A stretch of DNA of 64,000 bases from Gemmatimonadaceae bacterium (GTDB lineage Bacteria > Gemmatimonadota > Gemmatimonadetes > Gemmatimonadales > Gemmatimonadaceae). A program made the position numbers and the translations under genes. This document shows positions 1 through 64,000 of this stretch, in pieces. The notes under the pieces were generated by a model. That model saw only the letters and a program-made list of their open reading frames with translations, had not been told where the DNA came from and did no database searches. The stretch is taken from NCBI GenBank assembly GCA_016742275.1, contig JACVCD010000003.1:186001-250000 (forward strand), given 5' to 3'. The stretch's first letter is position 1. The number at the start of each line of letters is the position of its first letter.

Positions 1-62
1 TGGAGCCTCTCGCTCCGCATCCGTCCGCAATCCGCAACACTTCCCTGACCATACGAATCATC

Positions 63-1187
63 ATGCTGCAGTCCACGTTCATTCCAATCTCGGCGCTTCT
101 GCGCCGTGCACGGCCTCTGGCGCTTCTTGGTGCGCTGGCGGTTGCCGCTGCATGCGGCGACGATAGCATCAGCGAGCCGGATCCGGCACCGGGCTTCCTG
201 GGTGGCGTTCCGGGAAACCGTGAGATCGGTGTGCTGGTGAATTCCGGCACCAAGTCACTCACGCTGTTTCAGTTGGGTGCACCGACCAGCACGATTCAGA
301 TTCCACTGGGTTCGAGTGCCACAGTGACGCCGGTTGGTTTCTCACTGCGTGGTCGCCGTGCCGCGGTACCTCTTGGCAACGCGGCCAGCGTAGCCGTGGT
401 GAATCTGGAAACCGCCACTGTGTCCAAGTTCTTCACCTTCCCGAGCGGCAATACCACGGGGTCGGTATGGAGCAATGACACCACGGTGTTTGCGGCCAAC
501 ACCAACACCAACAAGATCGGCCGGTTCTACATCAATCAAACGTCCACGGAAATTACGAGCACGGTGGACGTGGCTCCTGCGCCGACGGCGATGGCGTTTG
601 CGGCGAATCGTGTGCTCGCGATCTCCGGCAACCTCGCCAACTTCGTGCCGATTGGTGAAGGTGTCGTGACTGCCATCAATCCCGCCACGATGGCGGTGAT
701 TGCCACCGTACCGACTGGTGGCACCAATCCCACCGAAGCGACCGTTGGCCCCGATGGTCTTCTGTACGTGCTTAACACCGGTGACTATGTCGCGCCGAGC
801 AGCATGGCCATCATCGATCCGGCAACGATGACGCGTGTCGCGCTGATCCCGAGTCTCAGCGTTGGCGCTGGTCATATCTCGATCGATGCCGCCGGTCTCG
901 CCTACATCTCGGGCTTCTCGTCGTCGACCGTGGTGTGGAATACCCGCACGCGTACCTTCGTGCGTGGCACTGACAATCCGGTGTGCGCACGCCGTGCGAC
1001 CGGTCAGTGCCGCGGCGCAACTTCGGCCGTGTTGAGTGGATCGACTGGCTTGTATCAGCTGTTCTTCGGCAGCACCTCGCAGGGGCTGACGCCGTATGCC
1101 TTCCGCTATGATCCGACCACGTACGCGTTGCGAGACAGCATTGCCGTCGGCGCCGGTCCGATGAGCCTTGTCATTCGCACGTTCTGA
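63..1187 (+). CDS. Lipoprotein beta-propeller, BtuG-like (putative corrinoid-binding surface protein)
   Basis: A 374-residue protein with a basic N-terminus, a hydrophobic stretch and a lipobox-like AAAC at about residues 28-31, so probably a lipoprotein. The rest consists of repeated YncE-like beta-propeller strands: phrases of the type 'INPATMAVIATV' and 'PDGLLYVLNTGD' recur at blade spacing. It lies 6 bp before cbiB and reads into the cobalamin operon. In Bacteroidota, BtuG is a surface beta-propeller lipoprotein that captures B12 for BtuB, and both the position and the fold fit that role. The function is inferred from fold and neighbourhood; YncE-like propellers bind many ligands. A TonB receptor would be expected just left of the window. 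Confidence 0.75.
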   Translation: MLQSTFIPISALLRRARPLALLGALAVAAACGDDSISEPDPAPGFLGGVPGNREIGVLVNSGTKSLTLFQLGAPTSTIQIPLGSSATVTPVGFSLRGRRAAVPLGNAASVAVVNLETATVSKFFTFPSGNTTGSVWSNDTTVFAANTNTNKIGRFYINQTSTEITSTVDVAPAPTAMAFAANRVLAISGNLANFVPIGEGVVTAINPATMAVIATVPTGGTNPTEATVGPDGLLYVLNTGDYVAPSSMAIIDPATMTRVALIPSLSVGAGHISIDAAGLAYISGFSSSTVVWNTRTRTFVRGTDNPVCARRATGQCRGATSAVLSGSTGLYQLFFGSTSQGLTPYAFRYDPTTYALRDSIAVGAGPMSLVIRTF

Positions 1188-1193
1188 TTCGGA

Positions 1194-2177
1194 ATGACCG
1201 GCGCGGTTGCCGGAGCCGCGACGTGTGCGCTGCTCTGCGATGTGTTGGTTGGTGAGCCGCCGTCCCCTCTACACCCCACGGTGTGGATGGGACGGTGGCT
1301 GGCGTTTGCGCGTCGAATGTTCGGAGCACCTGACCGCAGTGATTCGCCAGCGAGGGCACTGCTGGCTGGCGTGATGACTTTGATGATTGGACTGCTATTG
1401 GTTCTGATGGTGTCCGCTGTCGTTGCGTTTGCTGCCTTGCTTCTCGCGACGCGGTACGTGTCGCGATTCGTGCGTGGGTCAGCCGTGGCCACCGATGCGG
1501 CGCGTGCGATGGTGGATGGTCTGTTGCTCAAGCCAGCACTGGCCCTCCGGGCGTTGCTATCGGCATCTCGTGAGGTAGCCTCGGCGCTCAAGTCAAACGA
1601 CCTGGATCGCGCGCGGTCGCTGTTGTCCTGGCACTTGGTTTCCCGTGACACCACGCAACTGACAGACCATGAGGTGGCGGGCGCCACGCTGTCGTCGCTG
1701 GCCGAAAACTTTTCTGACAGCGTGGTGGCACCATTGTTGGCGTATCGTTTGGCCGGACTACCTGGCGCGTACGGCTATCGATTCGTCAATACCGCCGACG
1801 CCATGCATGGCTATCGCACGCCTGCACTTGAGTGGTTCGGAAAACCGGCGGCGCGACTCGACGATGTTCTCAACTGGGTGCCCGCCCGTCTCGCCGTTGC
1901 TGCGCTTGTACTTGGTACGCTCTGTTGCGGTGGCTCCGTTGTTGGCGCGGTCCGCGCGGCCTGGCGCGATGCTGGTCGTACGGCAAGTCCGAATGGCGGT
2001 TGGCCCATGGCGTGTCTGGCTGGCGCGCTCGATGTGCAACTCGTCAAGCGAGATCACTACGTATTGAACAGCAACGGACAGCTGCCTGTCGCATCACACG
2101 TCAATCAGGCATGCGCTATCGTGGCTGTTGCCACTCTACTCGTTGTGGTGATGATCGAAATCTCGTTGGTGGTCTGA
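1194..2177 (+). CDS. cbiB: Adenosylcobinamide-phosphate synthase CbiB/CobD (membrane protein)
   Basis: A 327-residue integral membrane protein that joins the aminopropanol phosphate side chain to adenosylcobyric acid, the last step before nucleotide-loop assembly. The family signature D-x-L-x-G-E-P-P near residue 17-24, followed by HPTVWMG, is clear. A strongly hydrophobic segment follows at about residues 55-80, and the conserved 'SLAENFSDSVVAPL' type region is at about 165-178. Length matches the family. It is the first biosynthetic gene of the operon and ends 2 bp before the aminotransferase that supplies its substrate. Confidence 0.93.
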   Translation: MTGAVAGAATCALLCDVLVGEPPSPLHPTVWMGRWLAFARRMFGAPDRSDSPARALLAGVMTLMIGLLLVLMVSAVVAFAALLLATRYVSRFVRGSAVATDAARAMVDGLLLKPALALRALLSASREVASALKSNDLDRARSLLSWHLVSRDTTQLTDHEVAGATLSSLAENFSDSVVAPLLAYRLAGLPGAYGYRFVNTADAMHGYRTPALEWFGKPAARLDDVLNWVPARLAVAALVLGTLCCGGSVVGAVRAAWRDAGRTASPNGGWPMACLAGALDVQLVKRDHYVLNSNGQLPVASHVNQACAIVAVATLLVVVMIEISLVV

Positions 2178-2179
2178 CC

Positions 2180-3250
2180 ATGCCACGACTACGCACTGCG
2201 CTCGCGGATATTGGTCCTGCTGTACACGGCGGTCGGCACGGTGCATCTGATGATGCATCGAACATCATCGACTTCAGTGTATGCCTCAACGCGCATGGAC
2301 CGGCGCCGGAGGTTGTATCGGCAATTGCTGCGTGTGTCGTGGACGAATACCCCGATCGGTCGAGTACGCGCGAAAGAGCTCTGGCCGCCGCATGGTATCA
2401 ACGGCCAATCGACGAGATCGTACTTGGTGCCGGTTCGGCCGAACTCATTCAGGCCACATGCCTGGCCTACCTGGAACCTGACCGCGCTGCATTGCTATTG
2501 CGCCCGTGCTTTGGTGAGTACGAACGTGCCGCACGGTTGACCGGTGCGTCCGTGCGCTCGGTGTGGTCTGTTAAGGATTTGCTTGCCATGATCACCGCCG
2601 ATGTTCATGTGGTGTTTGTTGCGAGCCCGACCAGTCCATACGGCGAACAACTGCCACTCTCCTCGATCCAGGCCATCGCCGAAGCCTGTCGGACGGCCGA
2701 TGCACTGCTCGTGCTGGATCAGGCGTACGACGCATTTGCGGCAAGACCGCACGGCACGCCGGTGCTTGCTGGTCATGATCATGTCTTGCATCTACGGTCG
2801 CTAACCAAAGATCACGCACTGGCTGGTGTGCGTGTGGCATTCGCCGTGTGCCCGCCAGAGGTGGCTCAAGCCATCGAGCAAGTGCGCGTGCCATGGATTG
2901 CCTCAGCTCCGACTCAGGCTGCGGCCTCGGCGCTCATGACTGACACCGCCATGCGTCATGCTGCCCAGACCATCGAGAGTATTCGTGCGGAAGCAGGGCG
3001 GATTACATCCGCTCTGAACGAGCTTGAGATCGTGGTAGAACCAACGGATACCCACTATCAGCTCATTGGCTGCCACGATGCGGCGCGGCTACGGGCCACC
3101 TTGCTCTCGCAACACGGCATTCTCGTGCGCGACACAACGTCCTTCGGCTTGCCGCAGCATGTACGGGTCGCAGCACGTACGCCACTGGATAACGACGCAC
3201 TGCTGCACGCCATGCGTGCACATCGCTCTCTCTTTCGAACAACGCCATGA
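2180..3250 (+). CDS. cobD: PLP-dependent threonine-phosphate decarboxylase / CobD-type aminotransferase-fold enzyme
   Basis: A 356-residue fold-type I PLP enzyme of the histidinol-phosphate aminotransferase family. In this context it most likely decarboxylates L-threonine-O-3-phosphate to aminopropanol phosphate for CbiB. Visible features are the G-A-G-S-A-E-L phosphate-binding turn, 'LDQAYDAF' (PLP-pyridine Asp) and the Schiff-base lysine in S-L-T-K. I chose the ATG at 2180, directly after the cbiB stop. The open frame extends to 1832, but that stretch overlaps cbiB and shows no family sequence. The last 4 bp overlap the next gene (ATGA), suggesting translational coupling. Confidence 0.88.
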   Translation: MPRLRTALADIGPAVHGGRHGASDDASNIIDFSVCLNAHGPAPEVVSAIAACVVDEYPDRSSTRERALAAAWYQRPIDEIVLGAGSAELIQATCLAYLEPDRAALLLRPCFGEYERAARLTGASVRSVWSVKDLLAMITADVHVVFVASPTSPYGEQLPLSSIQAIAEACRTADALLVLDQAYDAFAARPHGTPVLAGHDHVLHLRSLTKDHALAGVRVAFAVCPPEVAQAIEQVRVPWIASAPTQAAASALMTDTAMRHAAQTIESIRAEAGRITSALNELEIVVEPTDTHYQLIGCHDAARLRATLLSQHGILVRDTTSFGLPQHVRVAARTPLDNDALLHAMRAHRSLFRTTP

Positions 3251-3918
3251 CCGATCGTGAGTTGCCCACGTCTGAAGACGCCGATGAGCCGCGTACAGAT
3301 CCGTTGGCTGCACCCAAGCAGAGCCGACTCGCCAACGGCCGCACTGTTCCTACGCCGAAGCAGAAGCGCCCGGGTCCGTATCGAGTGCCGCCTCGTGCGA
3401 ATCGCCACGGTCTGTTGATCGTGAATACTGGCGATGGCAAAGGCAAAACGACCGCCGCACTGGGGGTCATGCTTCGCGCTCACGGCCGCGGTATGCATAC
3501 CGGCATGTTTCAGTTCGTAAAACGACTGACCAACACCGGTGAGCATCGCGTTGCCCGTCGCTTCGGTATAGAAATGGTTGCGCTCGGAGCGGGTTGCACA
3601 AAGGGAAAGAAGGACCGCACGCAAGATGCGGCATTGGCGAGGGAAGGATGGGTGCGATGCGCCGAACATCTCGCGGCGGGCACCTTTGATGTACTCATCC
3701 TCGATGAGCTCACGTTGCCTCTTGCGTGGGGGTGGCTCGACGAGAACGAGGTCATCTCCGCTTTGGCCAATCGGGTACAGGGCACCCATGTGATTGTCAC
3801 CGGACGTCATGCATCGCAGGCGCTCATCGATGCGGCCGACCTGGTAACGGACATGCGAGTCATCAAGCACCCCTATCGCACGCAGGGCATCAAGGCGCAG
3901 GGAGGCATTGACGTATGA
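3247..3918 (+). CDS. cobO: Corrinoid adenosyltransferase, CobO/BtuR family (copy 1)
   Basis: A 223-residue CobA/CobO/BtuR-type ATP:corrinoid adenosyltransferase, which transfers the 5'-deoxyadenosyl group of ATP to reduced cobalt. The P-loop GDGKGKTT is at residues 62-69, followed by 'GMFQFVK' and the conserved 'LILDELT' and 'VTGRHA' stretches. An additional basic, proline-rich N-terminal tail of about 50 residues precedes the domain and is missing from the next gene. It overlaps the preceding aminotransferase and the following paralogue by 4 bp each, so the three are probably translated in a coupled way. Confidence 0.9.
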   Translation: MTDRELPTSEDADEPRTDPLAAPKQSRLANGRTVPTPKQKRPGPYRVPPRANRHGLLIVNTGDGKGKTTAALGVMLRAHGRGMHTGMFQFVKRLTNTGEHRVARRFGIEMVALGAGCTKGKKDRTQDAALAREGWVRCAEHLAAGTFDVLILDELTLPLAWGWLDENEVISALANRVQGTHVIVTGRHASQALIDAADLVTDMRVIKHPYRTQGIKAQGGIDV

Positions 3919-4454
3919 GTACGGATCGGGCAACCCGACGTGGGCTCTTGCTGGTGAATACCGGCAATGGCAAGGGGAAGTCGACGGCCGCTCTCGGTAT
4001 CCTGGTGCGTGCTGCCGGATACAACTTTTCCATCGGCATGTTTCAGTTCATCAAGAGCGCCGAGACGCGCTACGGTGAGCACATCGCGGCTGAACTGCTC
4101 GGCGTGGATATCGTGCCACTTGGCGATGGATTTACATGGCTCTCCGACGATATCGCCGCCGATCGCGTGCTGGCGGAGAAAGGGTGGGAGCGTATCTGCG
4201 AGGCCATTGCCTCGGAGCAGTTTGATATCCTCATCCTCGACGAGCTGACCTACTGTCTGACCTATGGCTGGTTGGACGAGGCACGTGTGCTGGAGACTCT
4301 GCGGAACAGGCCATCCTGGATGCATGTCGTGGTGACGGGGCGCAATGCGTCGCCGGGATTGATCGAACTCGCGGACCTCGTAACGGAAATGCATCTTGTC
4401 AAACACCCCTTCCGTGAGAAGGGGATTCCCGCGCAGCCAGGAATTGAGTTGTGA
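3915..4454 (+). CDS. cobO: Corrinoid adenosyltransferase, CobO/BtuR family (copy 2)
   Basis: A 179-residue second CobO/BtuR-type adenosyltransferase in tandem with the first. The P-loop is GNGKGKST at residues 17-24, with 'GMFQFIKSAETRYGEH', 'LILDELTYCL' and 'VVTGRNAS' downstream. Length is close to a minimal BtuR and there is no basic N-terminal tail. The two copies share the architecture but differ substantially in sequence, so this is an old duplication or two separate acquisitions. The start overlaps the first copy's stop as ATGA, and its own stop overlaps the GTG start of the CobC-CobT fusion. Confidence 0.9.
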   Translation: MSTDRATRRGLLLVNTGNGKGKSTAALGILVRAAGYNFSIGMFQFIKSAETRYGEHIAAELLGVDIVPLGDGFTWLSDDIAADRVLAEKGWERICEAIASEQFDILILDELTYCLTYGWLDEARVLETLRNRPSWMHVVVTGRNASPGLIELADLVTEMHLVKHPFREKGIPAQPGIEL

Positions 4455-6151
4455 GTCCTGCAACTCCACTAGAAGTGTCAGCTCGACTGTTGATTGTCCG
4501 CCACGGCGAAACGTCGTACAATCGTATGGGTCGGGTGCAGGGAAGCATCGACATTCCGATGTCGGCACAGGGCGAACGGCACATGACCCGACTCGCCAAC
4601 CGCATTGTGAGTGACGTGGATGTGGCCTACACGTCGCCATTGCTGAGGGCATGGCGTTCGGCCCAGCTATTGATCGGCTCGCGCGATATTGCACTCCACG
4701 ATGCGCCGGACCTTGCGGAGATGCACTATGGGGCCTGCCAGGGAGCACACGAGGAGGAGTGGCCGCCGGGATCGTCGGAGCAGTGGCGCGAGGATCCGTG
4801 GCAGATGGCATTCCCTGATGGTGAGTCGCTGCCGGCGCTTCGCAGGCGCGTGCATCGCGCGGTGACGGACATCGTGCGTCGACATCACGGGCAACGAGTA
4901 CTGGTGTCGACGCATGGGCTGGTAGCTCGTATCCTCCTGACCGAAGCTCTGCAGCGTTCGCCACAGGAATTCTGGGGGCTGCGCATTCCCAATGCTGCCG
5001 CGTGGTGGGTGCAATGTCGCGTCGATGCCGATGGCGGGCTGCATCTGAGCGACGTGCGAAGCGCGGAGCCCGTGGTAACTCCGGAGCTCGCGCAGCTTGT
5101 TGTGGACAGCAAGACAAAACCTCAGGGATCCCTGGGCGTGATCGAATCGATTGCTGTTCAGCTGGCAGTGCTACAGCAGTCGCTCTGTCCGGTAATTGGT
5201 CGTGCGCGCATCTGTGTGTTTGGCGGTGACCATGGCGTGACCAACGAAGGCGTCAGTGCCTATCCTTCTGCTGTCACCGCCGAGATGATGCGCAACTTTG
5301 CATCCGGTGGAGCCGCGATCAATGCGTTCGCGCGGGCCAATGATATCGAGCTCGAAGTCGTGGATGTCGGTGTGGCAAGCGAACTTCCTGATTGGCCGGG
5401 TGTTCGCCGCGAAAAAGTACGGCAAGGCACAGAGAACTTTCGGCGTGGCGCGGCCATGTCAGCAGCGGATATCGATGCGGCGATGGCAGTTGGCGCGGGC
5501 GCGATCAAACGCGCTGCGGCCTCCGGTGCGGACGCTGTTGGTCTGGGCGAGATGGGAATTGGCAACAGCACCAGTGCCGCAGCGCTGCTTGCCGCGTTGA
5601 CCGGTGCATCCGGTGAGGAAACTGCCGGCAGTGGCACGGGGGTGCATGGCGAGTCATTGCGGCGCAAGCAGCGGGTGGTTGATGATTCGATTGCGATGCA
5701 CCGCGCGGAAATGACGCTTGCAGGTGCAGACGCGCCACGTGAGTGGATTCGTCGAGTGGGAGGTCTTGAGATCGCGGCAATGGTTGGTGCGGCGATCGAA
5801 AGCACGCAGCATGACATGGTGCTGATTGCAGACGGTTTCATTTCGACGGTGGCCGTACTGGCCGCAGCCGAAGTGTTGTCAGCGGAAACGCCTGCGCGGG
5901 TACGACCGCTGTTTGCTCGTCTGGTGCTCGCGCATCGCTCTACTGAGCGCGGAGTTGCCCGCATGCTCGATCGACTCACGCAACTCGCCGGCACACCACA
6001 GCAACCGGTGCTCGATTTGTCCATGCGACTTGGCGAAGGTACGGGCGCCGCGTTGGTTGTGCCCTTACTGCGTGCGTCAGCGGCAATGATGCGCGATATG
6101 TCCACCTTCAGTGAAGCCGCTGTCTCCACGGCAAGTGGATCTGGCGCATGA
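4451..6151 (+). CDS. cobT: CobC-CobT fusion: alpha-ribazole phosphatase domain plus nicotinate-nucleotide:DMB phosphoribosyltransferase
   Basis: A 566-residue two-domain protein. Residues about 12-205 are a histidine phosphatase (phosphoglycerate mutase fold) domain with the RHGE motif (H18) and the second catalytic histidine in STHGLV (H155), as in alpha-ribazole-5'-phosphate phosphatase CobC. Residues about 213-555 are a full CobT: 'KTKPQGSLG', 'GGDHGV', 'GEMGIGNST' (E367) and the C-terminal 'RLGEGTGAAL' (E529, matching the catalytic Glu of Salmonella CobT). The protein would make alpha-ribazole phosphate and dephosphorylate it. The frame is continuous with no internal stop. The GTG start overlaps the preceding stop (GTGA). 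Confidence 0.92.
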   Translation: MSPATPLEVSARLLIVRHGETSYNRMGRVQGSIDIPMSAQGERHMTRLANRIVSDVDVAYTSPLLRAWRSAQLLIGSRDIALHDAPDLAEMHYGACQGAHEEEWPPGSSEQWREDPWQMAFPDGESLPALRRRVHRAVTDIVRRHHGQRVLVSTHGLVARILLTEALQRSPQEFWGLRIPNAAAWWVQCRVDADGGLHLSDVRSAEPVVTPELAQLVVDSKTKPQGSLGVIESIAVQLAVLQQSLCPVIGRARICVFGGDHGVTNEGVSAYPSAVTAEMMRNFASGGAAINAFARANDIELEVVDVGVASELPDWPGVRREKVRQGTENFRRGAAMSAADIDAAMAVGAGAIKRAAASGADAVGLGEMGIGNSTSAAALLAALTGASGEETAGSGTGVHGESLRRKQRVVDDSIAMHRAEMTLAGADAPREWIRRVGGLEIAAMVGAAIESTQHDMVLIADGFISTVAVLAAAEVLSAETPARVRPLFARLVLAHRSTERGVARMLDRLTQLAGTPQQPVLDLSMRLGEGTGAALVVPLLRASAAMMRDMSTFSEAAVSTASGSGA

Positions 6152-7014
6152 GTGAGCCAAGCGCTAACGCCGTGTCGCCATCGGGCGGATTGCTGGCGCG
6201 TGAAGCGCGAGCACTGGCATCGGCGTGCACCTTTCTGACGCGTCTTCCTGCGTGGCGATTCGTTGCGCACGACACCGGTGATTTGCCACGGTCCGCAGCC
6301 TATTTCCCGTTGATTGGTGCGCTCGTTGGCGGTGTTGGTGCAACAGTCCTGGCGGCGGGACTCATCTGGTGGACTCCTCTGGTCGCTGCCACACTATCCA
6401 CGATCGCCACCGTGCGATTTACCGGCGCCTTCCACGAGGATGCGTTGGCGGATTCGCTGGACGGATTCGGCGGTGGCTGGGATCGCGAGCAGGTGCTGGC
6501 CATCATGAAGGACAGCCGTGTCGGATCGTATGCGCTGGTTGGCATGTGCCTGGCTCTCCTGCTCAAGTGCGCGACGCTGACAGAAGTGGCGACGACCGGC
6601 GCCGTCCACTGGTCTGGCATGCCGTTAGTGGCACGGGTATTGGTCGCTGCGCATGCCATGGGGCGATGTGCGAGCGTGTGGCTCATCGCAGTGCTACCCT
6701 ATGTACGACCCGCCAGTGCTACACCGGATAAGCGAGAGAGCGCAGGGCGTCCATTCGTGAATGGCGTATCCCGCTGGCGCGTTCTTTTTGCCACAATTGC
6801 CACCCTTGTCATCGGTGCTGCGTGTCTCGGGCAGAGCTTGCTGGTGGTCATGCTGGTGGCCGTTGTCGGGACTATACTGGCTGGACGCTATTTCCGTCGT
6901 CGCATTGGGGGAATCACCGGTGACGCACTTGGTGCCGTCAATCAGGTTGTAGAGGTGCTTGTATACCTGACTATCACGGCACTACCCACTACGATGGAGA
7001 GTGTTGCTCCGTGA
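6148..7014 (+). CDS. cobS: Adenosylcobinamide-GDP ribazoletransferase CobS
   Basis: A 288-residue membrane enzyme that joins adenosylcobinamide-GDP to alpha-ribazole (or its phosphate) to finish cobalamin. The family signature 'FHEDALADSLDGFGGG' followed by 'MKDSRVGSYA' lies at about residues 92-127. 'CTFLTRLP' near residue 30 and the C-terminal 'GGITGDALGAVNQ' complete the pattern. Several hydrophobic segments fill the rest. The ATG overlaps the stop of the CobC-CobT gene (ATGA), and the last 4 bp overlap the following phosphatase gene (GTGA). Confidence 0.95.
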   Translation: MSEPSANAVSPSGGLLAREARALASACTFLTRLPAWRFVAHDTGDLPRSAAYFPLIGALVGGVGATVLAAGLIWWTPLVAATLSTIATVRFTGAFHEDALADSLDGFGGGWDREQVLAIMKDSRVGSYALVGMCLALLLKCATLTEVATTGAVHWSGMPLVARVLVAAHAMGRCASVWLIAVLPYVRPASATPDKRESAGRPFVNGVSRWRVLFATIATLVIGAACLGQSLLVVMLVAVVGTILAGRYFRRRIGGITGDALGAVNQVVEVLVYLTITALPTTMESVAP

Positions 7015-7634
7015 ACACCAGCGCCAATACGCTGCAGCTAATTCTTGTTCGGCACGCGGAGGCTGATGGGGCATCGGGACGGTGCATTGGTCATACAGAC
7101 CTTCCGCTATCAGAGGCGGGGCGTGCGTCATTGGAGATGCTGTGCTCGAGCAAGGGTGAGTTTGCGCAGGCACTCGCAGCACGCGTGCAAGATACAGTGC
7201 TTCTCAGCAGCGACTTGATACGGGCGCGCGAAACGGCGGCTCGCATTGGCACGACCTTCAACATTCCAGTCTCCCGTGATGCACGCCTGCGCGAAATGTC
7301 ATTCGGCGCCTGGGACGGCGCGACATGGCAGCATCTCGAAGCAACGGATGGTGAACGGCTCGGCGCGTGGATGGAGCAATGGCAAACGGCGGCTCCGCCG
7401 GAAGGAGAAAGCGTTGCCGATGTGCTGCAACGTGTCGATGCTGTACTCGCCGAACTGCGCCGTCTCCCTCAGGGACTGGTCATCGTCGTGGCGCATGCCG
7501 GGTGGATACGGCTGGCGCTGTGCCGAATGCGGGATATCTCGTCCGATCGCATGTTCGACCTGGAAGTCCCCTACGCTGCACCAATTGTCTGCCGCGTAGA
7601 TCGCGAAACCGGTCGATCAGTGTTGGTGCAGTGA
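7011..7634 (+). CDS. cobC: Histidine phosphatase family protein, second CobC-like alpha-ribazole phosphatase
   Basis: A 207-residue phosphoglycerate-mutase-fold phosphatase. 'LVRHAEADG' gives the first catalytic His (RHA rather than the usual RHGE), 'LSSDLIRARETA' follows and 'VVAHAGWIRL' holds the second catalytic His. As the last gene of the cobalamin operon it probably dephosphorylates alpha-ribazole phosphate or adenosylcobalamin phosphate. It duplicates the activity of the N-terminal domain of the CobC-CobT fusion three genes upstream. The GTG start overlaps the cobS stop. Its 3' end overlaps the end of convergent kynB by 18 bp. Confidence 0.85.
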   Translation: MNTSANTLQLILVRHAEADGASGRCIGHTDLPLSEAGRASLEMLCSSKGEFAQALAARVQDTVLLSSDLIRARETAARIGTTFNIPVSRDARLREMSFGAWDGATWQHLEATDGERLGAWMEQWQTAAPPEGESVADVLQRVDAVLAELRRLPQGLVIVVAHAGWIRLALCRMRDISSDRMFDLEVPYAAPIVCRVDRETGRSVLVQ

Positions 7635-8255
7635 ACGCAGCACCGCACGAACGGGAGCGGCGTCGGCTCCGGTAACCAGGAGCGGAGGCGCTACGAGTTC
7701 ATAGTCGCCGGCCGCAACATAGCGCAGGTCGAGATTCTCCAGGACGAATGCGCCGCGACCAAGCAAGGCATGATGCACATCGAGGGTCTTGCTGTGTCTG
7801 TGGTCAACGCTTGGCGCATCAACACCCCAGAGTACCAGCCCTTCATCCACCAGCCAATCGGCGGCTTCTGAGGTCAGCACGGGCCAGTCGTCAGGAAAGG
7901 CACCATCGGCAATTGTGCGTCCAGTGCGCAGCAAGACGCGCGCCGGGATGGTCGGACCAAGAAGCCGCCGAAGTGCTTCGACGCTGAGCGAATGCGGCAG
8001 GGATTCCTGTGGTGCTGTGATGACGCGAACCGGGCCGATGAACGCTGACACCGTCAATGCTTCGGACGCGGGCCAGCCATCGTGCACATGCAATGGTGCG
8101 TCGGCATGTGTGCCGACATGAAAGCTGGTGGTGATTGCGGCCAGATTGATGCTGTCACCACGATCAATGCGACAGGTCCAACCGCATTCAAAGGGCTGAT
8201 CGCCGGGCCACTCGCGCGTGGCGGCGCTCATGGGGATGCTGATGTCGTGAATCAT
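7617..8255 (-). CDS. kynB: Kynurenine formamidase (cyclase family)
   Basis: A 212-residue metal-dependent hydrolase of the cyclase/KynB family, which converts N-formylkynurenine to kynurenine in tryptophan degradation. The diagnostic metal-binding pattern H-V-G-T-H-A-D-A-P-L-H is near residues 46-56, and 'LWGVDAPSVD' lies further on. It is the last gene of the minus-strand run and follows kynA by 27 bp, giving the first two enzymes of the kynurenine pathway side by side. No kynureninase is present in the window. The end overlaps the convergent cobC-like gene by 18 bp, leaving no room for a separate terminator. Confidence 0.92.
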   Translation of the reverse strand: MIHDISIPMSAATREWPGDQPFECGWTCRIDRGDSINLAAITTSFHVGTHADAPLHVHDGWPASEALTVSAFIGPVRVITAPQESLPHSLSVEALRRLLGPTIPARVLLRTGRTIADGAFPDDWPVLTSEAADWLVDEGLVLWGVDAPSVDHRHSKTLDVHHALLGRGAFVLENLDLRYVAAGDYELVAPPLLVTGADAAPVRAVLRSLHQH

Positions 8256-8282
8256 GAGCGTCGCCTATCGCGATGGAGGAAA

Positions 8283-9017
8283 TCAGCGACCGTAGATCTT
8301 GGTGCGCACCGCCCACAACTCTGGGAAGAAGCGCTGGCTGACTGTGCGTGAGAGGTACTTGGCGCCGAGTGTGCCACCACTGCCGCCAGTGGCGGGTCCG
8401 ATGATGCGCTCCACCAACTGCACGTGCAGGAACCGCCATCGCGCAAAGCGTTGTTCGAACTCGAGCAGTCCTTCAACCAGCAGAAACTGCGGCGTGGGAC
8501 CCGGTCCGGTGTACAGCGTTTCGAGTTCGACCTTGTCGTGTGCGAGCAGTTCGAGCACCAGCGTCTGCAGCGCGGGGCGTTCCAATGCCGCCTGAACTTC
8601 CGGTGGCGGATCGCCGTGTTCGCTGATGGCCTGCAGGAAGTGCGGGTCACGCAAGCCGGCCGTCGCTTCAATCGCGCGGAACTGTGCGCTCTGCGAACCA
8701 CTGCTCGAACCGAGGTATCCGCGGAATTGCATGAAGCGCTGCGGAGGTAGTGTATCCAATGCGGACAGTTGCTGGGCAATGATTTCGGTCAGCGTGTTGA
8801 CACGCTGAATGGCCAGCAAGGCGCGCATGGTGTCGAACGCCTGCAATGAGGTGATCAGCGTGTCCATCTCGTGTCGCAGCACCTTGAACCAGAGCTCACT
8901 GGCCTGATGCACGACGATGAACAGCAGTTCGTCCGGGTGCTCTGGCTCTGACTGCGGCGTCTGCAACGCCAGCAGTTCGGGAAGCCGAAGATAGGAACCG
9001 TAGTCGATTTCAGACAT
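8283..9017 (-). CDS. kynA: Tryptophan 2,3-dioxygenase
   Basis: A 244-residue heme dioxygenase that opens the indole ring of L-tryptophan to N-formylkynurenine. Family landmarks are 'YGSYLRLPELL' near the N-terminus, 'DELLFIVVHQASELWFK' at about 29-45 and 'FRGYLGSSSGSQSAQFR' at about 97-113, which matches the conserved substrate/heme region. The protein is shorter than typical TDO (about 270-290), mostly at the termini. It lies 17 bp after bshB1 and 27 bp before kynB. The heme it needs may be supplied by hemE/hemF upstream in the same direction. Confidence 0.94.
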   Translation of the reverse strand: MSEIDYGSYLRLPELLALQTPQSEPEHPDELLFIVVHQASELWFKVLRHEMDTLITSLQAFDTMRALLAIQRVNTLTEIIAQQLSALDTLPPQRFMQFRGYLGSSSGSQSAQFRAIEATAGLRDPHFLQAISEHGDPPPEVQAALERPALQTLVLELLAHDKVELETLYTGPGPTPQFLLVEGLLEFEQRFARWRFLHVQLVERIIGPATGGSGGTLGAKYLSRTVSQRFFPELWAVRTKIYGR

Positions 9018-9034
9018 GATCGAAATCCGCAGTG

Positions 9035-9769
9035 TCAGAATGTGGAGACCGTGAGTGCTGTGACATCGAGCACCTCATTGGTTTCGTCGGTGTAGAACGG
9101 CTCGCCATACATGCGGCGAATGAGCGATCCATAGTGCGCGGCGTGGTGACGTACGATGTCGTACAACGGCTCACCATTGGGATAGACTTCGCCGGCCTGT
9201 GTGGTCCCATCGAACTGCGAGCCGTAGCATCGAATCGCGTCGAGCTTGCGTTCGAACTGGGCACTGATATCCACCACGAAGCTGGGCTTCACATAGTCTT
9301 CGCGGTATGCGATGGTGTGGAGCAACTTGAATGGGCGAAACGCGGCGTGTTCTCCGGGTGCATAGCGCGCCAGACCGGAGAGAAAACAGGCGTCGCGTAC
9401 CAGCTCTGTCGTACGGCGATGATCCGGGTGCCGGCCACGAAGTGCTGGGGCGATCACGATGCGCGGCCGAAGACGACGCAGGACCTGCACCAGCTGCGCG
9501 CGGGTCGTATCGTCGTTCGAGATGCCGGCGTCGGGCAGGCCGAGGTTTTCTCGCACGTGCACGCCCATGGCGCGCCGTCCGGCTTCGGCTTCCTGAGCAC
9601 GCAGTTCAGCTGAACCACGTGTGCCCATCTCGCCCTGCGTGAGGTCGAGAATGCCGACGCGCTTACCCGCATCGACCGCCTTGATGAGCGTACCGCCGCA
9701 GGTCAGTTCAGCGTCGTCCCGGTGGGGGGCGACGCAGAGGAGATCGAGGGATTCCATCGGGGATTCCAT
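9035..9769 (-). CDS. bshB1: PIG-L family deacetylase, BshB1-like (bacillithiol synthesis)
   Basis: A 244-residue LmbE/PIG-L zinc deacetylase. The metal motif is A-P-H-R-D-D-A-E (canonical HPDD, here HRDD), followed by G-G-T-L and 'LDLTQGEMGTRGS', which closely resembles BshB1 of Firmicutes and Bacteroidota. BshB1 removes the acetyl group from GlcNAc-malate to give GlcN-Mal for bacillithiol. The downstream 'GRHPDHRRTTELV' supplies a further metal histidine. Two start codons 12 bp apart (9769 and 9757) lie in a short direct repeat, and either could be used. BshA and BshC are not in the window. Confidence 0.88.
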   Translation of the reverse strand: MESPMESLDLLCVAPHRDDAELTCGGTLIKAVDAGKRVGILDLTQGEMGTRGSAELRAQEAEAGRRAMGVHVRENLGLPDAGISNDDTTRAQLVQVLRRLRPRIVIAPALRGRHPDHRRTTELVRDACFLSGLARYAPGEHAAFRPFKLLHTIAYREDYVKPSFVVDISAQFERKLDAIRCYGSQFDGTTQAGEVYPNGEPLYDIVRHHAAHYGSLIRRMYGEPFYTDETNEVLDVTALTVSTF

Positions 9770-9826
9770 CCCCGAATGGTGGACGCTGGTACCGACCGGA
9801 GCAAGGCAGGTCGGGCTATCCGTCGA

Positions 9827-10840
9827 CTATGGTCGCTCGGTGGCCCAGTCTCTGGGAGCGAGCATGTCGACGAGACGCGCCTGGAAGGATTCGGGTGCGT
9901 AGCGCGGGGCGTACTGCCACATGGCGAGCGGCGGGAGGCTCATAAGCACACTCTCCACTCGCGCATTGGTCTGCAGGCCGAAGGTGGTGCCACGGTCATG
10001 CACCAGATTGAACTCCACATATCGTCCCCGACGCACCAGCTGGAACTCCCGCTCGGCGTCCGAAAAAGGCTCGTGCCGACGCCTGTCGACAATGGGCTCA
10101 TAAGCCTGCGTCAGTACCCGTGCAACATCGGTGACAAACCGCTGCAGCAATTCGAATGACAGTGTGTGTTCTGTCGCACCCGGTCTCAGGTGATCGAAGA
10201 AGATCCCGCCGCATCCGCGGGCTTCACTATCGCGATGCACATTGACGAAATAGGTGTCGCACCAGCGTTTGAAATCCGGATAGAACGACGAATGATGCGC
10301 ATCGCACATGTTCTTGAGTGCGATATGAAATGTGCGGGGATCCTCCGGATGCGGATAGAACGGTGTGATATCCGTTCCCCCACCGAACCAATGATCCGTG
10401 AGCACACCGTGTGCATCGGTCAGTTCGAAATATCGAACGTTGAGATGCACGGTCGGGATCTTTGGACTCCGGGGATGCACCACGAGACTCACACCGGTCG
10501 CGAAGAAGTGCGTCGTACCGTCACCCGCGCCCTGACCACCCAGCCGGCGCGCCGCGGCCTCTGGAAGTTCTCCCATGACGGCCGAACGGTTGACACCGGC
10601 TTTTTCGAACGTGGTGCCATCGGTCATCACACGCGCGACGCCACCTCCACCACCTGGGCGCTCCCAACGGTCTTCGGCAAAGGTCCCACCCGCATCGAGG
10701 CGGCCGAAGAATGTCGTGAGCTCATCGTGCAGCCCCGCCATCCATCGGGTGAGCGCATCGCGCCGCGCATCGCGCTTCGCATTGCTGTGTATATCGCGCT
10801 GTACTGATGTGGAAGCTCCAACCGAAGACAGATCGTTCAA
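9827..10840 (-). CDS. hemF: Aerobic coproporphyrinogen III oxidase HemF
   Basis: A 337-residue oxygen-dependent enzyme that converts coproporphyrinogen III to protoporphyrinogen IX. Conserved blocks are 'RPGGGGGVARVM', 'HPRSPKIPTVHLNVRYFE', 'WFGGGTDITPFYP', 'ARGCGGIFFDHL' and a C-terminal 'YVEFNLVHDRGTTFGL'. The proposed start is a TTG overlapping the hemE stop as TTGA. Internal starts are possible because the first 30 residues are not conserved. Its oxygen dependence indicates an aerobic or microaerobic lifestyle. Confidence 0.94.
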   Translation of the reverse strand: MNDLSSVGASTSVQRDIHSNAKRDARRDALTRWMAGLHDELTTFFGRLDAGGTFAEDRWERPGGGGGVARVMTDGTTFEKAGVNRSAVMGELPEAAARRLGGQGAGDGTTHFFATGVSLVVHPRSPKIPTVHLNVRYFELTDAHGVLTDHWFGGGTDITPFYPHPEDPRTFHIALKNMCDAHHSSFYPDFKRWCDTYFVNVHRDSEARGCGGIFFDHLRPGATEHTLSFELLQRFVTDVARVLTQAYEPIVDRRRHEPFSDAEREFQLVRRGRYVEFNLVHDRGTTFGLQTNARVESVLMSLPPLAMWQYAPRYAPESFQARLVDMLAPRDWATERP

Positions 10841-11919
10841 CGAGTGACTCCCGCTAGGTCACCGGCGTTCCACGCTGCTATGCGTTCGTCTGTCCACTCC
10901 CACTCGCGTACCGCATCGATGAACGCACGCGCGTGATCGGGTCGCATGTCCGGGAGAATGCCGTGGCCGAGGTTTGCCACATGACCGGTCGGCCCGAACG
11001 CCGCAATCATCTCCCGCGTGCGTGTGCGGATTTCAGCAGGCGAAGCGTACAGTGCACACGGATCGAGATTGCCCTGGAGTGCCACATTGAACGGGGCTGT
11101 GCGTTGACGCGCCGCGATTGGTGTCGTATGCCAGTCGACTCCGATGGCATCCGCGGCGGTGACGGCGGCGATTTCCGAGAGAGCCCATGCCGCGCCAGGC
11201 GCAAACACAATGACCGGTGCGCCCGCTTCGCGCGCTCGACGGGCGGCCTTGGCGAGATAGGGCAGCGCAAATGTGCGGAACTCCTGTGGGCCAAGTGCGC
11301 CAGCCCATGAATCGAACAACTGCACGACCTGTGCACCAGCCTCGACCTGCGCAACAAGAAAATCGCCAACGGCGGTGGCAAGTTTGTCGAGCAGCGCGTG
11401 TGCGCGCTCCGGAGCTTCATACAGCATACGCTTGGCAACCGCAAACTGCTTGGTGCCTTTGCCTTCGACCATGTATGCAGCGAGGGTCCATGGTGCACCA
11501 GCAAAACCGATAAGCGGCACACGATCGTTGAGGGCATGACTGGTCATGCGCAGTGCGTTCAGCATGTACGCCAGTTGCTCTCGCGGTTCGACCGGCCGGA
11601 GTGCACGAATGTCGGCGTCTGTGCGAATCGGCGACGGGAACTGCGGACCGACACCCTCGTCGAGTGTCAGATGCATACCCATGGCCTCCGGAACAACCAG
11701 GATATCGCTGAAGATGATTGCCGCGTCTACGCCAATCAGATCAACGGGCTGCAGTGTGACTTCCGTCGCAAGCTCCGGAGTGCGGCACATTGTCAGAAAA
11801 TCCGACTGTGCCCGGACGGCACGATACTCGGGCAGATAGCGCCCTGCCTGCCGCATCATCCATACCGGGGGGCGGGAGACGGACTCGCGGCGCAGTGCCC
11901 GCAGAAGCAGATCGTTCAT
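10837..11919 (-). CDS. hemE: Uroporphyrinogen decarboxylase HemE
   Basis: A 360-residue enzyme that decarboxylates the four acetate side chains of uroporphyrinogen III to coproporphyrinogen III. Visible signatures are 'PPVWMMRQAGRYLPEYRAVR' near the N-terminus and 'GFAGAPWTLAAYMVEG', with 'FDSWAGAL' and 'NLGHGILP' further on. I chose the ATG at 11919, because the in-frame TTG at 11991 would add 24 unconserved residues that run through a terminator-like hairpin. The end overlaps hemF by 4 bp, so HemE and HemF, which catalyse consecutive steps, are probably translationally coupled. Confidence 0.95.
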   Translation of the reverse strand: MNDLLLRALRRESVSRPPVWMMRQAGRYLPEYRAVRAQSDFLTMCRTPELATEVTLQPVDLIGVDAAIIFSDILVVPEAMGMHLTLDEGVGPQFPSPIRTDADIRALRPVEPREQLAYMLNALRMTSHALNDRVPLIGFAGAPWTLAAYMVEGKGTKQFAVAKRMLYEAPERAHALLDKLATAVGDFLVAQVEAGAQVVQLFDSWAGALGPQEFRTFALPYLAKAARRAREAGAPVIVFAPGAAWALSEIAAVTAADAIGVDWHTTPIAARQRTAPFNVALQGNLDPCALYASPAEIRTRTREMIAAFGPTGHVANLGHGILPDMRPDHARAFIDAVREWEWTDERIAAWNAGDLAGVTR

Positions 11920-11949
11920 GAAAACGGGGAAGGGACCGGAAAGCAGAAA

Positions 11950-11979
11950 CGCCGACCCACGTATCAACGTGGATCGGCG
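11950..11979 (-). terminator. Intrinsic terminator-like hairpin after the HAMP chemoreceptor
   Basis: On the minus strand CGCCGA, one mismatch and CCACGT pair with ACGTGG and TCGGCG around a 4-base loop, followed by a broken T-rich run (GTTTCTGCTTT). It lies just after the stop of the upstream chemoreceptor gene and before hemE. If it works, hemE needs its own promoter in or after this hairpin. The T-tract is imperfect. Confidence 0.6.
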
Positions 11980-11995
11980 CTCGCTGGTCAATCCG

Positions 11996-13618
11996 TCAGA
12001 ATACGGAGAGTACGTCGTCTTCAGGCTGGAGTCCCTGATGACGTGCCTGTTCCAGTGTTCGTAGGGACGCCCGCTGCGTTTCGTTCGCGCGCGTTCCGGC
12101 GCGGAGCACAGAGTGTTGTGGCTGCACGCGGCTGATCACGAAGGAGTTCACCATGTCCTGCAACGTCTGTGCCTGACTTGAGAGCTCGACCGCTGCGCTG
12201 GCGCTCTCTTCAGCGTTGCTGGCCACCGACTGTGTGGTGCTGTTCATCTGGGCGGCTGCCTCCGTCAGCTGATTCAACCCCTGCGCCTGTTGGGCACTGG
12301 TAGAGGTGATCTCGCCGACCACGACACTCAGTGCTTGTACCTGGGACTTGATTTCCAGCAGCTTGGAATTGACCACCGTGTTGTATTGCCGTCCAGCTTG
12401 CGCATGGCGCACACTGTCTTCGATCAACTGTGCAGTGTTCTTGGCCGCTTCCGCGCTGCGAATGGCGAGACTCCGCACTTCTTCGGCCACGACGGCAAAG
12501 CCTTTGCCGGCATCTCCGGCTCGTGCCGCTTCGACGGCAGCGTTGAGCGCCAACAGATTCGTCTGAAAGGCAATTTCGTCAATGGTTTTCACGATCTTGG
12601 CCGTTTCGGTGCTGGACCGGGAAATCTGATCCATGGCGTGCGACATCTGTGTCATGTCCTGCACACCCTGATCGACAATCTGCCGCGCGGTCGTTGCCAA
12701 CGCCTGCGCCTCACTCGCGTTGTTCGCATTGAGCTTTGCCATGGAGGCAACTTCCGTGAGACTGCTGGTGGTCTCTTCGAGACTGGCGGCCTGATCGGCA
12801 GCGCCATGCGCCAGCGCATCACTGCCAGCGCTGATCTGCGTGCCGGCGCTCGCCACCTGCTCGGCAGACGCCGCCACTTCCTGGAGCGCTTGGTCGAGAT
12901 TGGTCACTGCCGCATTGAGCGCATCCTGCAGCGCGCGGTATTCACCGACATAGGCACCGCTCATACGCGCCGAAAGATCCCGATCGGCAACGCGCTGAAG
13001 AATGAGCGAGGCTTCGCGGAGCGGTGCGCTCACCGAATCCATCACGCGATTGATGCCGCTCGCCAATTCCCCATATGTACCCTGGTGACGGGACAGATCC
13101 GCTCGTTCGGCCAGATTGCCGGATTCCGCGGCGGCATTCAAGGTCCGCGCATCACTCACGATGGCAAGTACACTGCGCTGCGCGGCGTTCAGCGATCCGA
13201 TGGAGGCCTGACAGGTTGCGATGATTCCATTGATCGTTCCCGCCAACTCGCCGAGTTCATCCTGCGTCCGCACATCGATCGGCGTAGTGGTGGCTTCCAG
13301 TGTGCCCGTGAGGTCGCCACGCGACATGCCGCTCGCGATCCGTTCGATTCCGGCAATGCAATTGCGACTCAGCTTGCCGGCTCGATCACTGATTTCAGCC
13401 AACGGCGCGAGGATGGCGCGGGTGAGTTGCCGCTGACTGAAGACCGCCGTACACAACGTCAGTACGGCGGTGATAGCCAATGCGAGTCGACCGTTAGTGT
13501 CTCGGGCGGGGATCAATTCAAACGCCAGAAACTGTCCTGTGGCCGCCACTCCCGCCACCAACCCAACGGCAGTGGAGATCCGACGGGACACACTCATAGA
13601 GGGTTGCATCCGTATCAT
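11996..13618 (-). CDS. Methyl-accepting chemotaxis protein, two closely spaced membrane segments and no large sensor domain
   Basis: A 540-residue chemoreceptor. Two hydrophobic segments at about residues 16-35 and 43-60 are separated by only about 10 residues, so there is essentially no periplasmic ligand domain. HAMP-like helices follow (about 60-230), containing two HAMP-like stretches. The cytoplasmic signalling tip is intact: '[37 protein letters not shown]', which contacts CheA/CheW. The start could also be the ATG four or seven codons further in. It may sense an intracellular or membrane-energy signal, or pair with the neighbouring globin-coupled receptor; this is inference. It lies between two terminator-like hairpins. 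Confidence 0.9.
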
Positions 13619-13639
13619 CTCTGTTGACGGTTGCCCAGA

Positions 13640-13665
13640 CAGAAAGCGCCGACCTCGGCTTTCTG
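13640..13665 (-). terminator. Terminator-like hairpin between the two chemoreceptor genes
   Basis: On the minus strand CAGAAAGCCGA pairs with TCGGCGCTTTCTG with a two-base bulge and a short loop. It lies downstream of the globin-coupled receptor stop and upstream of the next receptor's start. The T content after the stem is modest, so it could be a weak terminator or a transcript-stabilising hairpin. Confidence 0.45.
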
Positions 13666-13726
13666 CGGGATCCTGATTAGTCTCGGTCGGTTGGGCAGGA
13701 AGCTCGCGTTAGATCCTCTTAACATC

Positions 13727-15265
13727 TCAACTCACCCCACGCAGAAACGGCTTGCGGATACTGGAATCCGTTCTGCGTGCACCTTTCCGGTCAAATTCTT
13801 CTGTTCGGAATGCACCGACCGCTTCCGACAGTCCTTCAGCCTTCTCCCGCAACTCCACGCTCGCGGCACTGCTCTCCTCCGCGTTCGCCGCAACCGCTTG
13901 TGTGACGTTGTTGATCTGTTCAATTGCCACCGCGATCTGCGATACGCCCTGCTCCTGCTGCACTGCGGCCGCAGCCACCTCACCAATCGCGCTGCTTACC
14001 CGTTCTGCCTGACGTGCGATCGTAGACAGCTTGTCGAGCACCGTCTGATTGAGCCTGACACCGGTGTCGGCACTCGCAACGCTGGTCTCAATGAGTTGCG
14101 ACGTGTTCTTGGCGGCTTCTGCGCTGCGCAACGCCAGATGGCGCACTTCCTCGGCCACCACGGCGAATCCGCGGCCTGCATCACCGGCACGTGCCGCTTC
14201 AACAGCCGCGTTGAGCGCAAGCAAGTTCGTTTGGAACGCGATCTCGTCGATGGTCTTGATGATGCGTGCCGTTGCATCGGCACCCGCCTTGATCTGGCCA
14301 ATCGCATCACTGAGCTGCTGCATGCTACGCACACCATCGGCCGCCGTATCGCGCGACTCGTCGGCCACCTGGCGGGCTTCTCCCGCGTGCGAAGCACTGG
14401 TCTGTGTCATACTCGTGAGTTCCTGCAGGCTGGCAGCCACTTCTTCGAGTGACGCGGCCTGACTCGACGCGCCGTCGCTCAGTGTGCCGCTGCTCTCGCG
14501 AAGCGACGCCGACGTCTCCAGTATTTCTTCCGACGACTGCGTGACCAATTGCATCGTGCCGGCCAAATTCTCGATGGCGGCGTTGAAGCTCGATGCGACC
14601 TCTGCGTTGCGCTCCGTGTAGGTTCCCGTGATGCGCACCGTGAGATCGCCTTCCGCGAGGCGCGCCAGCGCATCGCTGATTTCGCCAAGGAATCGCATCG
14701 CCTCACCCTTGAGCAGCGTCTCCACGCGCTCCTGACGCGCATTGGTGAGTGCGGTGATCACGATGGCGATATCAGCCTGCAGCAATCTGTCAAACGCTCG
14801 CTGAAATCGCCGGTACTCGGCCACGGTCGCACCGGCGTCTGCAACGGCGGCAAGCATGTGCTCGCGAATCACCTCATACATCGCCACATACCAATTCGAA
14901 TCCAGATCAATTCGTTCGTGTACCTGACCCACATGGCGGCGATACTCGACATACTTGTCGTCAATCTTTCCAGTGAACATCGCGAGCACGTACCGCGTGA
15001 CCAGCGGACGCTGACGATCTACCGTCGTGTGCCTGTCAATGATTCCCTGGGTTTCGCGCGTCCCGCCAATGTGCCGATAGAACGCGTCGATCATGGTATC
15101 GCACGCCGCCTTGCACGTGCTTTCCCAAACTTGAATGACGCCGAGGTCTGTCGGTGTTACCTGGAGGAAGTCGAGACGACGGCGTACATCGGAATCCGTG
15201 ACGACTACCTCACCAGCCGGATAGCTGCGTTCGGCACGATCTGTCGAGCGGCGGAAGAATGACAT
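13727..15265 (-). CDS. Globin-coupled chemoreceptor (HemAT-like aerotaxis transducer)
   Basis: A 512-residue soluble receptor with no membrane segment. Residues about 25-175 form a protoglobin sensor: the sequence around H116 ([19 protein letters not shown]) lines up with the proximal-heme-histidine region of Bacillus HemAT (IH-x-RIG-x-x-x-KWY). A HAMP-like linker follows at about 190-245, then the methyl-accepting signalling domain with the conserved tip '[37 protein letters not shown]'. It probably binds oxygen through heme and controls CheA. It is the first gene of the run that continues into a second receptor and the hemE-hemF genes, a sensible supply of its cofactor. Confidence 0.92.
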
Positions 15266-15482
15266 GATTGGAGCAGGTATGCAGGGTGATCACTCGAGTG
15301 ACACTTGATTGGTGTCGGATGCCCGCGCAGAAACCTGAGTTGCATTCGGCACTCAACGTACACTTTCTGAACATCATCAGGCGTTCCCTGACAGCCGAGT
15401 CAGCACGAGCCTGTGCGAAGACAGGGAAAATGCGGATGGCGTCAGCCATGAGCGAATTACAAAACACTTACAGCGCGCTCAG

Positions 15483-16724
15483 CTATTCGTAGCGCAGCGC
15501 CTCAATCGGATCGAGTCGGGCCGCGCGACGCGCTGGTACCATGCCAAAGACAATGCCAATGCTGATCGACACCACCACGGCGATGATGGTGAGTGAGACG
15601 GGCACCGGAGCATTGATACTCATGGCGAGTGAAACGATCCGTCCAAGTGCCAGACCCACAAGAATGCCGATGGCACCGCCGATGCCCGTCAGTGTGGCGG
15701 CTTCGACCAGGAACTGCACCAGAATGTCGCGGCGCGTTGCGCCAAGCGCTTTGCGAACGCCGATCTCTCGTGTACGACTGGTAACTGATACCGTCATGAT
15801 GGCCATCACCCCAATACCGCCTACGAGCAGCGCGACACCAGAGAGTACGATCATCACCAGGAAGAACACACCGGTCATCGCATTGAATGTGTCGAGAATC
15901 TGATCCTGCGAGATGAGATCAAATGTATTGCCATCGCCCGGGCGCAACCGGCGCGATTCACGCAACGCCATCTCGACGGCGCTCTCGGCGTCTGCCACAC
16001 GCACACCGGCGCGCGGCTTGATTGGAATGAACAACGCATTGGTGCGATCGATCGTGTAGGATCGATCCATGAGCCGGAAGGGCACAATGGCACCGACAGC
16101 CTGCCCGGGCGGTGCGAAGATGTTGCCAGGTTCCGCCCACAGACCAATGACTTCGAGTGGACGCCCACCGATCTGCACCGTGCGGCCGAGCAGACGTTCA
16201 CGTCCAAACAACTTGCGTGCCGTCTCTTCCTGCAGCACGACCACGGGAGCACCTGCAGCGAGTTCCGCACGTGTGAACCAACGCCCGTCGATGAGCTCGC
16301 CGCCCTGGATCTGCGTGAACCCATCGTCGGCGCCGAATATCGCCATCCCCTGCGATCGAATACCTGGGGCTTCAATCCGTGCGAGTGTTTGCGCCCACAG
16401 GGAGGCATACGCAATCTCCGGGAGTCGCTGAATACGCTCGGCTTCATGCTCTGCGAGATCCGGGCGAATGCGCACGTCTTTTGGCAGATCGTCCGGATTG
16501 AGCGGTGTCTGCGAAAACTTTTTCATCACGTAGAACGTGGTCGGGCCAGCCACTTCGATTGTATTCACGATCTGGTCGCGAATACCTTGCACGATGGCGG
16601 CCATGGCCATGACAGTGGCAACACCGATCACCACGCCCAGAATGGTCAATGCCGATCGCATCTTGTTGATGCGAAGGGCATCGAGCGCCATGCGGACATT
16701 TTCGCTCAGGGCGTCGATGCGCAT
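15483..16724 (-). CDS. MacB/FtsX-type ABC transporter permease, type A (second A copy)
   Basis: A 413-residue permease with one N-terminal membrane segment (about 25-45), a large periplasmic MacB_PCD domain (about 50-250) and three C-terminal segments of the FtsX fold, with the coupling motif 'SRTREIGVRKALGA' at about 335. It ends in '...ARLDPIEALRYE', the typical MacB terminus. It lacks its own ATPase domain, and the single ATPase upstream must serve it. Its N-terminus (IDALRINKMRSALTILGVVIGV) resembles the permease at 18046-19299 more than its immediate neighbour, giving an ABAB order. The gene starts 3 bp after the previous stop. Confidence 0.9.
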   Translation of the reverse strand: MRIDALSENVRMALDALRINKMRSALTILGVVIGVATVMAMAAIVQGIRDQIVNTIEVAGPTTFYVMKKFSQTPLNPDDLPKDVRIRPDLAEHEAERIQRLPEIAYASLWAQTLARIEAPGIRSQGMAIFGADDGFTQIQGGELIDGRWFTRAELAAGAPVVVLQEETARKLFGRERLLGRTVQIGGRPLEVIGLWAEPGNIFAPPGQAVGAIVPFRLMDRSYTIDRTNALFIPIKPRAGVRVADAESAVEMALRESRRLRPGDGNTFDLISQDQILDTFNAMTGVFFLVMIVLSGVALLVGGIGVMAIMTVSVTSRTREIGVRKALGATRRDILVQFLVEAATLTGIGGAIGILVGLALGRIVSLAMSINAPVPVSLTIIAVVVSISIGIVFGMVPARRAARLDPIEALRYE

Positions 16725-16727
16725 GGG

Positions 16728-17969
16728 TTACTCCGCCCGCATGGCGGTCACCGGATCGAGCTTGGCAGCTCTGGATGCCGGATACACACCGAACAACACG
16801 CCAATTCCCGCGCCCAATGCCAGCGCTACCGCCACACTCCACGGCGTGACACGAGCTGGAAGCGGTGAGAAAGTAGAAATGAGGAAGGCAAGCAGCCAGC
16901 CACCCATCACGCCGAGAATGCCACCGGTGATGGCCAGTGCGACGGCCTCCACCAGGAACTGCCGCCTGACATCGGCAGAACTGGCTCCGACAGCCTTTCG
17001 CAGTCCGATTTCGTGCGTGCGTTCGGTTACGGCCATGAGCATGATGTTCATGATCACGATGCCACCGACTACGACACCAATAGCCACCACCGCTGGTACA
17101 ACAGCAAAGAGCACTGAAGTGAGTTGCTTCCAGAAGGCGACCAACGCTTCGCCGGTGCCGATATCGAAATTGTCCCGATCCGATGGCCGTAGTTTGCGCG
17201 CCATGCGCAGCGCTTCCTGCGCACGTGCCATGGCCGGTCCGACTTCGGCCGCATCGCGCATCTTTACCGATATCGTCGCTGTCTGCCGGCGGCCGAACAT
17301 CGACTCGAACATCGTGATGGGAACCATCGCGAAGGCATCGAATGACTGGCCAAGCACGCGCCCCTTTGGCGCGACCACACCAATCACGGTGAACCGCGTG
17401 TCCAGGATGCGTACTTCCTGTTCGACGGCTTGCCCATTGTCAAAGAGATCGCGGGCTACATCAGAACCGACGACCACGACCGGGCGACGTTCGCGCACAT
17501 CGAAGTCGTTCATTGGACGGCCGCTGGTGAAGCGGTAGTCCTGCACTTCCTGATAGCCCGGTGTCACGCCGAAAATCAGGACACGGCCCAGGGTACGATT
17601 GCGCCACACGATATCGGCGCGTGGGGTAGGCCAGCCACTCGTGAGACTGATGGCGAGTGCATCCGGGAGTGCCGCTTCTACAGCAGCTGCGTCACGCTCA
17701 TCGACGCGAGGGCGTCGTTGCAGCGTACGAAACTCGTCATCGGTGAATATGCCGAGACTGATCGGAAGCCGCCGAACCTGGAAGGTGTTCATGCCGATCA
17801 TGGCGTCGGCAATGTTCTCCTTCACATAGGCATTCATGCCCTGGATGATGGCGACTACGGCCACCAGAAAGCCCACCGACACCACAATCCCGAGCAGCGT
17901 GAATGCCGTGCGCAGCGGATTCACGCGCAGTTGCCCGAAGGCCAATCGCAGAACATCCAGGAATCGCAT
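16728..17969 (-). CDS. MacB/FtsX-type ABC transporter permease, type B (second B copy)
   Basis: A 413-residue permease with the same fold as its neighbours: an N-terminal segment, a periplasmic MacB_PCD domain, and three C-terminal segments with 'ERTHEIGLRKAVGAS'. The N-terminal 'MRFLDVLRLAFGQLRVNPLRTAFTLLGI' resembles the type B permease at 19303-20550. I chose the ATG at 17969 because it gives the same N-terminus as that paralogue; an upstream in-frame GTG at 17993 would add 8 residues. A 76-bp gap separates it from the preceding A-type gene, the largest gap in the array and the boundary between the two A-B pairs. Confidence 0.9.
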   Translation of the reverse strand: MRFLDVLRLAFGQLRVNPLRTAFTLLGIVVSVGFLVAVVAIIQGMNAYVKENIADAMIGMNTFQVRRLPISLGIFTDDEFRTLQRRPRVDERDAAAVEAALPDALAISLTSGWPTPRADIVWRNRTLGRVLIFGVTPGYQEVQDYRFTSGRPMNDFDVRERRPVVVVGSDVARDLFDNGQAVEQEVRILDTRFTVIGVVAPKGRVLGQSFDAFAMVPITMFESMFGRRQTATISVKMRDAAEVGPAMARAQEALRMARKLRPSDRDNFDIGTGEALVAFWKQLTSVLFAVVPAVVAIGVVVGGIVIMNIMLMAVTERTHEIGLRKAVGASSADVRRQFLVEAVALAITGGILGVMGGWLLAFLISTFSPLPARVTPWSVAVALALGAGIGVLFGVYPASRAAKLDPVTAMRAE

Positions 17970-18045
17970 GGAACCAGCTTCGTGGGCGCTCACCCACGAA
18001 GCTTACTGCGATGCGCCACCATTCGTGGCGACTTGATCCCGGCGA

Positions 18046-19299
18046 CTACTCGTAGCGAAGCGCTTCCACCGGATCGAGACGAGCCGCGCGACTGGCCGGA
18101 AGCATTCCAAAAAGAATACCGGTGATCGCACTGGCTCCGAGCGCTGCCACCACGGCAAGCGGCGGGATGCTGGCCTGGATGGGTGTGAAGTTCCGGATAA
18201 GCAGGGCGCCCAGCCATCCCACAAACAGGCCAATGGCGCCGCCGATACCGGTCAGCGTGGCGGCCTCCACCAGGAACTGCCAGAGGATCGTGGCACGCGT
18301 GGCGCCAAGCGCCTTTCGCACGCCGATTTCACGTGTGCGCTCGGTAACCGAGATCATCATGATCGCAATAACGCCAACGCCGCCCACGATGAGGCCGACG
18401 CCCGACAGTGCGATCATGACCAGGAAGAACATGCCGAAGATGCTGTTGTACGTCTCGAGCAGCTTGTCCTGCGTGATGATGGCAAAGCTGGACTCTTCTG
18501 ACGGACGTGTGCCACGGAGACCGCGCATCGCGGCCGTGACATCGTCGATGGCGACATCACGCGACACACCCTCGCGCGGCTTCACGGCCAGGCCGTTGTT
18601 GCTGCGACGGGCACCGATGTAGCGCACGAGTGCATCAATGGGCACTACGGCCTTCGGACGATCACCGCCGGACAGGAAGCTGCTGTTGTCCTTGTAGACG
18701 CCGATGACTTCGAACGGCACGCCATTCAGCGTGATCGACTTGCCGATTGGATCGGACTCACCAAACAGGCGCTCCGCCATTGTGGTGGTGACCACAGCAA
18801 CACGCGCTCCCGTGCGTGCTTCGGCGGCCGTGAATGCACGGCCCGGATACACTTCCGGTGCACCGATCGTGGTCCACTCGGCGGAATAGCCTTCGACACC
18901 AGCCGACGGCAGTTCCACGTCGCGATACTTGACCTTCGCACCCCAGTCGATGCGCTCGCCAACGGCTTCGACGTTGCTCAGGCGACGCAGCGCTTCGACT
19001 TCGTTGCCACGGATGGGCGGATTACGCAGCCAGGCGCAGGCACCTTCGCTGCCGTCGCAGTTCTCGAAGCTGATCGGATAGCGCGTCACGAAGAATGTCG
19101 TGGGCCCCGTGCTGGCGAAGTCGTTGGCCACCGACTGATTGATGCCGTGTACCGCCGCCGAAATCGCGACGACGACGAACACGCCGACCGCGATACCAAG
19201 AATGGTGAGACCGGCACGCACCTTGTTGGCGCGTACGGAATCGATGGCGATGCGCACACCTTCGGAGACCGCTGACAGGCGGGTCGTAAAGGCCGACAT
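18046..19299 (-). CDS. MacB/FtsX-type ABC transporter permease, type A (first A copy)
   Basis: A 417-residue permease: N-terminal segment at about 25-45, periplasmic domain, and three C-terminal segments with the coupling region 'ERTREIGVRKALGATRATI'. It ends in 'ARLDPVEALRYE', nearly the same terminus as the permease at 15483-16724. The N-terminus 'IDSVRANKVRAGLTILGIAVGV' also matches that copy. Its periplasmic part contains a short Cys pair (in 'ENCDGSEGACAW') not seen in the other copies, possibly a disulfide. It follows its B-type partner by 3 bp, so the two are probably made in equal amounts as a heterodimer. Confidence 0.9.
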   Translation of the reverse strand: MSAFTTRLSAVSEGVRIAIDSVRANKVRAGLTILGIAVGVFVVVAISAAVHGINQSVANDFASTGPTTFFVTRYPISFENCDGSEGACAWLRNPPIRGNEVEALRRLSNVEAVGERIDWGAKVKYRDVELPSAGVEGYSAEWTTIGAPEVYPGRAFTAAEARTGARVAVVTTTMAERLFGESDPIGKSITLNGVPFEVIGVYKDNSSFLSGGDRPKAVVPIDALVRYIGARRSNNGLAVKPREGVSRDVAIDDVTAAMRGLRGTRPSEESSFAIITQDKLLETYNSIFGMFFLVMIALSGVGLIVGGVGVIAIMMISVTERTREIGVRKALGATRATILWQFLVEAATLTGIGGAIGLFVGWLGALLIRNFTPIQASIPPLAVVAALGASAITGILFGMLPASRAARLDPVEALRYE

Positions 19300-19302
19300 G
19301 AA

Positions 19303-20550
19303 CTACTCCTGCCGCAGGGCAGCAATGGGATCGAGACGCGATGCACGGCTCGCCGGATACACTCCGGAGATCACGCCCACACCGGCGCCAAGCGCCACAC
19401 CAACAAAAATGGACCACGGCGCCACACTGGCTGGCAGCGGCGACACGATGGCGATGAACTGCGCGAGACCGATGCCAAGCGCCACGCCGATGGCTGAGCC
19501 CACCGTGCCGAGCGTCGAAGCTTCGATCAGAAACTGCAGCAGGATGTCGCGCCGCTTGGCACCAAGCGCCTTGCGGATGCCGATCTCACGGGTGCGTTCG
19601 GCAACAGCCACGAGCATGATGTTCATGATCACGATGGCACCCACGACGAGGCCGATGGCGGGCAGGGCCACACCGGCAAGCACCAGATACTTCTTGATCT
19701 TGTTCCAGAACTCGAGCGCGGAATCGGCCGTCTGCAACGCGAAGTTGTCCTTCTGCGCCGGACGCAGCTTGCGCTGCGCACGCATGGCCGCACGCACCGT
19801 TTCCATGTTCTCTTGCATCGCCATCACATTGGGCGACTGAATCACGACTGCATCGACGATGTTGGGGCGCGAATTGAGCAACCGACGGGCAGGGGAGCGG
19901 AATGACGTGACAAGAAAGTTGTCGAACGACATGCCGAACGCCTTGCCCTGCGATTCTGCCAGTCCAACGACACGATACGGCACGCCACCCATCTTGATTT
20001 CACGGCCGATGGGATCGAGGCCGGGGAACAGGCGCTCCGCCGCATCAGGGCCGATCACCACGACCTTTTCACCGCGCGCCAGTTCCTGTTCGGACAGCGT
20101 GCGACCGTCGGTGACACCCAGCTTCTTCACGTCGAAGTAGTCGCCATCCACGGCCGTGACCTGCACCGTGCGCGGCTTGGTGCTCGCCGCCGACGAGACA
20201 CTCACCTGCGCATCGCTGTAGATGTACCACTTGGTATCGTCCGGAAGACCGCGGGTGGCGGGCTCCACATCGGTGACTTCGAGACGCGGACGACGACGAT
20301 ACTCCTCCCACGTCGCCTGATCCACATCGCCGATGTTGATGTTGGGCCGGTGCCGAAGTTCGAACGTATTCACGGCGATCAGCTTGCCGATCAGATCCTC
20401 TTCCATGTAGCGCCCCATTCCTTCGACGATGGAGACGACGGAAATGAGGAACATCACGCCGATGCAGACACCCAGCAGGGTGAACGCACTCTTCAGCTTT
20501 TGCGTCCGGATGGTGCTCAGGGCCAAACGGATGGCATCAAAAAACGGCAC
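19303..20550 (-). CDS. MacB/FtsX-type ABC transporter permease, type B (first B copy)
   Basis: A 415-residue permease with a GTG start and the standard MacB permease topology: one N-terminal segment, a periplasmic MacB_PCD domain and three C-terminal segments with 'ERTREIGIRKALGAKRRDI'. The N-terminal 'FFDAIRLALSTIRTQKLKSAFTLLGV' groups it with the permease at 16728-17969. It is the first permease after the ATPase gene (42-bp gap) and is followed after 3 bp by its A-type partner. Confidence 0.9.
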   Translation of the reverse strand: MPFFDAIRLALSTIRTQKLKSAFTLLGVCIGVMFLISVVSIVEGMGRYMEEDLIGKLIAVNTFELRHRPNINIGDVDQATWEEYRRRPRLEVTDVEPATRGLPDDTKWYIYSDAQVSVSSAASTKPRTVQVTAVDGDYFDVKKLGVTDGRTLSEQELARGEKVVVIGPDAAERLFPGLDPIGREIKMGGVPYRVVGLAESQGKAFGMSFDNFLVTSFRSPARRLLNSRPNIVDAVVIQSPNVMAMQENMETVRAAMRAQRKLRPAQKDNFALQTADSALEFWNKIKKYLVLAGVALPAIGLVVGAIVIMNIMLVAVAERTREIGIRKALGAKRRDILLQFLIEASTLGTVGSAIGVALGIGLAQFIAIVSPLPASVAPWSIFVGVALGAGVGVISGVYPASRASRLDPIAALRQE

Positions 20551-20592
20551 GGGGCCTCGCGCAGTTGACGGTAGACGCTTTACGGCTGACGC

Positions 20593-21402
20593 TCAGTGTC
20601 CGCCGCCGTGAGTCAGACCCACGCGCTCGATGAACTGGCTGCGAGTCTCATCACTGGCGATCACACCGTCGCGCAGTACAACGACACGACGCGCGTGCGC
20701 CGCGATATCCGGTTCGTGCGTAACCATCACCACCGTCTGTCCCTGCTGCGCCAAACCTTCGAACACGCGCATGATTTCCTCGGACGTCTGTGAGTCGAGG
20801 TTACCCGTGGGTTCGTCAGCAAGCAGGATGGATGGTGAGTTCACCAGCGCACGCGCGATCGCAACACGCTGACGCTGACCACCCGACAACTCGTTCGGAC
20901 GGTGATGCACACGCTGACCCAGCTGCACCTTCTCCAGCGCTTCCATCGCGCGCTTCTTGCGCTCGTCGGCCGAGATGCCGGCATACACCAGCGGCAACTC
21001 GACATTCTGCAAAGCCGTCGCACGGGGAAGCAGGTTGAACGTCTGGAAGACGAAACCGATTTCCTTGTTGCGCACGCGGGCCAGCTGATCATCCGACATC
21101 TCGCTCACGAGCATGCCATTCAGCCAGTACTCGCCCTCGTTCGGCGTGTCGAGGCAGCCGATGAGATTCATCAGCGTCGACTTGCCTGAACCGGACGGGC
21201 CCATGATGGCCACGTATTCGTTGCGACGAATGCCAAGGTCCACACCACGCAGGGCGCGCACGATTTCACCGCCCATGTCGTACTGGCGCTTGAGTTCGCG
21301 CGTCACGATGACCCAGCTCTTGTCCGGGGCCGAGCCGGGCGCGCTGGTGATAGCGCGCCGCTCAGCGGTGGTGCTCAGGCCGATCGCGTCGGCCGCGCTC
21401 AC
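20593..21402 (-). CDS. ABC transporter ATP-binding protein, MacB/LolD type
   Basis: A 269-residue ATPase. The Walker [10 protein letters not shown], the ABC signature [15 protein letters not shown] and the Walker B '[13 protein letters not shown]' are all intact, followed by the switch His in '[13 protein letters not shown]'. '[20 protein letters not shown]' and '[20 protein letters not shown]' are typical of the MacB/LolD subfamily. An unusual N-terminal extension of about 30 residues precedes the domain. The GTG start overlaps the adaptor gene stop (GTGA). It is the only ATPase in the operon and must energise all four permeases. Confidence 0.94.
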
Positions 21403-22697
21403 GACTTGCTCCCGTTGGCCGGCTTGGCGGCGGTACCGGTTGCCGGCGGTGGCGTGTTGACCTTGATCAGCGCGCCATCCTTGAGCTCACGGATCGCCTG
21501 GTACGTGCCGGCCACGATCTTTTCGCCGGCCTTGAGTCCGGTGAGCACTTCGAAGTGGCGCTCACCCGCGATACCAACCTTGACCGGGCGGAACGTAACT
21601 TTGTTGTCGGCGCCCACAATGAACACACCTTCCACGTCGCGCTTGCCGATTTCCTTGGCCGGAGTGCTACCAACCGTCACCGCGGAGTCGCCAGACTTGA
21701 GCGCCTCGTTCTCACGCACAGTGAGGGCGATGATCGGGATGCTCAACACCTGCTTGCGGGTGGCCGTGACGATCTTGGCCGTGGCCGAGAAGTCCGGACG
21801 CGTTTCGCCCGGCGGGTTCATGAGCTGTACACGCACTTCGTAGTCGATGGCCTGGTCACCCGTGGACGTGGCACCGGCACGCACCACCGAGCTGTTCGAG
21901 ATCTCGACCACCTGTCCGATAAACGTGGTATCGGGGAAGGCATCGATCTGAATGACGGCCGAGTCACCCACGTTGATGCGCGCGACATCGGTTTCGTCGA
22001 CCTTCACCTTGGTTTCCAGTACGCTCATATCGGCAATCGTGAGCAGCGTCGCCGCGTCCTTGTTGAGCGTACCCATGATGGCCGTTTCGCCTTCTTCCAC
22101 GTTGAGGCGCGTCACCTTGCCACTCATCGGCGCCACGATCGTGGTGCGATTGAGTGCCTGACGCGCGTCGCGGACTGAAGCCTGCGCCTGCTCCACGGAA
22201 AAGCCCGCGGCTTCGGCCAGCGCTTCGTTCACTTCCATCTGCGTCTTGAGCTGCTCGAGCTGTTCATCGGAGACGAGCGCCGGCTGCGTCTTCTTGATCT
22301 GCTGCGAACGCTCGTAGTTGCGCTGAGCCTGAATGAGATTGGCCTTGGCCTGCGCCGCCTGCGCGCGCGCTGATGCCAGGGCCGCTTCGGAACGCTGCAA
22401 CGCGGCCGTCGGCTGCTCGGGATCGATCTGGAGCAGGAACTGGCCCTTCTTCACGATGTCGCCTTCCTTCACCGACAGGCGCACGATCTTACCGGTCACG
22501 TCGGCCGACACATCGACCTTGGTGCGCGGCTGGATCTGTCCGCTGGCCGTCACCGAGGCCACGAGATCGCGGGCCTCGACCGCTTCGGCGCGCACTTCCA
22601 CCGGCTTGGTGGAATTCTTCTTGGCAGCCACCACGGCAAGCGCTGCGACGCCAACCAGCACGACGCCGGCGATACCGAACTTTACAGTCTTCGTCAT
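21399..22697 (-). CDS. Periplasmic adaptor (membrane-fusion) protein, MacA/HlyD family
   Basis: A 432-residue adaptor that links the inner-membrane ABC transporter to the outer-membrane channel. An N-terminal membrane anchor (residues about 7-25) is followed by a barrel-sandwich half ('[16 protein letters not shown]...[11 protein letters not shown]'), a long alpha-helical hairpin (about 100-185, rich in Ala/Gln heptads), the second half-motif ('[20 protein letters not shown]') and a beta-barrel domain. The C-terminal tail is Pro/Ala/Lys rich. It sits between the TolC-like gene (12 bp upstream) and the ATPase gene (4-bp overlap), the usual order of a tripartite macrolide/peptide exporter. Confidence 0.93.
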
Positions 22698-22709
22698 GAC
22701 GGATCTCTG

Positions 22710-24212
22710 TTAACGGAGGGGGCGACCCACGGCGTTTTCCAACGCCGCAAAGGCCCGTTGCACATCGTACACGGCGGTAATGCGATCAGTCTCAGCGCTT
22801 TCGTAGTCACCACGGGCCTGCACAAGGTCCACGATGCTGATGGCGCCCACACGATACCGCTCCTGCGCCAGCGAAAGAGCCGTGCGCGCAGTGCGCACGT
22901 TCTGCTCCTGCAGTGTCACGGTCTGCTGCGCGGTACGCAGCTGGAGGAACGCGGCGGTGACATCAGCCGAGAGACGCAACTCCTGCTGGCGCGTGTTGTT
23001 CTCGGCATTGCGCTGCTGCACCTTGGCCTGCTCGAGCGCCTGCTCGCGGCGGAAGCCGTTGAAGATAGGCAGCGAGAACGTCGCGCTGATGTTGTACGGG
23101 TTACGCGTGAAGTCGAACGGATACTTGCCCTGCTGGTCGCGGATGGCCTGTTCATTCTCCGGACCGAAAGTGAGGAGCGAGCAACCGGCCAGATCATTGG
23201 CCAGGCCGAGCCGCGCGCGTACCTCTTCGGAGCGAACACAGTTGGCCTGCTGGTTGAGCATGCCCGCCTGACCCTGCGCAATGAGCAGGCCGGTGTTGGT
23301 GAACCGGTTCGTAAACGCCGACAAACCGGCCGAAAGGTTCAGCGATGGGTAGTAGGCGCTGCGCGCGGAGGCTACACCACGATCGGCCGACTCTTCACGC
23401 GCCTTGAGCGCACCGAGCGACGGATTGCTGCGACGCGCATTGCCGATCACGTCAGCGAGCTGGAGTTCCGGCGTGGCTGGCAGATTCGGATTGAGCCGCG
23501 TGTTGGGGATGGGCTCCACGCCGATCTGCTGGAACAACCGCACGATTTCAATCTCTGCCTGGTTGCGGGCATTGATGGATGCGACGCGCTGGCGACCATC
23601 GGCCACCTCGGCGCGCTGCACATCGAGCTGCGTGCCAGAACCCACCTGCAAGCGCGCCCGCGCCAACTCCAGCTGTGCCGTCGTGGTGGCCAGCAACGTG
23701 TCCTGCAGCGACGCACGCGCCTGCTGCTGCAGCGCCGTGAGGTACTGCGTGATGACGGCGTTACGGAGCGTCTGCTCGGCGGCGACGATGTCGGCTTCGG
23801 TGGCCTCCTGATTGGCCTTGGCTGCGCGACGGTCGTTCAAGGTGGCCAGCGACAGGTTCATGTTCGCACTGGCATTGAAATCGGTCGACAACTGATCGTT
23901 GGTCGAACCGAAGGCCTGACCCTGAAGGAACGTCTGGCGACCTTCACGGTAGCCGCCACCGAGGCTTGTGTTGACATTCGGCAGGAATGCGCCGGTCGCA
24001 GCACGCACGTTGGCCGCAGCAGTGCGCCGCGCGTTGATAGACGTCTGCAGAGACGGGTTGCTGCGACGAGCCAGTGTCAGGGCGTCTTCGAGTGTCAGCA
24101 CGCCGCCAGAGGCGGGGGCACTACCCTGAGCCGTGGCAACCGCCGGAACGGCACTTCCAACCAACACCCCAAGCGCAAGCGCAAGCACGTGTGATCGCAC
24201 GGGAATTTTCAT
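22710..24212 (-). CDS. TolC-family outer membrane efflux protein
   Basis: A 500-residue outer-membrane channel protein with a signal peptide (hydrophobic residues about 8-22, ending near 'AVATAQG'). It has two repeats of the OEP domain: 'LTLEDALTLARRSNPSL' opens the first, and the second contains 'TVTLQEQNVRTARTALSLAQERYRVGAISIVDLVQARGDY'. The long Gln/Ala-rich helices form the periplasmic tunnel. I chose the ATG at 24212 because the residues after it form a good signal peptide; the open frame runs further upstream to 24431 but through intergenic hairpins. It is the first gene of the efflux operon. Confidence 0.92.
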   Translation of the reverse strand: MKIPVRSHVLALALGVLVGSAVPAVATAQGSAPASGGVLTLEDALTLARRSNPSLQTSINARRTAAANVRAATGAFLPNVNTSLGGGYREGRQTFLQGQAFGSTNDQLSTDFNASANMNLSLATLNDRRAAKANQEATEADIVAAEQTLRNAVITQYLTALQQQARASLQDTLLATTTAQLELARARLQVGSGTQLDVQRAEVADGRQRVASINARNQAEIEIVRLFQQIGVEPIPNTRLNPNLPATPELQLADVIGNARRSNPSLGALKAREESADRGVASARSAYYPSLNLSAGLSAFTNRFTNTGLLIAQGQAGMLNQQANCVRSEEVRARLGLANDLAGCSLLTFGPENEQAIRDQQGKYPFDFTRNPYNISATFSLPIFNGFRREQALEQAKVQQRNAENNTRQQELRLSADVTAAFLQLRTAQQTVTLQEQNVRTARTALSLAQERYRVGAISIVDLVQARGDYESAETDRITAVYDVQRAFAALENAVGRPLR

Positions 24213-24327
24213 GGCGTTGTTACGAGTGGGAGAATTCAAGGACAGGGGGGCATACGCTGAGGTCGTCCGGATGGTTTCAGCCTCAGCAATCAAAAAGCTC
24301 CCGCAGGGGGAGGAGCAACGGAAACGG
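24213..24327. promoter_or_regulatory. Leader/promoter region of the efflux operon, with an inverted repeat
   Basis: The 115-bp gap between the hypothetical gene upstream and the TolC-type gene holds an inverted repeat, GCTGAGG (24256-24262) and CCTCAGC (24281-24287), besides a terminator. The repeat could form an mRNA leader hairpin or an operator for the efflux operon. No convincing -35/-10 pair is evident by eye. Confidence 0.35.
24292..24312 (-). terminator. Intrinsic terminator after the secreted hypothetical gene
   Basis: On the minus strand CTCCC and GGGAG pair around a 5-base loop and are followed by CTTTTTG. It sits 16-36 bp after the stop of the upstream gene and before the TolC-type gene, so the efflux operon likely starts its own transcript. 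Confidence 0.65.
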
Positions 24328-25074
24328 CTATCGGGGAACGTCGTCCCGGAGGGCGTCGAGCCCACGGGACGCAATAAGGACGCGAAGGAGCTGCCCCTCA
24401 GGTTCAGCCCATACCGTTCGGACCTCACCACTGCTGGTCACAATGCGCCACCGCGAGGCCAGGCGGCGGGCGCCGGCAATGACTATCGGATCGTTCTGGG
24501 CTTCCAGCACGACTCGGACAGCGCCCTGCGAATTGGCAACCGGGGTCAGGGAGGGAAGCGTCACACCCTCGCCTGGCGGCAAACGCCGACCCCAGAGCAG
24601 CAGGGCATGCTGCACAAAACCGTCTTCCTCCACCACAACCGCCGCCGGTCGAAGCAGATATTCGCGAGCCGACTCACCGGTGACCGAACGGGCCAGCGTG
24701 GCAAATCGTCCACGGACCCGCTGACCGCCGAGGCGGAGCGTCACTTCGGTCCCACGGCGCTCTTCGACTGAGTAGCGAACCGGGGTCCCTGCGGAGTCGG
24801 CTTCGAGGCGCATGGCCGTCCGGCGATCACCGACGGCCGATTCAGATCGCAACTCCAGCGTGGCACCGTCCACCACGGGAATGCGCTGCACGGAGAATTG
24901 TTCGCGGCCCACGCGCTGTCCATTCAGCAGCACCGTGAAACTGCCTTCGTCGAGGCGGGTCGGCTGGACCTGACGACTGTCAGCCCCCCCGATACCTCGC
25001 ATCGGCAGCATCAGCAGCACAGCGATGGAAGAGCCGCTCAACACGCGGCGGAAGGAAGCGCATGAGCACCACAT
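24328..25074 (-). CDS. Secreted hypothetical protein
   Basis: A 248-residue protein I do not assign to a named family. The N-terminus has a basic stretch followed by a hydrophobic region ('SSIAVLLMLPM', residues about 15-25), so it is probably exported. The rest looks all-beta with alternating charged and hydrophobic residues ('FTVLLNGQRVGREQFSV', 'VRYSVEERRGTEVTLRL'), resembling DUF-type proteins with lipoprotein-carrier-like strands. The ATG at 25074 is preferred over an in-frame TTG at 25092. It is divergent from the large histidine kinase with about 80 bp between them, and followed by a terminator, so it is a single-gene unit. Confidence 0.7.
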   Translation of the reverse strand: MWCSCASFRRVLSGSSIAVLLMLPMRGIGGADSRQVQPTRLDEGSFTVLLNGQRVGREQFSVQRIPVVDGATLELRSESAVGDRRTAMRLEADSAGTPVRYSVEERRGTEVTLRLGGQRVRGRFATLARSVTGESAREYLLRPAAVVVEEDGFVQHALLLWGRRLPPGEGVTLPSLTPVANSQGAVRVVLEAQNDPIVIAGARRLASRWRIVTSSGEVRTVWAEPEGQLLRVLIASRGLDALRDDVPR

Positions 25075-25155
25075 TCCGCGAAAGATAATCAACCGTACGC
25101 CACGAACCGACCTCGACCCGTCGCCTCCTGGAACCCCGTGGGGTATTGTGGGGCG

Positions 25156-28100
25156 ATGACTTCGCGCTTCCGCTATCTCAAGGCATACGACCGGTGGCCA
25201 CTGGGCTGGATTCTCAGCGCGGTGGCGGCCATGATGGCCTTGGCGTGGTGGCAGCAGGCCCCCAGTTGGCCACGGTTGCTGGTGACCTTCCTGGCGACCG
25301 GAGCGGCCGCGTGGTTGCTGCCCACCATCCGGCGGGCTGGGGCATTTGGCACGGCCATGGTGGTGTCGCTCTCGGCCGGTCTTTTGCTGGCTGGCACGGA
25401 GACGGCGACACTGACTTCGTTGCGTCGCAATTGGACGGCCTGGTCGGCCACCGAGCGCGAGGCGCGCGCCCAGCGCGTGGCGGCCAGTCTCACCGAAGTC
25501 GCAGAGGCTCTGCGCAATACGGCCGCTTCACGTGCCGCCGATTCACAGTTTGTGGCCAGGGCCTCGCGTGGTGAGCCTCTGGTGGTCGCGCCGCCGCTGC
25601 AGCGCAGTGTCGAGTCGGCTCTGTTGGTCTATCGACGCGATACGCTGGTGGCGCGCGCCGGTCAGGTCCACACACGGATCTCCCCGCTGGGTGCGCCAGG
25701 TGTACGCCTTGAGGAGGGCGCGTTTCATACGTCGCTGGTGGCTCGTGCACGTTCAGCGGATGGTCGTGTGGAGGTCGTGGCGGCCGCATTGGTCTCTTCT
25801 GCGCCGCCGGCTGACCGTTTTGCGCGGGCACTGCTGCAATCGCTGCCGGGCAATATCGATGTCGCACACACACGCATCGAATCGCCAGACAGCGCCGTTG
25901 TAGACCCTGGGGCAACGGTGGTCGTCGTGCCTGACGGCCCCAATCGTCTGGCCCGTGTACGCGCCACGACATACACCGAAGGCGAGACACGATTGGCGCT
26001 CGAGCAGCGAGCGCGCACGCGTACGTCGGTGGCATTGGCGTTCGCCGTCGCGTGTTTTCTGATCGTAGCGTGGCGTAAACCGGCGCGCACTATCGAGCGC
26101 GCGCTTGGCGCGGCCGGTGTGCTGGGTGTCGTAGCGTTGGCGCCGCTGACCGGTTTGTCGAATGTGTCCACCGTGTTTGATCCGTCGAGCTACTTCGCTC
26201 CAATGGGTGGACCACTCACGTCCACCATTGCGGCGCTGCTGATCACGGCGGTGTTGCTGCTGGCGGTGTTGCTGTTTGCACTTCGAACCGTGCAGCAGAA
26301 GCAATCACGTCTGCTTGCGACGTCGGTGGTGCTGGTGCTTGCCGCCGGCGGACCATTTCTGCTGCGCGATCTTGCGCGCGGCATCTCGTTGCCAGCCACC
26401 GGGGCCGGGTTTGAATTGTGGATTGCCTGGCAGCTGGCGCTGGCGCTGATTGGCGCGGCGGTCTTGTTGGCGGGTGCCGCCGCGGGTCAGACAGCGCTCG
26501 GTACGAGTCGCGGATTGCCGGCCATCGTTGCACCGCTGGTAGCGGCTGTTGCTGCTTTGTTGGCCGGTCCATTGTGGGATGCGCCCGGTGCGTGGCCGCC
26601 CTGGTATCCCGCGCTTTGGGTCGTGGCCATTGGCTCACTGGCGCTCACGCGCAAAGGGCTCGCTCAGGTGGTCGCAGCTGCAGTCGTGGCCGGTGCCGGC
26701 GCCACCACACTCACCTGGGGCGCCACCGCGCGCGCGCGCATGGCACTGGTGGAGTACGACCTCCAGCGCAACGCGGTCGTCGATGACAATGCGTTACGTC
26801 TGCTTGAGCGGTTCGCGTCGGAGTTGCGCGACGAGACGCGTCCAGCGCCGCGCAGCGATGTCATGCTGCGTCGCTATGCCTCGAGTGAATTGGCGCGTGC
26901 AGGCTATCCGGCACGACTGGCGCGCTGGTCACCCTCGAATCTGGATAGCGCGGTTTCCGTACTCGAGTTGGCGCCGGTGGTGGACACCATCGGTGCGCAG
27001 GCGTACCTGGCATTGCTCGCACGAAACAGCGGTCAGGTCGAGCTGCGCTCCGTCGACGATGGTGTGACGACGCTGCTACTGGCCGCTGTACCGGCGCCCG
27101 ATGGCATTGTCACCACGATTGCGGTACCGCCGCGCACACGTCTTCTGCCAGCCGACCCGTTTGCGGCGTTTACCGGTGTAACGGGTGCGCGTGGAAATGC
27201 TGCACCGTATCGACTCACAATGGCGGCCACGGAACCCGAGGACACCACACGAGCGGCGCTCGCGTGGAGACGGCGTGGTGATGCGCTCTTTGGTGACGGC
27301 GTGCTGCGAGAGCGCGATGTCGGTCAGCGTGTCCAGGTTGAGGTGGACATTGGTGGGTTGGATCGTCTCGTGCCCCGCGGGTCCCTGCTCATCATGCTCG
27401 ATGTGCTCGTCGTGCTTGGCCTCTGGTCGGCGACGGCATTGGCAGATGGTGCGCTTGGGCGACTGGTGCGCGTGCGCCGTGCGCGCTGGTCGCGCTCGTA
27501 CCGCGTGCGATTGAGCGGTGCACTGCTCGCATTTTTCACACTGCCTGCCGTGATGTTCGGCGTATGGGCCTGGTATCGGTTGCAGGATGATGACCGAGCC
27601 GCGCGCGAATTGCTGGTGCGCGAAACGCTGCGTGTGGCATCGGCCGAACAAGAGCAACGTCTGCTGGGCACGACTCCTTCCAGCACTGGTGCGCCGCTGT
27701 TCTTCTATCGCCACGGGATGTTGACCATTGCCAGCGATCCTTTGCTTGATGCCCTGGCTCCACTCGGCCGTCTGCTGCCCGGAACGTTGGCGGCAGATGA
27801 ACTCGGTGGCGACGCGGTGTTCACGACTCAGCGTGTCCCAATTGCCGATGCGACGACGCTGGTGGGTTTCCGGCATCTCGAGCAGGTAGCCGGCAATCTC
27901 GATCTCGATGGCGTGCTGGCCACACCCGCGCGCGGCGATGAGTTTGCGCTCGACGCACGTCGCGAGGACCTCGGCATCCTGCTGCTGTTCGCTACGATGA
28001 TCGGCGCCTTGGCCGCCGTGTGGTCAAGCGGTGTGGCGGCACGGTCGTTGGCTCGACCCGTTGGTGCGTTGCGCGAAGCCGCGCTGGCCATTGCGGCAGG

Positions 28101-29328
28101 TCGTGAGGCGCCATCACTGGGCAATGCGCCGGCTACGGAGTTTGCACCGGTGTATCGGGCCTTTGGTCGCATGTCGGCCGATCTGGCCACCAGCCGCGCC
28201 GCGCTCGAGGCGGCGCAGCGACGCACAGCTGCCGTTCTACAGAACGTCGCGTCTGGTGTGGTGGCTTTTCACTATACGGGCGACATTCTGCTGGCCAATC
28301 CGAGAGCCGGTGCGTTGCTCGGACGCTCGGTGCAGTTGCCTGGGGCATCGCTCGCCTCACTGGCGCCAACACTGGCACCGCTCGTGGATCGATGCCGCAG
28401 GTTCTTCGTTGGAACTGCAGATGACGAGGCCTTCGACATCCATGTGCAGGGTCGCCAGCTGCAAGCCCGACTCACACGATTGCCGTCTGGCGCCGTGCTC
28501 ACCATCGACGACATCACGGCACTGGCGTCGGCACAGCGCGTGCTCGCGTGGGGTGAGATGGCGCGTCAGGTGGCCCATGAGATCAAGAACCCGCTGACAC
28601 CCATTCGACTCGGTGTACAGCACCTCCGTCGCGCGTGGCGTGATGGTCGCGGCGACTTCAGCCAGATTCTCGATACCAATGTCAGTCGTGTACTCGAGGA
28701 GATCGATCATCTCGATGAAATCGCACGCGCTTTCAGTCGATACGGCACCGCTCCATCGGAACGTGAGCCGGCCGTGACAATTGATGTGGCGCGCGTGGTG
28801 CGTGATGTCATCGCACTCGAACGTCTTGGTGACAGCGACGATCAGTCCATGCCGGTGCAGTGGGAGTTCGAGCATGTCACCACTGGGGAAGCCGATGCAG
28901 AAGCCGAAGTGTGGGCACTGGGGCAGCGGGACGAGCTCCGCGAAGTGATGCTCAACCTGCTCGAGAACGCCCGACTTGCGGCCGCTCGCACGGTGCGGGT
29001 GCGGTTGCAGGTAGATGGCGCGCAGATCCAGCTCGCGGTGGTGGACGATGGGTCGGGTATTGCGCCGGATGTGCTGCCCCATGTGTTCGAACCCCACTTC
29101 TCGACACGCACGAGCGGCAGTGGATTGGGGCTGGCCATCAGTCGTCGATTGATCGAAGGCTGGGGCGGTACAATCAGCGTGACCAGCAGTCCGGGGGAAG
29201 GGACCACCGTGCATATCCGGCTGGTCAGCGCGGATCGGAACGCCGACATGGATGCGGGCATGGACACGTTCCAGGAGCGGGACGAAGTACGCCCGTTGCA
29301 TCAGGCGGGACCCGCGAGCGGAGATTAG
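25156..29328 (+). CDS. Very large membrane sensor histidine kinase, NtrY-like
   Basis: A 1390-residue sensor kinase. The N-terminal 1000 residues contain several hydrophobic clusters (about 20-85, 290-310, 325-530, 740-760, 795-820 and 930-965) separated by extracytoplasmic stretches, unusually large for the family. A HAMP region (about 955-1010), a PAS-like segment (about 1020-1115) and the dimerisation H-box 'MARQVAHEIKNPLTPIRLG' (H1141) follow. The ATPase domain has 'LLENARLAA' (N box), 'VVDDGSGI' (G1) and 'GSGLGLAISRRLIEGWGG' (G2). The H-box is of the NtrY type. I prefer the ATG at 25156 to the GTG six codons upstream. No response regulator is adjacent; an NtrX-like regulator lies 18 kb away. 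The next gene starts 10 bp downstream. Confidence 0.9.
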   Translation: MTSRFRYLKAYDRWPLGWILSAVAAMMALAWWQQAPSWPRLLVTFLATGAAAWLLPTIRRAGAFGTAMVVSLSAGLLLAGTETATLTSLRRNWTAWSATEREARAQRVAASLTEVAEALRNTAASRAADSQFVARASRGEPLVVAPPLQRSVESALLVYRRDTLVARAGQVHTRISPLGAPGVRLEEGAFHTSLVARARSADGRVEVVAAALVSSAPPADRFARALLQSLPGNIDVAHTRIESPDSAVVDPGATVVVVPDGPNRLARVRATTYTEGETRLALEQRARTRTSVALAFAVACFLIVAWRKPARTIERALGAAGVLGVVALAPLTGLSNVSTVFDPSSYFAPMGGPLTSTIAALLITAVLLLAVLLFALRTVQQKQSRLLATSVVLVLAAGGPFLLRDLARGISLPATGAGFELWIAWQLALALIGAAVLLAGAAAGQTALGTSRGLPAIVAPLVAAVAALLAGPLWDAPGAWPPWYPALWVVAIGSLALTRKGLAQVVAAAVVAGAGATTLTWGATARARMALVEYDLQRNAVVDDNALRLLERFASELRDETRPAPRSDVMLRRYASSELARAGYPARLARWSPSNLDSAVSVLELAPVVDTIGAQAYLALLARNSGQVELRSVDDGVTTLLLAAVPAPDGIVTTIAVPPRTRLLPADPFAAFTGVTGARGNAAPYRLTMAATEPEDTTRAALAWRRRGDALFGDGVLRERDVGQRVQVEVDIGGLDRLVPRGSLLIMLDVLVVLGLWSATALADGALGRLVRVRRARWSRSYRVRLSGALLAFFTLPAVMFGVWAWYRLQDDDRAARELLVRETLRVASAEQEQRLLGTTPSSTGAPLFFYRHGMLTIASDPLLDALAPLGRLLPGTLAADELGGDAVFTTQRVPIADATTLVGFRHLEQVAGNLDLDGVLATPARGDEFALDARREDLGILLLFATMIGALAAVWSSGVAARSLARPVGALREAALAIAAGREAPSLGNAPATEFAPVYRAFGRMSADLATSRAALEAAQRRTAAVLQNVASGVVAFHYTGDILLANPRAGALLGRSVQLPGASLASLAPTLAPLVDRCRRFFVGTADDEAFDIHVQGRQLQARLTRLPSGAVLTIDDITALASAQRVLAWGEMARQVAHEIKNPLTPIRLGVQHLRRAWRDGRGDFSQILDTNVSRVLEEIDHLDEIARAFSRYGTAPSEREPAVTIDVARVVRDVIALERLGDSDDQSMPVQWEFEHVTTGEADAEAEVWALGQRDELREVMLNLLENARLAAARTVRVRLQVDGAQIQLAVVDDGSGIAPDVLPHVFEPHFSTRTSGSGLGLAISRRLIEGWGGTISVTSSPGEGTTVHIRLVSADRNADMDAGMDTFQERDEVRPLHQAGPASGD

Positions 29329-29338
29329 ACTTCCGCCT

Positions 29339-31120
29339 ATGTCCGAGCGCTTCTCCCCTGCCGATCAAATGGTCACGACGTCTCCGCCGCCGCATCTGGA
29401 GCCGTGGTCATTACCACCGGGTTGGGCCTGGGGAAGCGACGCCATTCAGCGCGAGCATCGGCACTATCAGGAAGTAATCGATGCGCTGGGGCGCTCTTTG
29501 TCGCTCGTGAGTACGCCCAATCCTGAGCACGATGAGTGGCTCAAGAACGAGGCGCGCGCGCTGGCGCATCGTAACCATCCATCGATTCCCACGACGTATC
29601 ACTACTGGGCGTCGTATGAGCAGAGTCGTCGCGGCCCCGGCTATTTGAGGCGTTGGATCAGCGGCGAAACCGTGTACTCGCGCGTGGCGCGACTCGGTCC
29701 TGATTCCATCCAGTTTGCGTTTCAGGTCCTGCGCGAGGCGGGCAGCACGCTGTCCTACATCCACGATACGGCGGCGGCGCATGGAGCCGTGTCGGCCAGT
29801 ACGGTGTGGCTCACGCCTGGCGGACGATTGTGGTTGTTGGGTTGGGAGTGGGTGTTACCCGCTGATCAGCGGCCAGCCGGCATCATTCCCGATCCTACCT
29901 TCACGCCGTGGGCACCCGAGTGGGCACCGGGTGAGTGGAAGCCGACCGCACTCTCCGATCAGTGGCAGCTCGCGGCCATGCTGTTCATCATGCTCACCGG
30001 TGAGACGCCACCGGAGCGCGATGTACCGCCATTGTCGTTGCTGCGCTCCGACTGTCCGCAGATTCTCGGTCAGGTGCTTGAGCGCGCACTCGCCTACGAT
30101 CCGGCCGATCGATATCCGAGCATTGCCACCATGCTGCGCGAGCTCGATCGGCATGTGTCGGTACGCCCGGTGATGATTGCTCCCGAGGGCGACGAGTTGC
30201 CCAAGTCGCTCGATTCTTCGGAAGCACGTTTGCGTTGGGCCACGGCTGACGACTACGAAATTCTCGCGCCGCTCGGTCAGGGCATGTTTGGTAGTGTGTG
30301 GCGTGCGCGGGATCTGTCGCTCTCGCGCGAAGTGGCCATCAAGGTGCTGCACCCGCATATCGCGAAGGACGACATTGCCGTGGCGCGTTTCCGCCGTGAA
30401 GCGCGGTTGGCCGCCCAACTGGCGCATGCGGCCATCGTGCCGATCTACGACAGCGACAGCCGTGGCGGTGTGGTGTGGTATACGATGGAGCTGGCCGAAG
30501 GCGGCTCGGTGGCGAATCTGGTGTCGCGTGCCGGCCGTCGTCCGTTCGAAGAGATTGCGCCTCAGGTCGATGAAGTGCTCGAGGCGCTGCATGCCGCGCA
30601 CACCAGCGGCATTATCCACCGCGATCTCAAGCCGGAAAACATCCTCATCGATCGCTATCGTCGTTGGCGTATCGGTGACTTTGGTATCGCGTACGCGTTG
30701 GGCGACGAAAAGGCCGGCACATCCGGTACGCCGTCGTTTGCGGCGCCCGAGCAGTTGCTTGGCGAGGCGCAGGGTCCGGCGACGGACTGCTATGCGCTGG
30801 CCAGTATCGTGTACTACGTCCTCACGGGTCATCCGCCATTTGGCGAAGGACCAGCCGAGCAGATTCTCGCGCGGCAGATGTCGGACACGCTTGGTGATCA
30901 GTTGCAGGCCGATGGGTTTGACGACGCCCTCGGGGCGTGGTTGGCGCGTGGTCTCGCACAGCGCGTTGAAGATCGCTTCGACGACGCGCAGGAAATGCGC
31001 GCGGCGTGGCGTGAAGTGGTTCGTGTCACGCGTCGCGGAGAAGAATCGCGTCCGTGGTGGCGTCGTCTGTTTGAAGGATTGCAGGACGAACCCACGGCTG
31101 AAGCAACGCCCGACTGGTAG
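29339..31120 (+). CDS. Tandem pseudokinase-Ser/Thr kinase fusion protein
   Basis: A 593-residue protein with two protein-kinase-fold domains. The C-terminal domain (about 310-570) is a complete Hanks-type kinase: glycine loop GQGMFGSV, catalytic K335 in VAIKVL, HRDLKPEN with D429 and DFG with D447, then 'GTPSFAAPEQ'. The N-terminal domain (about 30-275) keeps the kinase layout, including 'AHRNHPSIPTTYHYW' and a C-lobe ending 'DPADRYPSIATMLREL', but the HRD region reads 'AHGAVSASTVW' and the DFG region 'LLGWEW', so it lacks catalytic Asp residues and is presumably a pseudokinase. There is no membrane segment. It lies 10 bp after the NtrY-like kinase and may be cotranscribed with it. Confidence 0.88.
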   Translation: MSERFSPADQMVTTSPPPHLEPWSLPPGWAWGSDAIQREHRHYQEVIDALGRSLSLVSTPNPEHDEWLKNEARALAHRNHPSIPTTYHYWASYEQSRRGPGYLRRWISGETVYSRVARLGPDSIQFAFQVLREAGSTLSYIHDTAAAHGAVSASTVWLTPGGRLWLLGWEWVLPADQRPAGIIPDPTFTPWAPEWAPGEWKPTALSDQWQLAAMLFIMLTGETPPERDVPPLSLLRSDCPQILGQVLERALAYDPADRYPSIATMLRELDRHVSVRPVMIAPEGDELPKSLDSSEARLRWATADDYEILAPLGQGMFGSVWRARDLSLSREVAIKVLHPHIAKDDIAVARFRREARLAAQLAHAAIVPIYDSDSRGGVVWYTMELAEGGSVANLVSRAGRRPFEEIAPQVDEVLEALHAAHTSGIIHRDLKPENILIDRYRRWRIGDFGIAYALGDEKAGTSGTPSFAAPEQLLGEAQGPATDCYALASIVYYVLTGHPPFGEGPAEQILARQMSDTLGDQLQADGFDDALGAWLARGLAQRVEDRFDDAQEMRAAWREVVRVTRRGEESRPWWRRLFEGLQDEPTAEATPDW

Positions 31121-31139
31121 GCTCCAGCCGGGCGTTTTT
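31105..31139 (+). terminator. Intrinsic terminator of the histidine kinase/Ser-Thr kinase unit
   Basis: AACGCCCG (31105-31112) pairs with CGGGCGTT (31129-31136), with inner CTGG/CCAG pairing, and a T run follows immediately. The left arm and loop include the stop codon of the kinase gene. It faces the end of the convergent diguanylate cyclase gene. Confidence 0.85.
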
Positions 31140-31168
31140 GCAGCAGATGATGATAGGGGCGTCGCGAC

Positions 31169-32542
31169 TCAGGCTGCGTGCGTTGGTGGCAGCGGGAGTG
31201 CGGTGGCCGGCGTGGGCGCGGTAAGCGCCGAAGGAACGGCCGCCGGATTGGGGGACGTTGGCAGCAGACCGCGCGCGGTGGCCATGGCGTTGGCAACCGC
31301 CATCACCTCGGCCGGCACCGACGTTGGGAGACGGCCACCATTGCGGCGTGCCGTACGAGCGGCGCGTGCAGCCTTTGGAGTCATCGCAGCTGCCACCATC
31401 GCTTCAGGCATCACTTCCGTCATCGGTTCAACCACGGCATCGATTGCCGTATGCACACGAGTGAGCTGCCGGCGACGCTTGCGCGCATAGAGCAACTGGT
31501 CGGCGCGGGCGAGCAATTCCACGATCGATGCGGGATCGGTCGGACGAACTCGCGTGTGACCAATGGTCAGGGCGATCGTGGCCGGAAATTCTCCACTGGC
31601 GTTGAGGAGCGAGAGACGCTCCTCGATACGCTTCTGGATGATGCGCGCGCCGACACCGTCGGCATCGAGCGCGAGAACGGTGAACTCGTCACCACCAAGT
31701 CGTGCCACTACATCGCAGTCACGCAGGGTAGACTGCAGCAGACGCGCGACTGCCTGCAGGGCACGATCACCGACACCATGGCCGTGCAGGTCGTTCAGCT
31801 GCTTGAAGCCATCCATGTCGGCGTACAGCACCACCGCATCCTTCCCCTGACGACGCGCCACACGCAGCTGCTGTTCGGCGAGTGCCATGAAGCCGCGGCG
31901 ATTGTAGAGACGCGTGAGGTCGTCGGTGAGCGATGCCTTGCGGAGACGCAGTTCCTCGCGCTTGCGGCGTGTGATGTCACGTACCGTTACGGCAACACCA
32001 TCGGTGGTCGGAATGACCTGATGCATCATCCAGCCAGCCGTGAAACGACGGCGATCGACGCGAATGTCTTCGATGAGCGGCGAATGCAGGGTGACCACAC
32101 CAGCGTAACGCGCAAACAATGCCTCACCGTTTTGTGCGGCGAGGTCACGGCGCAGTCGACGTCCCACGAGTGCAGCGGGAGTGCTTCGGCAGAGGGCGGC
32201 GCCGGTGGCGTTGGCGTCGGTGATCTCGAGGTCGTCAATGGCACCGTCTTCGCCGCGCACGGCGCGAAGCAAAAAGATGCCGTCTACGTTGTGCTGCATG
32301 GCGTCTTCGAGACGCTGCATGCGCTCTCGCAGCTGGACATCGTCCTGCATGCGGCGGAGCAGCTCGCGATGCAGCAATCGCCAGCCCACGATCGCACCCG
32401 CAAGGGCGAGCGCGGACAGCAGCGGCGCCGTCTGGCCCAAAGAGGGCAGGCGGACGACACCCTGCGTGAGGGCGATGACGATCGCGGAGGTGAGAGCTAT
32501 CGCCCCCCAGAAGGAGGCGCGTAGAACAAAACGGTCGAGCAT
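31169..32542 (-). CDS. Membrane diguanylate cyclase with PAS-like domain and Ala/Pro-rich tail
   Basis: A 457-residue GGDEF protein that would make cyclic di-GMP from two GTP. Two hydrophobic segments (about 10-28 and 36-55) anchor it. A short coiled-coil (about 60-85) and a PAS-like domain (about 85-195, ending in 'VTVRDITRRK') follow, then the GGDEF domain with an intact GGDEF at residues 283-287. An RxxD inhibitory site (RDCD) sits exactly five residues before it, so product inhibition is expected. The last 100 residues are low-complexity Ala/Pro/Thr sequence of unknown purpose. The leader upstream is rich in hairpins and no clear ribosome-binding site precedes the ATG. Confidence 0.92.
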   Translation of the reverse strand: MLDRFVLRASFWGAIALTSAIVIALTQGVVRLPSLGQTAPLLSALALAGAIVGWRLLHRELLRRMQDDVQLRERMQRLEDAMQHNVDGIFLLRAVRGEDGAIDDLEITDANATGAALCRSTPAALVGRRLRRDLAAQNGEALFARYAGVVTLHSPLIEDIRVDRRRFTAGWMMHQVIPTTDGVAVTVRDITRRKREELRLRKASLTDDLTRLYNRRGFMALAEQQLRVARRQGKDAVVLYADMDGFKQLNDLHGHGVGDRALQAVARLLQSTLRDCDVVARLGGDEFTVLALDADGVGARIIQKRIEERLSLLNASGEFPATIALTIGHTRVRPTDPASIVELLARADQLLYARKRRRQLTRVHTAIDAVVEPMTEVMPEAMVAAAMTPKAARAARTARRNGGRLPTSVPAEVMAVANAMATARGLLPTSPNPAAVPSALTAPTPATALPLPPTHAA

Positions 32543-32566
32543 GGTAGGCGTGCGGTGGCAGGCCGT

Positions 32567-32649
32567 AGTCCCATGCCTACGTCGGCTGGGACTGCACCGG
32601 TCTACCGGTCCGGTTTCGCTCAGGTCAAATGCAACGGCCGTGCCACGGC
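32567..32649 (-). promoter_or_regulatory. Structured 5' leader upstream of the diguanylate cyclase
   Basis: On the minus strand three hairpins precede the cyclase start: GCCG/CGGC (32637-32649), repeated ACCGGT elements (32596-32614), and an exact AGTCCCA/TGGGACT stem with inner GCC/GGC pairing (32567-32593). The coding start follows 24 bp later with no obvious Shine-Dalgarno. It may be a regulatory leader. I could not match it by eye to the conserved GEMM (cyclic di-GMP) riboswitch core. Confidence 0.4.
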
Positions 32650-32664
32650 TGAGCTTATCCTTCT

Positions 32665-32692
32665 ATAGTATGGAAACCGCATTGTGGATAAA
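32665..32692 (-). promoter_or_regulatory. Possible sigma-70 promoter of the diguanylate cyclase
   Basis: On the minus strand TTTATC and TACTAT are separated by 16 bp in an AT-rich pocket about 125 bp upstream of the start. The -35 match is poor, so this is a weak call. Confidence 0.25.
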
Positions 32693-32899
32693 GTCTGTAG
32701 TCTTCTCATTTAAAACGACTTATAATGGCATTTAGATGGGCCTTCAAGCATGAATCCAGCGTACGGCGAACGTTCCAAACAACTGGGGACGAAGCGGCGT
32801 GATCGGACGTAAGTGCCGAGCCCGGCCATTGGTGGAGGCGGCACTTTTGACCGGCCGGGGCCTGACTGGGCACCCACGGTTAGTGCCCAACAGAAGCGG

Positions 32900-34453
32900 C
32901 TATCCCAACAACACCTTGGTGTCGAGCTCTTCGGAGCGGGCGGTTTCGCGTGCCTGGGCGTCGGCAGCGATTCGGCGTGGGAACAGCAACGACACCACAA
33001 TGCCGGTTGCGAATGACAGCGGAATTGTCACCAGCGCCGGGTTCTTGAGCGGAAAGAACGCGGACTCATGGTGCAGCAAATCCACCTGCACGGCAGGCGA
33101 GAGCGCGATGAGCGCAAGCGTGGCCGTCGTACCAACGATCATGCTGGCGGCTGCGCCTGCGGTGCTGGTGCGTCGCCAGAATACGCTGAGCACCAGCGCC
33201 GGGAAGTTCGCGCTCGCGGCAATCGCGAATGCCAGCCCCACCATGAACGCCACGTTCTGTCCTTTGAAAGCAACGCCGAGTGCGATGGCTACGAGTGCGA
33301 GACCGATGGTGGCGAGACGTGCCACCTTGAGCTCTTCACCGGGGCGAGGATTGCCGCGTCTGATGACGCTGGCCCACAAATCGTGCGAAATGGCAGCGGC
33401 GCCCGACAGAGCGAGCCCCGCCACGACAGCAAGAATGGTGGCAAAGGCTACGGCTGCAATGAACCCGAGGAAGGGGCGTCCACCAAGCAACTCGGCGAGC
33501 ATCGGCGCGGCCATGTTGCCACCGGCATCGATGCTGCGAATGACCTCAGGGCCAACGAGCACCATGGCCCCGAAGCCCAGCACGAAGGTCATCAGGTAGA
33601 AGAGGCCAATGAGACCGGTGGCAATGAACACCGATTGTCTGGCGGCCTTGGCGTCGGGCACGGTGTAGAAGCGCATGAGGATATGCGGCAATCCTGCAGT
33701 GCCAAACATCAGCGCGAGCCCGAGTGAGATGGCATCCCACGGATTCGAAACAAGCTTGCCCGGTGCCAGCACCGCCTGACCATGCGCCTGTGCAGCCGCC
33801 GCAAACAGGGCGCGCGGGTCAAAGCCAAAACGCGAAAGCACGAGTCCCGCGAGCAGTGCGGCGCCACCAAGCAGCAGCACTGCCTTTACGATCTGCACCC
33901 ACGTGGTGGCGAGCATGCCACCGAATAGCACATACGCCATCATCGCAAAGCCCACGATGATAACCGCGCTTTCGTACGGAATGCCGAACAGCAGTCGAAT
34001 GAGACTGCCGGCGCCCACCATCTGCGCGATGAGGTAGAACGCAATGGTGGCCAGTGTGCCATACGCCGCGCTGACGCGAACGGGCGTGGGATCGAGACGC
34101 GCGGCCACCACGTCGGCAAACGTGTAGCGACCCAGATTGCGCAGCGGTTCGGCAATGAGAAACACCACGACGGGCCATCCGACCAACCAGCCCGTGGAGT
34201 AGATCAAACCATCAAAGCCGCTGGTGGACACCAGACCGGCGATGCCAAGAAAAGACGCGGCGCTCATGTAATCGCCTGCAAGCGCGAATCCATTTTGGCC
34301 TGCGGTGACGGATCGACCAGCGGCATAGAAATGTTCGGCCGTACGCGTACGACGGGCCGCCCACCAGGTGATGCCGAGCGTGATGGCGATGAAGACGCCG
34401 AAAAAGGCGATGGCCACCGGATCCGGTGTGCCGAAGCGCGGTGTCTCGTTCAT
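32900..34453 (-). CDS. actP: Sodium:solute symporter, cation/acetate symporter ActP-like
   Basis: A 517-residue SSS-family transporter with about 13 hydrophobic segments. Diagnostic stretches are 'EHFYAAGRSVTAGQNGFALAGDYMSAASFLGIAGLVS' near the N-terminus, 'YTFADVVAARL', 'GTAGLPHILMRFYTVPDAKAARQSV' and 'FKGQNVAFMVGLAFAIAASANFPAL', all typical of ActP acetate permeases. It probably imports acetate and other short monocarboxylates with sodium. Its start overlaps the stop of the DUF485 gene (ATGA), the usual YjcH-ActP pairing. No acetyl-CoA synthetase is nearby. Confidence 0.92.
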   Translation of the reverse strand: MNETPRFGTPDPVAIAFFGVFIAITLGITWWAARRTRTAEHFYAAGRSVTAGQNGFALAGDYMSAASFLGIAGLVSTSGFDGLIYSTGWLVGWPVVVFLIAEPLRNLGRYTFADVVAARLDPTPVRVSAAYGTLATIAFYLIAQMVGAGSLIRLLFGIPYESAVIIVGFAMMAYVLFGGMLATTWVQIVKAVLLLGGAALLAGLVLSRFGFDPRALFAAAAQAHGQAVLAPGKLVSNPWDAISLGLALMFGTAGLPHILMRFYTVPDAKAARQSVFIATGLIGLFYLMTFVLGFGAMVLVGPEVIRSIDAGGNMAAPMLAELLGGRPFLGFIAAVAFATILAVVAGLALSGAAAISHDLWASVIRRGNPRPGEELKVARLATIGLALVAIALGVAFKGQNVAFMVGLAFAIAASANFPALVLSVFWRRTSTAGAAASMIVGTTATLALIALSPAVQVDLLHHESAFFPLKNPALVTIPLSFATGIVVSLLFPRRIAADAQARETARSEELDTKVLLG

Positions 34454-34809
34454 GTGGCGACTCCGTTGGTGACTTCGTCGCGGGCCGTGGTTTCGGCCGC
34501 GACCTGTGCACGAAGCGCGGCCAGTGCCGGGTCATACTGGGCGTTGGCCCATCGCACATATGCGAGTGTCAGCACCCACGCGGAGACAATGACCAGGGCG
34601 CCGAGCACGATGCCGAGCGAGAGTCCATCGCTCACGAGCTGCGCAAGGAGCGATGGCCGGAACGCCACCAGGAGAATGAATCCGAAGTACACACCGACCA
34701 TGGCCAGTGTGAGAGTCGCGGCGATGCGCCAGCGTCGGGCGGACAGTGCACGGGCCGCCGCCAGGACCGCTGCGGAGGGGGCCGTCGATGATGTCGGATC
34801 AGAGGACAT
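34450..34809 (-). CDS. DUF485 small membrane protein, YjcH-like partner of ActP
   Basis: A 119-residue membrane protein with two hydrophobic segments ('IAATLTLAMVGVYFGFILLVAF' and 'LGIVLGALVIVSAWVLTLAYVRWAN') in the arrangement of DUF485/YjcH proteins, which are encoded with acetate symporters. The final segment ends in the family-typical 'YVRWAN-x-x-x-D'. I chose the ATG at 34809; the open frame goes on to 35040 but that part overlaps the divergent VKOR promoter region and is not membrane-like. It overlaps actP by 4 bp. Confidence 0.85.
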   Translation of the reverse strand: MSSDPTSSTAPSAAVLAAARALSARRWRIAATLTLAMVGVYFGFILLVAFRPSLLAQLVSDGLSLGIVLGALVIVSAWVLTLAYVRWANAQYDPALAALRAQVAAETTARDEVTNGVAT

Positions 34810-34933
34810 GGCGCGCGAAAGTAGGGAGCAGCTAGCTTCTTCGATAGAGGTGCGATGATTCCAAGCGCGTTCCAATCGGTTGTGGGAAGCGCACCATTGC
34901 ACTGCACGGCATTGTCCTTCGCCCCATCGCTCC

Positions 34934-35377
34934 GTGTCACTTCGCCAAATCATCGCGCTTGGCAGTCTGGCCAACGCCCTCGTGGCGCTGTATCTGCACC
35001 TCTGGAAGCTGGGCCTCATGGGCTCATTGGCGTGCAGCAATGGTGGTGGCTGCGCCTATGTGCAGGGCAGTCCGTACAGCTGGTTTCTTGGTGTCGATGT
35101 CGCGTTGATCGGTACGGTGGGCTACACCGTGCTGTTCCTGGTATCTGCCCTAGGTACACTATCGCGTTTCGAAGACACACGTTGGGTCACGCGCGTGATG
35201 CAGGTGCTGATCTGGGCCGCGGTGTTGTTCACGCTACGCCTCAAGTACGGGGAGTTCATCGTCCTCAAGAGCTTCTGCTCATGGTGCGCGATCTCTGCCG
35301 TCAGCATCACGTTGTTTGCGGTGCTGGTCACGCTGGACTGGAAGCGTGTGACGCGCGCGATGGCCGACTCGCACTAG
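34934..35377 (+). CDS. Vitamin K epoxide reductase (VKOR) family protein
   Basis: A 147-residue four-helix membrane oxidoreductase. It has the two cysteine pairs of bacterial VKOR: C34 and C40 in the loop after helix 1 (CSNGGGC) and the active-site C115-S-W-C118. Bacterial VKOR passes electrons from a periplasmic thioredoxin-like oxidase to quinone, replacing DsbB. I chose the GTG at 34934 because the conserved first helix starts directly after it; an in-frame ATG exists at 34880. A thioredoxin-like protein is encoded convergently 24 bp downstream and may be its partner. It is divergent from the DUF485-actP pair. Confidence 0.85.
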   Translation: MSLRQIIALGSLANALVALYLHLWKLGLMGSLACSNGGGCAYVQGSPYSWFLGVDVALIGTVGYTVLFLVSALGTLSRFEDTRWVTRVMQVLIWAAVLFTLRLKYGEFIVLKSFCSWCAISAVSITLFAVLVTLDWKRVTRAMADSH

Positions 35378-35401
35378 GATCGGGGCGAGTTCAAGGCGAA
35401 C

Positions 35402-35938
35402 TCAGGGCGAGTTCTCGTCGCCGGCCATGACGGCGACCCAGCGCTTCATTTCCTCGTAGATCGGATAGCCCGGCATCGCGCGAATCACGCGGCCATTGGC
35501 ATCAACGGCCACGAATATCGGCGTGCCGGTGTGTCCGAGTGCGCGCTGCAGTTCGGCTGCTGTACGAGCCGGGCCAAGGAGCGTGGCACCGGTGATCTTT
35601 TCCAGCGCCAGCATCGGCGTGGCAGCCGCAGCTCCTTCGAGCGTGACCACCGTGAGGCGCGGCAGTGGACGGCCTGCCGCAATGCGTCCGATATCCGTGA
35701 GTGATTTCTTGCACCAGGGGCAGGTGCGCGAATTGATCATCACGATTGTCGGTTCCTTACGGCCAAGCAGCGGTACCACGCGACCCTTGAGATCACGCGC
35801 TTCGTCAACGGGGAACGTCTGCTGCTGCCCTTCGCGCGTTTCTGACAGCGCCCGACGCGCGACGAGCACCGAGCAGGTGGCACCAACGAACAGCAGTGCG
35901 GCCGTACTCATACTCATCCTCATGCGCGGGATTCTCAT
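35402..35938 (-). CDS. Exported thioredoxin-fold protein with CPWC motif
   Basis: A 178-residue protein with a hydrophobic signal/anchor (about 11-27), then a thioredoxin fold with C73-P-W-C76 in 'MINSRTCPWCKKSL' and the cis-proline region 'HTGTPIFVAVDANGRV'. The fold resembles TlpA/DsbE-like periplasmic thioredoxins. With the VKOR gene next to it, it may be reoxidised by VKOR to act in disulfide formation, but a reductive role is equally possible from sequence alone. I chose the ATG at 35938, which overlaps the phosphopantetheinyl transferase stop (ATGA). Confidence 0.8.
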   Translation of the reverse strand: MRIPRMRMSMSTAALLFVGATCSVLVARRALSETREGQQQTFPVDEARDLKGRVVPLLGRKEPTIVMINSRTCPWCKKSLTDIGRIAAGRPLPRLTVVTLEGAAAATPMLALEKITGATLLGPARTAAELQRALGHTGTPIFVAVDANGRVIRAMPGYPIYEEMKRWVAVMAGDENSP

Positions 35939-36699
35939 TCTGCCGCTCCCGTTGGTACAGCATGGGGCTGCACACTGAAAGCCTGCGCCACGATCCACTC
36001 GTCTTCCACGTGCCACCTGGCGTGCACGGTGGTCTCGCCATTTGCGAGCTCGGGGAGCAGTAGAGTCACATGCGCCTCGCCCGGCTCGGCGACATGCAAT
36101 TCAACTTCCGTGAATCGCACATACCGCTCGACAAAGGGATCGATCGCTTTGTAGACGGCTTCCTTGAGTGCGAAGTGCACAAGGACCTGTTCGCGCTGAT
36201 GTAGCGGATCTTCATGCAACTGCTCTACCGCAGCATACTCCCGAGCCGTGAGGATCTTTCGTGCGACGGAGGGGCGCGAAAGTTCTTCCGGCGTTGGCCG
36301 GCGTTCGAGATCGAGCCCCACATGCTGCAATCCGGCCATGCGCGGAGCGACCGCCGCCATGGCGCGGGTACGTTTGTGGGTAATGGAACCCGTCACCATG
36401 TGCGGCAAGTCCGGAGCGCCACGTGCCGTGCGACGAATGGCATCGCTTGCCAGATGGGAGAACTCCGGCAGTGCGCGCAGGGCATCGCGCATGGCAGTGC
36501 GTCCGGCCACAAAGGTCGCGCGCCGTGCGGAAGGTAGTCCGCGCGCCAGAGCCGCTTCCAGCGGGTGAAGCGTCCCCGCCGCCACCAGGGTGTTGAGGTA
36601 CTCGTTCCAGTCGGATTCGGTGGCCACAACGGGCACCGTCGCCTGTGCGACAGCAGTGACGAACAGCGGGGCTGACAAGGAGCCCATCGGGGATTCCAT
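35935..36699 (-). CDS. 4'-phosphopantetheinyl transferase superfamily protein
   Basis: A 254-residue Sfp/EntD-type transferase that loads the phosphopantetheine arm of CoA on carrier proteins. Visible signatures: 'GSITHKRTRAMAAV' (the H-box region), 'VGLDLERR' (metal-binding Asp/Glu) and 'FALKEAVYKAI' (W/F-x-x-K-E-A-x-x-K). The N-terminal third resembles EntD. No polyketide or nonribosomal synthetase is in the window, so the acceptor is unknown. It overlaps the thioredoxin-like gene by 4 bp and is divergent from the MFS gene with a 57-bp shared promoter region. Confidence 0.87.
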   Translation of the reverse strand: MESPMGSLSAPLFVTAVAQATVPVVATESDWNEYLNTLVAAGTLHPLEAALARGLPSARRATFVAGRTAMRDALRALPEFSHLASDAIRRTARGAPDLPHMVTGSITHKRTRAMAAVAPRMAGLQHVGLDLERRPTPEELSRPSVARKILTAREYAAVEQLHEDPLHQREQVLVHFALKEAVYKAIDPFVERYVRFTEVELHVAEPGEAHVTLLLPELANGETTVHARWHVEDEWIVAQAFSVQPHAVPTGAAE

Positions 36700-36756
36700 C
36701 AGAGAAAACTACCGGAGCCCGATGCGAATGTGTGAGATGGCTGCCAGCTTTGGGGC

Positions 36757-38112
36757 GTGACTGACGACAACACTTCCGCCCCGAGCACCGGACGCCAGCC
36801 GGTGATCTCCTCCACGCACGCATGGTACGCCGTGCTCGTGCTGACGCTGGCCAATGTGTCCGGCTTCGTGGATCGACAGATCCTGTCGTTGCTCACGGTG
36901 CCGCTCAAACGTGATCTGCAGCTCACGGACACTCAGGTGAGTCTGCTCATCGGTCTTGGCTTCGCCGTGTTCTACTCCGTACTCGGCTTGCCAATCGGAC
37001 GTTGGGTGGACCGTGGCGTGCGCCCGCGCATCGTGGCATTGGGAGCGGCACTGTGGAGTGTGATGACTCTGCTGACCGGCATTACGCGCGGCTATGGACA
37101 GCTGTTCGCCGCGCGAATTGGTGTGGGTGTTGGTGAAGCCACACTTGGTCCTGCCGCCGTGTCCATCATTGCCGATCAGTTCCCGCGTGAGAAGCTGGGA
37201 ACGGCGATGAGCACGTACATGGTTGGCACCTTTGCGGGTTCCGGTGTGGCGTACGCGCTTGGTGCGTACATCGTGGGGCGCGTGGATCAGCCGGGCATGA
37301 TCACACTGCCGATCGTGGGTGAGATCTTCCCGTGGCAGACGGTGTTTTTCTGGATCGGCGCGCCGGGGCTGCTCATCTCATTGCTCGCGCTGTCCATCCG
37401 TGAACCGCGACGTGACGCTCCGGTTGCGCCGGTCAGCGCAGGTGATGCGGGCTTTGCTGCCGTGTGGCGCTATGTGCGTGAAAATCTCCGCACCATCGGG
37501 GCCTTGTCATTGGGCTTCGCATTTTCAGCCAGTGTGAACTACGGCGTTGGTGCGTGGATGGCGGCATTCTTCGTGCGCACGCATGACTGGAGCATTCAGC
37601 AGGCCGGCACGTTGCAGGGCATTCTCACGTTCACCGTGGGTCCCATCGGCGTATTGCTTGGTGGCCGTCTGCACGACGCGTGGGCCAAGCGTGGACATGT
37701 GGATGCTCCGTTACGTGTTGGCATTCTTGGCGCGCTGGGCATGGCGGTTTTTGCCGGACTGTATCCTGCTGTGCCGTCGGCCATGGTGGCCGCGGTATTA
37801 CTTGTACCGGTCAATCTGTTTGCCGCCATGCCCTGGGGCGCGGCCAACGCCGCCATTGCGGAAGCCATGCCGTCGTCACTGAGAGGGCAGGGCAGCGCGA
37901 TCTATCAGTTGGTCGTCAATCTCGTGTCGGGTGTGCTCGGACCGACTGCTGTTGCGCTGCTGACCGATCGTCTGTTTGGCGACGAGAGCATGCTGCGCTG
38001 GAGTCTTGTGATTGCGAGCATCGGGGGCATGTGCATCGCCATGGCGTTGATGGCGTGGGCGAGGCCGGCATACACACGCACTGTGGCCTCGGTACGGGCT
38101 GCTGAGATTTGA
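36757..38112 (+). CDS. MFS transporter, Spinster-like
   Basis: A 451-residue major-facilitator permease with 12 predicted hydrophobic segments. 'SGFVDRQILSLLTVPLKRDL' before 'TQVSLLIGLGFAVFYSVLGLPIGRWVDRG' is typical of the Spinster-like group, and 'ARIGVGVGEATLGPAAVSIIAD' is the conserved TM5 region. The substrate cannot be read from sequence. The GTG start is taken because the first helix follows at the normal distance. It ends at a nested palindrome that separates it from the convergent ThrE-like gene. Confidence 0.88.
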   Translation: MTDDNTSAPSTGRQPVISSTHAWYAVLVLTLANVSGFVDRQILSLLTVPLKRDLQLTDTQVSLLIGLGFAVFYSVLGLPIGRWVDRGVRPRIVALGAALWSVMTLLTGITRGYGQLFAARIGVGVGEATLGPAAVSIIADQFPREKLGTAMSTYMVGTFAGSGVAYALGAYIVGRVDQPGMITLPIVGEIFPWQTVFFWIGAPGLLISLLALSIREPRRDAPVAPVSAGDAGFAAVWRYVRENLRTIGALSLGFAFSASVNYGVGAWMAAFFVRTHDWSIQQAGTLQGILTFTVGPIGVLLGGRLHDAWAKRGHVDAPLRVGILGALGMAVFAGLYPAVPSAMVAAVLLVPVNLFAAMPWGAANAAIAEAMPSSLRGQGSAIYQLVVNLVSGVLGPTAVALLTDRLFGDESMLRWSLVIASIGGMCIAMALMAWARPAYTRTVASVRAAEI

Positions 38113-38190
38113 ACTGCGCGTACAGCGTTAGCGGATTCACGCTAGCGAAACTCCGCTAGCGCGTGGACGCTAACGCAGTTCGCGCAGTTA
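38111..38190. repeat. Nested palindrome (bidirectional terminator-like or extragenic element)
   Basis: About 80 bp between convergent genes built from inverted repeats: AACTGCGCG (38112-38120) with CGCGCAGTT (38181-38189), alternative GAACTGCG with CGCAGTTC (38174-38181), GCGTTAGCG (38125-38133) with CGCTAACGC (38168-38176), and two self-complementary CGCTAGCG units at 38140-38147 and 38154-38161. No T run follows on either strand. It could form a large cruciform or mRNA stem on both transcripts. Confidence 0.7.
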
Positions 38191-38195
38191 CACTC

Positions 38196-39434
38196 TCAGA
38201 CCCGGATTCTGTTCGCCGACCGCGTGACCACGTTGCCTGCCAACAAACCGGCGGCAAGTGAGATACCGATGATGGCCACTTTGAACGCGGTCTGAATACC
38301 GGTTTCGACTTCCTGACCGAGCAGCGATTGCACGCTGCGGAAACCCACGCTTCCCGGCACGAGGATCAGCAGACCTGGCACCTGCGTCACCATGGCCACG
38401 CGACGCTTGAGTCGTGCGAAGATATTGCTGCCGGCGCTCACCAAGAGCGCGCCGAGGAACGCACCCAGTTCTTCACCGAATGTGGCGCCGGCAAACTTGG
38501 ATGTGAGATAGGCGGCTGCGCAGGCGATGACGATGTATCCCGCGTCACGCGGCGGACCGCTGAGCAACACCGTGAATGCGAGCGGAGCGACGAGCAGCGC
38601 CACCCACTCGGTCCACCACGGCAGCGGGGTCGTCCACACAAATGTCGTGGCCCACGGCAACTGCTCGCGCAGAATGTGTCCGAGCACGGTGCCCGTTTTT
38701 GCGCCAAGTGCGAGACCGAATCCGAGGCCGAGAAACGTGACCAATGCACCGGCCAGGCGCGCCGTACCCGACGCGAGATGGCGCGTGGACAGTTCGGTCA
38801 GTGCCACCGTGAACGTGAGACCAGGCATGAGAATCACGAGCCCGGCCAGCGACGTCAGAAAGCCATTGCTCGAACGTGTCATGCCGTCCACTGCAAAGGC
38901 CATGGTCGTAACCGCGAAAGCGGCCAGCGGTTCGGTGATATGCCGTGTGCTTTCCCAGCGACTGGTTGTCAGTGCCACCGCTGCCGTGAGCAGACCGAGG
39001 CCCGAAGCAATGGCTACCTCGCCTGCCCGAACGCGCAGGAAACAGGCCACAGCCGCCGACGCGAGCACAAACGCCAGCACTACCAGCCACAGCGAATACG
39101 TGGGCGGCTCGCGGTCCATGGCGTCGATGAGCGCGAGTCCCTCACTTGGCGCGATCTCGCCCTCCACGACTCGGCGCGTGATGGCGCCCAAGCGGGAGAG
39201 CTGGCCGAGATTCGGTTCGCCGGGTTCGACCCGAAGCAGGTGGACGTGCTGCTCTTCGTTCTCCCAAATGCCCACCATGATGCTGGTGGGTGTGGAGAAG
39301 AACTCCGCCTTGAACCCAAGCTGATTGGCGGCCGAGCTCAAAGCTGCTTCAAGACGATGCGCAGGCGTGCCATGCTGATGCAGGGCGCGCGCGAGTTGCA
39401 GAATGAACCGCCGGGCGGCGAGCGAGTCGGCCAT
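38196..39434 (-). CDS. Threonine/serine exporter family membrane protein (ThrE-like, fused YjjP-YjjB type)
   Basis: A 412-residue membrane protein. The N-terminal soluble part (about 1-110, 'FILQLARALHQHGTPAHRLEAAL', 'GFKAEFFSTPTSIMV') and five hydrophobic segments make up the ThrE/YjjP (DUF1212) half. The C-terminal about 150 residues are the YjjB (DUF3815) half with 'PGLLILVPGSVGFRSVQSLL'. Such proteins export threonine, serine or, in YjjPB, succinate. I chose the ATG at 39434 rather than an upstream TTG. It is divergent from the FKBP gene with about 110 bp between them. Confidence 0.88.
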   Translation of the reverse strand: MADSLAARRFILQLARALHQHGTPAHRLEAALSSAANQLGFKAEFFSTPTSIMVGIWENEEQHVHLLRVEPGEPNLGQLSRLGAITRRVVEGEIAPSEGLALIDAMDREPPTYSLWLVVLAFVLASAAVACFLRVRAGEVAIASGLGLLTAAVALTTSRWESTRHITEPLAAFAVTTMAFAVDGMTRSSNGFLTSLAGLVILMPGLTFTVALTELSTRHLASGTARLAGALVTFLGLGFGLALGAKTGTVLGHILREQLPWATTFVWTTPLPWWTEWVALLVAPLAFTVLLSGPPRDAGYIVIACAAAYLTSKFAGATFGEELGAFLGALLVSAGSNIFARLKRRVAMVTQVPGLLILVPGSVGFRSVQSLLGQEVETGIQTAFKVAIIGISLAAGLLAGNVVTRSANRIRV

Positions 39435-39543
39435 ATCCCGCAGCGTACGGTCCCGGAAGGCACCGCGCAACCGGGAGATGGGGTATCATTCAGGTATCGG
39501 GTTTCCGGGAGAGTCGGAAACCCAACCTTTAGCTCGCGTGATC

Positions 39544-40023
39544 ATGTCCCTGTCATTTCGTACGACCGTTCTCCGCGCAGCCCCCGTGCTCGCGCTGTCC
39601 CTTTCGCTTGCGGGTTGCACCGGTGATGGCCCAACGGACATCCCGTCCAATCCGTCGGTTGAGACCTATGCGCCAGCACTGGGCGTCAACATTGCGACCA
39701 TGACCAAGCGCAATGACAACCTGTTCGTGCAGGACATGCCGGTGGGAACTGGCACCGAACTCGCCGCAGGTGATTCGCTGCAGGTGCGTTACTCCGGCTA
39801 CCTCGTGAGTGGTTCGCGCTTCGACACGGGTACGATTTCGTTTCGCATCGGCGTCGGGCAGGTCATCCAGGGCTGGGACACCGGAGTGCCCGGCATGAAA
39901 GTGGGTGGCAAGCGGAAACTCGTCATCGGATCATCGCTCGGCTACGGTGTGCGCGGCTCCGGTCCCATCCCACCCAACGCGACGTTGGTGTTTGACGTCG
40001 AGTTGCTCAACGTCTACAAGTGA
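39544..40023 (+). CDS. FKBP-type peptidyl-prolyl isomerase lipoprotein
   Basis: A 159-residue protein with a lipoprotein signal (L-A-G-C, Cys25) and one FKBP domain (about 60-158): 'YSGYLVSGSRFDTG', 'GVGQVIQGWDTGVPGMKVGGKRKLVI', 'LGYGVRGSGPIPPNATLVFDVELL'. The conserved ligand-pocket residues (Y, F-D, V-I, W, Y) are present, so isomerase activity is expected, anchored to a membrane in the periplasm. The ATG at 39544 was chosen to start a proper lipoprotein signal peptide. Its stop codon overlaps the start of the amidohydrolase gene. Confidence 0.92.
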   Translation: MSLSFRTTVLRAAPVLALSLSLAGCTGDGPTDIPSNPSVETYAPALGVNIATMTKRNDNLFVQDMPVGTGTELAAGDSLQVRYSGYLVSGSRFDTGTISFRIGVGQVIQGWDTGVPGMKVGGKRKLVIGSSLGYGVRGSGPIPPNATLVFDVELLNVYK

Positions 40024-41648
40024 TGCACGCACTTCTGCGCTTCGCACCCGTCGGCCTTCTGGCCGGCGGGTTCGTTGTTTCCGGGCTGGTCGTGCGGAAT
40101 CGCGCCGCCGCGGAAGCCCAGGTCTCGCAGCCCCCAGTGGATGTGCTACTGGTGAACGGCAGCGTGATCGACGGAACCGGTACACCGGCGCGACGTGCAG
40201 ATGTTGCGATTCGTGGTGATCGCATTGTGGCGGTTGGCGCGAATCTGTCACGCGCCGGTGCACGACGCGTGATCGATGCGACGGGTCAGGTCGTTGCACC
40301 CGGCTTTGTCGACCTGCATGCGCATCTCGAACCGTTGTTGCAATTGCCGCTCATGGAGAGCGCCCTTCGTCAGGGCGTGACTTTCGTGCTGGGTGGTCCC
40401 GACGGTGGTTCGCCGTTGCCATTGGGCGCGTATCTCGATTCAGTGCGCACGGCGAAGCCTGGTATCAATGTGGCCTACTTGGTGGGGCACAACGATATCC
40501 GCCGCGCCGTGATGAACATGGACGACCGCGCGCCCACGGCGGCAGAACTCACGCGCATGCGGCGGTTGGTTGCCGAGGCGATGGGGCAGGGCGCATTTGG
40601 ACTGAGCACGGGTCTGTTGTATTTGCCGGGCACGTACTCGAATGTCGAAGAGGTGATTGCGCTGTCACAGGTGGCGAGTGACAGCGGTGGCATCTACACA
40701 TCGCACCTGCGCAAGGAAGGCATTGGGCTGCTCGACGGTGTTGCGGAAGCACTCGAAATTGGACGGCGTGCACGCATTCCGGTGGTGCTGACGCATCACA
40801 AGGCAGTCGGCCAGCAGATGTGGGGCAAGAGCGCAATCACGCTGGCCATGGTGGACAGCGCGCGCCGCGCTGGCACCGATGTGATGGTCGATCAGTATCC
40901 GTATACTGCCACGCATACGGGCATCGGTGTGCTTGTGCCCAGTTGGGCGATGGCTGGCGGCAATGCAGAGTTTCGCAAGCGTCTCGATGTGCCGAAACTG
41001 CGCGACAGCATCAAGGCCGACATCGTGTTCAACATTGTGAACGATCGCGGCGGCGGTGATCTGGCGCGTGTCCAGTTCTCGCGCGTGTCCTGGGATAAAA
41101 CGCTCGAAGGAAAAACTCTCAAGGATTGGGCCGATCGTCGCAAGCTGGCGCCCACGCCGGAAAACGGCGCCGAACTGGTGCTCGAGGCCATGCTCAACGG
41201 CGGTGGCAACGCCATCTACCATGTGCTCGATGAAGGCGATGTGCGTCGCATCATGACCCACCCATTCGCCATGATCGCGAGTGATGGGCGGCTCTCGCAG
41301 CCCGGCGACGGACACCCGCACCCCCGCGCCTATGGTACGTTCCCTCGAGTCCTTGGTCGATACGTGCGTGAGCAACAGTTGCTCCCGCTCGAACAGGCGG
41401 TGCACAAGATGACGCAGATGCCGGCGCGCCGACTCGGCCTCATTGATCGCGGGGTGTTGCGTGTCGATGCCATGGCCGACGTGGTGATTTTTGACGCCAG
41501 TACGGTGGCCGATCAGTCAACGTTCACCGAGCCGCATCAGTATCCCAAGGGGATCGGTACCGTGATCGTGAACGGCACCATCGCCGTCGAGAACGGCAAA
41601 CCCACCGGTGTTCGGGCCGGTCGTGTTATCACACGGCCCAAGCGGTAG
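40023..41648 (+). CDS. Exported amidohydrolase, D-aminoacylase / N-acyl-D-amino-acid deacylase type
   Basis: A 541-residue protein with a hydrophobic N-terminus (signal sequence), then a composite amidohydrolase fold. 'DVLLVNGSVIDGTGTPARRADVAIRGDRI' is the N-terminal beta-sandwich and 'APGFVDLHAHLE' the HxH metal motif. 'THHKAVG' and the late 'SDGRLSQPGDGHPHPRAYGTFPRVLGRYVRE' are typical of D-aminoacylases, and the closing 'RGVLRVDAMADVVIFDAST' completes the fold. It would release acyl groups from N-acyl-D-amino acids or hydrolyse related amides. The ATG at 40023 sits in the FKBP stop (TGATG); a GTG one codon earlier is an alternative. Confidence 0.85.
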   Translation: MHALLRFAPVGLLAGGFVVSGLVVRNRAAAEAQVSQPPVDVLLVNGSVIDGTGTPARRADVAIRGDRIVAVGANLSRAGARRVIDATGQVVAPGFVDLHAHLEPLLQLPLMESALRQGVTFVLGGPDGGSPLPLGAYLDSVRTAKPGINVAYLVGHNDIRRAVMNMDDRAPTAAELTRMRRLVAEAMGQGAFGLSTGLLYLPGTYSNVEEVIALSQVASDSGGIYTSHLRKEGIGLLDGVAEALEIGRRARIPVVLTHHKAVGQQMWGKSAITLAMVDSARRAGTDVMVDQYPYTATHTGIGVLVPSWAMAGGNAEFRKRLDVPKLRDSIKADIVFNIVNDRGGGDLARVQFSRVSWDKTLEGKTLKDWADRRKLAPTPENGAELVLEAMLNGGGNAIYHVLDEGDVRRIMTHPFAMIASDGRLSQPGDGHPHPRAYGTFPRVLGRYVREQQLLPLEQAVHKMTQMPARRLGLIDRGVLRVDAMADVVIFDASTVADQSTFTEPHQYPKGIGTVIVNGTIAVENGKPTGVRAGRVITRPKR

Positions 41649-41713
41649 TCACCGCCCTTCCCGCAGTTTCCCTTACGCAACTCCTCTTTACGCAGTTCGC
41701 GAAGGTCCTTCCT

Positions 41714-43786
41714 ATGCAAAAACGCTCGCTCCTCGCCGGCCTGGTGCTCGTCGCATGGCCCACTCTCACGGAAGCCCAGCAATCTCGCGGTCTCGACGAC
41801 GCTGACATCATGCGCCTCAAGGGCGTCAGCGGTGTTTCCCTGTCGCCCGATGGTCAGCGCATCCTCTACACCGTGACCGCGTGGGAACACCCCAACGCAC
41901 GCGGTGACACCGCACTCGGCGATCGACATGAGCGCCGCGCCCATGTGTTTCTCGTTCCGGCATCGGGCGGCACCCCGCGTCAGCTTACCTATGGTGAGCG
42001 CGGTGAGACGCAGCCTACATGGTCGCCTGATGGACGCACCATTGCCTTCGTGACAGCGCGTGGCACTGGCACCGGTGAAGACGGTCCGCGTCCGCAGCTG
42101 TGGTTGTTGCCCGCCGATGGTGGCGAAGCGCGTCAGCTCACGACGCTGCGTGAAGGTGTGTCGAGCTACACCTGGTCGCCCGACGGCCAGCGCTTTGCCG
42201 TCGTCGTGCGCGACTCGCTCACGCGTGAAGAAGAAGCGCGTCGTCGTCGCCGTGATGACCCGCAGGTGTACGAAGGTGACTTGCGCATGAACCACCTGTG
42301 GGTCGTAGATGTTGCAACGGGCGCGGCTACCAAGGTCACGACTGGCGCCTTCACCGTGAGTGGCGCGCCAAACTGGGCGCCCGATGGTCGCACGCTGGCG
42401 TTCAGTGCATCGCCGACCACGCTCATTCGCGATGAACGTCGTGATGCGTATGTGGTGGAGATCGCCAGCAAGACCATCACGAAGATCAGCACCGGCAGCG
42501 ATGTGGAGAGCACGCCGCAGTTCTCGCCCGATGGCAAGACGCTGGCGTTCACCATGCTCACGCACGAGTTTGCGCCGCACAAGGACGGCATCATGCCGCG
42601 CACGCTCCGTAATGCGCGTCTGGTGACGTATGAACTGGGCAGCAAGACGCTCACTAATCTCGCCCGTCCTGATTTCGACGTGAGTGTTGGTCAGCCGCGT
42701 TGGTCACCTGATGGCAGTGAGATCTGGTTCACGGCGTCCGATCGCGCGTATCAGTCGCTGTTTGCCTACTCGCTGGCGAGTAAGAACTACACGAAGCGTT
42801 CGAAGGACGTACTTGTGGGTGGTCTCTCCGCTGACGCCAAGGGCACGAAGTTCGCGCTCGTTCTCGATACGCCCGATTGGCCGGCCGAAGTCTACGTGCA
42901 GGAAGGCAGTGCGTGGGCACCCAAGCGTCTGACCAATACGAATCCGTGGATCGCCGAGCGTGCGCTGGGTGAGTCGCGCGTGATGACGTGGAAGTCGAAG
43001 GACGGACGTGAAGTGGAAGGCGTGCTGTTGTTGCCGGTGGGATACAAGGCAGGACAGAAGGTGCCGATGCTCGTGTCGGCGCATGGTGGCCCCACGGGTG
43101 TGCACACGAATGGATTTAAGGCGGGTACCAGCCCGGGCCAGACGTATGCAGCGCGTGGATGGGCGGTGCTGTATCCCAATCCGCGCGGCTCAACGGGCTA
43201 CGGTGAGTGGTGGATGCGCGCCAACACCAACGATTGGGGTGGTGGTGACTATCGCGACATCATGACCGGCGTAGACGCCATGATCGCACAGGGTATTGCC
43301 GATTCGTCGCGCATGGCGTTTGAAGGCTGGAGCTACGGCGGCTACATGACGAGCTGGGTGGTGTCGCAGACGGGTCGCTTCAAGGCGGCCATGATGGGCG
43401 CTGGTTTGCCGTCACTGCTGTCGATGGCTGGCACTACCGACATTCCTGGCTACATCAACACGTTCTTCGGGCAGCCGCAGTACGACGGCAGCATCGTGAA
43501 TGCCAACATCCGCAAGTTCCTCGAGCGGTCAGCCGTGAGCTACAGCGATAAGGTCACCACGCCACTGCTCATTCTGCATGGCGGCGCCGACGAACGTGTG
43601 CCCATCGGTCAGCCGATGGAGTTCTACCGCGCACTCAAGGATCGCGGCAAGACGACCGAACTGGTGTTCTATCCGCGTGAAGGCCACGGCCTGACGGAGT
43701 ACTACCACCAGCTCGACCGCATGAAGCGCGAATACGAGTGGATGGCGAAGTTCACGCTGGGTCAGGGACAGCGGCAGGCGATGTAA
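41714..43786 (+). CDS. Exported S9 family (prolyl oligopeptidase) serine peptidase
   Basis: A 690-residue peptidase with a signal peptide ('LLAGLVLVAWPTLTEAQQ'). Residues about 30-430 form a WD40-like propeller with repeated 'WSPDG' units, and the last 260 are an alpha/beta-hydrolase: 'MLVSAHGGPTGVH', the nucleophile GWSYGG (S540), 'LILHGGADERVP' (Asp) and 'YPREGHGL' (His). It is of the acylaminoacyl-peptidase/DPP type and would cleave short peptides in the periplasm. It follows the amidohydrolase gene in the same direction by 65 bp and ends in a strong terminator. Confidence 0.92.
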   Translation: MQKRSLLAGLVLVAWPTLTEAQQSRGLDDADIMRLKGVSGVSLSPDGQRILYTVTAWEHPNARGDTALGDRHERRAHVFLVPASGGTPRQLTYGERGETQPTWSPDGRTIAFVTARGTGTGEDGPRPQLWLLPADGGEARQLTTLREGVSSYTWSPDGQRFAVVVRDSLTREEEARRRRRDDPQVYEGDLRMNHLWVVDVATGAATKVTTGAFTVSGAPNWAPDGRTLAFSASPTTLIRDERRDAYVVEIASKTITKISTGSDVESTPQFSPDGKTLAFTMLTHEFAPHKDGIMPRTLRNARLVTYELGSKTLTNLARPDFDVSVGQPRWSPDGSEIWFTASDRAYQSLFAYSLASKNYTKRSKDVLVGGLSADAKGTKFALVLDTPDWPAEVYVQEGSAWAPKRLTNTNPWIAERALGESRVMTWKSKDGREVEGVLLLPVGYKAGQKVPMLVSAHGGPTGVHTNGFKAGTSPGQTYAARGWAVLYPNPRGSTGYGEWWMRANTNDWGGGDYRDIMTGVDAMIAQGIADSSRMAFEGWSYGGYMTSWVVSQTGRFKAAMMGAGLPSLLSMAGTTDIPGYINTFFGQPQYDGSIVNANIRKFLERSAVSYSDKVTTPLLILHGGADERVPIGQPMEFYRALKDRGKTTELVFYPREGHGLTEYYHQLDRMKREYEWMAKFTLGQGQRQAM

Positions 43787-43809
43787 TTCTCCTGTTACAC
43801 GCAGAAAAG

Positions 43810-43854
43810 ACGAAGCCCCGACATCCAGTTTGATGGTGTCGGGGCTTCGTTTTT
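43810..43854. terminator. Strong bidirectional intrinsic terminator
   Basis: ACGAAGCCCCGACA (43810-43823) is the exact reverse complement of 43837-43850 around a 13-base loop. It is followed by TTTTT on the plus strand and preceded by A-rich sequence for the minus strand. It separates the S9 peptidase gene from the convergent outer-membrane protein gene, serving both. Confidence 0.92.
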
Positions 43855-43865
43855 GAAGCACTGCG

Positions 43866-44459
43866 TCAATGCCATGTAAGCGAGATGCCCAATTGAGTGA
43901 TATTGGTCCCGTTTCCTTCGATCGACGCCGTGGCACCATTCAGGAATGGCGTGATGCTGAAGTTCTTCGCGACCCGAATGTCGTAGCCAACGCCGAGTAT
44001 GCCGGCTCGACCTTTGTCTGAGATCGACATGCCGGTGCCCGAAAACTCGAGACGACCAACTCCCAGACCGCCGCTCAGATAGAATCCAAGCCGTGCCGAT
44101 GGATAAAGCTTGCCGAGCAGCGTCAGAGTGCCGAATGTGGTGGTGATTCCCTGCGTCTCCTTACTCCACGCATTGATCGACGCGCCCAATTGAAAGTGCT
44201 GGGATAGTGTGCCGCCAAGAGCGATCTGCGCCGCTCCGCCATTTTCACGATCGTCGCCACAGTTGTCGCATCCCAGACTGCCAGCGCCGGCGCCTACGGA
44301 AATCCAGAATCCCTGTCGCAGCTGCTTGTTGTCGGAGGCGCTCTGGGCTTCGAGCGACAGGCGGGGGTGCAATGTTGCGGCAGCCAGCATGGCGGCAAAT
44401 GTCATCAAGCGTGTCACGTTACGAACAGACGAAAGACCAACATTCAAGAATGGGTGCAT
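43866..44459 (-). CDS. Outer-membrane beta-barrel protein (hypothetical)
   Basis: A 197-residue protein with an N-terminal signal peptide (about 15-40, ending near 'LEAQSA'). The rest is alternating glycine/aromatic beta strands ('GFWISVGAGAGSLG', 'ARLGFYLSGGLGVGRL', 'KNFSITPFLNGATAS') that end in 'LGISLTWH', as in small OmpA/OmpX-like eight-stranded barrels. A short C-x-x-C (CDNC) lies in an early loop. Function unknown; possibly an adhesion or structural barrel. The ATG at 44459 gives the best signal peptide. Confidence 0.8.
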   Translation of the reverse strand: MHPFLNVGLSSVRNVTRLMTFAAMLAAATLHPRLSLEAQSASDNKQLRQGFWISVGAGAGSLGCDNCGDDRENGGAAQIALGGTLSQHFQLGASINAWSKETQGITTTFGTLTLLGKLYPSARLGFYLSGGLGVGRLEFSGTGMSISDKGRAGILGVGYDIRVAKNFSITPFLNGATASIEGNGTNITQLGISLTWH

Positions 44460-44680
44460 AAAGGACTCCGGCATCGAAGTGGGAGGAAGGGGTCACTGAG
44501 GTGAGAAATGATTGAGGGACTTCGGCGACCTTCGCCAGTTCCCCAGCATCAGCACCAAACACGCGACACCGTCCGCCATCCGATGTGCTATGCGGTCCAC
44601 AGAGGAGCGTCGCGTTCGATTGATCCTGCGCTCGTAGAAACGGTGCAACATCACGACCAGCACGCACCTATCATCGCTCC

Positions 44681-46291
44681 ATGCTGGCCGCCGCTCCCTC
44701 CGCCGCCGTACTCGGCATCGACGCCCTCGACGTGCTTGTCGAGGTGCATGTAGCCAATGGGCTACCACAGTGGACGCTGGTGGGGCTGGCCGCGACGGCT
44801 GTGAAGGAAAGTCGAGATCGTGTGCACGCGGCCTTGGCGAATAGCGGGTTCACTGTGCCTCCCAGGCGTGTCACGGTCTCGCTGCTGCCTGGGGATATGC
44901 CGAAGACCGGCACCTCATTCGATCTGCCGATTGCACTGGGTTTGTTGGCAGCCATGGGACAGCTGCCGACCGAGGCTTTGCAGGATACATGTGCAGTTGG
45001 TGAACTCGGACTTGATGGACAACTCCGGCCGGTGCGCGGGGTGCTTGCTGTGGCGCGGCATGTCGCGGCGACCAGCGGCGCCCTGCTCATCGTGCCACCC
45101 GACAATCTCGTTGAAGCACAACGTGTGCCAGGTGCTTGCGTTACAACAGCGCGAACACTCGTGGACCTGGTCGGAATGCTCCGGGATGGTCATGCGAACG
45201 TTGCGCAGCGCATCGCGGCTCCGCCACGCACGACTGAACGGGATATTCCCGATATCGGCGATGTCGTTGGACAGGAGCTCGCTGTACGCGCCGTCGAAAT
45301 CGCCGCTGCCGGTGGACACAATCTGCTGCTGGTCGGACCACCGGGGGCGGGAAAGACCATGCTCGCGCGCCGATTGCCGGGTATCCTACCACCACTCAGT
45401 GAACAGGAAGCGCTCGAAGTTCTTGCGATTCATTCGGTCGCAGGCATGCTCTCGCCGGAGCATACACACGAACTGTCGCTCAATCGTCCGTTCCGGGCTC
45501 CGCACCACAGCATCTCCACTGCGGGGCTTGTTGGCGGCGGCGGATGGCCCAGACCCGGTGAAGTAAGCCTCGCTCACCATGGTGTACTGTTCCTCGACGA
45601 ACTGTCGCTCTTTCCGCGACATACGCTGGAGTCGCTGCGACAACCACTCGAAGACGGGCAAGTCGTCGTAGCCCGTGCCGCCAGAGCTGTGCGGTTTCCA
45701 TCGCGCTTCGCGCTCATCGCCGCCAGCAATCCGTGCCCCTGTGGATATGCGGGCTGCGAGGATCGGGTCTGTCGATGCAGCGCCGCGGAGCTTGAACGCC
45801 ATCGTGCTCGACTATCCGGGCCGTTGGCTGACCGCATCGATTTGCATGTCCACGTGCAACGTGTGCCGCCAGAAGCCCTGGCGCAGCATATACCAACGGA
45901 ACGCTCCTCAGATGTTCGGGATCGAGTACTGACCGCTCGTGCACGACAGACGGCGCGTTACGCCCATGTCTCGTCGGGGCAGGGAAGTGCGCAACTGAGT
46001 GGCCCACTCACCAACGCCACCGCCCCCGCGCGTTTTGTAACACCCGGCGCCCGCCTCTCAGCAGACGCACGCGCCTTATTGGTGCGCGCGGCCAATCGAC
46101 TGGCGCTCTCTGCTCGCTCATATCATCGAGTGCTGCGTGTTGCGCGCACGATGGCGGATCTCGATGGCGATGACGCCGTGGGCGCGATGCACGTGGCTGA
46201 AGCACTGCGATTCCGCCCAGTGGATGACGGAGGCGCAGGAGAGTCTGGCCAGCCCGTTGGAGGGACAATGGCACGTGTTGGAGATCCGTGA
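44681..46291 (+). CDS. comM: YifB/ComM family Mg-chelatase-like AAA+ ATPase
   Basis: A 536-residue ComM homologue, a hexameric helicase that extends recombination during natural transformation. The N-terminal Lon-like domain has 'VEVHVANGLPQWTLVGLAATAVKESRDRV' and 'PGDMPKTGTSFDLPIALGLLAA'. The AAA+ domain has the Walker A GPPGAGKTM at about residue 218 and 'FLDELSLFPRHTLESLRQPLEDG' (Walker B). A four-Cys zinc-finger-like insert 'NPCPCGYAGCEDRVCRC' and the C-terminal 'LSARSYHRVLRVARTMADLDG' complete the family pattern. It suggests competence machinery elsewhere in the genome. Confidence 0.94.
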   Translation: MLAAAPSAAVLGIDALDVLVEVHVANGLPQWTLVGLAATAVKESRDRVHAALANSGFTVPPRRVTVSLLPGDMPKTGTSFDLPIALGLLAAMGQLPTEALQDTCAVGELGLDGQLRPVRGVLAVARHVAATSGALLIVPPDNLVEAQRVPGACVTTARTLVDLVGMLRDGHANVAQRIAAPPRTTERDIPDIGDVVGQELAVRAVEIAAAGGHNLLLVGPPGAGKTMLARRLPGILPPLSEQEALEVLAIHSVAGMLSPEHTHELSLNRPFRAPHHSISTAGLVGGGGWPRPGEVSLAHHGVLFLDELSLFPRHTLESLRQPLEDGQVVVARAARAVRFPSRFALIAASNPCPCGYAGCEDRVCRCSAAELERHRARLSGPLADRIDLHVHVQRVPPEALAQHIPTERSSDVRDRVLTARARQTARYAHVSSGQGSAQLSGPLTNATAPARFVTPGARLSADARALLVRAANRLALSARSYHRVLRVARTMADLDGDDAVGAMHVAEALRFRPVDDGGAGESGQPVGGTMARVGDP

Positions 46292-46391
46292 GTGCGTCTG
46301 CCCGCTCCCACTCAACGGCAGCCGAGGATACTTTTGCGATGGCCGATGCCGGCCGCCTCCATCGCCTGGTCACCTCCTTTCACGAGATCTC

Positions 46392-47210
46392 GTGGGCTGT
46401 CTCACGCGCATCGGCTGCGGTGTCGTCATTCTGGTCGGTGGCGCCGTCGGCTACTGGCTCTATGGCGACCGTCTGCCCTCGGTCCTTTCGCGCGCCGCGT
46501 CCGGTGCGGCCGAAACGGTGACCGATGTTGCCGTGCGCACCAGCGAGCGGTTGGATAGCCAGGAAGGGGCACGTATCGCGGCCGAAGAAGAGGCACGGCG
46601 GCGCACCCGTCGCGAAGCCCGTGATCGTGCGCTGGGGTGGGTGGCCATCGATGCCGATGCGCCGAAATTGCGCAAGGGTGTAAAGGATCCGCTGGCCCCG
46701 CTGCGTCAGCGCAATGGGCCAGCGTACGTCTCGCTTGAAGCCAGTCAGGTGGCCACGGTGCTTGCGCCACTGTTGGCGCAGTTGCCGCCATCCGTGGTAA
46801 CGGCAGATATCGCGTTCGAGCGGGATCAACTGCTGCTGCGCACTAGCGTCGCGCTCCGCGACTTCACCAATGTCAACGCACTGGGCGGCATTCTGGGCAA
46901 GGCCCTCGATGGCGAGGACACCCTGTTCATCGCCGGACCGATCGAACCGGTTCGCCCGGGGCTCGCGCAACTCCGCGTCAAGGAACTGCGGCTCAAGGGG
47001 CTCGATCTCCCGCCGCGGATCATTCCGTCGCTCGTGGGGTCCCTGAAGCGACAGGCGTTGCGCGCTGGTGCACCGATGGACACCGTCGGCATCACCGGTG
47101 ACGGACTGCCTGTGCCGCTTCCGCGCGGCGTGAGCGATGCCCGTGTCGTGAACGGGGCGCTGACACTGTATCGCGGGACTTCAGACGCGGCTCCGCCGCG
47201 CCCTCGTTGA
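46392..47210 (+). CDS. Membrane-anchored hypothetical protein
   Basis: A 272-residue protein with an N-terminal membrane anchor ('GCLTRIGCGVVILVGGAVGYWLYG'), a charged Arg/Glu/Ala helix (about 45-75) and a soluble C-terminal domain with repeated beta strands. I do not recognise the family. The GTG at 46392 was taken because the anchor begins right after it; the same frame is open back to 46137 but overlaps comM out of frame. It sits between comM (100 bp) and the NtrX-like regulator (30 bp). Confidence 0.65.
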   Translation: MGCLTRIGCGVVILVGGAVGYWLYGDRLPSVLSRAASGAAETVTDVAVRTSERLDSQEGARIAAEEEARRRTRREARDRALGWVAIDADAPKLRKGVKDPLAPLRQRNGPAYVSLEASQVATVLAPLLAQLPPSVVTADIAFERDQLLLRTSVALRDFTNVNALGGILGKALDGEDTLFIAGPIEPVRPGLAQLRVKELRLKGLDLPPRIIPSLVGSLKRQALRAGAPMDTVGITGDGLPVPLPRGVSDARVVNGALTLYRGTSDAAPPRPR

Positions 47211-47240
47211 CACGCACGCTGACTCGTAAGCTGACACGCA

Positions 47241-48611
47241 ATGACCCGACGCATTCTCGTCATCGACGACGAACCCGGTATCCGACAAGCCCTCGGGCAG
47301 TTGCTCGAGTACGAAGGCTTTGAAGTCCGGACGGCCAGCAATGGCACCGAGGGCATTTCGCTGTATGACAGCTTTCGCCCGCAACTGGTCTTCCTCGATG
47401 TGAAGATGGCTGGCCTCGATGGTCTCGAGGTGCTCAAACGTCTGCGGCAGGCTGATGCCAACGCCACGGTCGTCATGATCAGCGGACACGCCACCATTCA
47501 GACGGCGGTCGAAGCCACGCAGCTCGGTGCGTACGACATTCTCGAAAAGCCGCTCGACACCGACCGCGTATTGGTGCTGCTGCGCAATGCATTCGAGAAT
47601 CGCGAACTCACCGAGGAGAATGCACGTCTTCGCGAAACGATCGAATCGCGCTATGAAATCGTGGGGCGCAGCTTCGGCATTCGCGCTTTGCTCGATCGTG
47701 TGGAAAAGGTTGCGGCGACACCGGCCCGCGTGCTTATCACCGGAGAGAACGGCACCGGCAAGGAACTTGTGGCGCGGGCCATTCATCGTGGATCGCCACG
47801 CGCCAAGAAAACCTTCATCGAAGTCAATTGCGCGGCCATTCCGAGTGAGCTGATCGAGAGTGAGCTCTTCGGGCACATGAAGGGATCGTTCACTGGTGCC
47901 ATCAGCGATCGCGCCGGCAAGTTCGAACAGGCCGACGGCGGCACGCTGTTCCTCGACGAAATCGGCGACATGTCGTCGAGCGCGCAGGCCAAGGTCTTGC
48001 GTGTGCTGCAGGACGGTGTGGTCACACGCATTGGCGGCAGCAAGCCCATTCAGGTGGATGTCCGCGTGCTGGCGGCCACCAACAAGAATCTCGAGGAAGA
48101 AATCGCCGCTGGGCGTTTCCGTGAGGATCTGTACTATCGTCTGAATGTGGTGCCCATCACCGTGCCCGCGCTGCGTGAACGGCGCGAGGATATCGCGTTG
48201 CTCGTCACCCATTTCCTGCAGCAATTGGCTGCCCGTGACGGACTGCCGGCACGCCGCATCACTGACGAGGCGCTGCAGCGCCTCTCCGAGCTCGAATGGC
48301 AGGGCAACGTACGTGAACTCCGCAACACGGTGGAGCGGCTGGTCATTCTGGCGAGCGGCGCCACCATTGTAGCCGGAGACGTGGAACGGCTGGTTGGTCG
48401 GCGAACCGCTGAGCCGGCGGGCTTGGGGAGTTTGCTCGATATCGCCACATTCGAAGAGTTCAAACAGGCTGCCGAACGCGCCTATCTGTTGGCCAAGCTC
48501 CGGGCATTCGACTGGAACGTGTCGGAAACCGCCCGGGTGCTCGACATGCCGCGTTCCAACCTGTACAAGAAGATCGAGCGCTATCAGCTCCAGCGGGAAA
48601 CGGTGGAGTAG
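47241..48611 (+). CDS. Sigma-54-dependent response regulator, NtrX-like
   Basis: A 456-residue three-domain regulator. The receiver domain (1-120) has the acidic pocket D9-D10 and the phosphoacceptor D53. The AAA+ domain (about 140-370) has Walker A GENGTGKE (168-175), the sigma-54 contact loop as GSFTGA, and '[11 protein letters not shown]' (Walker B). The C-terminal Fis-type helix-turn-helix reads '[24 protein letters not shown]'. It would activate sigma-54 promoters when phosphorylated. No sensor kinase is adjacent; the NtrY-like kinase at 25156-29328 is a candidate partner. No rpoN is in the window. Confidence 0.93.
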
Positions 48612-48698
48612 ATGGCGCCGTAGGGCGAACAGCCTTCGGGCGAGATGCCACTGGTGCCGGTTCGCGGATACCGTGGCATTTCACACCACACTGCTTCG

Positions 48699-49355
48699 AT
48701 GACCGACTGGGACAAGGAACTCGCCAAAATCGACAAGCAGTTGGCGTCGATTTCTGATGAACAACTGATGGCGTCTGCCGCGCCGCAGCCGGCGACGGCT
48801 GCCAAGGGTGCAACCAAGACGCTGGCGGCGCCGGCATCCGCAAACGCGGCACGCCCTGCGGCCGCGGCGCCCTCGGCGGGTGTTACCGCCGGCCGACCCT
48901 GGTTCGCCTGGCTCAAGGTCACCGTGGCGGTTGCTGCCGCGGCTGGTCTGATGTTCTGGCCTTGGCCCGCGCGATGCGGCTTGCCGCTCATCGGCTTTAC
49001 AGCGTCCACTGGCGGTGTAGCTCTGCTCGGACTCTGGAGCGCCATCGGCACATGGCGGCATCGTTTGGGCCTGGCCCATGTGGCGTCGCTGCTGGTGACC
49101 ATCTGGGGCCTCGCACTCGGCGCGCGCGAAGTGCTGCCACGTGTCGGCTACGCCATTCCCACCACAGATCGGCCAGCGGTGTGGAGCTGCGACGGTCTGC
49201 CGGCACTGCCACTGGCGCCGGCGAGTACGGCACCGACGAACACTACTCCGGAAACCGTGCCGCCGGGAACCACACCGGCAGATCCCAATACCGTGCCGCC
49301 CACGTCACCATCCACCAGCCCTGATGGGTCGTCCGGTACTAGTTTTCCCGGATGA
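48699..49355 (+). CDS. Hypothetical membrane protein with Pro/Thr-rich C-terminal tail
   Basis: A 218-residue protein. A charged N-terminal helix (MTDWDKELAKIDKQLASISD), an Ala-rich linker, then three hydrophobic segments (about 75-90, 99-115, 125-145) and a low-complexity tail of Pro, Thr and Ser (about 170-218) that would lie outside the cytoplasm if the topology is odd. I do not recognise a family. The ATG at 48699 is preferred over one 18 codons upstream. It overlaps the aldehyde dehydrogenase start by 4 bp (ATGA). Confidence 0.65.
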   Translation: MTDWDKELAKIDKQLASISDEQLMASAAPQPATAAKGATKTLAAPASANAARPAAAAPSAGVTAGRPWFAWLKVTVAVAAAAGLMFWPWPARCGLPLIGFTASTGGVALLGLWSAIGTWRHRLGLAHVASLLVTIWGLALGAREVLPRVGYAIPTTDRPAVWSCDGLPALPLAPASTAPTNTTPETVPPGTTPADPNTVPPTSPSTSPDGSSGTSFPG

Positions 49356-50839
49356 CCAAGACATTCAGCAATTTCATCGGTGGTCAGTGGCGTGCACCGT
49401 CCACTGGCGAATACTTCGAGAATCACAATCCGGCGGACCAGCGTGATCTGATTGGCCGTTTCCCGGCATCCGGTGTGGCCGATGTGGAAGCGGCCGTGGC
49501 CAGTGCACAGCGCGGCTTTGCCGTGTGGAAGCGTACACCGGCGCCGGCTCGTGGTGATGTCCTGCGTCGCGTTGGCGACCTCCTGGCGTCGCGCAAGGAA
49601 GAACTCGCGGACATCATGACCCGCGAAATGGGCAAGCCGCTCGCCGAAACGCGTGGCGATGTGCAGGAAGGCATCGACACGGCGTATTACGCCGCCACCG
49701 AAGGCCGTCGCCTGTTTGGGCACACGGTACCGAGTGAGCTGGCCAATAAGTGGGCCATGAGCATGCGTCGTCCGATCGGTGTGGCCGGTCTGATCACGCC
49801 GTTCAACTTTCCGCTCGCCATTCCGACCTGGAAGGCGTTTCCGGCGCTGCTCTGTGGCAATGCGGTGATTCTCAAGCCGGCTGAAGACGTGCCGCACACT
49901 GCCACGGTGCTGGTGGAGATTCTGTTGGAAGCCGGTATTCCGCCCGAAGTCATTCAGCTCGTGCACGGCATGGGCGAAGTGGTTGGCAAGGCGATCGTCG
50001 AACATCCGCAGGTGCCAGTCATTTCGTTCACGGGCAGCACGGAGACCGGTCGTTTTGTTGGCGAAACGTGCGGCCGTATGCACAAGCGTTTGTCGCTCGA
50101 GATGGGCGGCAAGAACGCGCAGATCGTGCTCGATGACGCGGATCTCGATCTTGCGCTCGATGGCGTGCTGTGGGGCGCATTCGGCACGACGGGTCAGCGG
50201 TGCACGGCCACCAGCCGCCTCGTGTTGCAGAACGGTATTCACGACACTTTCATCGATCGCCTGGTGCAGCGCGCCAAGGCGCTGCGACTTGGTGATGGAC
50301 GCAAGGCTGGCACCGATGTCGGGCCGCTGGTCAACGCTGCATCGCGCGACAAGGTTGAACGCTACATCACGATCGGTCGTGAGCAGGGCGCCACGCTCAC
50401 GCTGGGCGGAGAACGCGCCACCGGCGGCGATCTTGATCACGGCTTCTTTTTCCAACCCACCATCTTCACCGGTGTCACGGCGGGATCGCGTCTCGATCAG
50501 GAAGAAATCTTCGGTCCCGTTCTGTCGGTCATTCGTGTGTCGTCGGTCGACGAAGCGTTCGCCGTGAACAATGGCGTGCGATACGGCCTCTCCAGTTCGA
50601 TCTACACACGTGACGTAAACGTGGCCTTCCGCGCGCTCCAGGATCTCGACAACGGCATCACGTATGTGAATGCGCCCACGATCGGCGCCGAAGCGCACAT
50701 GCCGTTTGGTGGCGTCAAGGAAACGGGCAACGGTCACCGTGAAGGCGGCTGGGAAGTGTACGAGTTCTATTCGGAGACCAAGGTCGGCTATGTCGACTAC
50801 TCCGGTGCGCTGCAGCGCGCGCAGATCGACAACTACTGA
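49352..50839 (+). CDS. NAD(P)-dependent aldehyde dehydrogenase, possibly 2,5-dioxovalerate (alpha-ketoglutaric semialdehyde) type
   Basis: A 495-residue aldehyde dehydrogenase. The fold is complete: 'PFNFPLAIPTWKAFPALLCGNAVILKPAED' for cofactor binding, 'FTGSTETGR', the general base E250 in 'LEMGGKNAQIV', and the nucleophile C284 in 'TTGQRCTATSRL'. 'EEIFGPVLSVIRV' and the C-terminal 'HMPFGGVKETGNGHREGG' follow. The CTATSR context resembles the KGSADH group, but ALDH7-like enzymes also have similar sequence, so the substrate is open. It is likely cotranscribed with the small membrane protein upstream. Confidence 0.88.
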   Translation: MTKTFSNFIGGQWRAPSTGEYFENHNPADQRDLIGRFPASGVADVEAAVASAQRGFAVWKRTPAPARGDVLRRVGDLLASRKEELADIMTREMGKPLAETRGDVQEGIDTAYYAATEGRRLFGHTVPSELANKWAMSMRRPIGVAGLITPFNFPLAIPTWKAFPALLCGNAVILKPAEDVPHTATVLVEILLEAGIPPEVIQLVHGMGEVVGKAIVEHPQVPVISFTGSTETGRFVGETCGRMHKRLSLEMGGKNAQIVLDDADLDLALDGVLWGAFGTTGQRCTATSRLVLQNGIHDTFIDRLVQRAKALRLGDGRKAGTDVGPLVNAASRDKVERYITIGREQGATLTLGGERATGGDLDHGFFFQPTIFTGVTAGSRLDQEEIFGPVLSVIRVSSVDEAFAVNNGVRYGLSSSIYTRDVNVAFRALQDLDNGITYVNAPTIGAEAHMPFGGVKETGNGHREGGWEVYEFYSETKVGYVDYSGALQRAQIDNY

Positions 50840-50845
50840 GTCGCG

Positions 50846-51574
50846 GTGAGGGCACCGGTTTCTCGGGAGCGTCGCGACGAGGCGCTGCGTGCGGCCAATC
50901 GCCGTCGCCCGTCGATTCGCTCGTCATTGCGATCGTCCATGCGTTCGGGAGGGCGTCCTTCCGAGCGTAGCTGGTGGCGGGAGTGGGGACGGGTGCTTCC
51001 CGCTGCACTGATTCTGTTCTTGTTGTTACGGACGTTTGTGGTCGAGGCGTTTCGGATTCCTTCGGCGAGCATGGAACGTACCATGCTCGTCGGGGATTTT
51101 CTCCTCGTGAACAAATGGGTGTACGGGGCCGAGGTGCCGTTTACGGGACGTAGACTGCCCGCAGCACGTGTGGTACAGCACAACGACATCCTGGTGTTCG
51201 ACTGGCCGGTCGATCCGTCCAAGGCATTCGTGAAGCGTGTCGTGGGGCTTCCCGGAGATACGCTGGCCATGAGGGATGGCGTGCTTCTGCGCAATCAAGT
51301 GCCGCAGCAGGAACCGTACGCCATTCGTACATCCGCCGGTGGCGAAGGCATTCGCAATCACTGGGGCCCCGTCGTGGTGCCGCCGGCGCATGTCTTCGTA
51401 CTCGGTGACAATCGCGAAAACTCCCTCGATAGCCGCTACTGGGGATTTGTACCGGACAGTCTCGTGCGTGGTGCGCCGTGGGTGGTCTATTTCAGCTATG
51501 CGCACGACACCACACAGCGCTTTCCCTGGCTCACGCGCATTCGCTGGGACCGGGTTGGACGCACGGTACGCTGA
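50846..51574 (+). CDS. lepB: Signal peptidase I
   Basis: A 242-residue membrane serine protease that removes signal peptides. A basic Arg-rich N-tail (1-45) precedes one membrane segment ('VLPAALILFLLLRTFVV'), then the catalytic Ser75 in 'IPSASMERTM' and Lys131 in 'FVKRVVGLPGD', and the conserved 'VFVLGDNRENSLDSRYWGFV' box. It has the box order B-C-D-E of type I peptidases. GTG start. It follows the aldehyde dehydrogenase gene by 6 bp. Confidence 0.94.
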   Translation: MRAPVSRERRDEALRAANRRRPSIRSSLRSSMRSGGRPSERSWWREWGRVLPAALILFLLLRTFVVEAFRIPSASMERTMLVGDFLLVNKWVYGAEVPFTGRRLPAARVVQHNDILVFDWPVDPSKAFVKRVVGLPGDTLAMRDGVLLRNQVPQQEPYAIRTSAGGEGIRNHWGPVVVPPAHVFVLGDNRENSLDSRYWGFVPDSLVRGAPWVVYFSYAHDTTQRFPWLTRIRWDRVGRTVR

Positions 51575-51839
51575 CGCCGGAGCATCTACGCGGTTATGCG
51601 ACGTATGCCGCGCGGTCAACGATCCATCCCGGAATTAACGCCGGCATGCGTTGACGAAACGCACCGGACCCGTCAGGCTTAATTCAGTTGTGTGCACGCG
51701 CAATTGCGGTGGGTGATTCAGCGGACGTTTCGCAACGCATGGCAGGCGCGGATACACAATGCAGTTCGTTGAGCAGGACGTCGCGTTTCCCCTCCCACGC
51801 GATGCGTACATGGGCCATTTGCACTCGAGCCGCAACACC

Positions 51840-52700
51840 ATGGCTGTAACTCCCCCGAAGAAAAAGACGTCGTACGAGGAAGGCTCCCTCGACCAGTATC
51901 TGCGCGACATCAGCGCGTATCCGCTGATCTCTCGTGAAGAAGAAGCAGAACTGGCACGGCGCATTCGGGTGGGAGACGAAGAGGCGCTCGATAAGCTGGT
52001 CCGAAGCAACCTGCGCTTCGTCGTCAGCGTCGCGAAAAAATATCAGAATCAGGGCGTGTCGCTGTCCGACCTGATCAACGAAGGCAACCTCGGCCTCATT
52101 CGCGCCGCACATAAATTCGACGAAACCAAGGGGATCAAGTTCATCTCCTACGCCGTGTGGTGGATTCGTCAGGCAATCCTCCAGGCACTGGCTGAGCAGT
52201 CGCGCATCGTGCGTGTGCCGCTCAATCGGGCGGGAACGCTGCACCGCATTGGTAAACGGGCCAACGCCCTGTTGCAGGAACTCGGTCGCGAAGCCACACA
52301 CGCCGAGATTGCCGATGGAATGGACATCTCCGAGGAAGAGGTGGCCAAGACGATGTCGATTTCTCAGGTGCACCTGTCCCTTGATGCGCCATTGACGCCG
52401 GGTGAAGACAATCGCCTGCTCGACTACCTGCCGGATACGATGCATCCGAATCCGGAAGACCAGACCTTCGACAAGGCGCTGACCGAGGCCATCGAGGATT
52501 CGCTGGGCAGCCTCAAGGAGCGCGAGGCCAAGATCCTCCGCCTGTACTTCGGCATCGACGAAGCCGAGCCCATGACACTCGAAGAGATCGGTGCGCAGCT
52601 CGGCATCACCCGCGAGCGTGTGCGGCAGATCAAGGAGAAGGCGCTCTCGCGCCTCCGTCACGTCAGTCGCTCCAAGTCGCTGGAAAGCTTCCTCGGCTGA
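51840..52700 (+). CDS. rpoD: Primary-type RNA polymerase sigma factor, short RpoD/SigA form
   Basis: A 286-residue sigma-70 factor with regions 1.2 ('SLDQYLRDISAYPLISREEE'), 2 ('LVRSNLRFVVSVAKKYQNQGVSLSDLINEGNLGLIRAAHKF'; 'FISYAVWWIRQAILQALAEQ'), 3 and 4 ('LTPGEDNRLLDYLPD', 'TLEEIGAQLGITRERVRQIKEKAL'). Region 1.1 and the long non-conserved region are missing. The length and the region 2 sequence are very close to the primary sigma factor of Bacteroidota, supporting membership in the FCB group. The ATG at 51840 is preferred; in-frame starts 10 and 27 codons upstream exist. Whether it is the housekeeping or a group 2 sigma cannot be told from one locus. Confidence 0.93.
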   Translation: MAVTPPKKKTSYEEGSLDQYLRDISAYPLISREEEAELARRIRVGDEEALDKLVRSNLRFVVSVAKKYQNQGVSLSDLINEGNLGLIRAAHKFDETKGIKFISYAVWWIRQAILQALAEQSRIVRVPLNRAGTLHRIGKRANALLQELGREATHAEIADGMDISEEEVAKTMSISQVHLSLDAPLTPGEDNRLLDYLPDTMHPNPEDQTFDKALTEAIEDSLGSLKEREAKILRLYFGIDEAEPMTLEEIGAQLGITRERVRQIKEKALSRLRHVSRSKSLESFLG

Positions 52701-52710
52701 GCTGGTTCGA

Positions 52711-52724
52711 TGTGACGCATCACA
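52711..52724. promoter_or_regulatory. Perfect 14-bp palindrome, CRP/FNR-like operator
   Basis: TGTGA-N4-TCACA lies about 103 bp upstream of the first ferritin-like gene and 10 bp after the sigma factor stop. The half-sites match CRP and the 4-bp spacer matches FNR-type sites, so it may bind a CRP/FNR regulator. It could also be a chance palindrome or part of a weak terminator. Confidence 0.35.
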
Positions 52725-52826
52725 CAGTGCCGCCAATTGCAGTGCGCAGGTCAATGAATCCAACTGAGTTGTAGGCGTCGTAGCCATGGGTCCGAACGAC
52801 CCAACACTCCATGTCTGGAGGATTTC

Positions 52827-53576
52827 ATGGCTCAACGTCCCGAATTGCACATCGCCGACGCCGGTGTTCTGGCGTCACCGCGTACGCGCCGCGAAGTGCT
52901 GCGGTTGATGGCGGTGGGCGGTGCTGCCGTCTTTCTGCCGGGTATGCTGACTGCGTGCTCAGACGACAACGACAGCATGACCGGCCCACCAACACCGGGC
53001 AGTGGCAACACGCTCACGATTGACTTCGCCAAGGGCGACATCGCGGTGTTGCAGTTCGCCTATGCGCTCGAGCAATTGGAAGCGGATTTCTATACGCGCG
53101 TGGTCGATCGTTTCGGCAGCTCGAACATTCCGACGGCCGAGCGCACGCTGCTTACGGATATCCGCAATCACGAGATCGCCCATCGCGAGTTTCTGAAGGC
53201 TGCACTTGGTGCGACCAACGGGTTCACGCTCACCGCGTCCTATCCCGGTGTCGATTTCAATGACCGCACCTCGGTGTTGACGGCGGCGCGGACCTTTGAG
53301 GATCTGGGTGTGGCTGCCTACAACGGCGCCGGTCAGTACCTCACCAACGCCGCGAATCTCACGATTGCCGGAAAGATCGTGTCGGTGGAAGCGCGTCACG
53401 CCTCGGCCATTCGCGATTTGCTCGCGCCCAAAACCAGCGCGTTCTCGCCAACGGCCTTTGACGATGTGTTCAGCCCCGCGAAGGTCGCCACGGCGGCGCA
53501 GGGATTCGTGGTCGACAAGCTGGCCTTTGCCAACGCCCCGGCGGCGTTTGTGCAGGGCCCCAACGGCAACGGCTGA
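52827..53576 (+). CDS. Ferritin-like domain protein, Tat-type lipoprotein (copy 1)
   Basis: A 249-residue exported protein. The N-terminus has a twin-arginine-like 'TRREVLRLMAVGG' and a Cys at residue 44 (LTAC), so it is probably a Tat-dependent lipoprotein. The rest is a four-helix Ferritin_2-like domain: 'LEQLEADFYTRVVDRF', 'IRNHEIAHREFLKAAL', 'FEDLGVAAYNGAG' and 'IVSVEARHASAIRDLL' supply Glu/His pairs spaced as in di-iron helices. Such proteins may store or detoxify metal, or be redox sensors; function is unproven. A strong SD (GGAGG) lies 6 bp before the ATG. It is 10 bp before its paralogue. Confidence 0.85.
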   Translation: MAQRPELHIADAGVLASPRTRREVLRLMAVGGAAVFLPGMLTACSDDNDSMTGPPTPGSGNTLTIDFAKGDIAVLQFAYALEQLEADFYTRVVDRFGSSNIPTAERTLLTDIRNHEIAHREFLKAALGATNGFTLTASYPGVDFNDRTSVLTAARTFEDLGVAAYNGAGQYLTNAANLTIAGKIVSVEARHASAIRDLLAPKTSAFSPTAFDDVFSPAKVATAAQGFVVDKLAFANAPAAFVQGPNGNG

Positions 53577-53586
53577 GGAGCCCACC

Positions 53587-54273
53587 ATGTCCACATATTC
53601 GACGACCCGCGCGATGCAGGCAGCCGATCCCGCCGACGTGCTCGATGTGTTGCAGTTCGCGCTGCTGCTGGAGCACCTGGAAGCGGACTTCTACACACGC
53701 GGCATGGCGGCATCGAACCTGGTGCCGACTGAAGACCGCACACTGTTTGGCACCATCCGCGATCACGAAGTCGCGCACGTGACTGCACTGCAAGGTCTCA
53801 TCACCGCACGCGGCGCGACGCCAGTAGCCCGGCCGACCTTCGACTACACGGCCAAGGGCGCGTTGCCCGGATTCAACTTTGGCGCCTCGCAGTATGAAAC
53901 CTTCAAGGCGCTGGCCATGGCGTTTGAAGACACGGGCGTGCGTGCCTACAAGGGGCAGGTTGGGCGTCTGATGACGGAGAAGGGCATTCTGAACGCCGCC
54001 CTGGCGATTCATAGTGTCGAGGCGCGGCACGCTGCCGAGGTGCGGAGACTTCGCGGAAAGAAGGGATGGATCACGGGCAACAGTCGTGACGACCTTCCGG
54101 CCTTCACCCAGGGCATCTACGACGGCGAGGACACGCTCACGCAGGGCGGTGTGGCGATCGCGTCCCTGCCGAACGCCAGCACCTTCGGCGGTGCCACTGG
54201 GGGAACCGAAGCCTTTGACGAACCGTTGACGAAGGAACAGGTCACGGCGATCATCCTCCCCTTCCTTCCCTGA
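53587..54273 (+). CDS. Ferritin-like domain protein, cytoplasmic (copy 2)
   Basis: A 228-residue second ferritin-like protein. It shows the same helix pattern as copy 1 ('LLEHLEADFYTRGMA', 'IRDHEVAHVTALQGLI', 'FEDTGVRAYKGQVG', 'IHSVEARHAAEVRRL') but has no signal peptide, and has a different C-terminal extension. The pair therefore puts one ferritin-like protein outside and one apparently inside, or a second exported one without a visible signal. The ATG at 53587 was chosen after the copy 1 stop. It ends 2 bp before the ECF sigma factor start, so the ferritin genes and the sigma factor are probably cotranscribed. Confidence 0.85.
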   Translation: MSTYSTTRAMQAADPADVLDVLQFALLLEHLEADFYTRGMAASNLVPTEDRTLFGTIRDHEVAHVTALQGLITARGATPVARPTFDYTAKGALPGFNFGASQYETFKALAMAFEDTGVRAYKGQVGRLMTEKGILNAALAIHSVEARHAAEVRRLRGKKGWITGNSRDDLPAFTQGIYDGEDTLTQGGVAIASLPNASTFGGATGGTEAFDEPLTKEQVTAIILPFLP

Positions 54274-54275
54274 CC

Positions 54276-54920
54276 ATGAACGCCGCTGCCAAGGCCGCTC
54301 CACCTGCGCAGCGCTTCGGGCCATATACACACATGACCGAACTCCACGGTACGGGCGACGCCGCCCTGCTGGAGGCGATGCGCCGCGGCGAACAGGATGC
54401 AGCCGCGGCGCTGTACGACCTGTACAGTCCGATGCTCCTGGCGCTCGCCCTTCGCATCTGCGGCCAACAGCCGGATGCGGAAGAAGTCGTACTCGACACC
54501 TTCATGCAGGCGTGGCGTGATGCGGATCGTTATGATGCCAACCGCGCCACGGTGGCCGGTTGGCTGACCACCATTGCCCGCTCGCGTGCCCTCGATCTGG
54601 TGCGGGCGCGTGTGCGTCGCCAACATGCCAGCGACGCCGTCCAGCAACGCCTGGTCGACGAATCACTCACGTCCGTCGTGCAGCCGGCAGATTCAGCACT
54701 CGAACATGCCGAAGCCGGAGCCGCCGTACGACAGGCCGTGTCACAGCTCTCCGAAAAGCAGCGGTGTGCGATTGAGATGGCTTTCTACGAAGGACTCACA
54801 CACGCAGAGATTGCCGCGCGGCTTATGGAACCACTCGGCACGATCAAGACACGCATTCGGCTTGGCATGACGCGACTCCGCGACACACTCGGACCCTTCG
54901 CGTTGGAGGGTCACCCGTGA
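54276..54920 (+). CDS. ECF sigma factor, SigK-like (ECF19-type)
   Basis: A 214-residue ECF sigma factor. Region 2 is 'LYDLYSPMLLALALRICGQQPDAEEVVLDTFMQAWRDADRYD', and region 4 is 'LSEKQRCAIEMAFYEGLTHAEIAARLMEPLGTIKTRIRLGMTRL'. The 'GWLTTIARSRALDLVRARVRRQ' stretch matches SigK-group factors. Cys residues at 62 and 164 do not correspond to the redox pair reported in mycobacterial SigK. An ATG 19 codons in is an alternative start. It overlaps the anti-sigma gene by 4 bp (GTGA), so the two are coupled. Confidence 0.92.
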   Translation: MNAAAKAAPPAQRFGPYTHMTELHGTGDAALLEAMRRGEQDAAAALYDLYSPMLLALALRICGQQPDAEEVVLDTFMQAWRDADRYDANRATVAGWLTTIARSRALDLVRARVRRQHASDAVQQRLVDESLTSVVQPADSALEHAEAGAAVRQAVSQLSEKQRCAIEMAFYEGLTHAEIAARLMEPLGTIKTRIRLGMTRLRDTLGPFALEGHP

Positions 54921-55789
54921 ATTCGTTCACGATTGATGAAGCGCGAGCGCTTCTGCCCGCGTTTGCGCTCGACGCGCTGGATCCACCCGAACGGGACGCG
55001 ATGCAGGAGGCACTGCAGCGCTTCCCGGACCTGCACGCCGAACTGGAGACGTTCGTGAAGACCGTCCATACACTTGGCACAACGGATTCTGCGACTCCGG
55101 CACCCGGACTACGTGATCGCTTTCTGCAGCGGTTGGCTGAAGTCGATGCTGGAACGGGTTCGGGTGATGAGACCTCGGCGCCCTCGGCGATACCGCGCAT
55201 TGCACGGTCTTCGGCGACATTGCCGCCTGTCATTGCACGCCCGAGATGGCGTCGTACTGCGCCACTTCTGTTGACGGCGGCGCTGGCTGCTACCGTCGTG
55301 GTGTTGTTGCGTTCGCAGGCTACGCTTCGTGACGAGCTCAATCTCGCGCGATCGGCCTACACCAAAGGGCTCAGCACCATTGCCGAGCGCGATCAGGCAC
55401 TCGCCGAAAAGGAAGCCGTATTGCGCACGCTACTCGGCGGCGGCGACGCCCTGTTGGTGGTCAACATGGGTGTGCCAAATGCCACGGGTCCGGGGATGCA
55501 GTTTTTCTGGAACGTGAAGGACGGTCGCGGTGTGATGCATGCGTTTCGACTGCCACAGACTGCGCAGGGACGCGCCTATCAACTCTGGCTGATTCAGAAT
55601 GGGCAGCCCGTGCCATCGCGTGTGTTCGTGCCGGATGGAGATGGCAACACGACGCAGTTTGATATTCAGTTGCCGCAGTCCACGAAAGGTGTGACGGCCG
55701 TGGCGGTCACCGAGGAACCGGCCGGTGGCTCGAAGTTGCCCACCACACAACCGTTCCTCGTGGGAACCGTGGTCACGCGATCACAATAG
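54917..55789 (+). CDS. Anti-sigma factor, RskA-like
   Basis: A 290-residue single-pass membrane protein with a GTG start. The N-terminal cytoplasmic part (1-110) contains 'LLPAFALDALDPPERDAMQEAL' and 'RFPDLHAELETF', the anti-sigma domain of the RskA family without a visible HxxxCxxC zinc motif. One membrane segment ('APLLLTAALAATVVVLL') is at about 112-130, and a periplasmic RskA C-terminal domain follows ('AYQLWLIQNGQPVPSRVFVPDGDG'). It should bind the ECF factor just upstream and release it after regulated cleavage. Its 3' end is followed by a hairpin and the fasciclin gene. Confidence 0.9.
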   Translation: MNSFTIDEARALLPAFALDALDPPERDAMQEALQRFPDLHAELETFVKTVHTLGTTDSATPAPGLRDRFLQRLAEVDAGTGSGDETSAPSAIPRIARSSATLPPVIARPRWRRTAPLLLTAALAATVVVLLRSQATLRDELNLARSAYTKGLSTIAERDQALAEKEAVLRTLLGGGDALLVVNMGVPNATGPGMQFFWNVKDGRGVMHAFRLPQTAQGRAYQLWLIQNGQPVPSRVFVPDGDGNTTQFDIQLPQSTKGVTAVAVTEEPAGGSKLPTTQPFLVGTVVTRSQ

Positions 55790-55828
55790 AGACGCGTCCG
55801 CAGCAATCCAACAGCGCGTGAATGTCGT

Positions 55829-55872
55829 AGCTCCGGTACAGGTTCGCATCATCAACCACTTGTACCGGAGCT
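55829..55872 (+). promoter_or_regulatory. Hairpin covering the fasciclin ribosome-binding site
   Basis: AGCTCCGGTACA (55829-55840) pairs exactly with TGTACCGGAGCT (55861-55872) around a 20-base loop, followed by TTTCTC and the fasciclin ATG six bases on. The only Shine-Dalgarno-like sequence, GGAG, is inside the right arm, so it would be hidden when the stem forms. It could also act as a terminator for the sigma/anti-sigma transcript, given the Ts after the stem. Confidence 0.7.
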
Positions 55873-55878
55873 TTTCTC

Positions 55879-56445
55879 ATGAAGGTCCTGACAATTGCAC
55901 TCGTATCGGCCGTCGTGGCAACCACCGCATCACTCGCGACACCTGCGGCAGCGCAGGGCACCGTGATGGTGGGCGGCATGGCGATGTATCCCGCCAAGGA
56001 CATCGTCGACAACGCGGTAAACTCGAAGGATCACACGACATTGGTGGCCGCGGTGAAGGCGGCAGGCCTCGTGGAAACGCTCAAGAGCAAGGGGCCTTTC
56101 ACGGTGTTCGCGCCGGTGAACGCAGCGTTCGCTGCACTACCGGCCGGCACGGTCGATATGCTGCTCGAGCCGAAGAACAAGGCCAAGCTTACCGGCGTGC
56201 TGACATATCACGTGGTCTCGGGCTCTCTAGATGCCTCCGCGCTGGAAGCGCAGATCAAGGCGGGCGGCGGCAAGGCCATGCTCAAGACGGTGGCCGGCGG
56301 ACAGCTGACCGCGAGTATGAACGGCCCGCGCAACATCGTGCTGATGGACGAGGCCGGGAACACGGCACACATCTCCACCTATGACGTGCGGCAATCAAAC
56401 GGGGTGATTCACGTGATCGACCACGTGTTGATGCCGAAGATGTAA
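55879..56445 (+). CDS. Secreted fasciclin-domain protein
   Basis: A 188-residue protein with a classic signal peptide ('LTIALVSAVVATTASLATPAAAQG') and one fasciclin domain (about 45-185): 'DIVDNAVNSKDHTTLVAAVKAAGLVETLKSKGPFTVFAPVNAAFAAL', 'LTGVLTYHVVSG' (H1 and H2 motifs) and 'DVRQSNGVIHVIDHVLMP'. Its neighbours are the SigK-like sigma factor and RskA-like anti-sigma factor. In mycobacteria the SigK-RskA pair controls the fasciclin proteins MPT70 and MPT83, so this is a likely target. A hairpin covers its Shine-Dalgarno. Confidence 0.92.
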   Translation: MKVLTIALVSAVVATTASLATPAAAQGTVMVGGMAMYPAKDIVDNAVNSKDHTTLVAAVKAAGLVETLKSKGPFTVFAPVNAAFAALPAGTVDMLLEPKNKAKLTGVLTYHVVSGSLDASALEAQIKAGGGKAMLKTVAGGQLTASMNGPRNIVLMDEAGNTAHISTYDVRQSNGVIHVIDHVLMPKM

Positions 56446-56510
56446 CTGCGGCTGTGGTCCCCGCATTTCCGCTTCGCGCGGGCGCAGCGAGTGGTGTAGC
56501 TTTGAGGGTC

Positions 56511-56535
56511 GGCCCCGGTCTGCACCGGGGCCTTT
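56511..56535 (+). terminator. GC-rich hairpin with short T run between the fasciclin and yajQ genes
   Basis: GGCCCCGGT (56511-56519) pairs exactly with ACCGGGGCC (56524-56532) around a 4-base loop and is followed by TTT. It is 66 bp after the fasciclin stop, 20 bp before the yajQ start. It probably ends the fasciclin transcript; the yajQ SD (GGAG) lies just after it and is not in the stem. Confidence 0.7.
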
Positions 56536-56555
56536 CCGCTTCCCGGAGTCTCCTC

Positions 56556-57056
56556 ATGGCATCGACGTATTCATTCGACGTAACCACCGGCTGCGACCTG
56601 CAGGAGGTCGACAACGCCGTGAATCAGGCCCAGAAGGAAGTCGTGCAGCGTTTCGACTTCAAGGGCTCACACATCCTCATCGACTTCAAGCGCGCCGAGA
56701 ACGTGATCAAACTCGAAGCGGAAGGCGATATGCGGAGCGAGGCGCTGCTGGACGTGCTGCGCAGCAAGCTGATCAAGCGCGGTGTGTCGGTGAAGAATCT
56801 TGATGTCACCGATCTTGTACCGGGTAGCGGCGAGATTCAGCGCCGCGAGATCAAGCTCAAGATGGCCCTCGACAGCGAAACGGCGAAGAAGGTGAGTGCG
56901 GCCATCAAGGAAGCCAAGCTCAAGAAGATCACGGCGTCCATTCAGGGCGAACAGGTGCGTGTCTCGAGTCCCGACAAGGATGCCCTGCAGGAATGCATCA
57001 CGATGCTGCGGAAGGGCGACTACGGTGTGGAGTTGCAGTTCGGGAATTTCCGATAA
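56556..57056 (+). CDS. YajQ family cyclic di-GMP-binding protein
   Basis: A 166-residue YajQ/DUF520 protein. 'YSFDVTTGCDLQEVDNAVNQAQKEVVQRFDFKGS', 'EAEGDMRSEALLDVLRSKLIKRG' and the C-terminal 'QGEQVRVSSPDKDALQ...LRKGDYGVELQFGNFR' match the whole family. YajQ proteins bind cyclic di-GMP or nucleotides and in Xanthomonas act on a transcription factor. The ATG at 56556 was chosen; an in-frame start at 56454 is upstream of the hairpin. The nearby diguanylate cyclase could supply the ligand. Confidence 0.95.
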   Translation: MASTYSFDVTTGCDLQEVDNAVNQAQKEVVQRFDFKGSHILIDFKRAENVIKLEAEGDMRSEALLDVLRSKLIKRGVSVKNLDVTDLVPGSGEIQRREIKLKMALDSETAKKVSAAIKEAKLKKITASIQGEQVRVSSPDKDALQECITMLRKGDYGVELQFGNFR

Positions 57057-57070
57057 GTCGCACGGTCGGG

Positions 57071-57098
57071 AAGCGCTCAGGTTTCAACCTGGGCGCTT
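57071..57098 (+). terminator. Hairpin after yajQ without T run
   Basis: AAGCGCTCAGG pairs with CCTGGGCGCTT including one T-G wobble, with loop TTTCAA, 15 bp after the yajQ stop. There is no T run, so it is a 3'-end hairpin or a weak terminator. Confidence 0.45.
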
Positions 57099-57174
57099 GA
57101 CGGGCAAATTCCCGGAAAGAAAGATAGAAGCAATCGTTATGATGAACTGACAATCTTGGCTATCGGGGGCACAT

Positions 57175-58221
57175 GTGATTCGATACATGATGCTTGCGGC
57201 GTCTGTCTGTGTGTGCTCGGATCTAGTGCTTGCGCAGCAGGTCCAATATGACGCTGCGAAAACGCGCCTGATTCAGCCGTTGACCGGTACGGTGATATCC
57301 GAAGATGATGGGCTTTCCAGGCCCAGTCGCATAATTGTCATCAACGGGAAGCTGGTCGTGCTTGATCGCGGAGCAGATCACGTGGTGCGCGTCTACGACG
57401 TGAGCAAGGGAGCTCGCATCGCTACGTTTGGTCGACGCGGACAAGGGCCGGGAGAGTTCGAAGGGGCGTGGGACCTGTTTCGGTCGGCCTCTTCGCATAC
57501 GATGTGGGTTCTGGACGTCTCGTTACGACGCGTCACGGAGCTGACATTGGACTCATTGTTGTCCTCTCAACGATATCGCGGAGATGCGCATATCACGCTC
57601 TCCGGCGAGGGTTCACTCGAGAGTTTGCGATTGTTTGGAGATCGTGGTTTCATGGGTACTGGGAGCTACTCGCGCGGCCGTCTCGCGGAATACTCGCGGA
57701 CGGGCTCTTTTCTCCGCGTCGTGGGCATGATTCCCCGTGATGCTCCGCGCTGGGCACCAGTGGTGGCGCAGGACGCCTTCGCAGCTCGATTGGGAAACTA
57801 TGATGTAGCGGATCGAGTGGTCGTCGCCTATCGCTGGACGGATCGTTTGGAGGTACTCGACTCGCAAGGAACCCCGTTGGCAGCTATGGATCGCCCACTC
57901 GGTTTCGAGCCCATCATTAGCGATCAGTCGACCTCGCGCGCAGCTTTCACACTCGATTCTCGACGCGCGTATCTCTCCACGGTATCAACGGATAGCCATG
58001 TTTGCGCCCTTTTCTCGGGGCGGACTGAGCGCGAAGCCGGCAAGGCGAACTCCTTTGGTCGTGATGTGCTCATTTTCGCTTCGAATGGCCGACTCCGTCG
58101 CATACTGCGCCTTGATGCCGATGTCCTCGCCATCGCAATCGACGATACTGCACGTGAGCTCTATGCGCTCGCTCATGATCCGGCCCCGCGTATTCTTCGT
58201 TATCGAATGCCAAGTATGTAG
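57175..58221 (+). CDS. Secreted six-bladed beta-propeller protein
   Basis: A 348-residue protein with a signal peptide ('MMLAASVCVCSDLVLAQQ') and repeated propeller strands: 'SRIIVINGKLVVLDRGADHVVRVYDVSKGARIATFGRRGQGPGEF' is a 6-bladed (NHL/TolB-like) blade start common in Gemmatimonadota and Bacteroidota exported proteins. No catalytic motif is visible. The GTG at 57175 is preferred (GGGGG ahead); an ATG four codons in is an alternative. It is alone on the plus strand, with a weak hairpin upstream. Confidence 0.75.
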   Translation: MIRYMMLAASVCVCSDLVLAQQVQYDAAKTRLIQPLTGTVISEDDGLSRPSRIIVINGKLVVLDRGADHVVRVYDVSKGARIATFGRRGQGPGEFEGAWDLFRSASSHTMWVLDVSLRRVTELTLDSLLSSQRYRGDAHITLSGEGSLESLRLFGDRGFMGTGSYSRGRLAEYSRTGSFLRVVGMIPRDAPRWAPVVAQDAFAARLGNYDVADRVVVAYRWTDRLEVLDSQGTPLAAMDRPLGFEPIISDQSTSRAAFTLDSRRAYLSTVSTDSHVCALFSGRTEREAGKANSFGRDVLIFASNGRLRRILRLDADVLAIAIDDTARELYALAHDPAPRILRYRMPSM

Positions 58222-58257
58222 CACCCGTAGTTCCCTTTGTCCGAGGAGTACGCAATC

Positions 58258-58413
58258 ATGCGAATCGGCAAAATCCTGTTGGCAGCGCCGGCATCGTCGG
58301 CGCCCACATCCATTGGTGGGCTCGGCGCGAGTATCAATCAGTTGGTGTTCGCGACCGGTAGTGTGAACGATTGGCGCAATGGATCTCCTGTGGGCTGGTG
58401 TACGACGACGTGA
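58258..58413 (+). CDS. Small ORF with strong ribosome-binding site
   Basis: A 51-residue frame begins at an ATG with a good Shine-Dalgarno (GAGGAG) 9-14 bases upstream and runs 36 bp after the propeller gene. The product starts 'MRIGKILLAAP' and has no recognisable family. Its last 76 bp overlap the 3' end of the gene on the opposite strand at 58338-58772, which makes a protein here uncertain. The SD alone is the reason to list it. Confidence 0.3.
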   Translation: MRIGKILLAAPASSAPTSIGGLGASINQLVFATGSVNDWRNGSPVGWCTTT

Positions 58414-58772
58414 AATGTGCGCGCCGGCTGGTTCAGTACCGAGTCGATGTATTGCAGCGGCTTAATCGCTTGAAAGCAGTTGTTGCCACCACGGGTGGCG
58501 ATGAAGCGCCAGGATACCGTGTCTGTTCCTGTTGTGCTGCGCTCCACTCCTGACAGTTCGGCGCATGAATCGTTGCCAATGATCCCGTGGAAGGTCACGC
58601 GCGCATATCCCGAGCCTGAGGTCGGTGCTGCCAGCTCCACACGATCGACCTGAATGACGTGCCGCGTGGTTTCGGCGATGGCTCCGCATCCCGTCAGTGT
58701 TCCGAACACAGCGGCCGTCAGTGCCGTCGCGAAGAGACGTAATCTGTGTGCTGATGCGCGGTATGTTGGCAT
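58338..58772 (-). CDS. Lipoprotein, hypothetical
   Basis: A 144-residue protein with a lipoprotein signal ('LFATALTAAVFGTLTGC', Cys29) and a short all-beta body ('YARVTFHGIIGNDSC', 'DTVSWRFIATRGGNNC') with two more cysteines that could form a disulfide. I do not recognise the family. The ATG at 58772 was chosen for its lipobox. It lies 74 bp after the propeller gene at 58847-59977 in the same direction. Its 3' end overlaps a short plus-strand ORF. Confidence 0.65.
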   Translation of the reverse strand: MPTYRASAHRLRLFATALTAAVFGTLTGCGAIAETTRHVIQVDRVELAAPTSGSGYARVTFHGIIGNDSCAELSGVERSTTGTDTVSWRFIATRGGNNCFQAIKPLQYIDSVLNQPARTFHVVVHQPTGDPLRQSFTLPVANTN

Positions 58773-58846
58773 GTCGCTCGATGCTTTGATTTGTGTCGAC
58801 GTCGGCGCCTCGACCTCGGCGCCTCGACGTCGCACATGAACCATCG

Positions 58847-59977
58847 CTAGTTCTGCGAGCGTCCGGTAGCTGGGGCAGCGGTCGGAGCCGCCGAACAATA
58901 TGGCTCAGCTTCGTTCCACGCTGTCGGTGTGAGACCGACGCCCATAGCACACGTCGCGCCGGTTTCTGCATCGATGGCCATCGCCAGCCATCCACGATTT
59001 GTGGCATCGATGAAGCGCACAAATTCGGTCGTGGACGCAGGGCGCTTGAGATCCGCATAGTTGGTGGTGTACTGCCCCTTGTCGGAGTACACCTTCTCCT
59101 GCGGGCCGATCAGTCCGCGCAGCACGCGACTCAGGCGTTGTTGGACTTCCCGCGATATGGGACGGGCGGATTCCACGAGCGTGGCAGTGGGGCGGCTGGC
59201 GGACGCACGCTGCGCCGGAAGTCGGCCACGTACAATGTGGGCCAGACTATCCGTATCGAGTGTCACACCCAGGACCGTGCGAGCATCCGCCCATGTCACG
59301 CGAAGCGGCTCGCCGAACTGGTGTTGACCAATTGGGGATCCAGTCGAGTCGAAGACCGCCCAATGTGTCGCTGCGAACGCCGGAGCTACCCACAACTGGC
59401 CCGCTGCAGACTGCCTGATGATAAGGCCGCGTTGCATCGCCTCGCTCGACTTCACGATTCGTGCGATGGCGACAGCGCTCGGAGTCGATCCAGCACGCAA
59501 CGACGCGGCGTATACGAGCGCGCCATCGTAAACACGGACCGCGCGTTGATCGCGTGTGGTGCCGGTTTCGTGCTCCCGCAGGAGTCGGACGTAGCTGCCG
59601 TTTGGCGCGAGCAAGCTCCAGCGTCGGAGCGATGCATCCCAGGCCGCTATGGAGTCACCGGGGAACGACAGCAACTCCGGCGCCGTCTTGTATTCACTTG
59701 GACCCGCGCCGGCGTTGGCCAGAACTCGCGTGCTACGACTCTTCGAGTCAACTACACGCAGGGTGACCGGTTTGACGTCCGCGAACACCAATCCGCCGTT
59801 CCCGAGGGGACGCATGCTGGTTGGCTGCAATGGCTCGTAGCTGTCGCTCGGCACGAGGGCCGGTTCGAGCGCGACCACTGGTGAGGGCTTGGGCGTTCGA
59901 CCCTGGGCGATGGCCATACCGGAAACACCAAAGGCCATTGTAGCTAGCACAGCCGATTGCAGCGCAACACGTGACAT
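58847..59977 (-). CDS. Secreted beta-propeller-like hypothetical protein
   Basis: A 376-residue protein with a signal peptide ('VLATMAFGVSGMAIAQG') and repeating beta strands ('GNGGLVFADVKPVTLRVVDSKS', 'WDASLRRWSLLAPNGSYVRLL'), resembling the propeller at 57175-58221 at the level of strand pattern. The C-terminus has a Cys pair ('ATCAMG', 'PYCSAAP'). No function can be assigned. It is probably the first gene of a two-gene unit with the lipoprotein gene. Confidence 0.7.
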   Translation of the reverse strand: MSRVALQSAVLATMAFGVSGMAIAQGRTPKPSPVVALEPALVPSDSYEPLQPTSMRPLGNGGLVFADVKPVTLRVVDSKSRSTRVLANAGAGPSEYKTAPELLSFPGDSIAAWDASLRRWSLLAPNGSYVRLLREHETGTTRDQRAVRVYDGALVYAASLRAGSTPSAVAIARIVKSSEAMQRGLIIRQSAAGQLWVAPAFAATHWAVFDSTGSPIGQHQFGEPLRVTWADARTVLGVTLDTDSLAHIVRGRLPAQRASASRPTATLVESARPISREVQQRLSRVLRGLIGPQEKVYSDKGQYTTNYADLKRPASTTEFVRFIDATNRGWLAMAIDAETGATCAMGVGLTPTAWNEAEPYCSAAPTAAPATGRSQN

Positions 59978-60008
59978 TGGATTCGCCCTGGAAGGAGTTT
60001 ATGGGGGA

Positions 60009-60055
60009 CGAATCGAGCGCGATTCGTGTCACGACCAACGACGAAACTCGTGACA
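60009..60055. promoter_or_regulatory. Two adjacent inverted repeats in the divergent intergenic region
   Basis: CGAATCG (60009-60015) with CGATTCG (60020-60026), and directly next to it TGTCACGA (60027-60034) with TCGTGACA (60048-60055). They lie in the 194-bp gap between the divergent propeller gene and the 738-residue gene, so could be operators for either or both. Confidence 0.4.
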
Positions 60056-60171
60056 GTGCGTGCCCGGGACAAAATCAATACTCCGGAGTAGGTCGAACTG
60101 GACGGCGTGCGCGTGACGGCGTTTGTTTAGTTAGGGACGTGCGGGCCTTTGGGTTGCGGTCGTGACAATCA

Positions 60172-62388
60172 GTGATCTTGTTAAAGGCGAATCTTTCACG
60201 ATCAATTCGGATTCTCCCGGTGCTGCATATTCTTTCTCGTGCTGTGCGCTTGCACAGCCGAACCATCTGTAGCGGTGTGGGACTGTACCTCGGTCTGCCA
60301 CTGGCAAGCCTCCATGCGCTCGGTGTCGCTGAGTCTCGCGCGACTTTAGTGCGACATGAACCGCGGATTTCCGCTGTTCGCATTGAAACCGACCCTCACG
60401 CTGACTCGGTGCAGATTGTGCAGCGTGCGAGGGACGCCACGACCGCTTTCCTGCGTACATGGCGTCATGCTTGGCTACGCAGCGACTACGCACAGTGGGT
60501 TGCGCTGGAGCAGAGCATGCCTCGCTCGCGGAATCCACGCTACACGGCGGAGAGCATGCAAGCTCACTGGTGCAACTACGCCTGGAAGCCGCCAGTAGGG
60601 CGCGACGCGCCAGAGCGGCGCAGTCATCTCATTGCCAGCGCGACCGCGCCCTTGCCGTCACTGATCTGTCCGACCTGGTCAGTGGATCCGCAGCACGACG
60701 CGGACGCGAGCATCAACATCGATTTGGCCCTGACCGCCGTGGAGCGACCGGCGATCATCGCGGCGCGCGACTCGTTGCTTACGGTGTTGCAGGATGCTGT
60801 CATGCAACTTCCCGGTGACGGATGGCTGCGCGGGCAGTACGTGCGATTTCTCGTGGATCAGGGTTTTCATGCTGCACGCTACCATGAGGAAGCGTTGACG
60901 GTCGCGCAATCGTGCCGCCATGACCCGTGGTGGTGCGGGATGCTCACAGGCTACGCTTTTGCGCGGCAAGAGCGGCTCGCGGAGGCCGCCGTGGTGTTCG
61001 CGCGGGCGCGCGCCGCGGCATCCGGAGGTATTCGATGCCAGCAGGACAATGTCATTGGGTTGCTGGATCGGCGCCTCCTGCCGCATGGCTATACACTGCC
61101 GATCTCTTGTGCGGAGCATGCTGCATTCGCGCGTACACTATGGTGGCTTGCGGATCCTTTTTGGTCCGATGCGCTCAATGAGCGCCAGATCGAGCATGAC
61201 GTACGCACAATGCGACTGCTGCTCTCGGCTAGCGTATCGATCAGCGAGCATTTCGATTGGACCTCCACCGATCCCACTGATGCAGTCGGGCAGCTGGTCA
61301 CGCGCTACGGCTGGCCCTCCAAGATGTTCTGGTCCCGCATCCGCCAAGATCGAAGACTGCCCGGTGCTCCCAGGTCGACCCCTTTCGAGGTCGGGAAGGA
61401 TCCGGTTGAACTCGCCCCGTCGCCGCCTGCTACGACGCAGGAGTACACGGCAGGTCGTGTGCATGTGTTACCGGAGTGGGCGGCGCTGATCGCTCCGCTG
61501 CGAGCCCCCGCGTCGGCGTGGCAGTTGCACGCGCCACCGGGCGGCGATCCCTGGACGTGGTGGCCATTCGAACATGTCCAGCTGTCTCGGTCATTGTTTA
61601 CCGTGACAGACTGGCAGGAACAGCAGTGGCGCCGTCCTAACGGCGTGCGGCTTGCCATCGCTGCACGGATGCCCGTGCACGGCACCGCCGGTACCGCACG
61701 GGCCGGCGATTCACTGGTTGCCCATCTGCTCGCCGCACGCTCACCCGATACGACGGCCTCTCTCGACCAGCGCCGGATCTCGACGATGCAGTCGCTGGTC
61801 GTTGCGGGCACCCTGCTGCTTGACTCTGCTATCGTCTCACTCGAACTCCGGGGACACGGCGCCCTGCGGGTCGATGCACGTGTGCGATTCGGACTTACCG
61901 CCGAGCCACCAATCACGGCACTGGCGCCCGGACAGGTGGCCATGGCGCAGCCGGCATTGTTGATGCCCGGCGCGCCTCTAGGCCTGTTTTCCCTCGACAG
62001 CATTGAAGCGCGCCTGTTGCCCTCGACCACGCTGCGCGCAGGGTCGGTCGTGGGCCTCTACATCGAGAGCTATGGCTTCGTGGCCTCGGACTCGGTGCAA
62101 TACACCGTGCATGTGGAGCGGTTGAATCGTCCCGGAGTGTTTGAACGCATCTCGTTGGCACTCGGCGGTGAGCGTGGGGATGCTAGTGGAGTGCGCATTC
62201 GATGGACCGACGCGCGTCCGGGCGAGGCAATGCACCCAAGTGGGGACGCACAGTCCATCCATGGACGCTATCTGACCCTGTCCACCGCGAACCTGCCCGC
62301 AGGCGACTATGCGCTAACGGTCACTATGCAAGCGAATCAGGGACCTGAAGTGTCGCGCAATCGGCTCTTTCGAATTTCTGCTGACTAG
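60172..62388 (+). CDS. Large secreted hypothetical protein with a GWxTD-like segment
   Basis: A 738-residue protein. A hydrophobic stretch near residues 35-55 ('SGVGLYLGLPLASLHALG') may be a signal segment. The region at about 320-390 ('LADPFWSDALNERQIEHDVR' ... 'DWTSTDP' ... 'LVTRYGWPSKM') resembles the GWxTD domain known from Gemmatimonadota and related groups. The last 200 residues are beta-rich ('ALTVTMQANQGPEVSRNRLF') like a carbohydrate-binding or immunoglobulin-like domain. The GTG at 60172 lacks a clear SD; a GTG at 60220 is another option. It is divergent from the propeller gene. Confidence 0.6.
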   Translation: MILLKANLSRSIRILPVLHILSRAVRLHSRTICSGVGLYLGLPLASLHALGVAESRATLVRHEPRISAVRIETDPHADSVQIVQRARDATTAFLRTWRHAWLRSDYAQWVALEQSMPRSRNPRYTAESMQAHWCNYAWKPPVGRDAPERRSHLIASATAPLPSLICPTWSVDPQHDADASINIDLALTAVERPAIIAARDSLLTVLQDAVMQLPGDGWLRGQYVRFLVDQGFHAARYHEEALTVAQSCRHDPWWCGMLTGYAFARQERLAEAAVVFARARAAASGGIRCQQDNVIGLLDRRLLPHGYTLPISCAEHAAFARTLWWLADPFWSDALNERQIEHDVRTMRLLLSASVSISEHFDWTSTDPTDAVGQLVTRYGWPSKMFWSRIRQDRRLPGAPRSTPFEVGKDPVELAPSPPATTQEYTAGRVHVLPEWAALIAPLRAPASAWQLHAPPGGDPWTWWPFEHVQLSRSLFTVTDWQEQQWRRPNGVRLAIAARMPVHGTAGTARAGDSLVAHLLAARSPDTTASLDQRRISTMQSLVVAGTLLLDSAIVSLELRGHGALRVDARVRFGLTAEPPITALAPGQVAMAQPALLMPGAPLGLFSLDSIEARLLPSTTLRAGSVVGLYIESYGFVASDSVQYTVHVERLNRPGVFERISLALGGERGDASGVRIRWTDARPGEAMHPSGDAQSIHGRYLTLSTANLPAGDYALTVTMQANQGPEVSRNRLFRISAD

Positions 62389-62530
62389 ATAGTCGACCCG
62401 TGCTGTGACGCATTGGCTGCGTCGCCAGGATTTGCTGCGCGTTATTCAGGTGACAGTTCTTCGCGGCTGACATGACATGTTGCCGCATGTCACCGCCGAG
62501 TTGCGAAAAACGCCGAGCGCCGAGCAGAAT

Positions 62531-63097
62531 ATGGGTATGCCCATCGGACAGGAGCGCCGTTGGTCTGTGGAAGACGTGTGGGCTCTTCCCGACGACGGCA
62601 ATCGCTACGAGACTGTGGACGGGGAACTGCTGGTGACCCCGGCGCCTCGGTATATCCATCAGCAGGTCATCGGCGCCATACACCACGAGCTGCTGACGTG
62701 GCTCCGTGGCCCGGGGAAGGGTATCGGCATAGCCCTTATGGCTCCCGCGGATGTAATACTCGACGCGTGGACGTTGGTGCAGCCCGACCTGTTCGTACTG
62801 CCACCTGTTGGTCGCGCCGTGATGTTCGGCAAGGAACCGGCGCCACAGCCATTGCTGGTCGTCGAAGTGCTCTCACCTGGCACCGCGCGGAACGATCGAC
62901 TCAAGAAACGTCCGCGATTCCAACGAGCCGGTATCGAGTGCTGGCTCGTGGACATCGACTCCCACATCATCGAGCGCTGGACGCACGATGTCGATCGTCC
63001 GGAGGTCTGCATCGAGACCGTCACTTGGAAGCCTCCGGGAGCTCAGCCCCAGTTTCGTCTCGAACTGGCCCCACTCTGGGAAGAAATCGACCCCTGA
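62531..63097 (+). CDS. Uma2 family (DUF820) putative endonuclease-fold protein
   Basis: A 188-residue protein of the Uma2/DUF820 family, a PD-(D/E)XK-like nuclease fold of unknown role. Typical blocks are 'RYETVDGELLVTPAPRYIHQQV', 'VQPDLFVLP' (active-site D) and 'PLLVVEVLSPGTARND-x-x-KKRPRF' (E-V-L-S-P and K). The catalytic D-E-V-K set looks intact. The ATG at 62531 gives the family's usual length; one at 62477 would add 18 residues. It sits 48 bp before rimO. Confidence 0.88.
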   Translation: MGMPIGQERRWSVEDVWALPDDGNRYETVDGELLVTPAPRYIHQQVIGAIHHELLTWLRGPGKGIGIALMAPADVILDAWTLVQPDLFVLPPVGRAVMFGKEPAPQPLLVVEVLSPGTARNDRLKKRPRFQRAGIECWLVDIDSHIIERWTHDVDRPEVCIETVTWKPPGAQPQFRLELAPLWEEIDP

Positions 63098-63145
63098 GGT
63101 GCGCCGGGCTCGTTCCTGCCCGCCCAAATCCGCTAGGTTTCAGGG

Positions 63146-64000
63146 ATGCTCAAGTTCGGATTGGTCACCCTCGGATGTGACAAGAATACCGTCGACTCGG
63201 AACGCTACCTCGCCGACCTCGTGGCGCATGGCGCCGAGCCGGTGCAGGATCTGCGCGACGCCGATGTGGTGCTCGTCAACACCTGCGGCTTCATCGATGC
63301 CGCCAAGGCGGAATCCATCGAAGCCATTGTCGATGCTGCCCGTCTCAAGGACGAGGGCGGCGTAAAGGCCGTCTTCGCCATTGGCTGCATGGTGGAGCGC
63401 CACAAAGACGAACTGCTCGAGGCGCTTCCCGAAGTCGACGTGTTCCTCGGCAATTCCGAAACCGATCGCCTCGTGCCGGAGTTGGTCGAACGCGGGCTGC
63501 TCGGTGGTTCACTGGTCGAACATCCGGGTGTGCGCCTCTTCAGCGGCGACGTGCCGCATGTGCGCTATCTCAAGATCTCCGAAGGCTGCGATCACGGATG
63601 CGCCTTCTGCGCCATTCCGCTCATGCGCGGCAAGCATCGCTCGTTCGCGGTGGACGATCTCGTACGCGAAGCGCAGTTGCTGGAAGCGCAGGGTGCGCGT
63701 GAGATCAACCTCGTAGCGCAGGATCTTGCGCACTACGGCCGCGATCGTCGTGATGGCAACGCGCTACCCGAGTTGCTGGAAGCACTGATTCGCGAAACCA
63801 GCATCCCCTGGATTCGCAACATGTATCTCTACAGCACCGGTATCACGCCGCGTCTGCTCGAGGTCATTGCGGCCAACCCGCGAATCGTTCGGTGGCTGGA
63901 TACGCCCATGCAGCACGGCAGTGATGCTGTGCTCTCGCGCATGCGTCGCCCTGAACGGCAGAAAACCATTCGCGAACGATTGGCGCGCTATCGCGAGATT
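63146..64000 (+). CDS. rimO: Ribosomal protein S12 methylthiotransferase RimO (5' part, truncated by window end)
   Basis: The first 285 residues of a radical-SAM methylthiotransferase, which adds a methylthio group to Asp-89 of ribosomal protein S12. 'VTLGCDKNTVDSE' opens the UPF0004 domain with Cys ligands in 'NTCGFIDAAK' and 'AIGCMVERH'. The radical-SAM triad is CDHGCAFC in 'KISEGCDHGCAFCAIPLMRG'. 'MYLYSTGITPRLLEVIA' and 'DTPMQHGSDAVLSRMRRPE' match RimO rather than MiaB. The frame is open to the window edge; the remaining part, including the TRAM domain, lies outside. Confidence 0.93.
   Translation, partial: MLKFGLVTLGCDKNTVDSERYLADLVAHGAEPVQDLRDADVVLVNTCGFIDAAKAESIEAIVDAARLKDEGGVKAVFAIGCMVERHKDELLEALPEVDVFLGNSETDRLVPELVERGLLGGSLVEHPGVRLFSGDVPHVRYLKISEGCDHGCAFCAIPLMRGKHRSFAVDDLVREAQLLEAQGAREINLVAQDLAHYGRDRRDGNALPELLEALIRETSIPWIRNMYLYSTGITPRLLEVIAANPRIVRWLDTPMQHGSDAVLSRMRRPERQKTIRERLARYREI

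Follow-up and report, generated by a model that had tools for sequence, protein, structure and literature searches.

Organization of the locus

The locus lies in the window, the whole 64,000-nucleotide stretch of DNA that was analysed, and has the following features.

25138..29328 (+): membrane sensor histidine kinase (HK), ~1390 residues, recognized with Pfam; directly upstream of the tandem gene and co-directional with it
29339..31120 (+): pseudokinase-kinase tandem protein, 593 residues; open reading frame with an ATG start, its Pfam domains being of kinase type only
29396..30154 (+): D1, predicted pseudokinase domain (residues 20-272), from predicted fold and alignment
30155..30244 (+): linker (residues 273-302), from the full-length model and alignment
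30245..31036 (+): D2, predicted active-type Ser/Thr kinase domain (residues 303-566), from Pfam and alignment
31106..31139 (+): intrinsic terminator behind the kinase gene, from RNA folding
47241..48611 (+): NtrX/NtrC-type response regulator, candidate partner of the HK, from sequence; the best PF00158 match of the genome

The stop codon of the HK gene has its last base at 29328, leaving a 10-nt gap to the tandem open reading frame; the ORF coordinates thus bear out an earlier note on this DNA, which had placed a 593-residue frame 10 bp behind the HK. The terminator that the note assigned to both genes is also real, with a stem (ACGCCCG-A-CUGG / CCAG-C-CGGGCGU) followed by UUUU, a folding energy of -23 kcal/mol and a z of -3.1; the stop codon of the kinase gene sits at its loop. 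Downstream neighbours of the tandem gene vary from species to species. The one found here, a PAS-GGDEF diguanylate cyclase gene (31172-32542, - strand), is convergent with the kinase operon and is not a conserved neighbour among the relatives looked at.

Pfam assigns HAMP, HisKA and HATPase_c domains to the HK, with a PAS domain just below the cut-off. The HK is intact, with HEIKNPL at residue 1147 and both N and G boxes present, and it has the HAMP-PAS-HisKA-HATPase architecture and HEIKNPLTPI H box of an NtrY-like kinase. There is no response regulator in the HK operon, and the NtrX/NtrC-type regulator 18 kb away is a candidate partner on the basis of its sequence. Genes for a tripartite efflux system (OEP, HlyD-type, ABC and MacB-type; 18049-24431, - strand) are divergent from the HK gene.

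Two kinase folds in a single protein

The earlier note had read two kinase-fold domains in the tandem protein, the first without its catalytic Asp residues, and had named structure prediction as the way in which this reading could fail. A structure search with the whole protein gave matches of single-kinase length, mostly to D2; because D2 dominated that search, a separate model of D1 was built and used as the query. The D1 model (60 sequences; pLDDT 90.6, pTM 0.88) has a kinase fold, aligning with Mycobacterium tuberculosis PknB with a VIA-align Z of 26.2 and an r.m.s.d. of 2.6 over 244 residues, and a Foldseek search with it matched solved kinases, PknB and PknA being the nearest. Among solved bacterial kinases, the D1 sequence likewise matches PknA and PknB (best match PknA, 4e-10, residues 59-259). 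The reading of two kinase folds therefore stood, both being supported by prediction, D1 also by the PknA match and D2 also by PF00069.

The motif readings of the note were correct as well: HRD is replaced by H148-G149-A150 and DFG by G168-W169-E170 in D1. The β3 strand (GRSLSLVS type) lacks the Lys, whose position falls at S55 or V57 according to how the gaps are placed. A GxGxxG loop was not seen in D1 either. The residues replaced are thus the β3 Lys, the HRD Asp, the catalytic-loop Lys and Asn and the DFG Asp. The structural core is kept, with the αC residue E71, the APE-type E194, the αF residue D207 and the C-lobe residue R258 invariant in all 60 rows of a wider alignment; W67, E71, H148, W169, W171 and V57 are invariant in 63 family sequences. 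An Asp occurs at position 150 in two closely related members of these 63 and at position 168 in one other, and none has the full set. The K/D/D triad is intact in all of 26 other kinase domains taken from the same genome, so the catalytic loss is peculiar to D1 and not a matter of chance. With a predicted kinase fold and a loss of catalytic residues that is conserved across orthologues, D1 is classed from its model and alignment as a pseudokinase domain.

D2 is matched by Pkinase (PF00069, 2.8e-45) over residues 306-514 in the best of two Pfam stretches. It has a GxGxxG loop, K335, E354, an HRDLKPEN loop with D429, K431 and N434, and the DFG residue D447. These six residues are present in all 63 family sequences and invariant in the 60-row alignment, in accord with the note's statement that the second domain keeps K335, D429 and D447. 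The four hallmarks of an active kinase (β3 Lys, HRD Asp, DFG Asp and Gly-rich loop) are invariant in D2 across 60 sequences; judged by its motifs, D2 is an active-type PknB-like Ser/Thr kinase with the full catalytic set. The linker is modelled with low confidence at residues 275-287, followed by a conserved helix (residues 294-302) with an invariant R299. The full-length model reaches a pTM of 0.53 and for this reason leaves the D1-D2 arrangement unfixed.

Two routes of catalytic loss

The catalytic residues of D1 have been replaced differently in different families of the order. In the family of the window, Gemmatimonadaceae, HRD has mostly become HG[A/G/S] and DFG mostly GW[E/Q]. The sister families (14/14 rows) have Arg for the β3 Lys, [VILM]RR for HRD and DLR for DFG. 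Residue 157 is W, Y or F in 43 of 44 family rows, whereas it is M, L, V or I in all 14 sister-family rows. By alignment it corresponds to L173 of PKA, the C-spine residue that lies against adenine.

A comparable case is the MviN pseudokinase, in which aromatic residues fill the pocket, W789 completes the C-spine and the binding of ATP and Mg is deficient (PMC12599244). By analogy, and given the aromatic spine residue and the missing Lys and Gly loop, D1 of the window's family probably cannot bind nucleotide. The sister-family D1 domains may have retained this ability, since the DFG Asp is kept and Arg stands in for Lys.

Distribution, origin and selection

A tandem profile of 585 positions was run against 395 Gemmatimonadota genomes, with positives taken at E < 1e-110. 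The search of other genomes that the note had proposed found the fusion to be widely conserved: 201 of the 395 genomes carry it, every one of them in a single order, Gemmatimonadales, whose members are soil and water bacteria. Of the positives, 127 belong to the window's family (140 genomes) and the other 74 to two sister families; the profile gave no match in 13 family genomes, including all four sampled of one genus. In 34 genomes from other families of the class, all of the matches listed start at profile position 225 at the earliest and cover D2 only. Other phyla were covered by a peptide-pattern scan, which reaches close relatives only. The gene is also present, at 74% and 55% identity, in records titled Candidatus Kuenenia (L053) and Chthoniobacterales (L066); both contigs most probably derive from Gemmatimonadota and were binned into those MAGs by error.

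When placed in a tree together with 50 other kinase domains, the D1 and D2 sequences each form their own clade (support 0.98 and 0.996, respectively), outside which fall the other kinases of the genome. The D1 clade contains one additional tip, L149, which belongs to the tandem locus of a genome from a sister family. This separation into two clades dates the fusion back to the ancestor of the order, with a single origin at or before its base; the tree speaks neither for nor against an origin of D1 and D2 by internal duplication. Between the window and 13 relatives, dN/dS ranges from 0.06 to 0.15 for D1 and from 0.05 to 0.15 for D2, values that are rough because dS approaches or exceeds saturation in the majority of pairs. 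Purifying selection on D1 is plain. On the tree, D1 evolves at ~1.6 times the rate of D2.

PADLOC gave anti-phage matches (PD-T4-6, MAD6 and PglW) that fall on the kinase domains, the MAD6 and PglW scores lying far below the NCBIfam cut-offs. This is probably generic kinase similarity, and the order-wide presence of the tandem argues against a defence role.

Several related loci were noted. A second tandem copy, ~43% identical, occurs in two genomes that belong to the same genus (L123:6634-8481 and L124:6271-8118); it is not beside the HK gene, and in it D1 is likewise dead and D2 live. A further locus, L104:2139-3815 (genome G138), was considered as a tandem and rejected: its product, of 559 residues, has one degraded kinase domain and a C-terminal PEGA domain. 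The HRD Asp is lost from its HGALSSSN catalytic loop, making it a separate candidate pseudokinase. Some genomes of the family have no stop codon between the tandem and a following TonB-dependent receptor; the two make up one open frame of ~1300 residues, and a hydrophobic stretch resembling a signal peptide lies where they meet [L181:50-3946 (+), L182:802-4677 (-) and L183:5878-9756 (+); also genomes G193 and G320]. Such a frame may represent a genuine fusion protein, a polyprotein that is cleaved at the signal sequence or two genes that overlap in frame.

Linkage to the histidine kinase

Linkage was counted at the primary tandem copy in each of 59 family genomes. In 49 the HK gene immediately precedes the tandem gene on the same strand, at gaps mostly between -4 and ~40 nt. 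In seven others the HK and tandem genes lie close together but converge, with an aldehyde dehydrogenase gene between them in all five of the cases read closely; co-transcription is therefore precluded in these seven. The remaining family genomes have the tandem at a contig end (1/59), the two genes on different contigs (1/59) or no HK match (1/59). L120 (genome G053) is a family genome that has kept the tandem and in which the HK sensor region found no match. In the sister-family genomes searched, an HK homologue is present away from the tandem, with efflux-type genes, like those divergent from the HK gene in the window, nearby in those that were read. The operon link claimed in the earlier note thus holds for most of the family and fails in the convergent genomes and the sister families.

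Because the sister families have the HK homologue elsewhere, the linkage is a younger, family-level feature. Its lack of universality, seen in the convergent cases and the sister families, argues that the tandem did not arise within an HK operon, and the same arrangements indicate that HK input is not essential to the core function. The tandem kinase might then operate independently of the HK, with merely a promoter or an old location common to both. A tandem older than the linkage, an HK homologue placed elsewhere in sister families and family genomes with the pair convergent (seven), on another contig (one) or lacking an HK match (one) all speak for independence. Against it stand the adjacency that has been kept in 49 of 59 genomes while the downstream neighbours turn over, and the convergent pairs, which still lie within ~1.7 kb. 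We consider such independence rather unlikely, though a live alternative; within this one family, the linkage to the HK appears to be held by selection.

Proposed mechanism and alternatives

The model that we favour, tentatively and at somewhat less than an even chance, is that D1 is a locked non-catalytic fold that acts by docking. It would be a dedicated pseudokinase domain preceding the PknB-like D2 in one chain, would dock on D2 and/or the cytosolic part of the sensor HK and would set the activity of D2 allosterically. In Gemmatimonadaceae the HK would have been recruited as a co-expressed input or partner of the tandem; a single membrane signal could then be passed to a Ser/Thr kinase as well as to a response regulator. 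We infer both the control of D2 by D1 and a pathway common to HK and kinase. The broader proposal, that a JAK-like module evolved in Gemmatimonadales independently of eukaryotes as an intramolecular pseudokinase switch on a Ser/Thr kinase and was later placed, in Gemmatimonadaceae, under a co-expressed membrane HK driving both two-component and Ser/Thr phosphorylation, is doubtful.

Instead of acting as an allosteric switch, D1 could serve as a docking scaffold or phospho-acceptor: D2 would phosphorylate D1 or the linker, and a partner would be recruited by the phosphorylated product. MviN provides a precedent that also has an aromatic spine residue: PknB phosphorylates the tail of its pseudokinase, which recruits the FHA protein FhaA (PMC12599244). 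The selection on D1 would suit such a role too. However, the kinase of MviN is a separate protein, while in the tandem the pseudokinase is without exception fused to its kinase, an arrangement in favour of intramolecular control, and the operon was not seen to hold an FHA-type partner gene. A scaffold or acceptor role is accordingly an alternative to be kept in mind, although on balance an unlikely one beside allosteric control by D1.

It is far less probable that D1 has a non-canonical activity or a nucleotide-sensing role of the SelO or SidJ kind. Some pseudokinases have acquired other transfer reactions (PMC12599244), and the DFG Asp and the Arg for Lys of the sister families would permit nucleotide binding there; D1 of the window's family, however, lacks all three catalytic residues together with the loop Lys and Asn and has an aromatic residue 157. 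That D1 is a decaying duplicate heading for loss, as its faster rate might suggest, was rejected as having almost no likelihood in view of its dN/dS, its occurrence in 201 genomes and structural residues invariant across three families.

Comparison with known systems

The best-known examples of kinases regulated by a fused pseudokinase are eukaryotic, and to our knowledge few bacterial pseudokinases have a known role. The resemblance to JAK suggested in the earlier note extends to the domain layout: as in JH2-JH1, a pseudokinase precedes an active kinase in one chain with a short linker. It goes no further, as Pfam finds neither FERM nor SH2 in the tandem protein, and D2 is not of the tyrosine type of JH1, having a Ser/Thr-type HRDLKPEN loop, PknB as its nearest relative and bacterial PknB ancestry. 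Without FERM, SH2 and a tyrosine-type kinase, the likeness is an analogy, a convergent layout only.

The PknB/PknA family is the nearest to both D1 and D2 in fold and sequence. It differs from the tandem, which has two kinase folds per chain, the first dead, and no recognized PASTA domain; the PASTA-kinase model NF033483 (Stk1/PknB) gives 235 bits against a cut-off of 450, over the kinase region only.

A 2025 review describes seven bacterial pseudokinase families (ActPs1-3, GLW, CP1, DYD and DLHK; PMC12599244), which, like D1, are conserved, catalytically impaired bacterial Ser/Thr kinase domains; another study, as relayed by a review, defined 42 families of bacterial Ser/Thr kinases. The MviN pseudokinase (ActPs3 family, Mycobacterium) shares with D1 three degraded motifs and an aromatic seal of the spine (PMC12599244), but it lies within a transmembrane peptidoglycan-synthesis protein and has a separate kinase, whereas D1 is fused to its own. 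The replacements HGA and GWE also differ from the ActPs3/MviN motifs, and the tandem protein has no match to the MviN-type Pfam domain. The GLW family has GLW in place of HRD, in contrast to D1, in which GWE/Q replaces DFG. The review makes no mention of Gemmatimonadota, of tandems or of fusion to an active kinase (PMC12599244). In agreement with the note, no description of a pseudokinase-kinase module in Gemmatimonadota was found in the literature searched, which left out most subscription papers.

The order-wide bacterial pseudokinase-kinase module is thus real and apparently undescribed. A tandem of single origin in which catalysis was lost by two routes constitutes a natural series, in a compact protein, with which to test what a pseudokinase must keep in order to regulate its partner. 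If the HK link is functional, the module would additionally represent a hard-wired join of two-component and Ser/Thr signalling.
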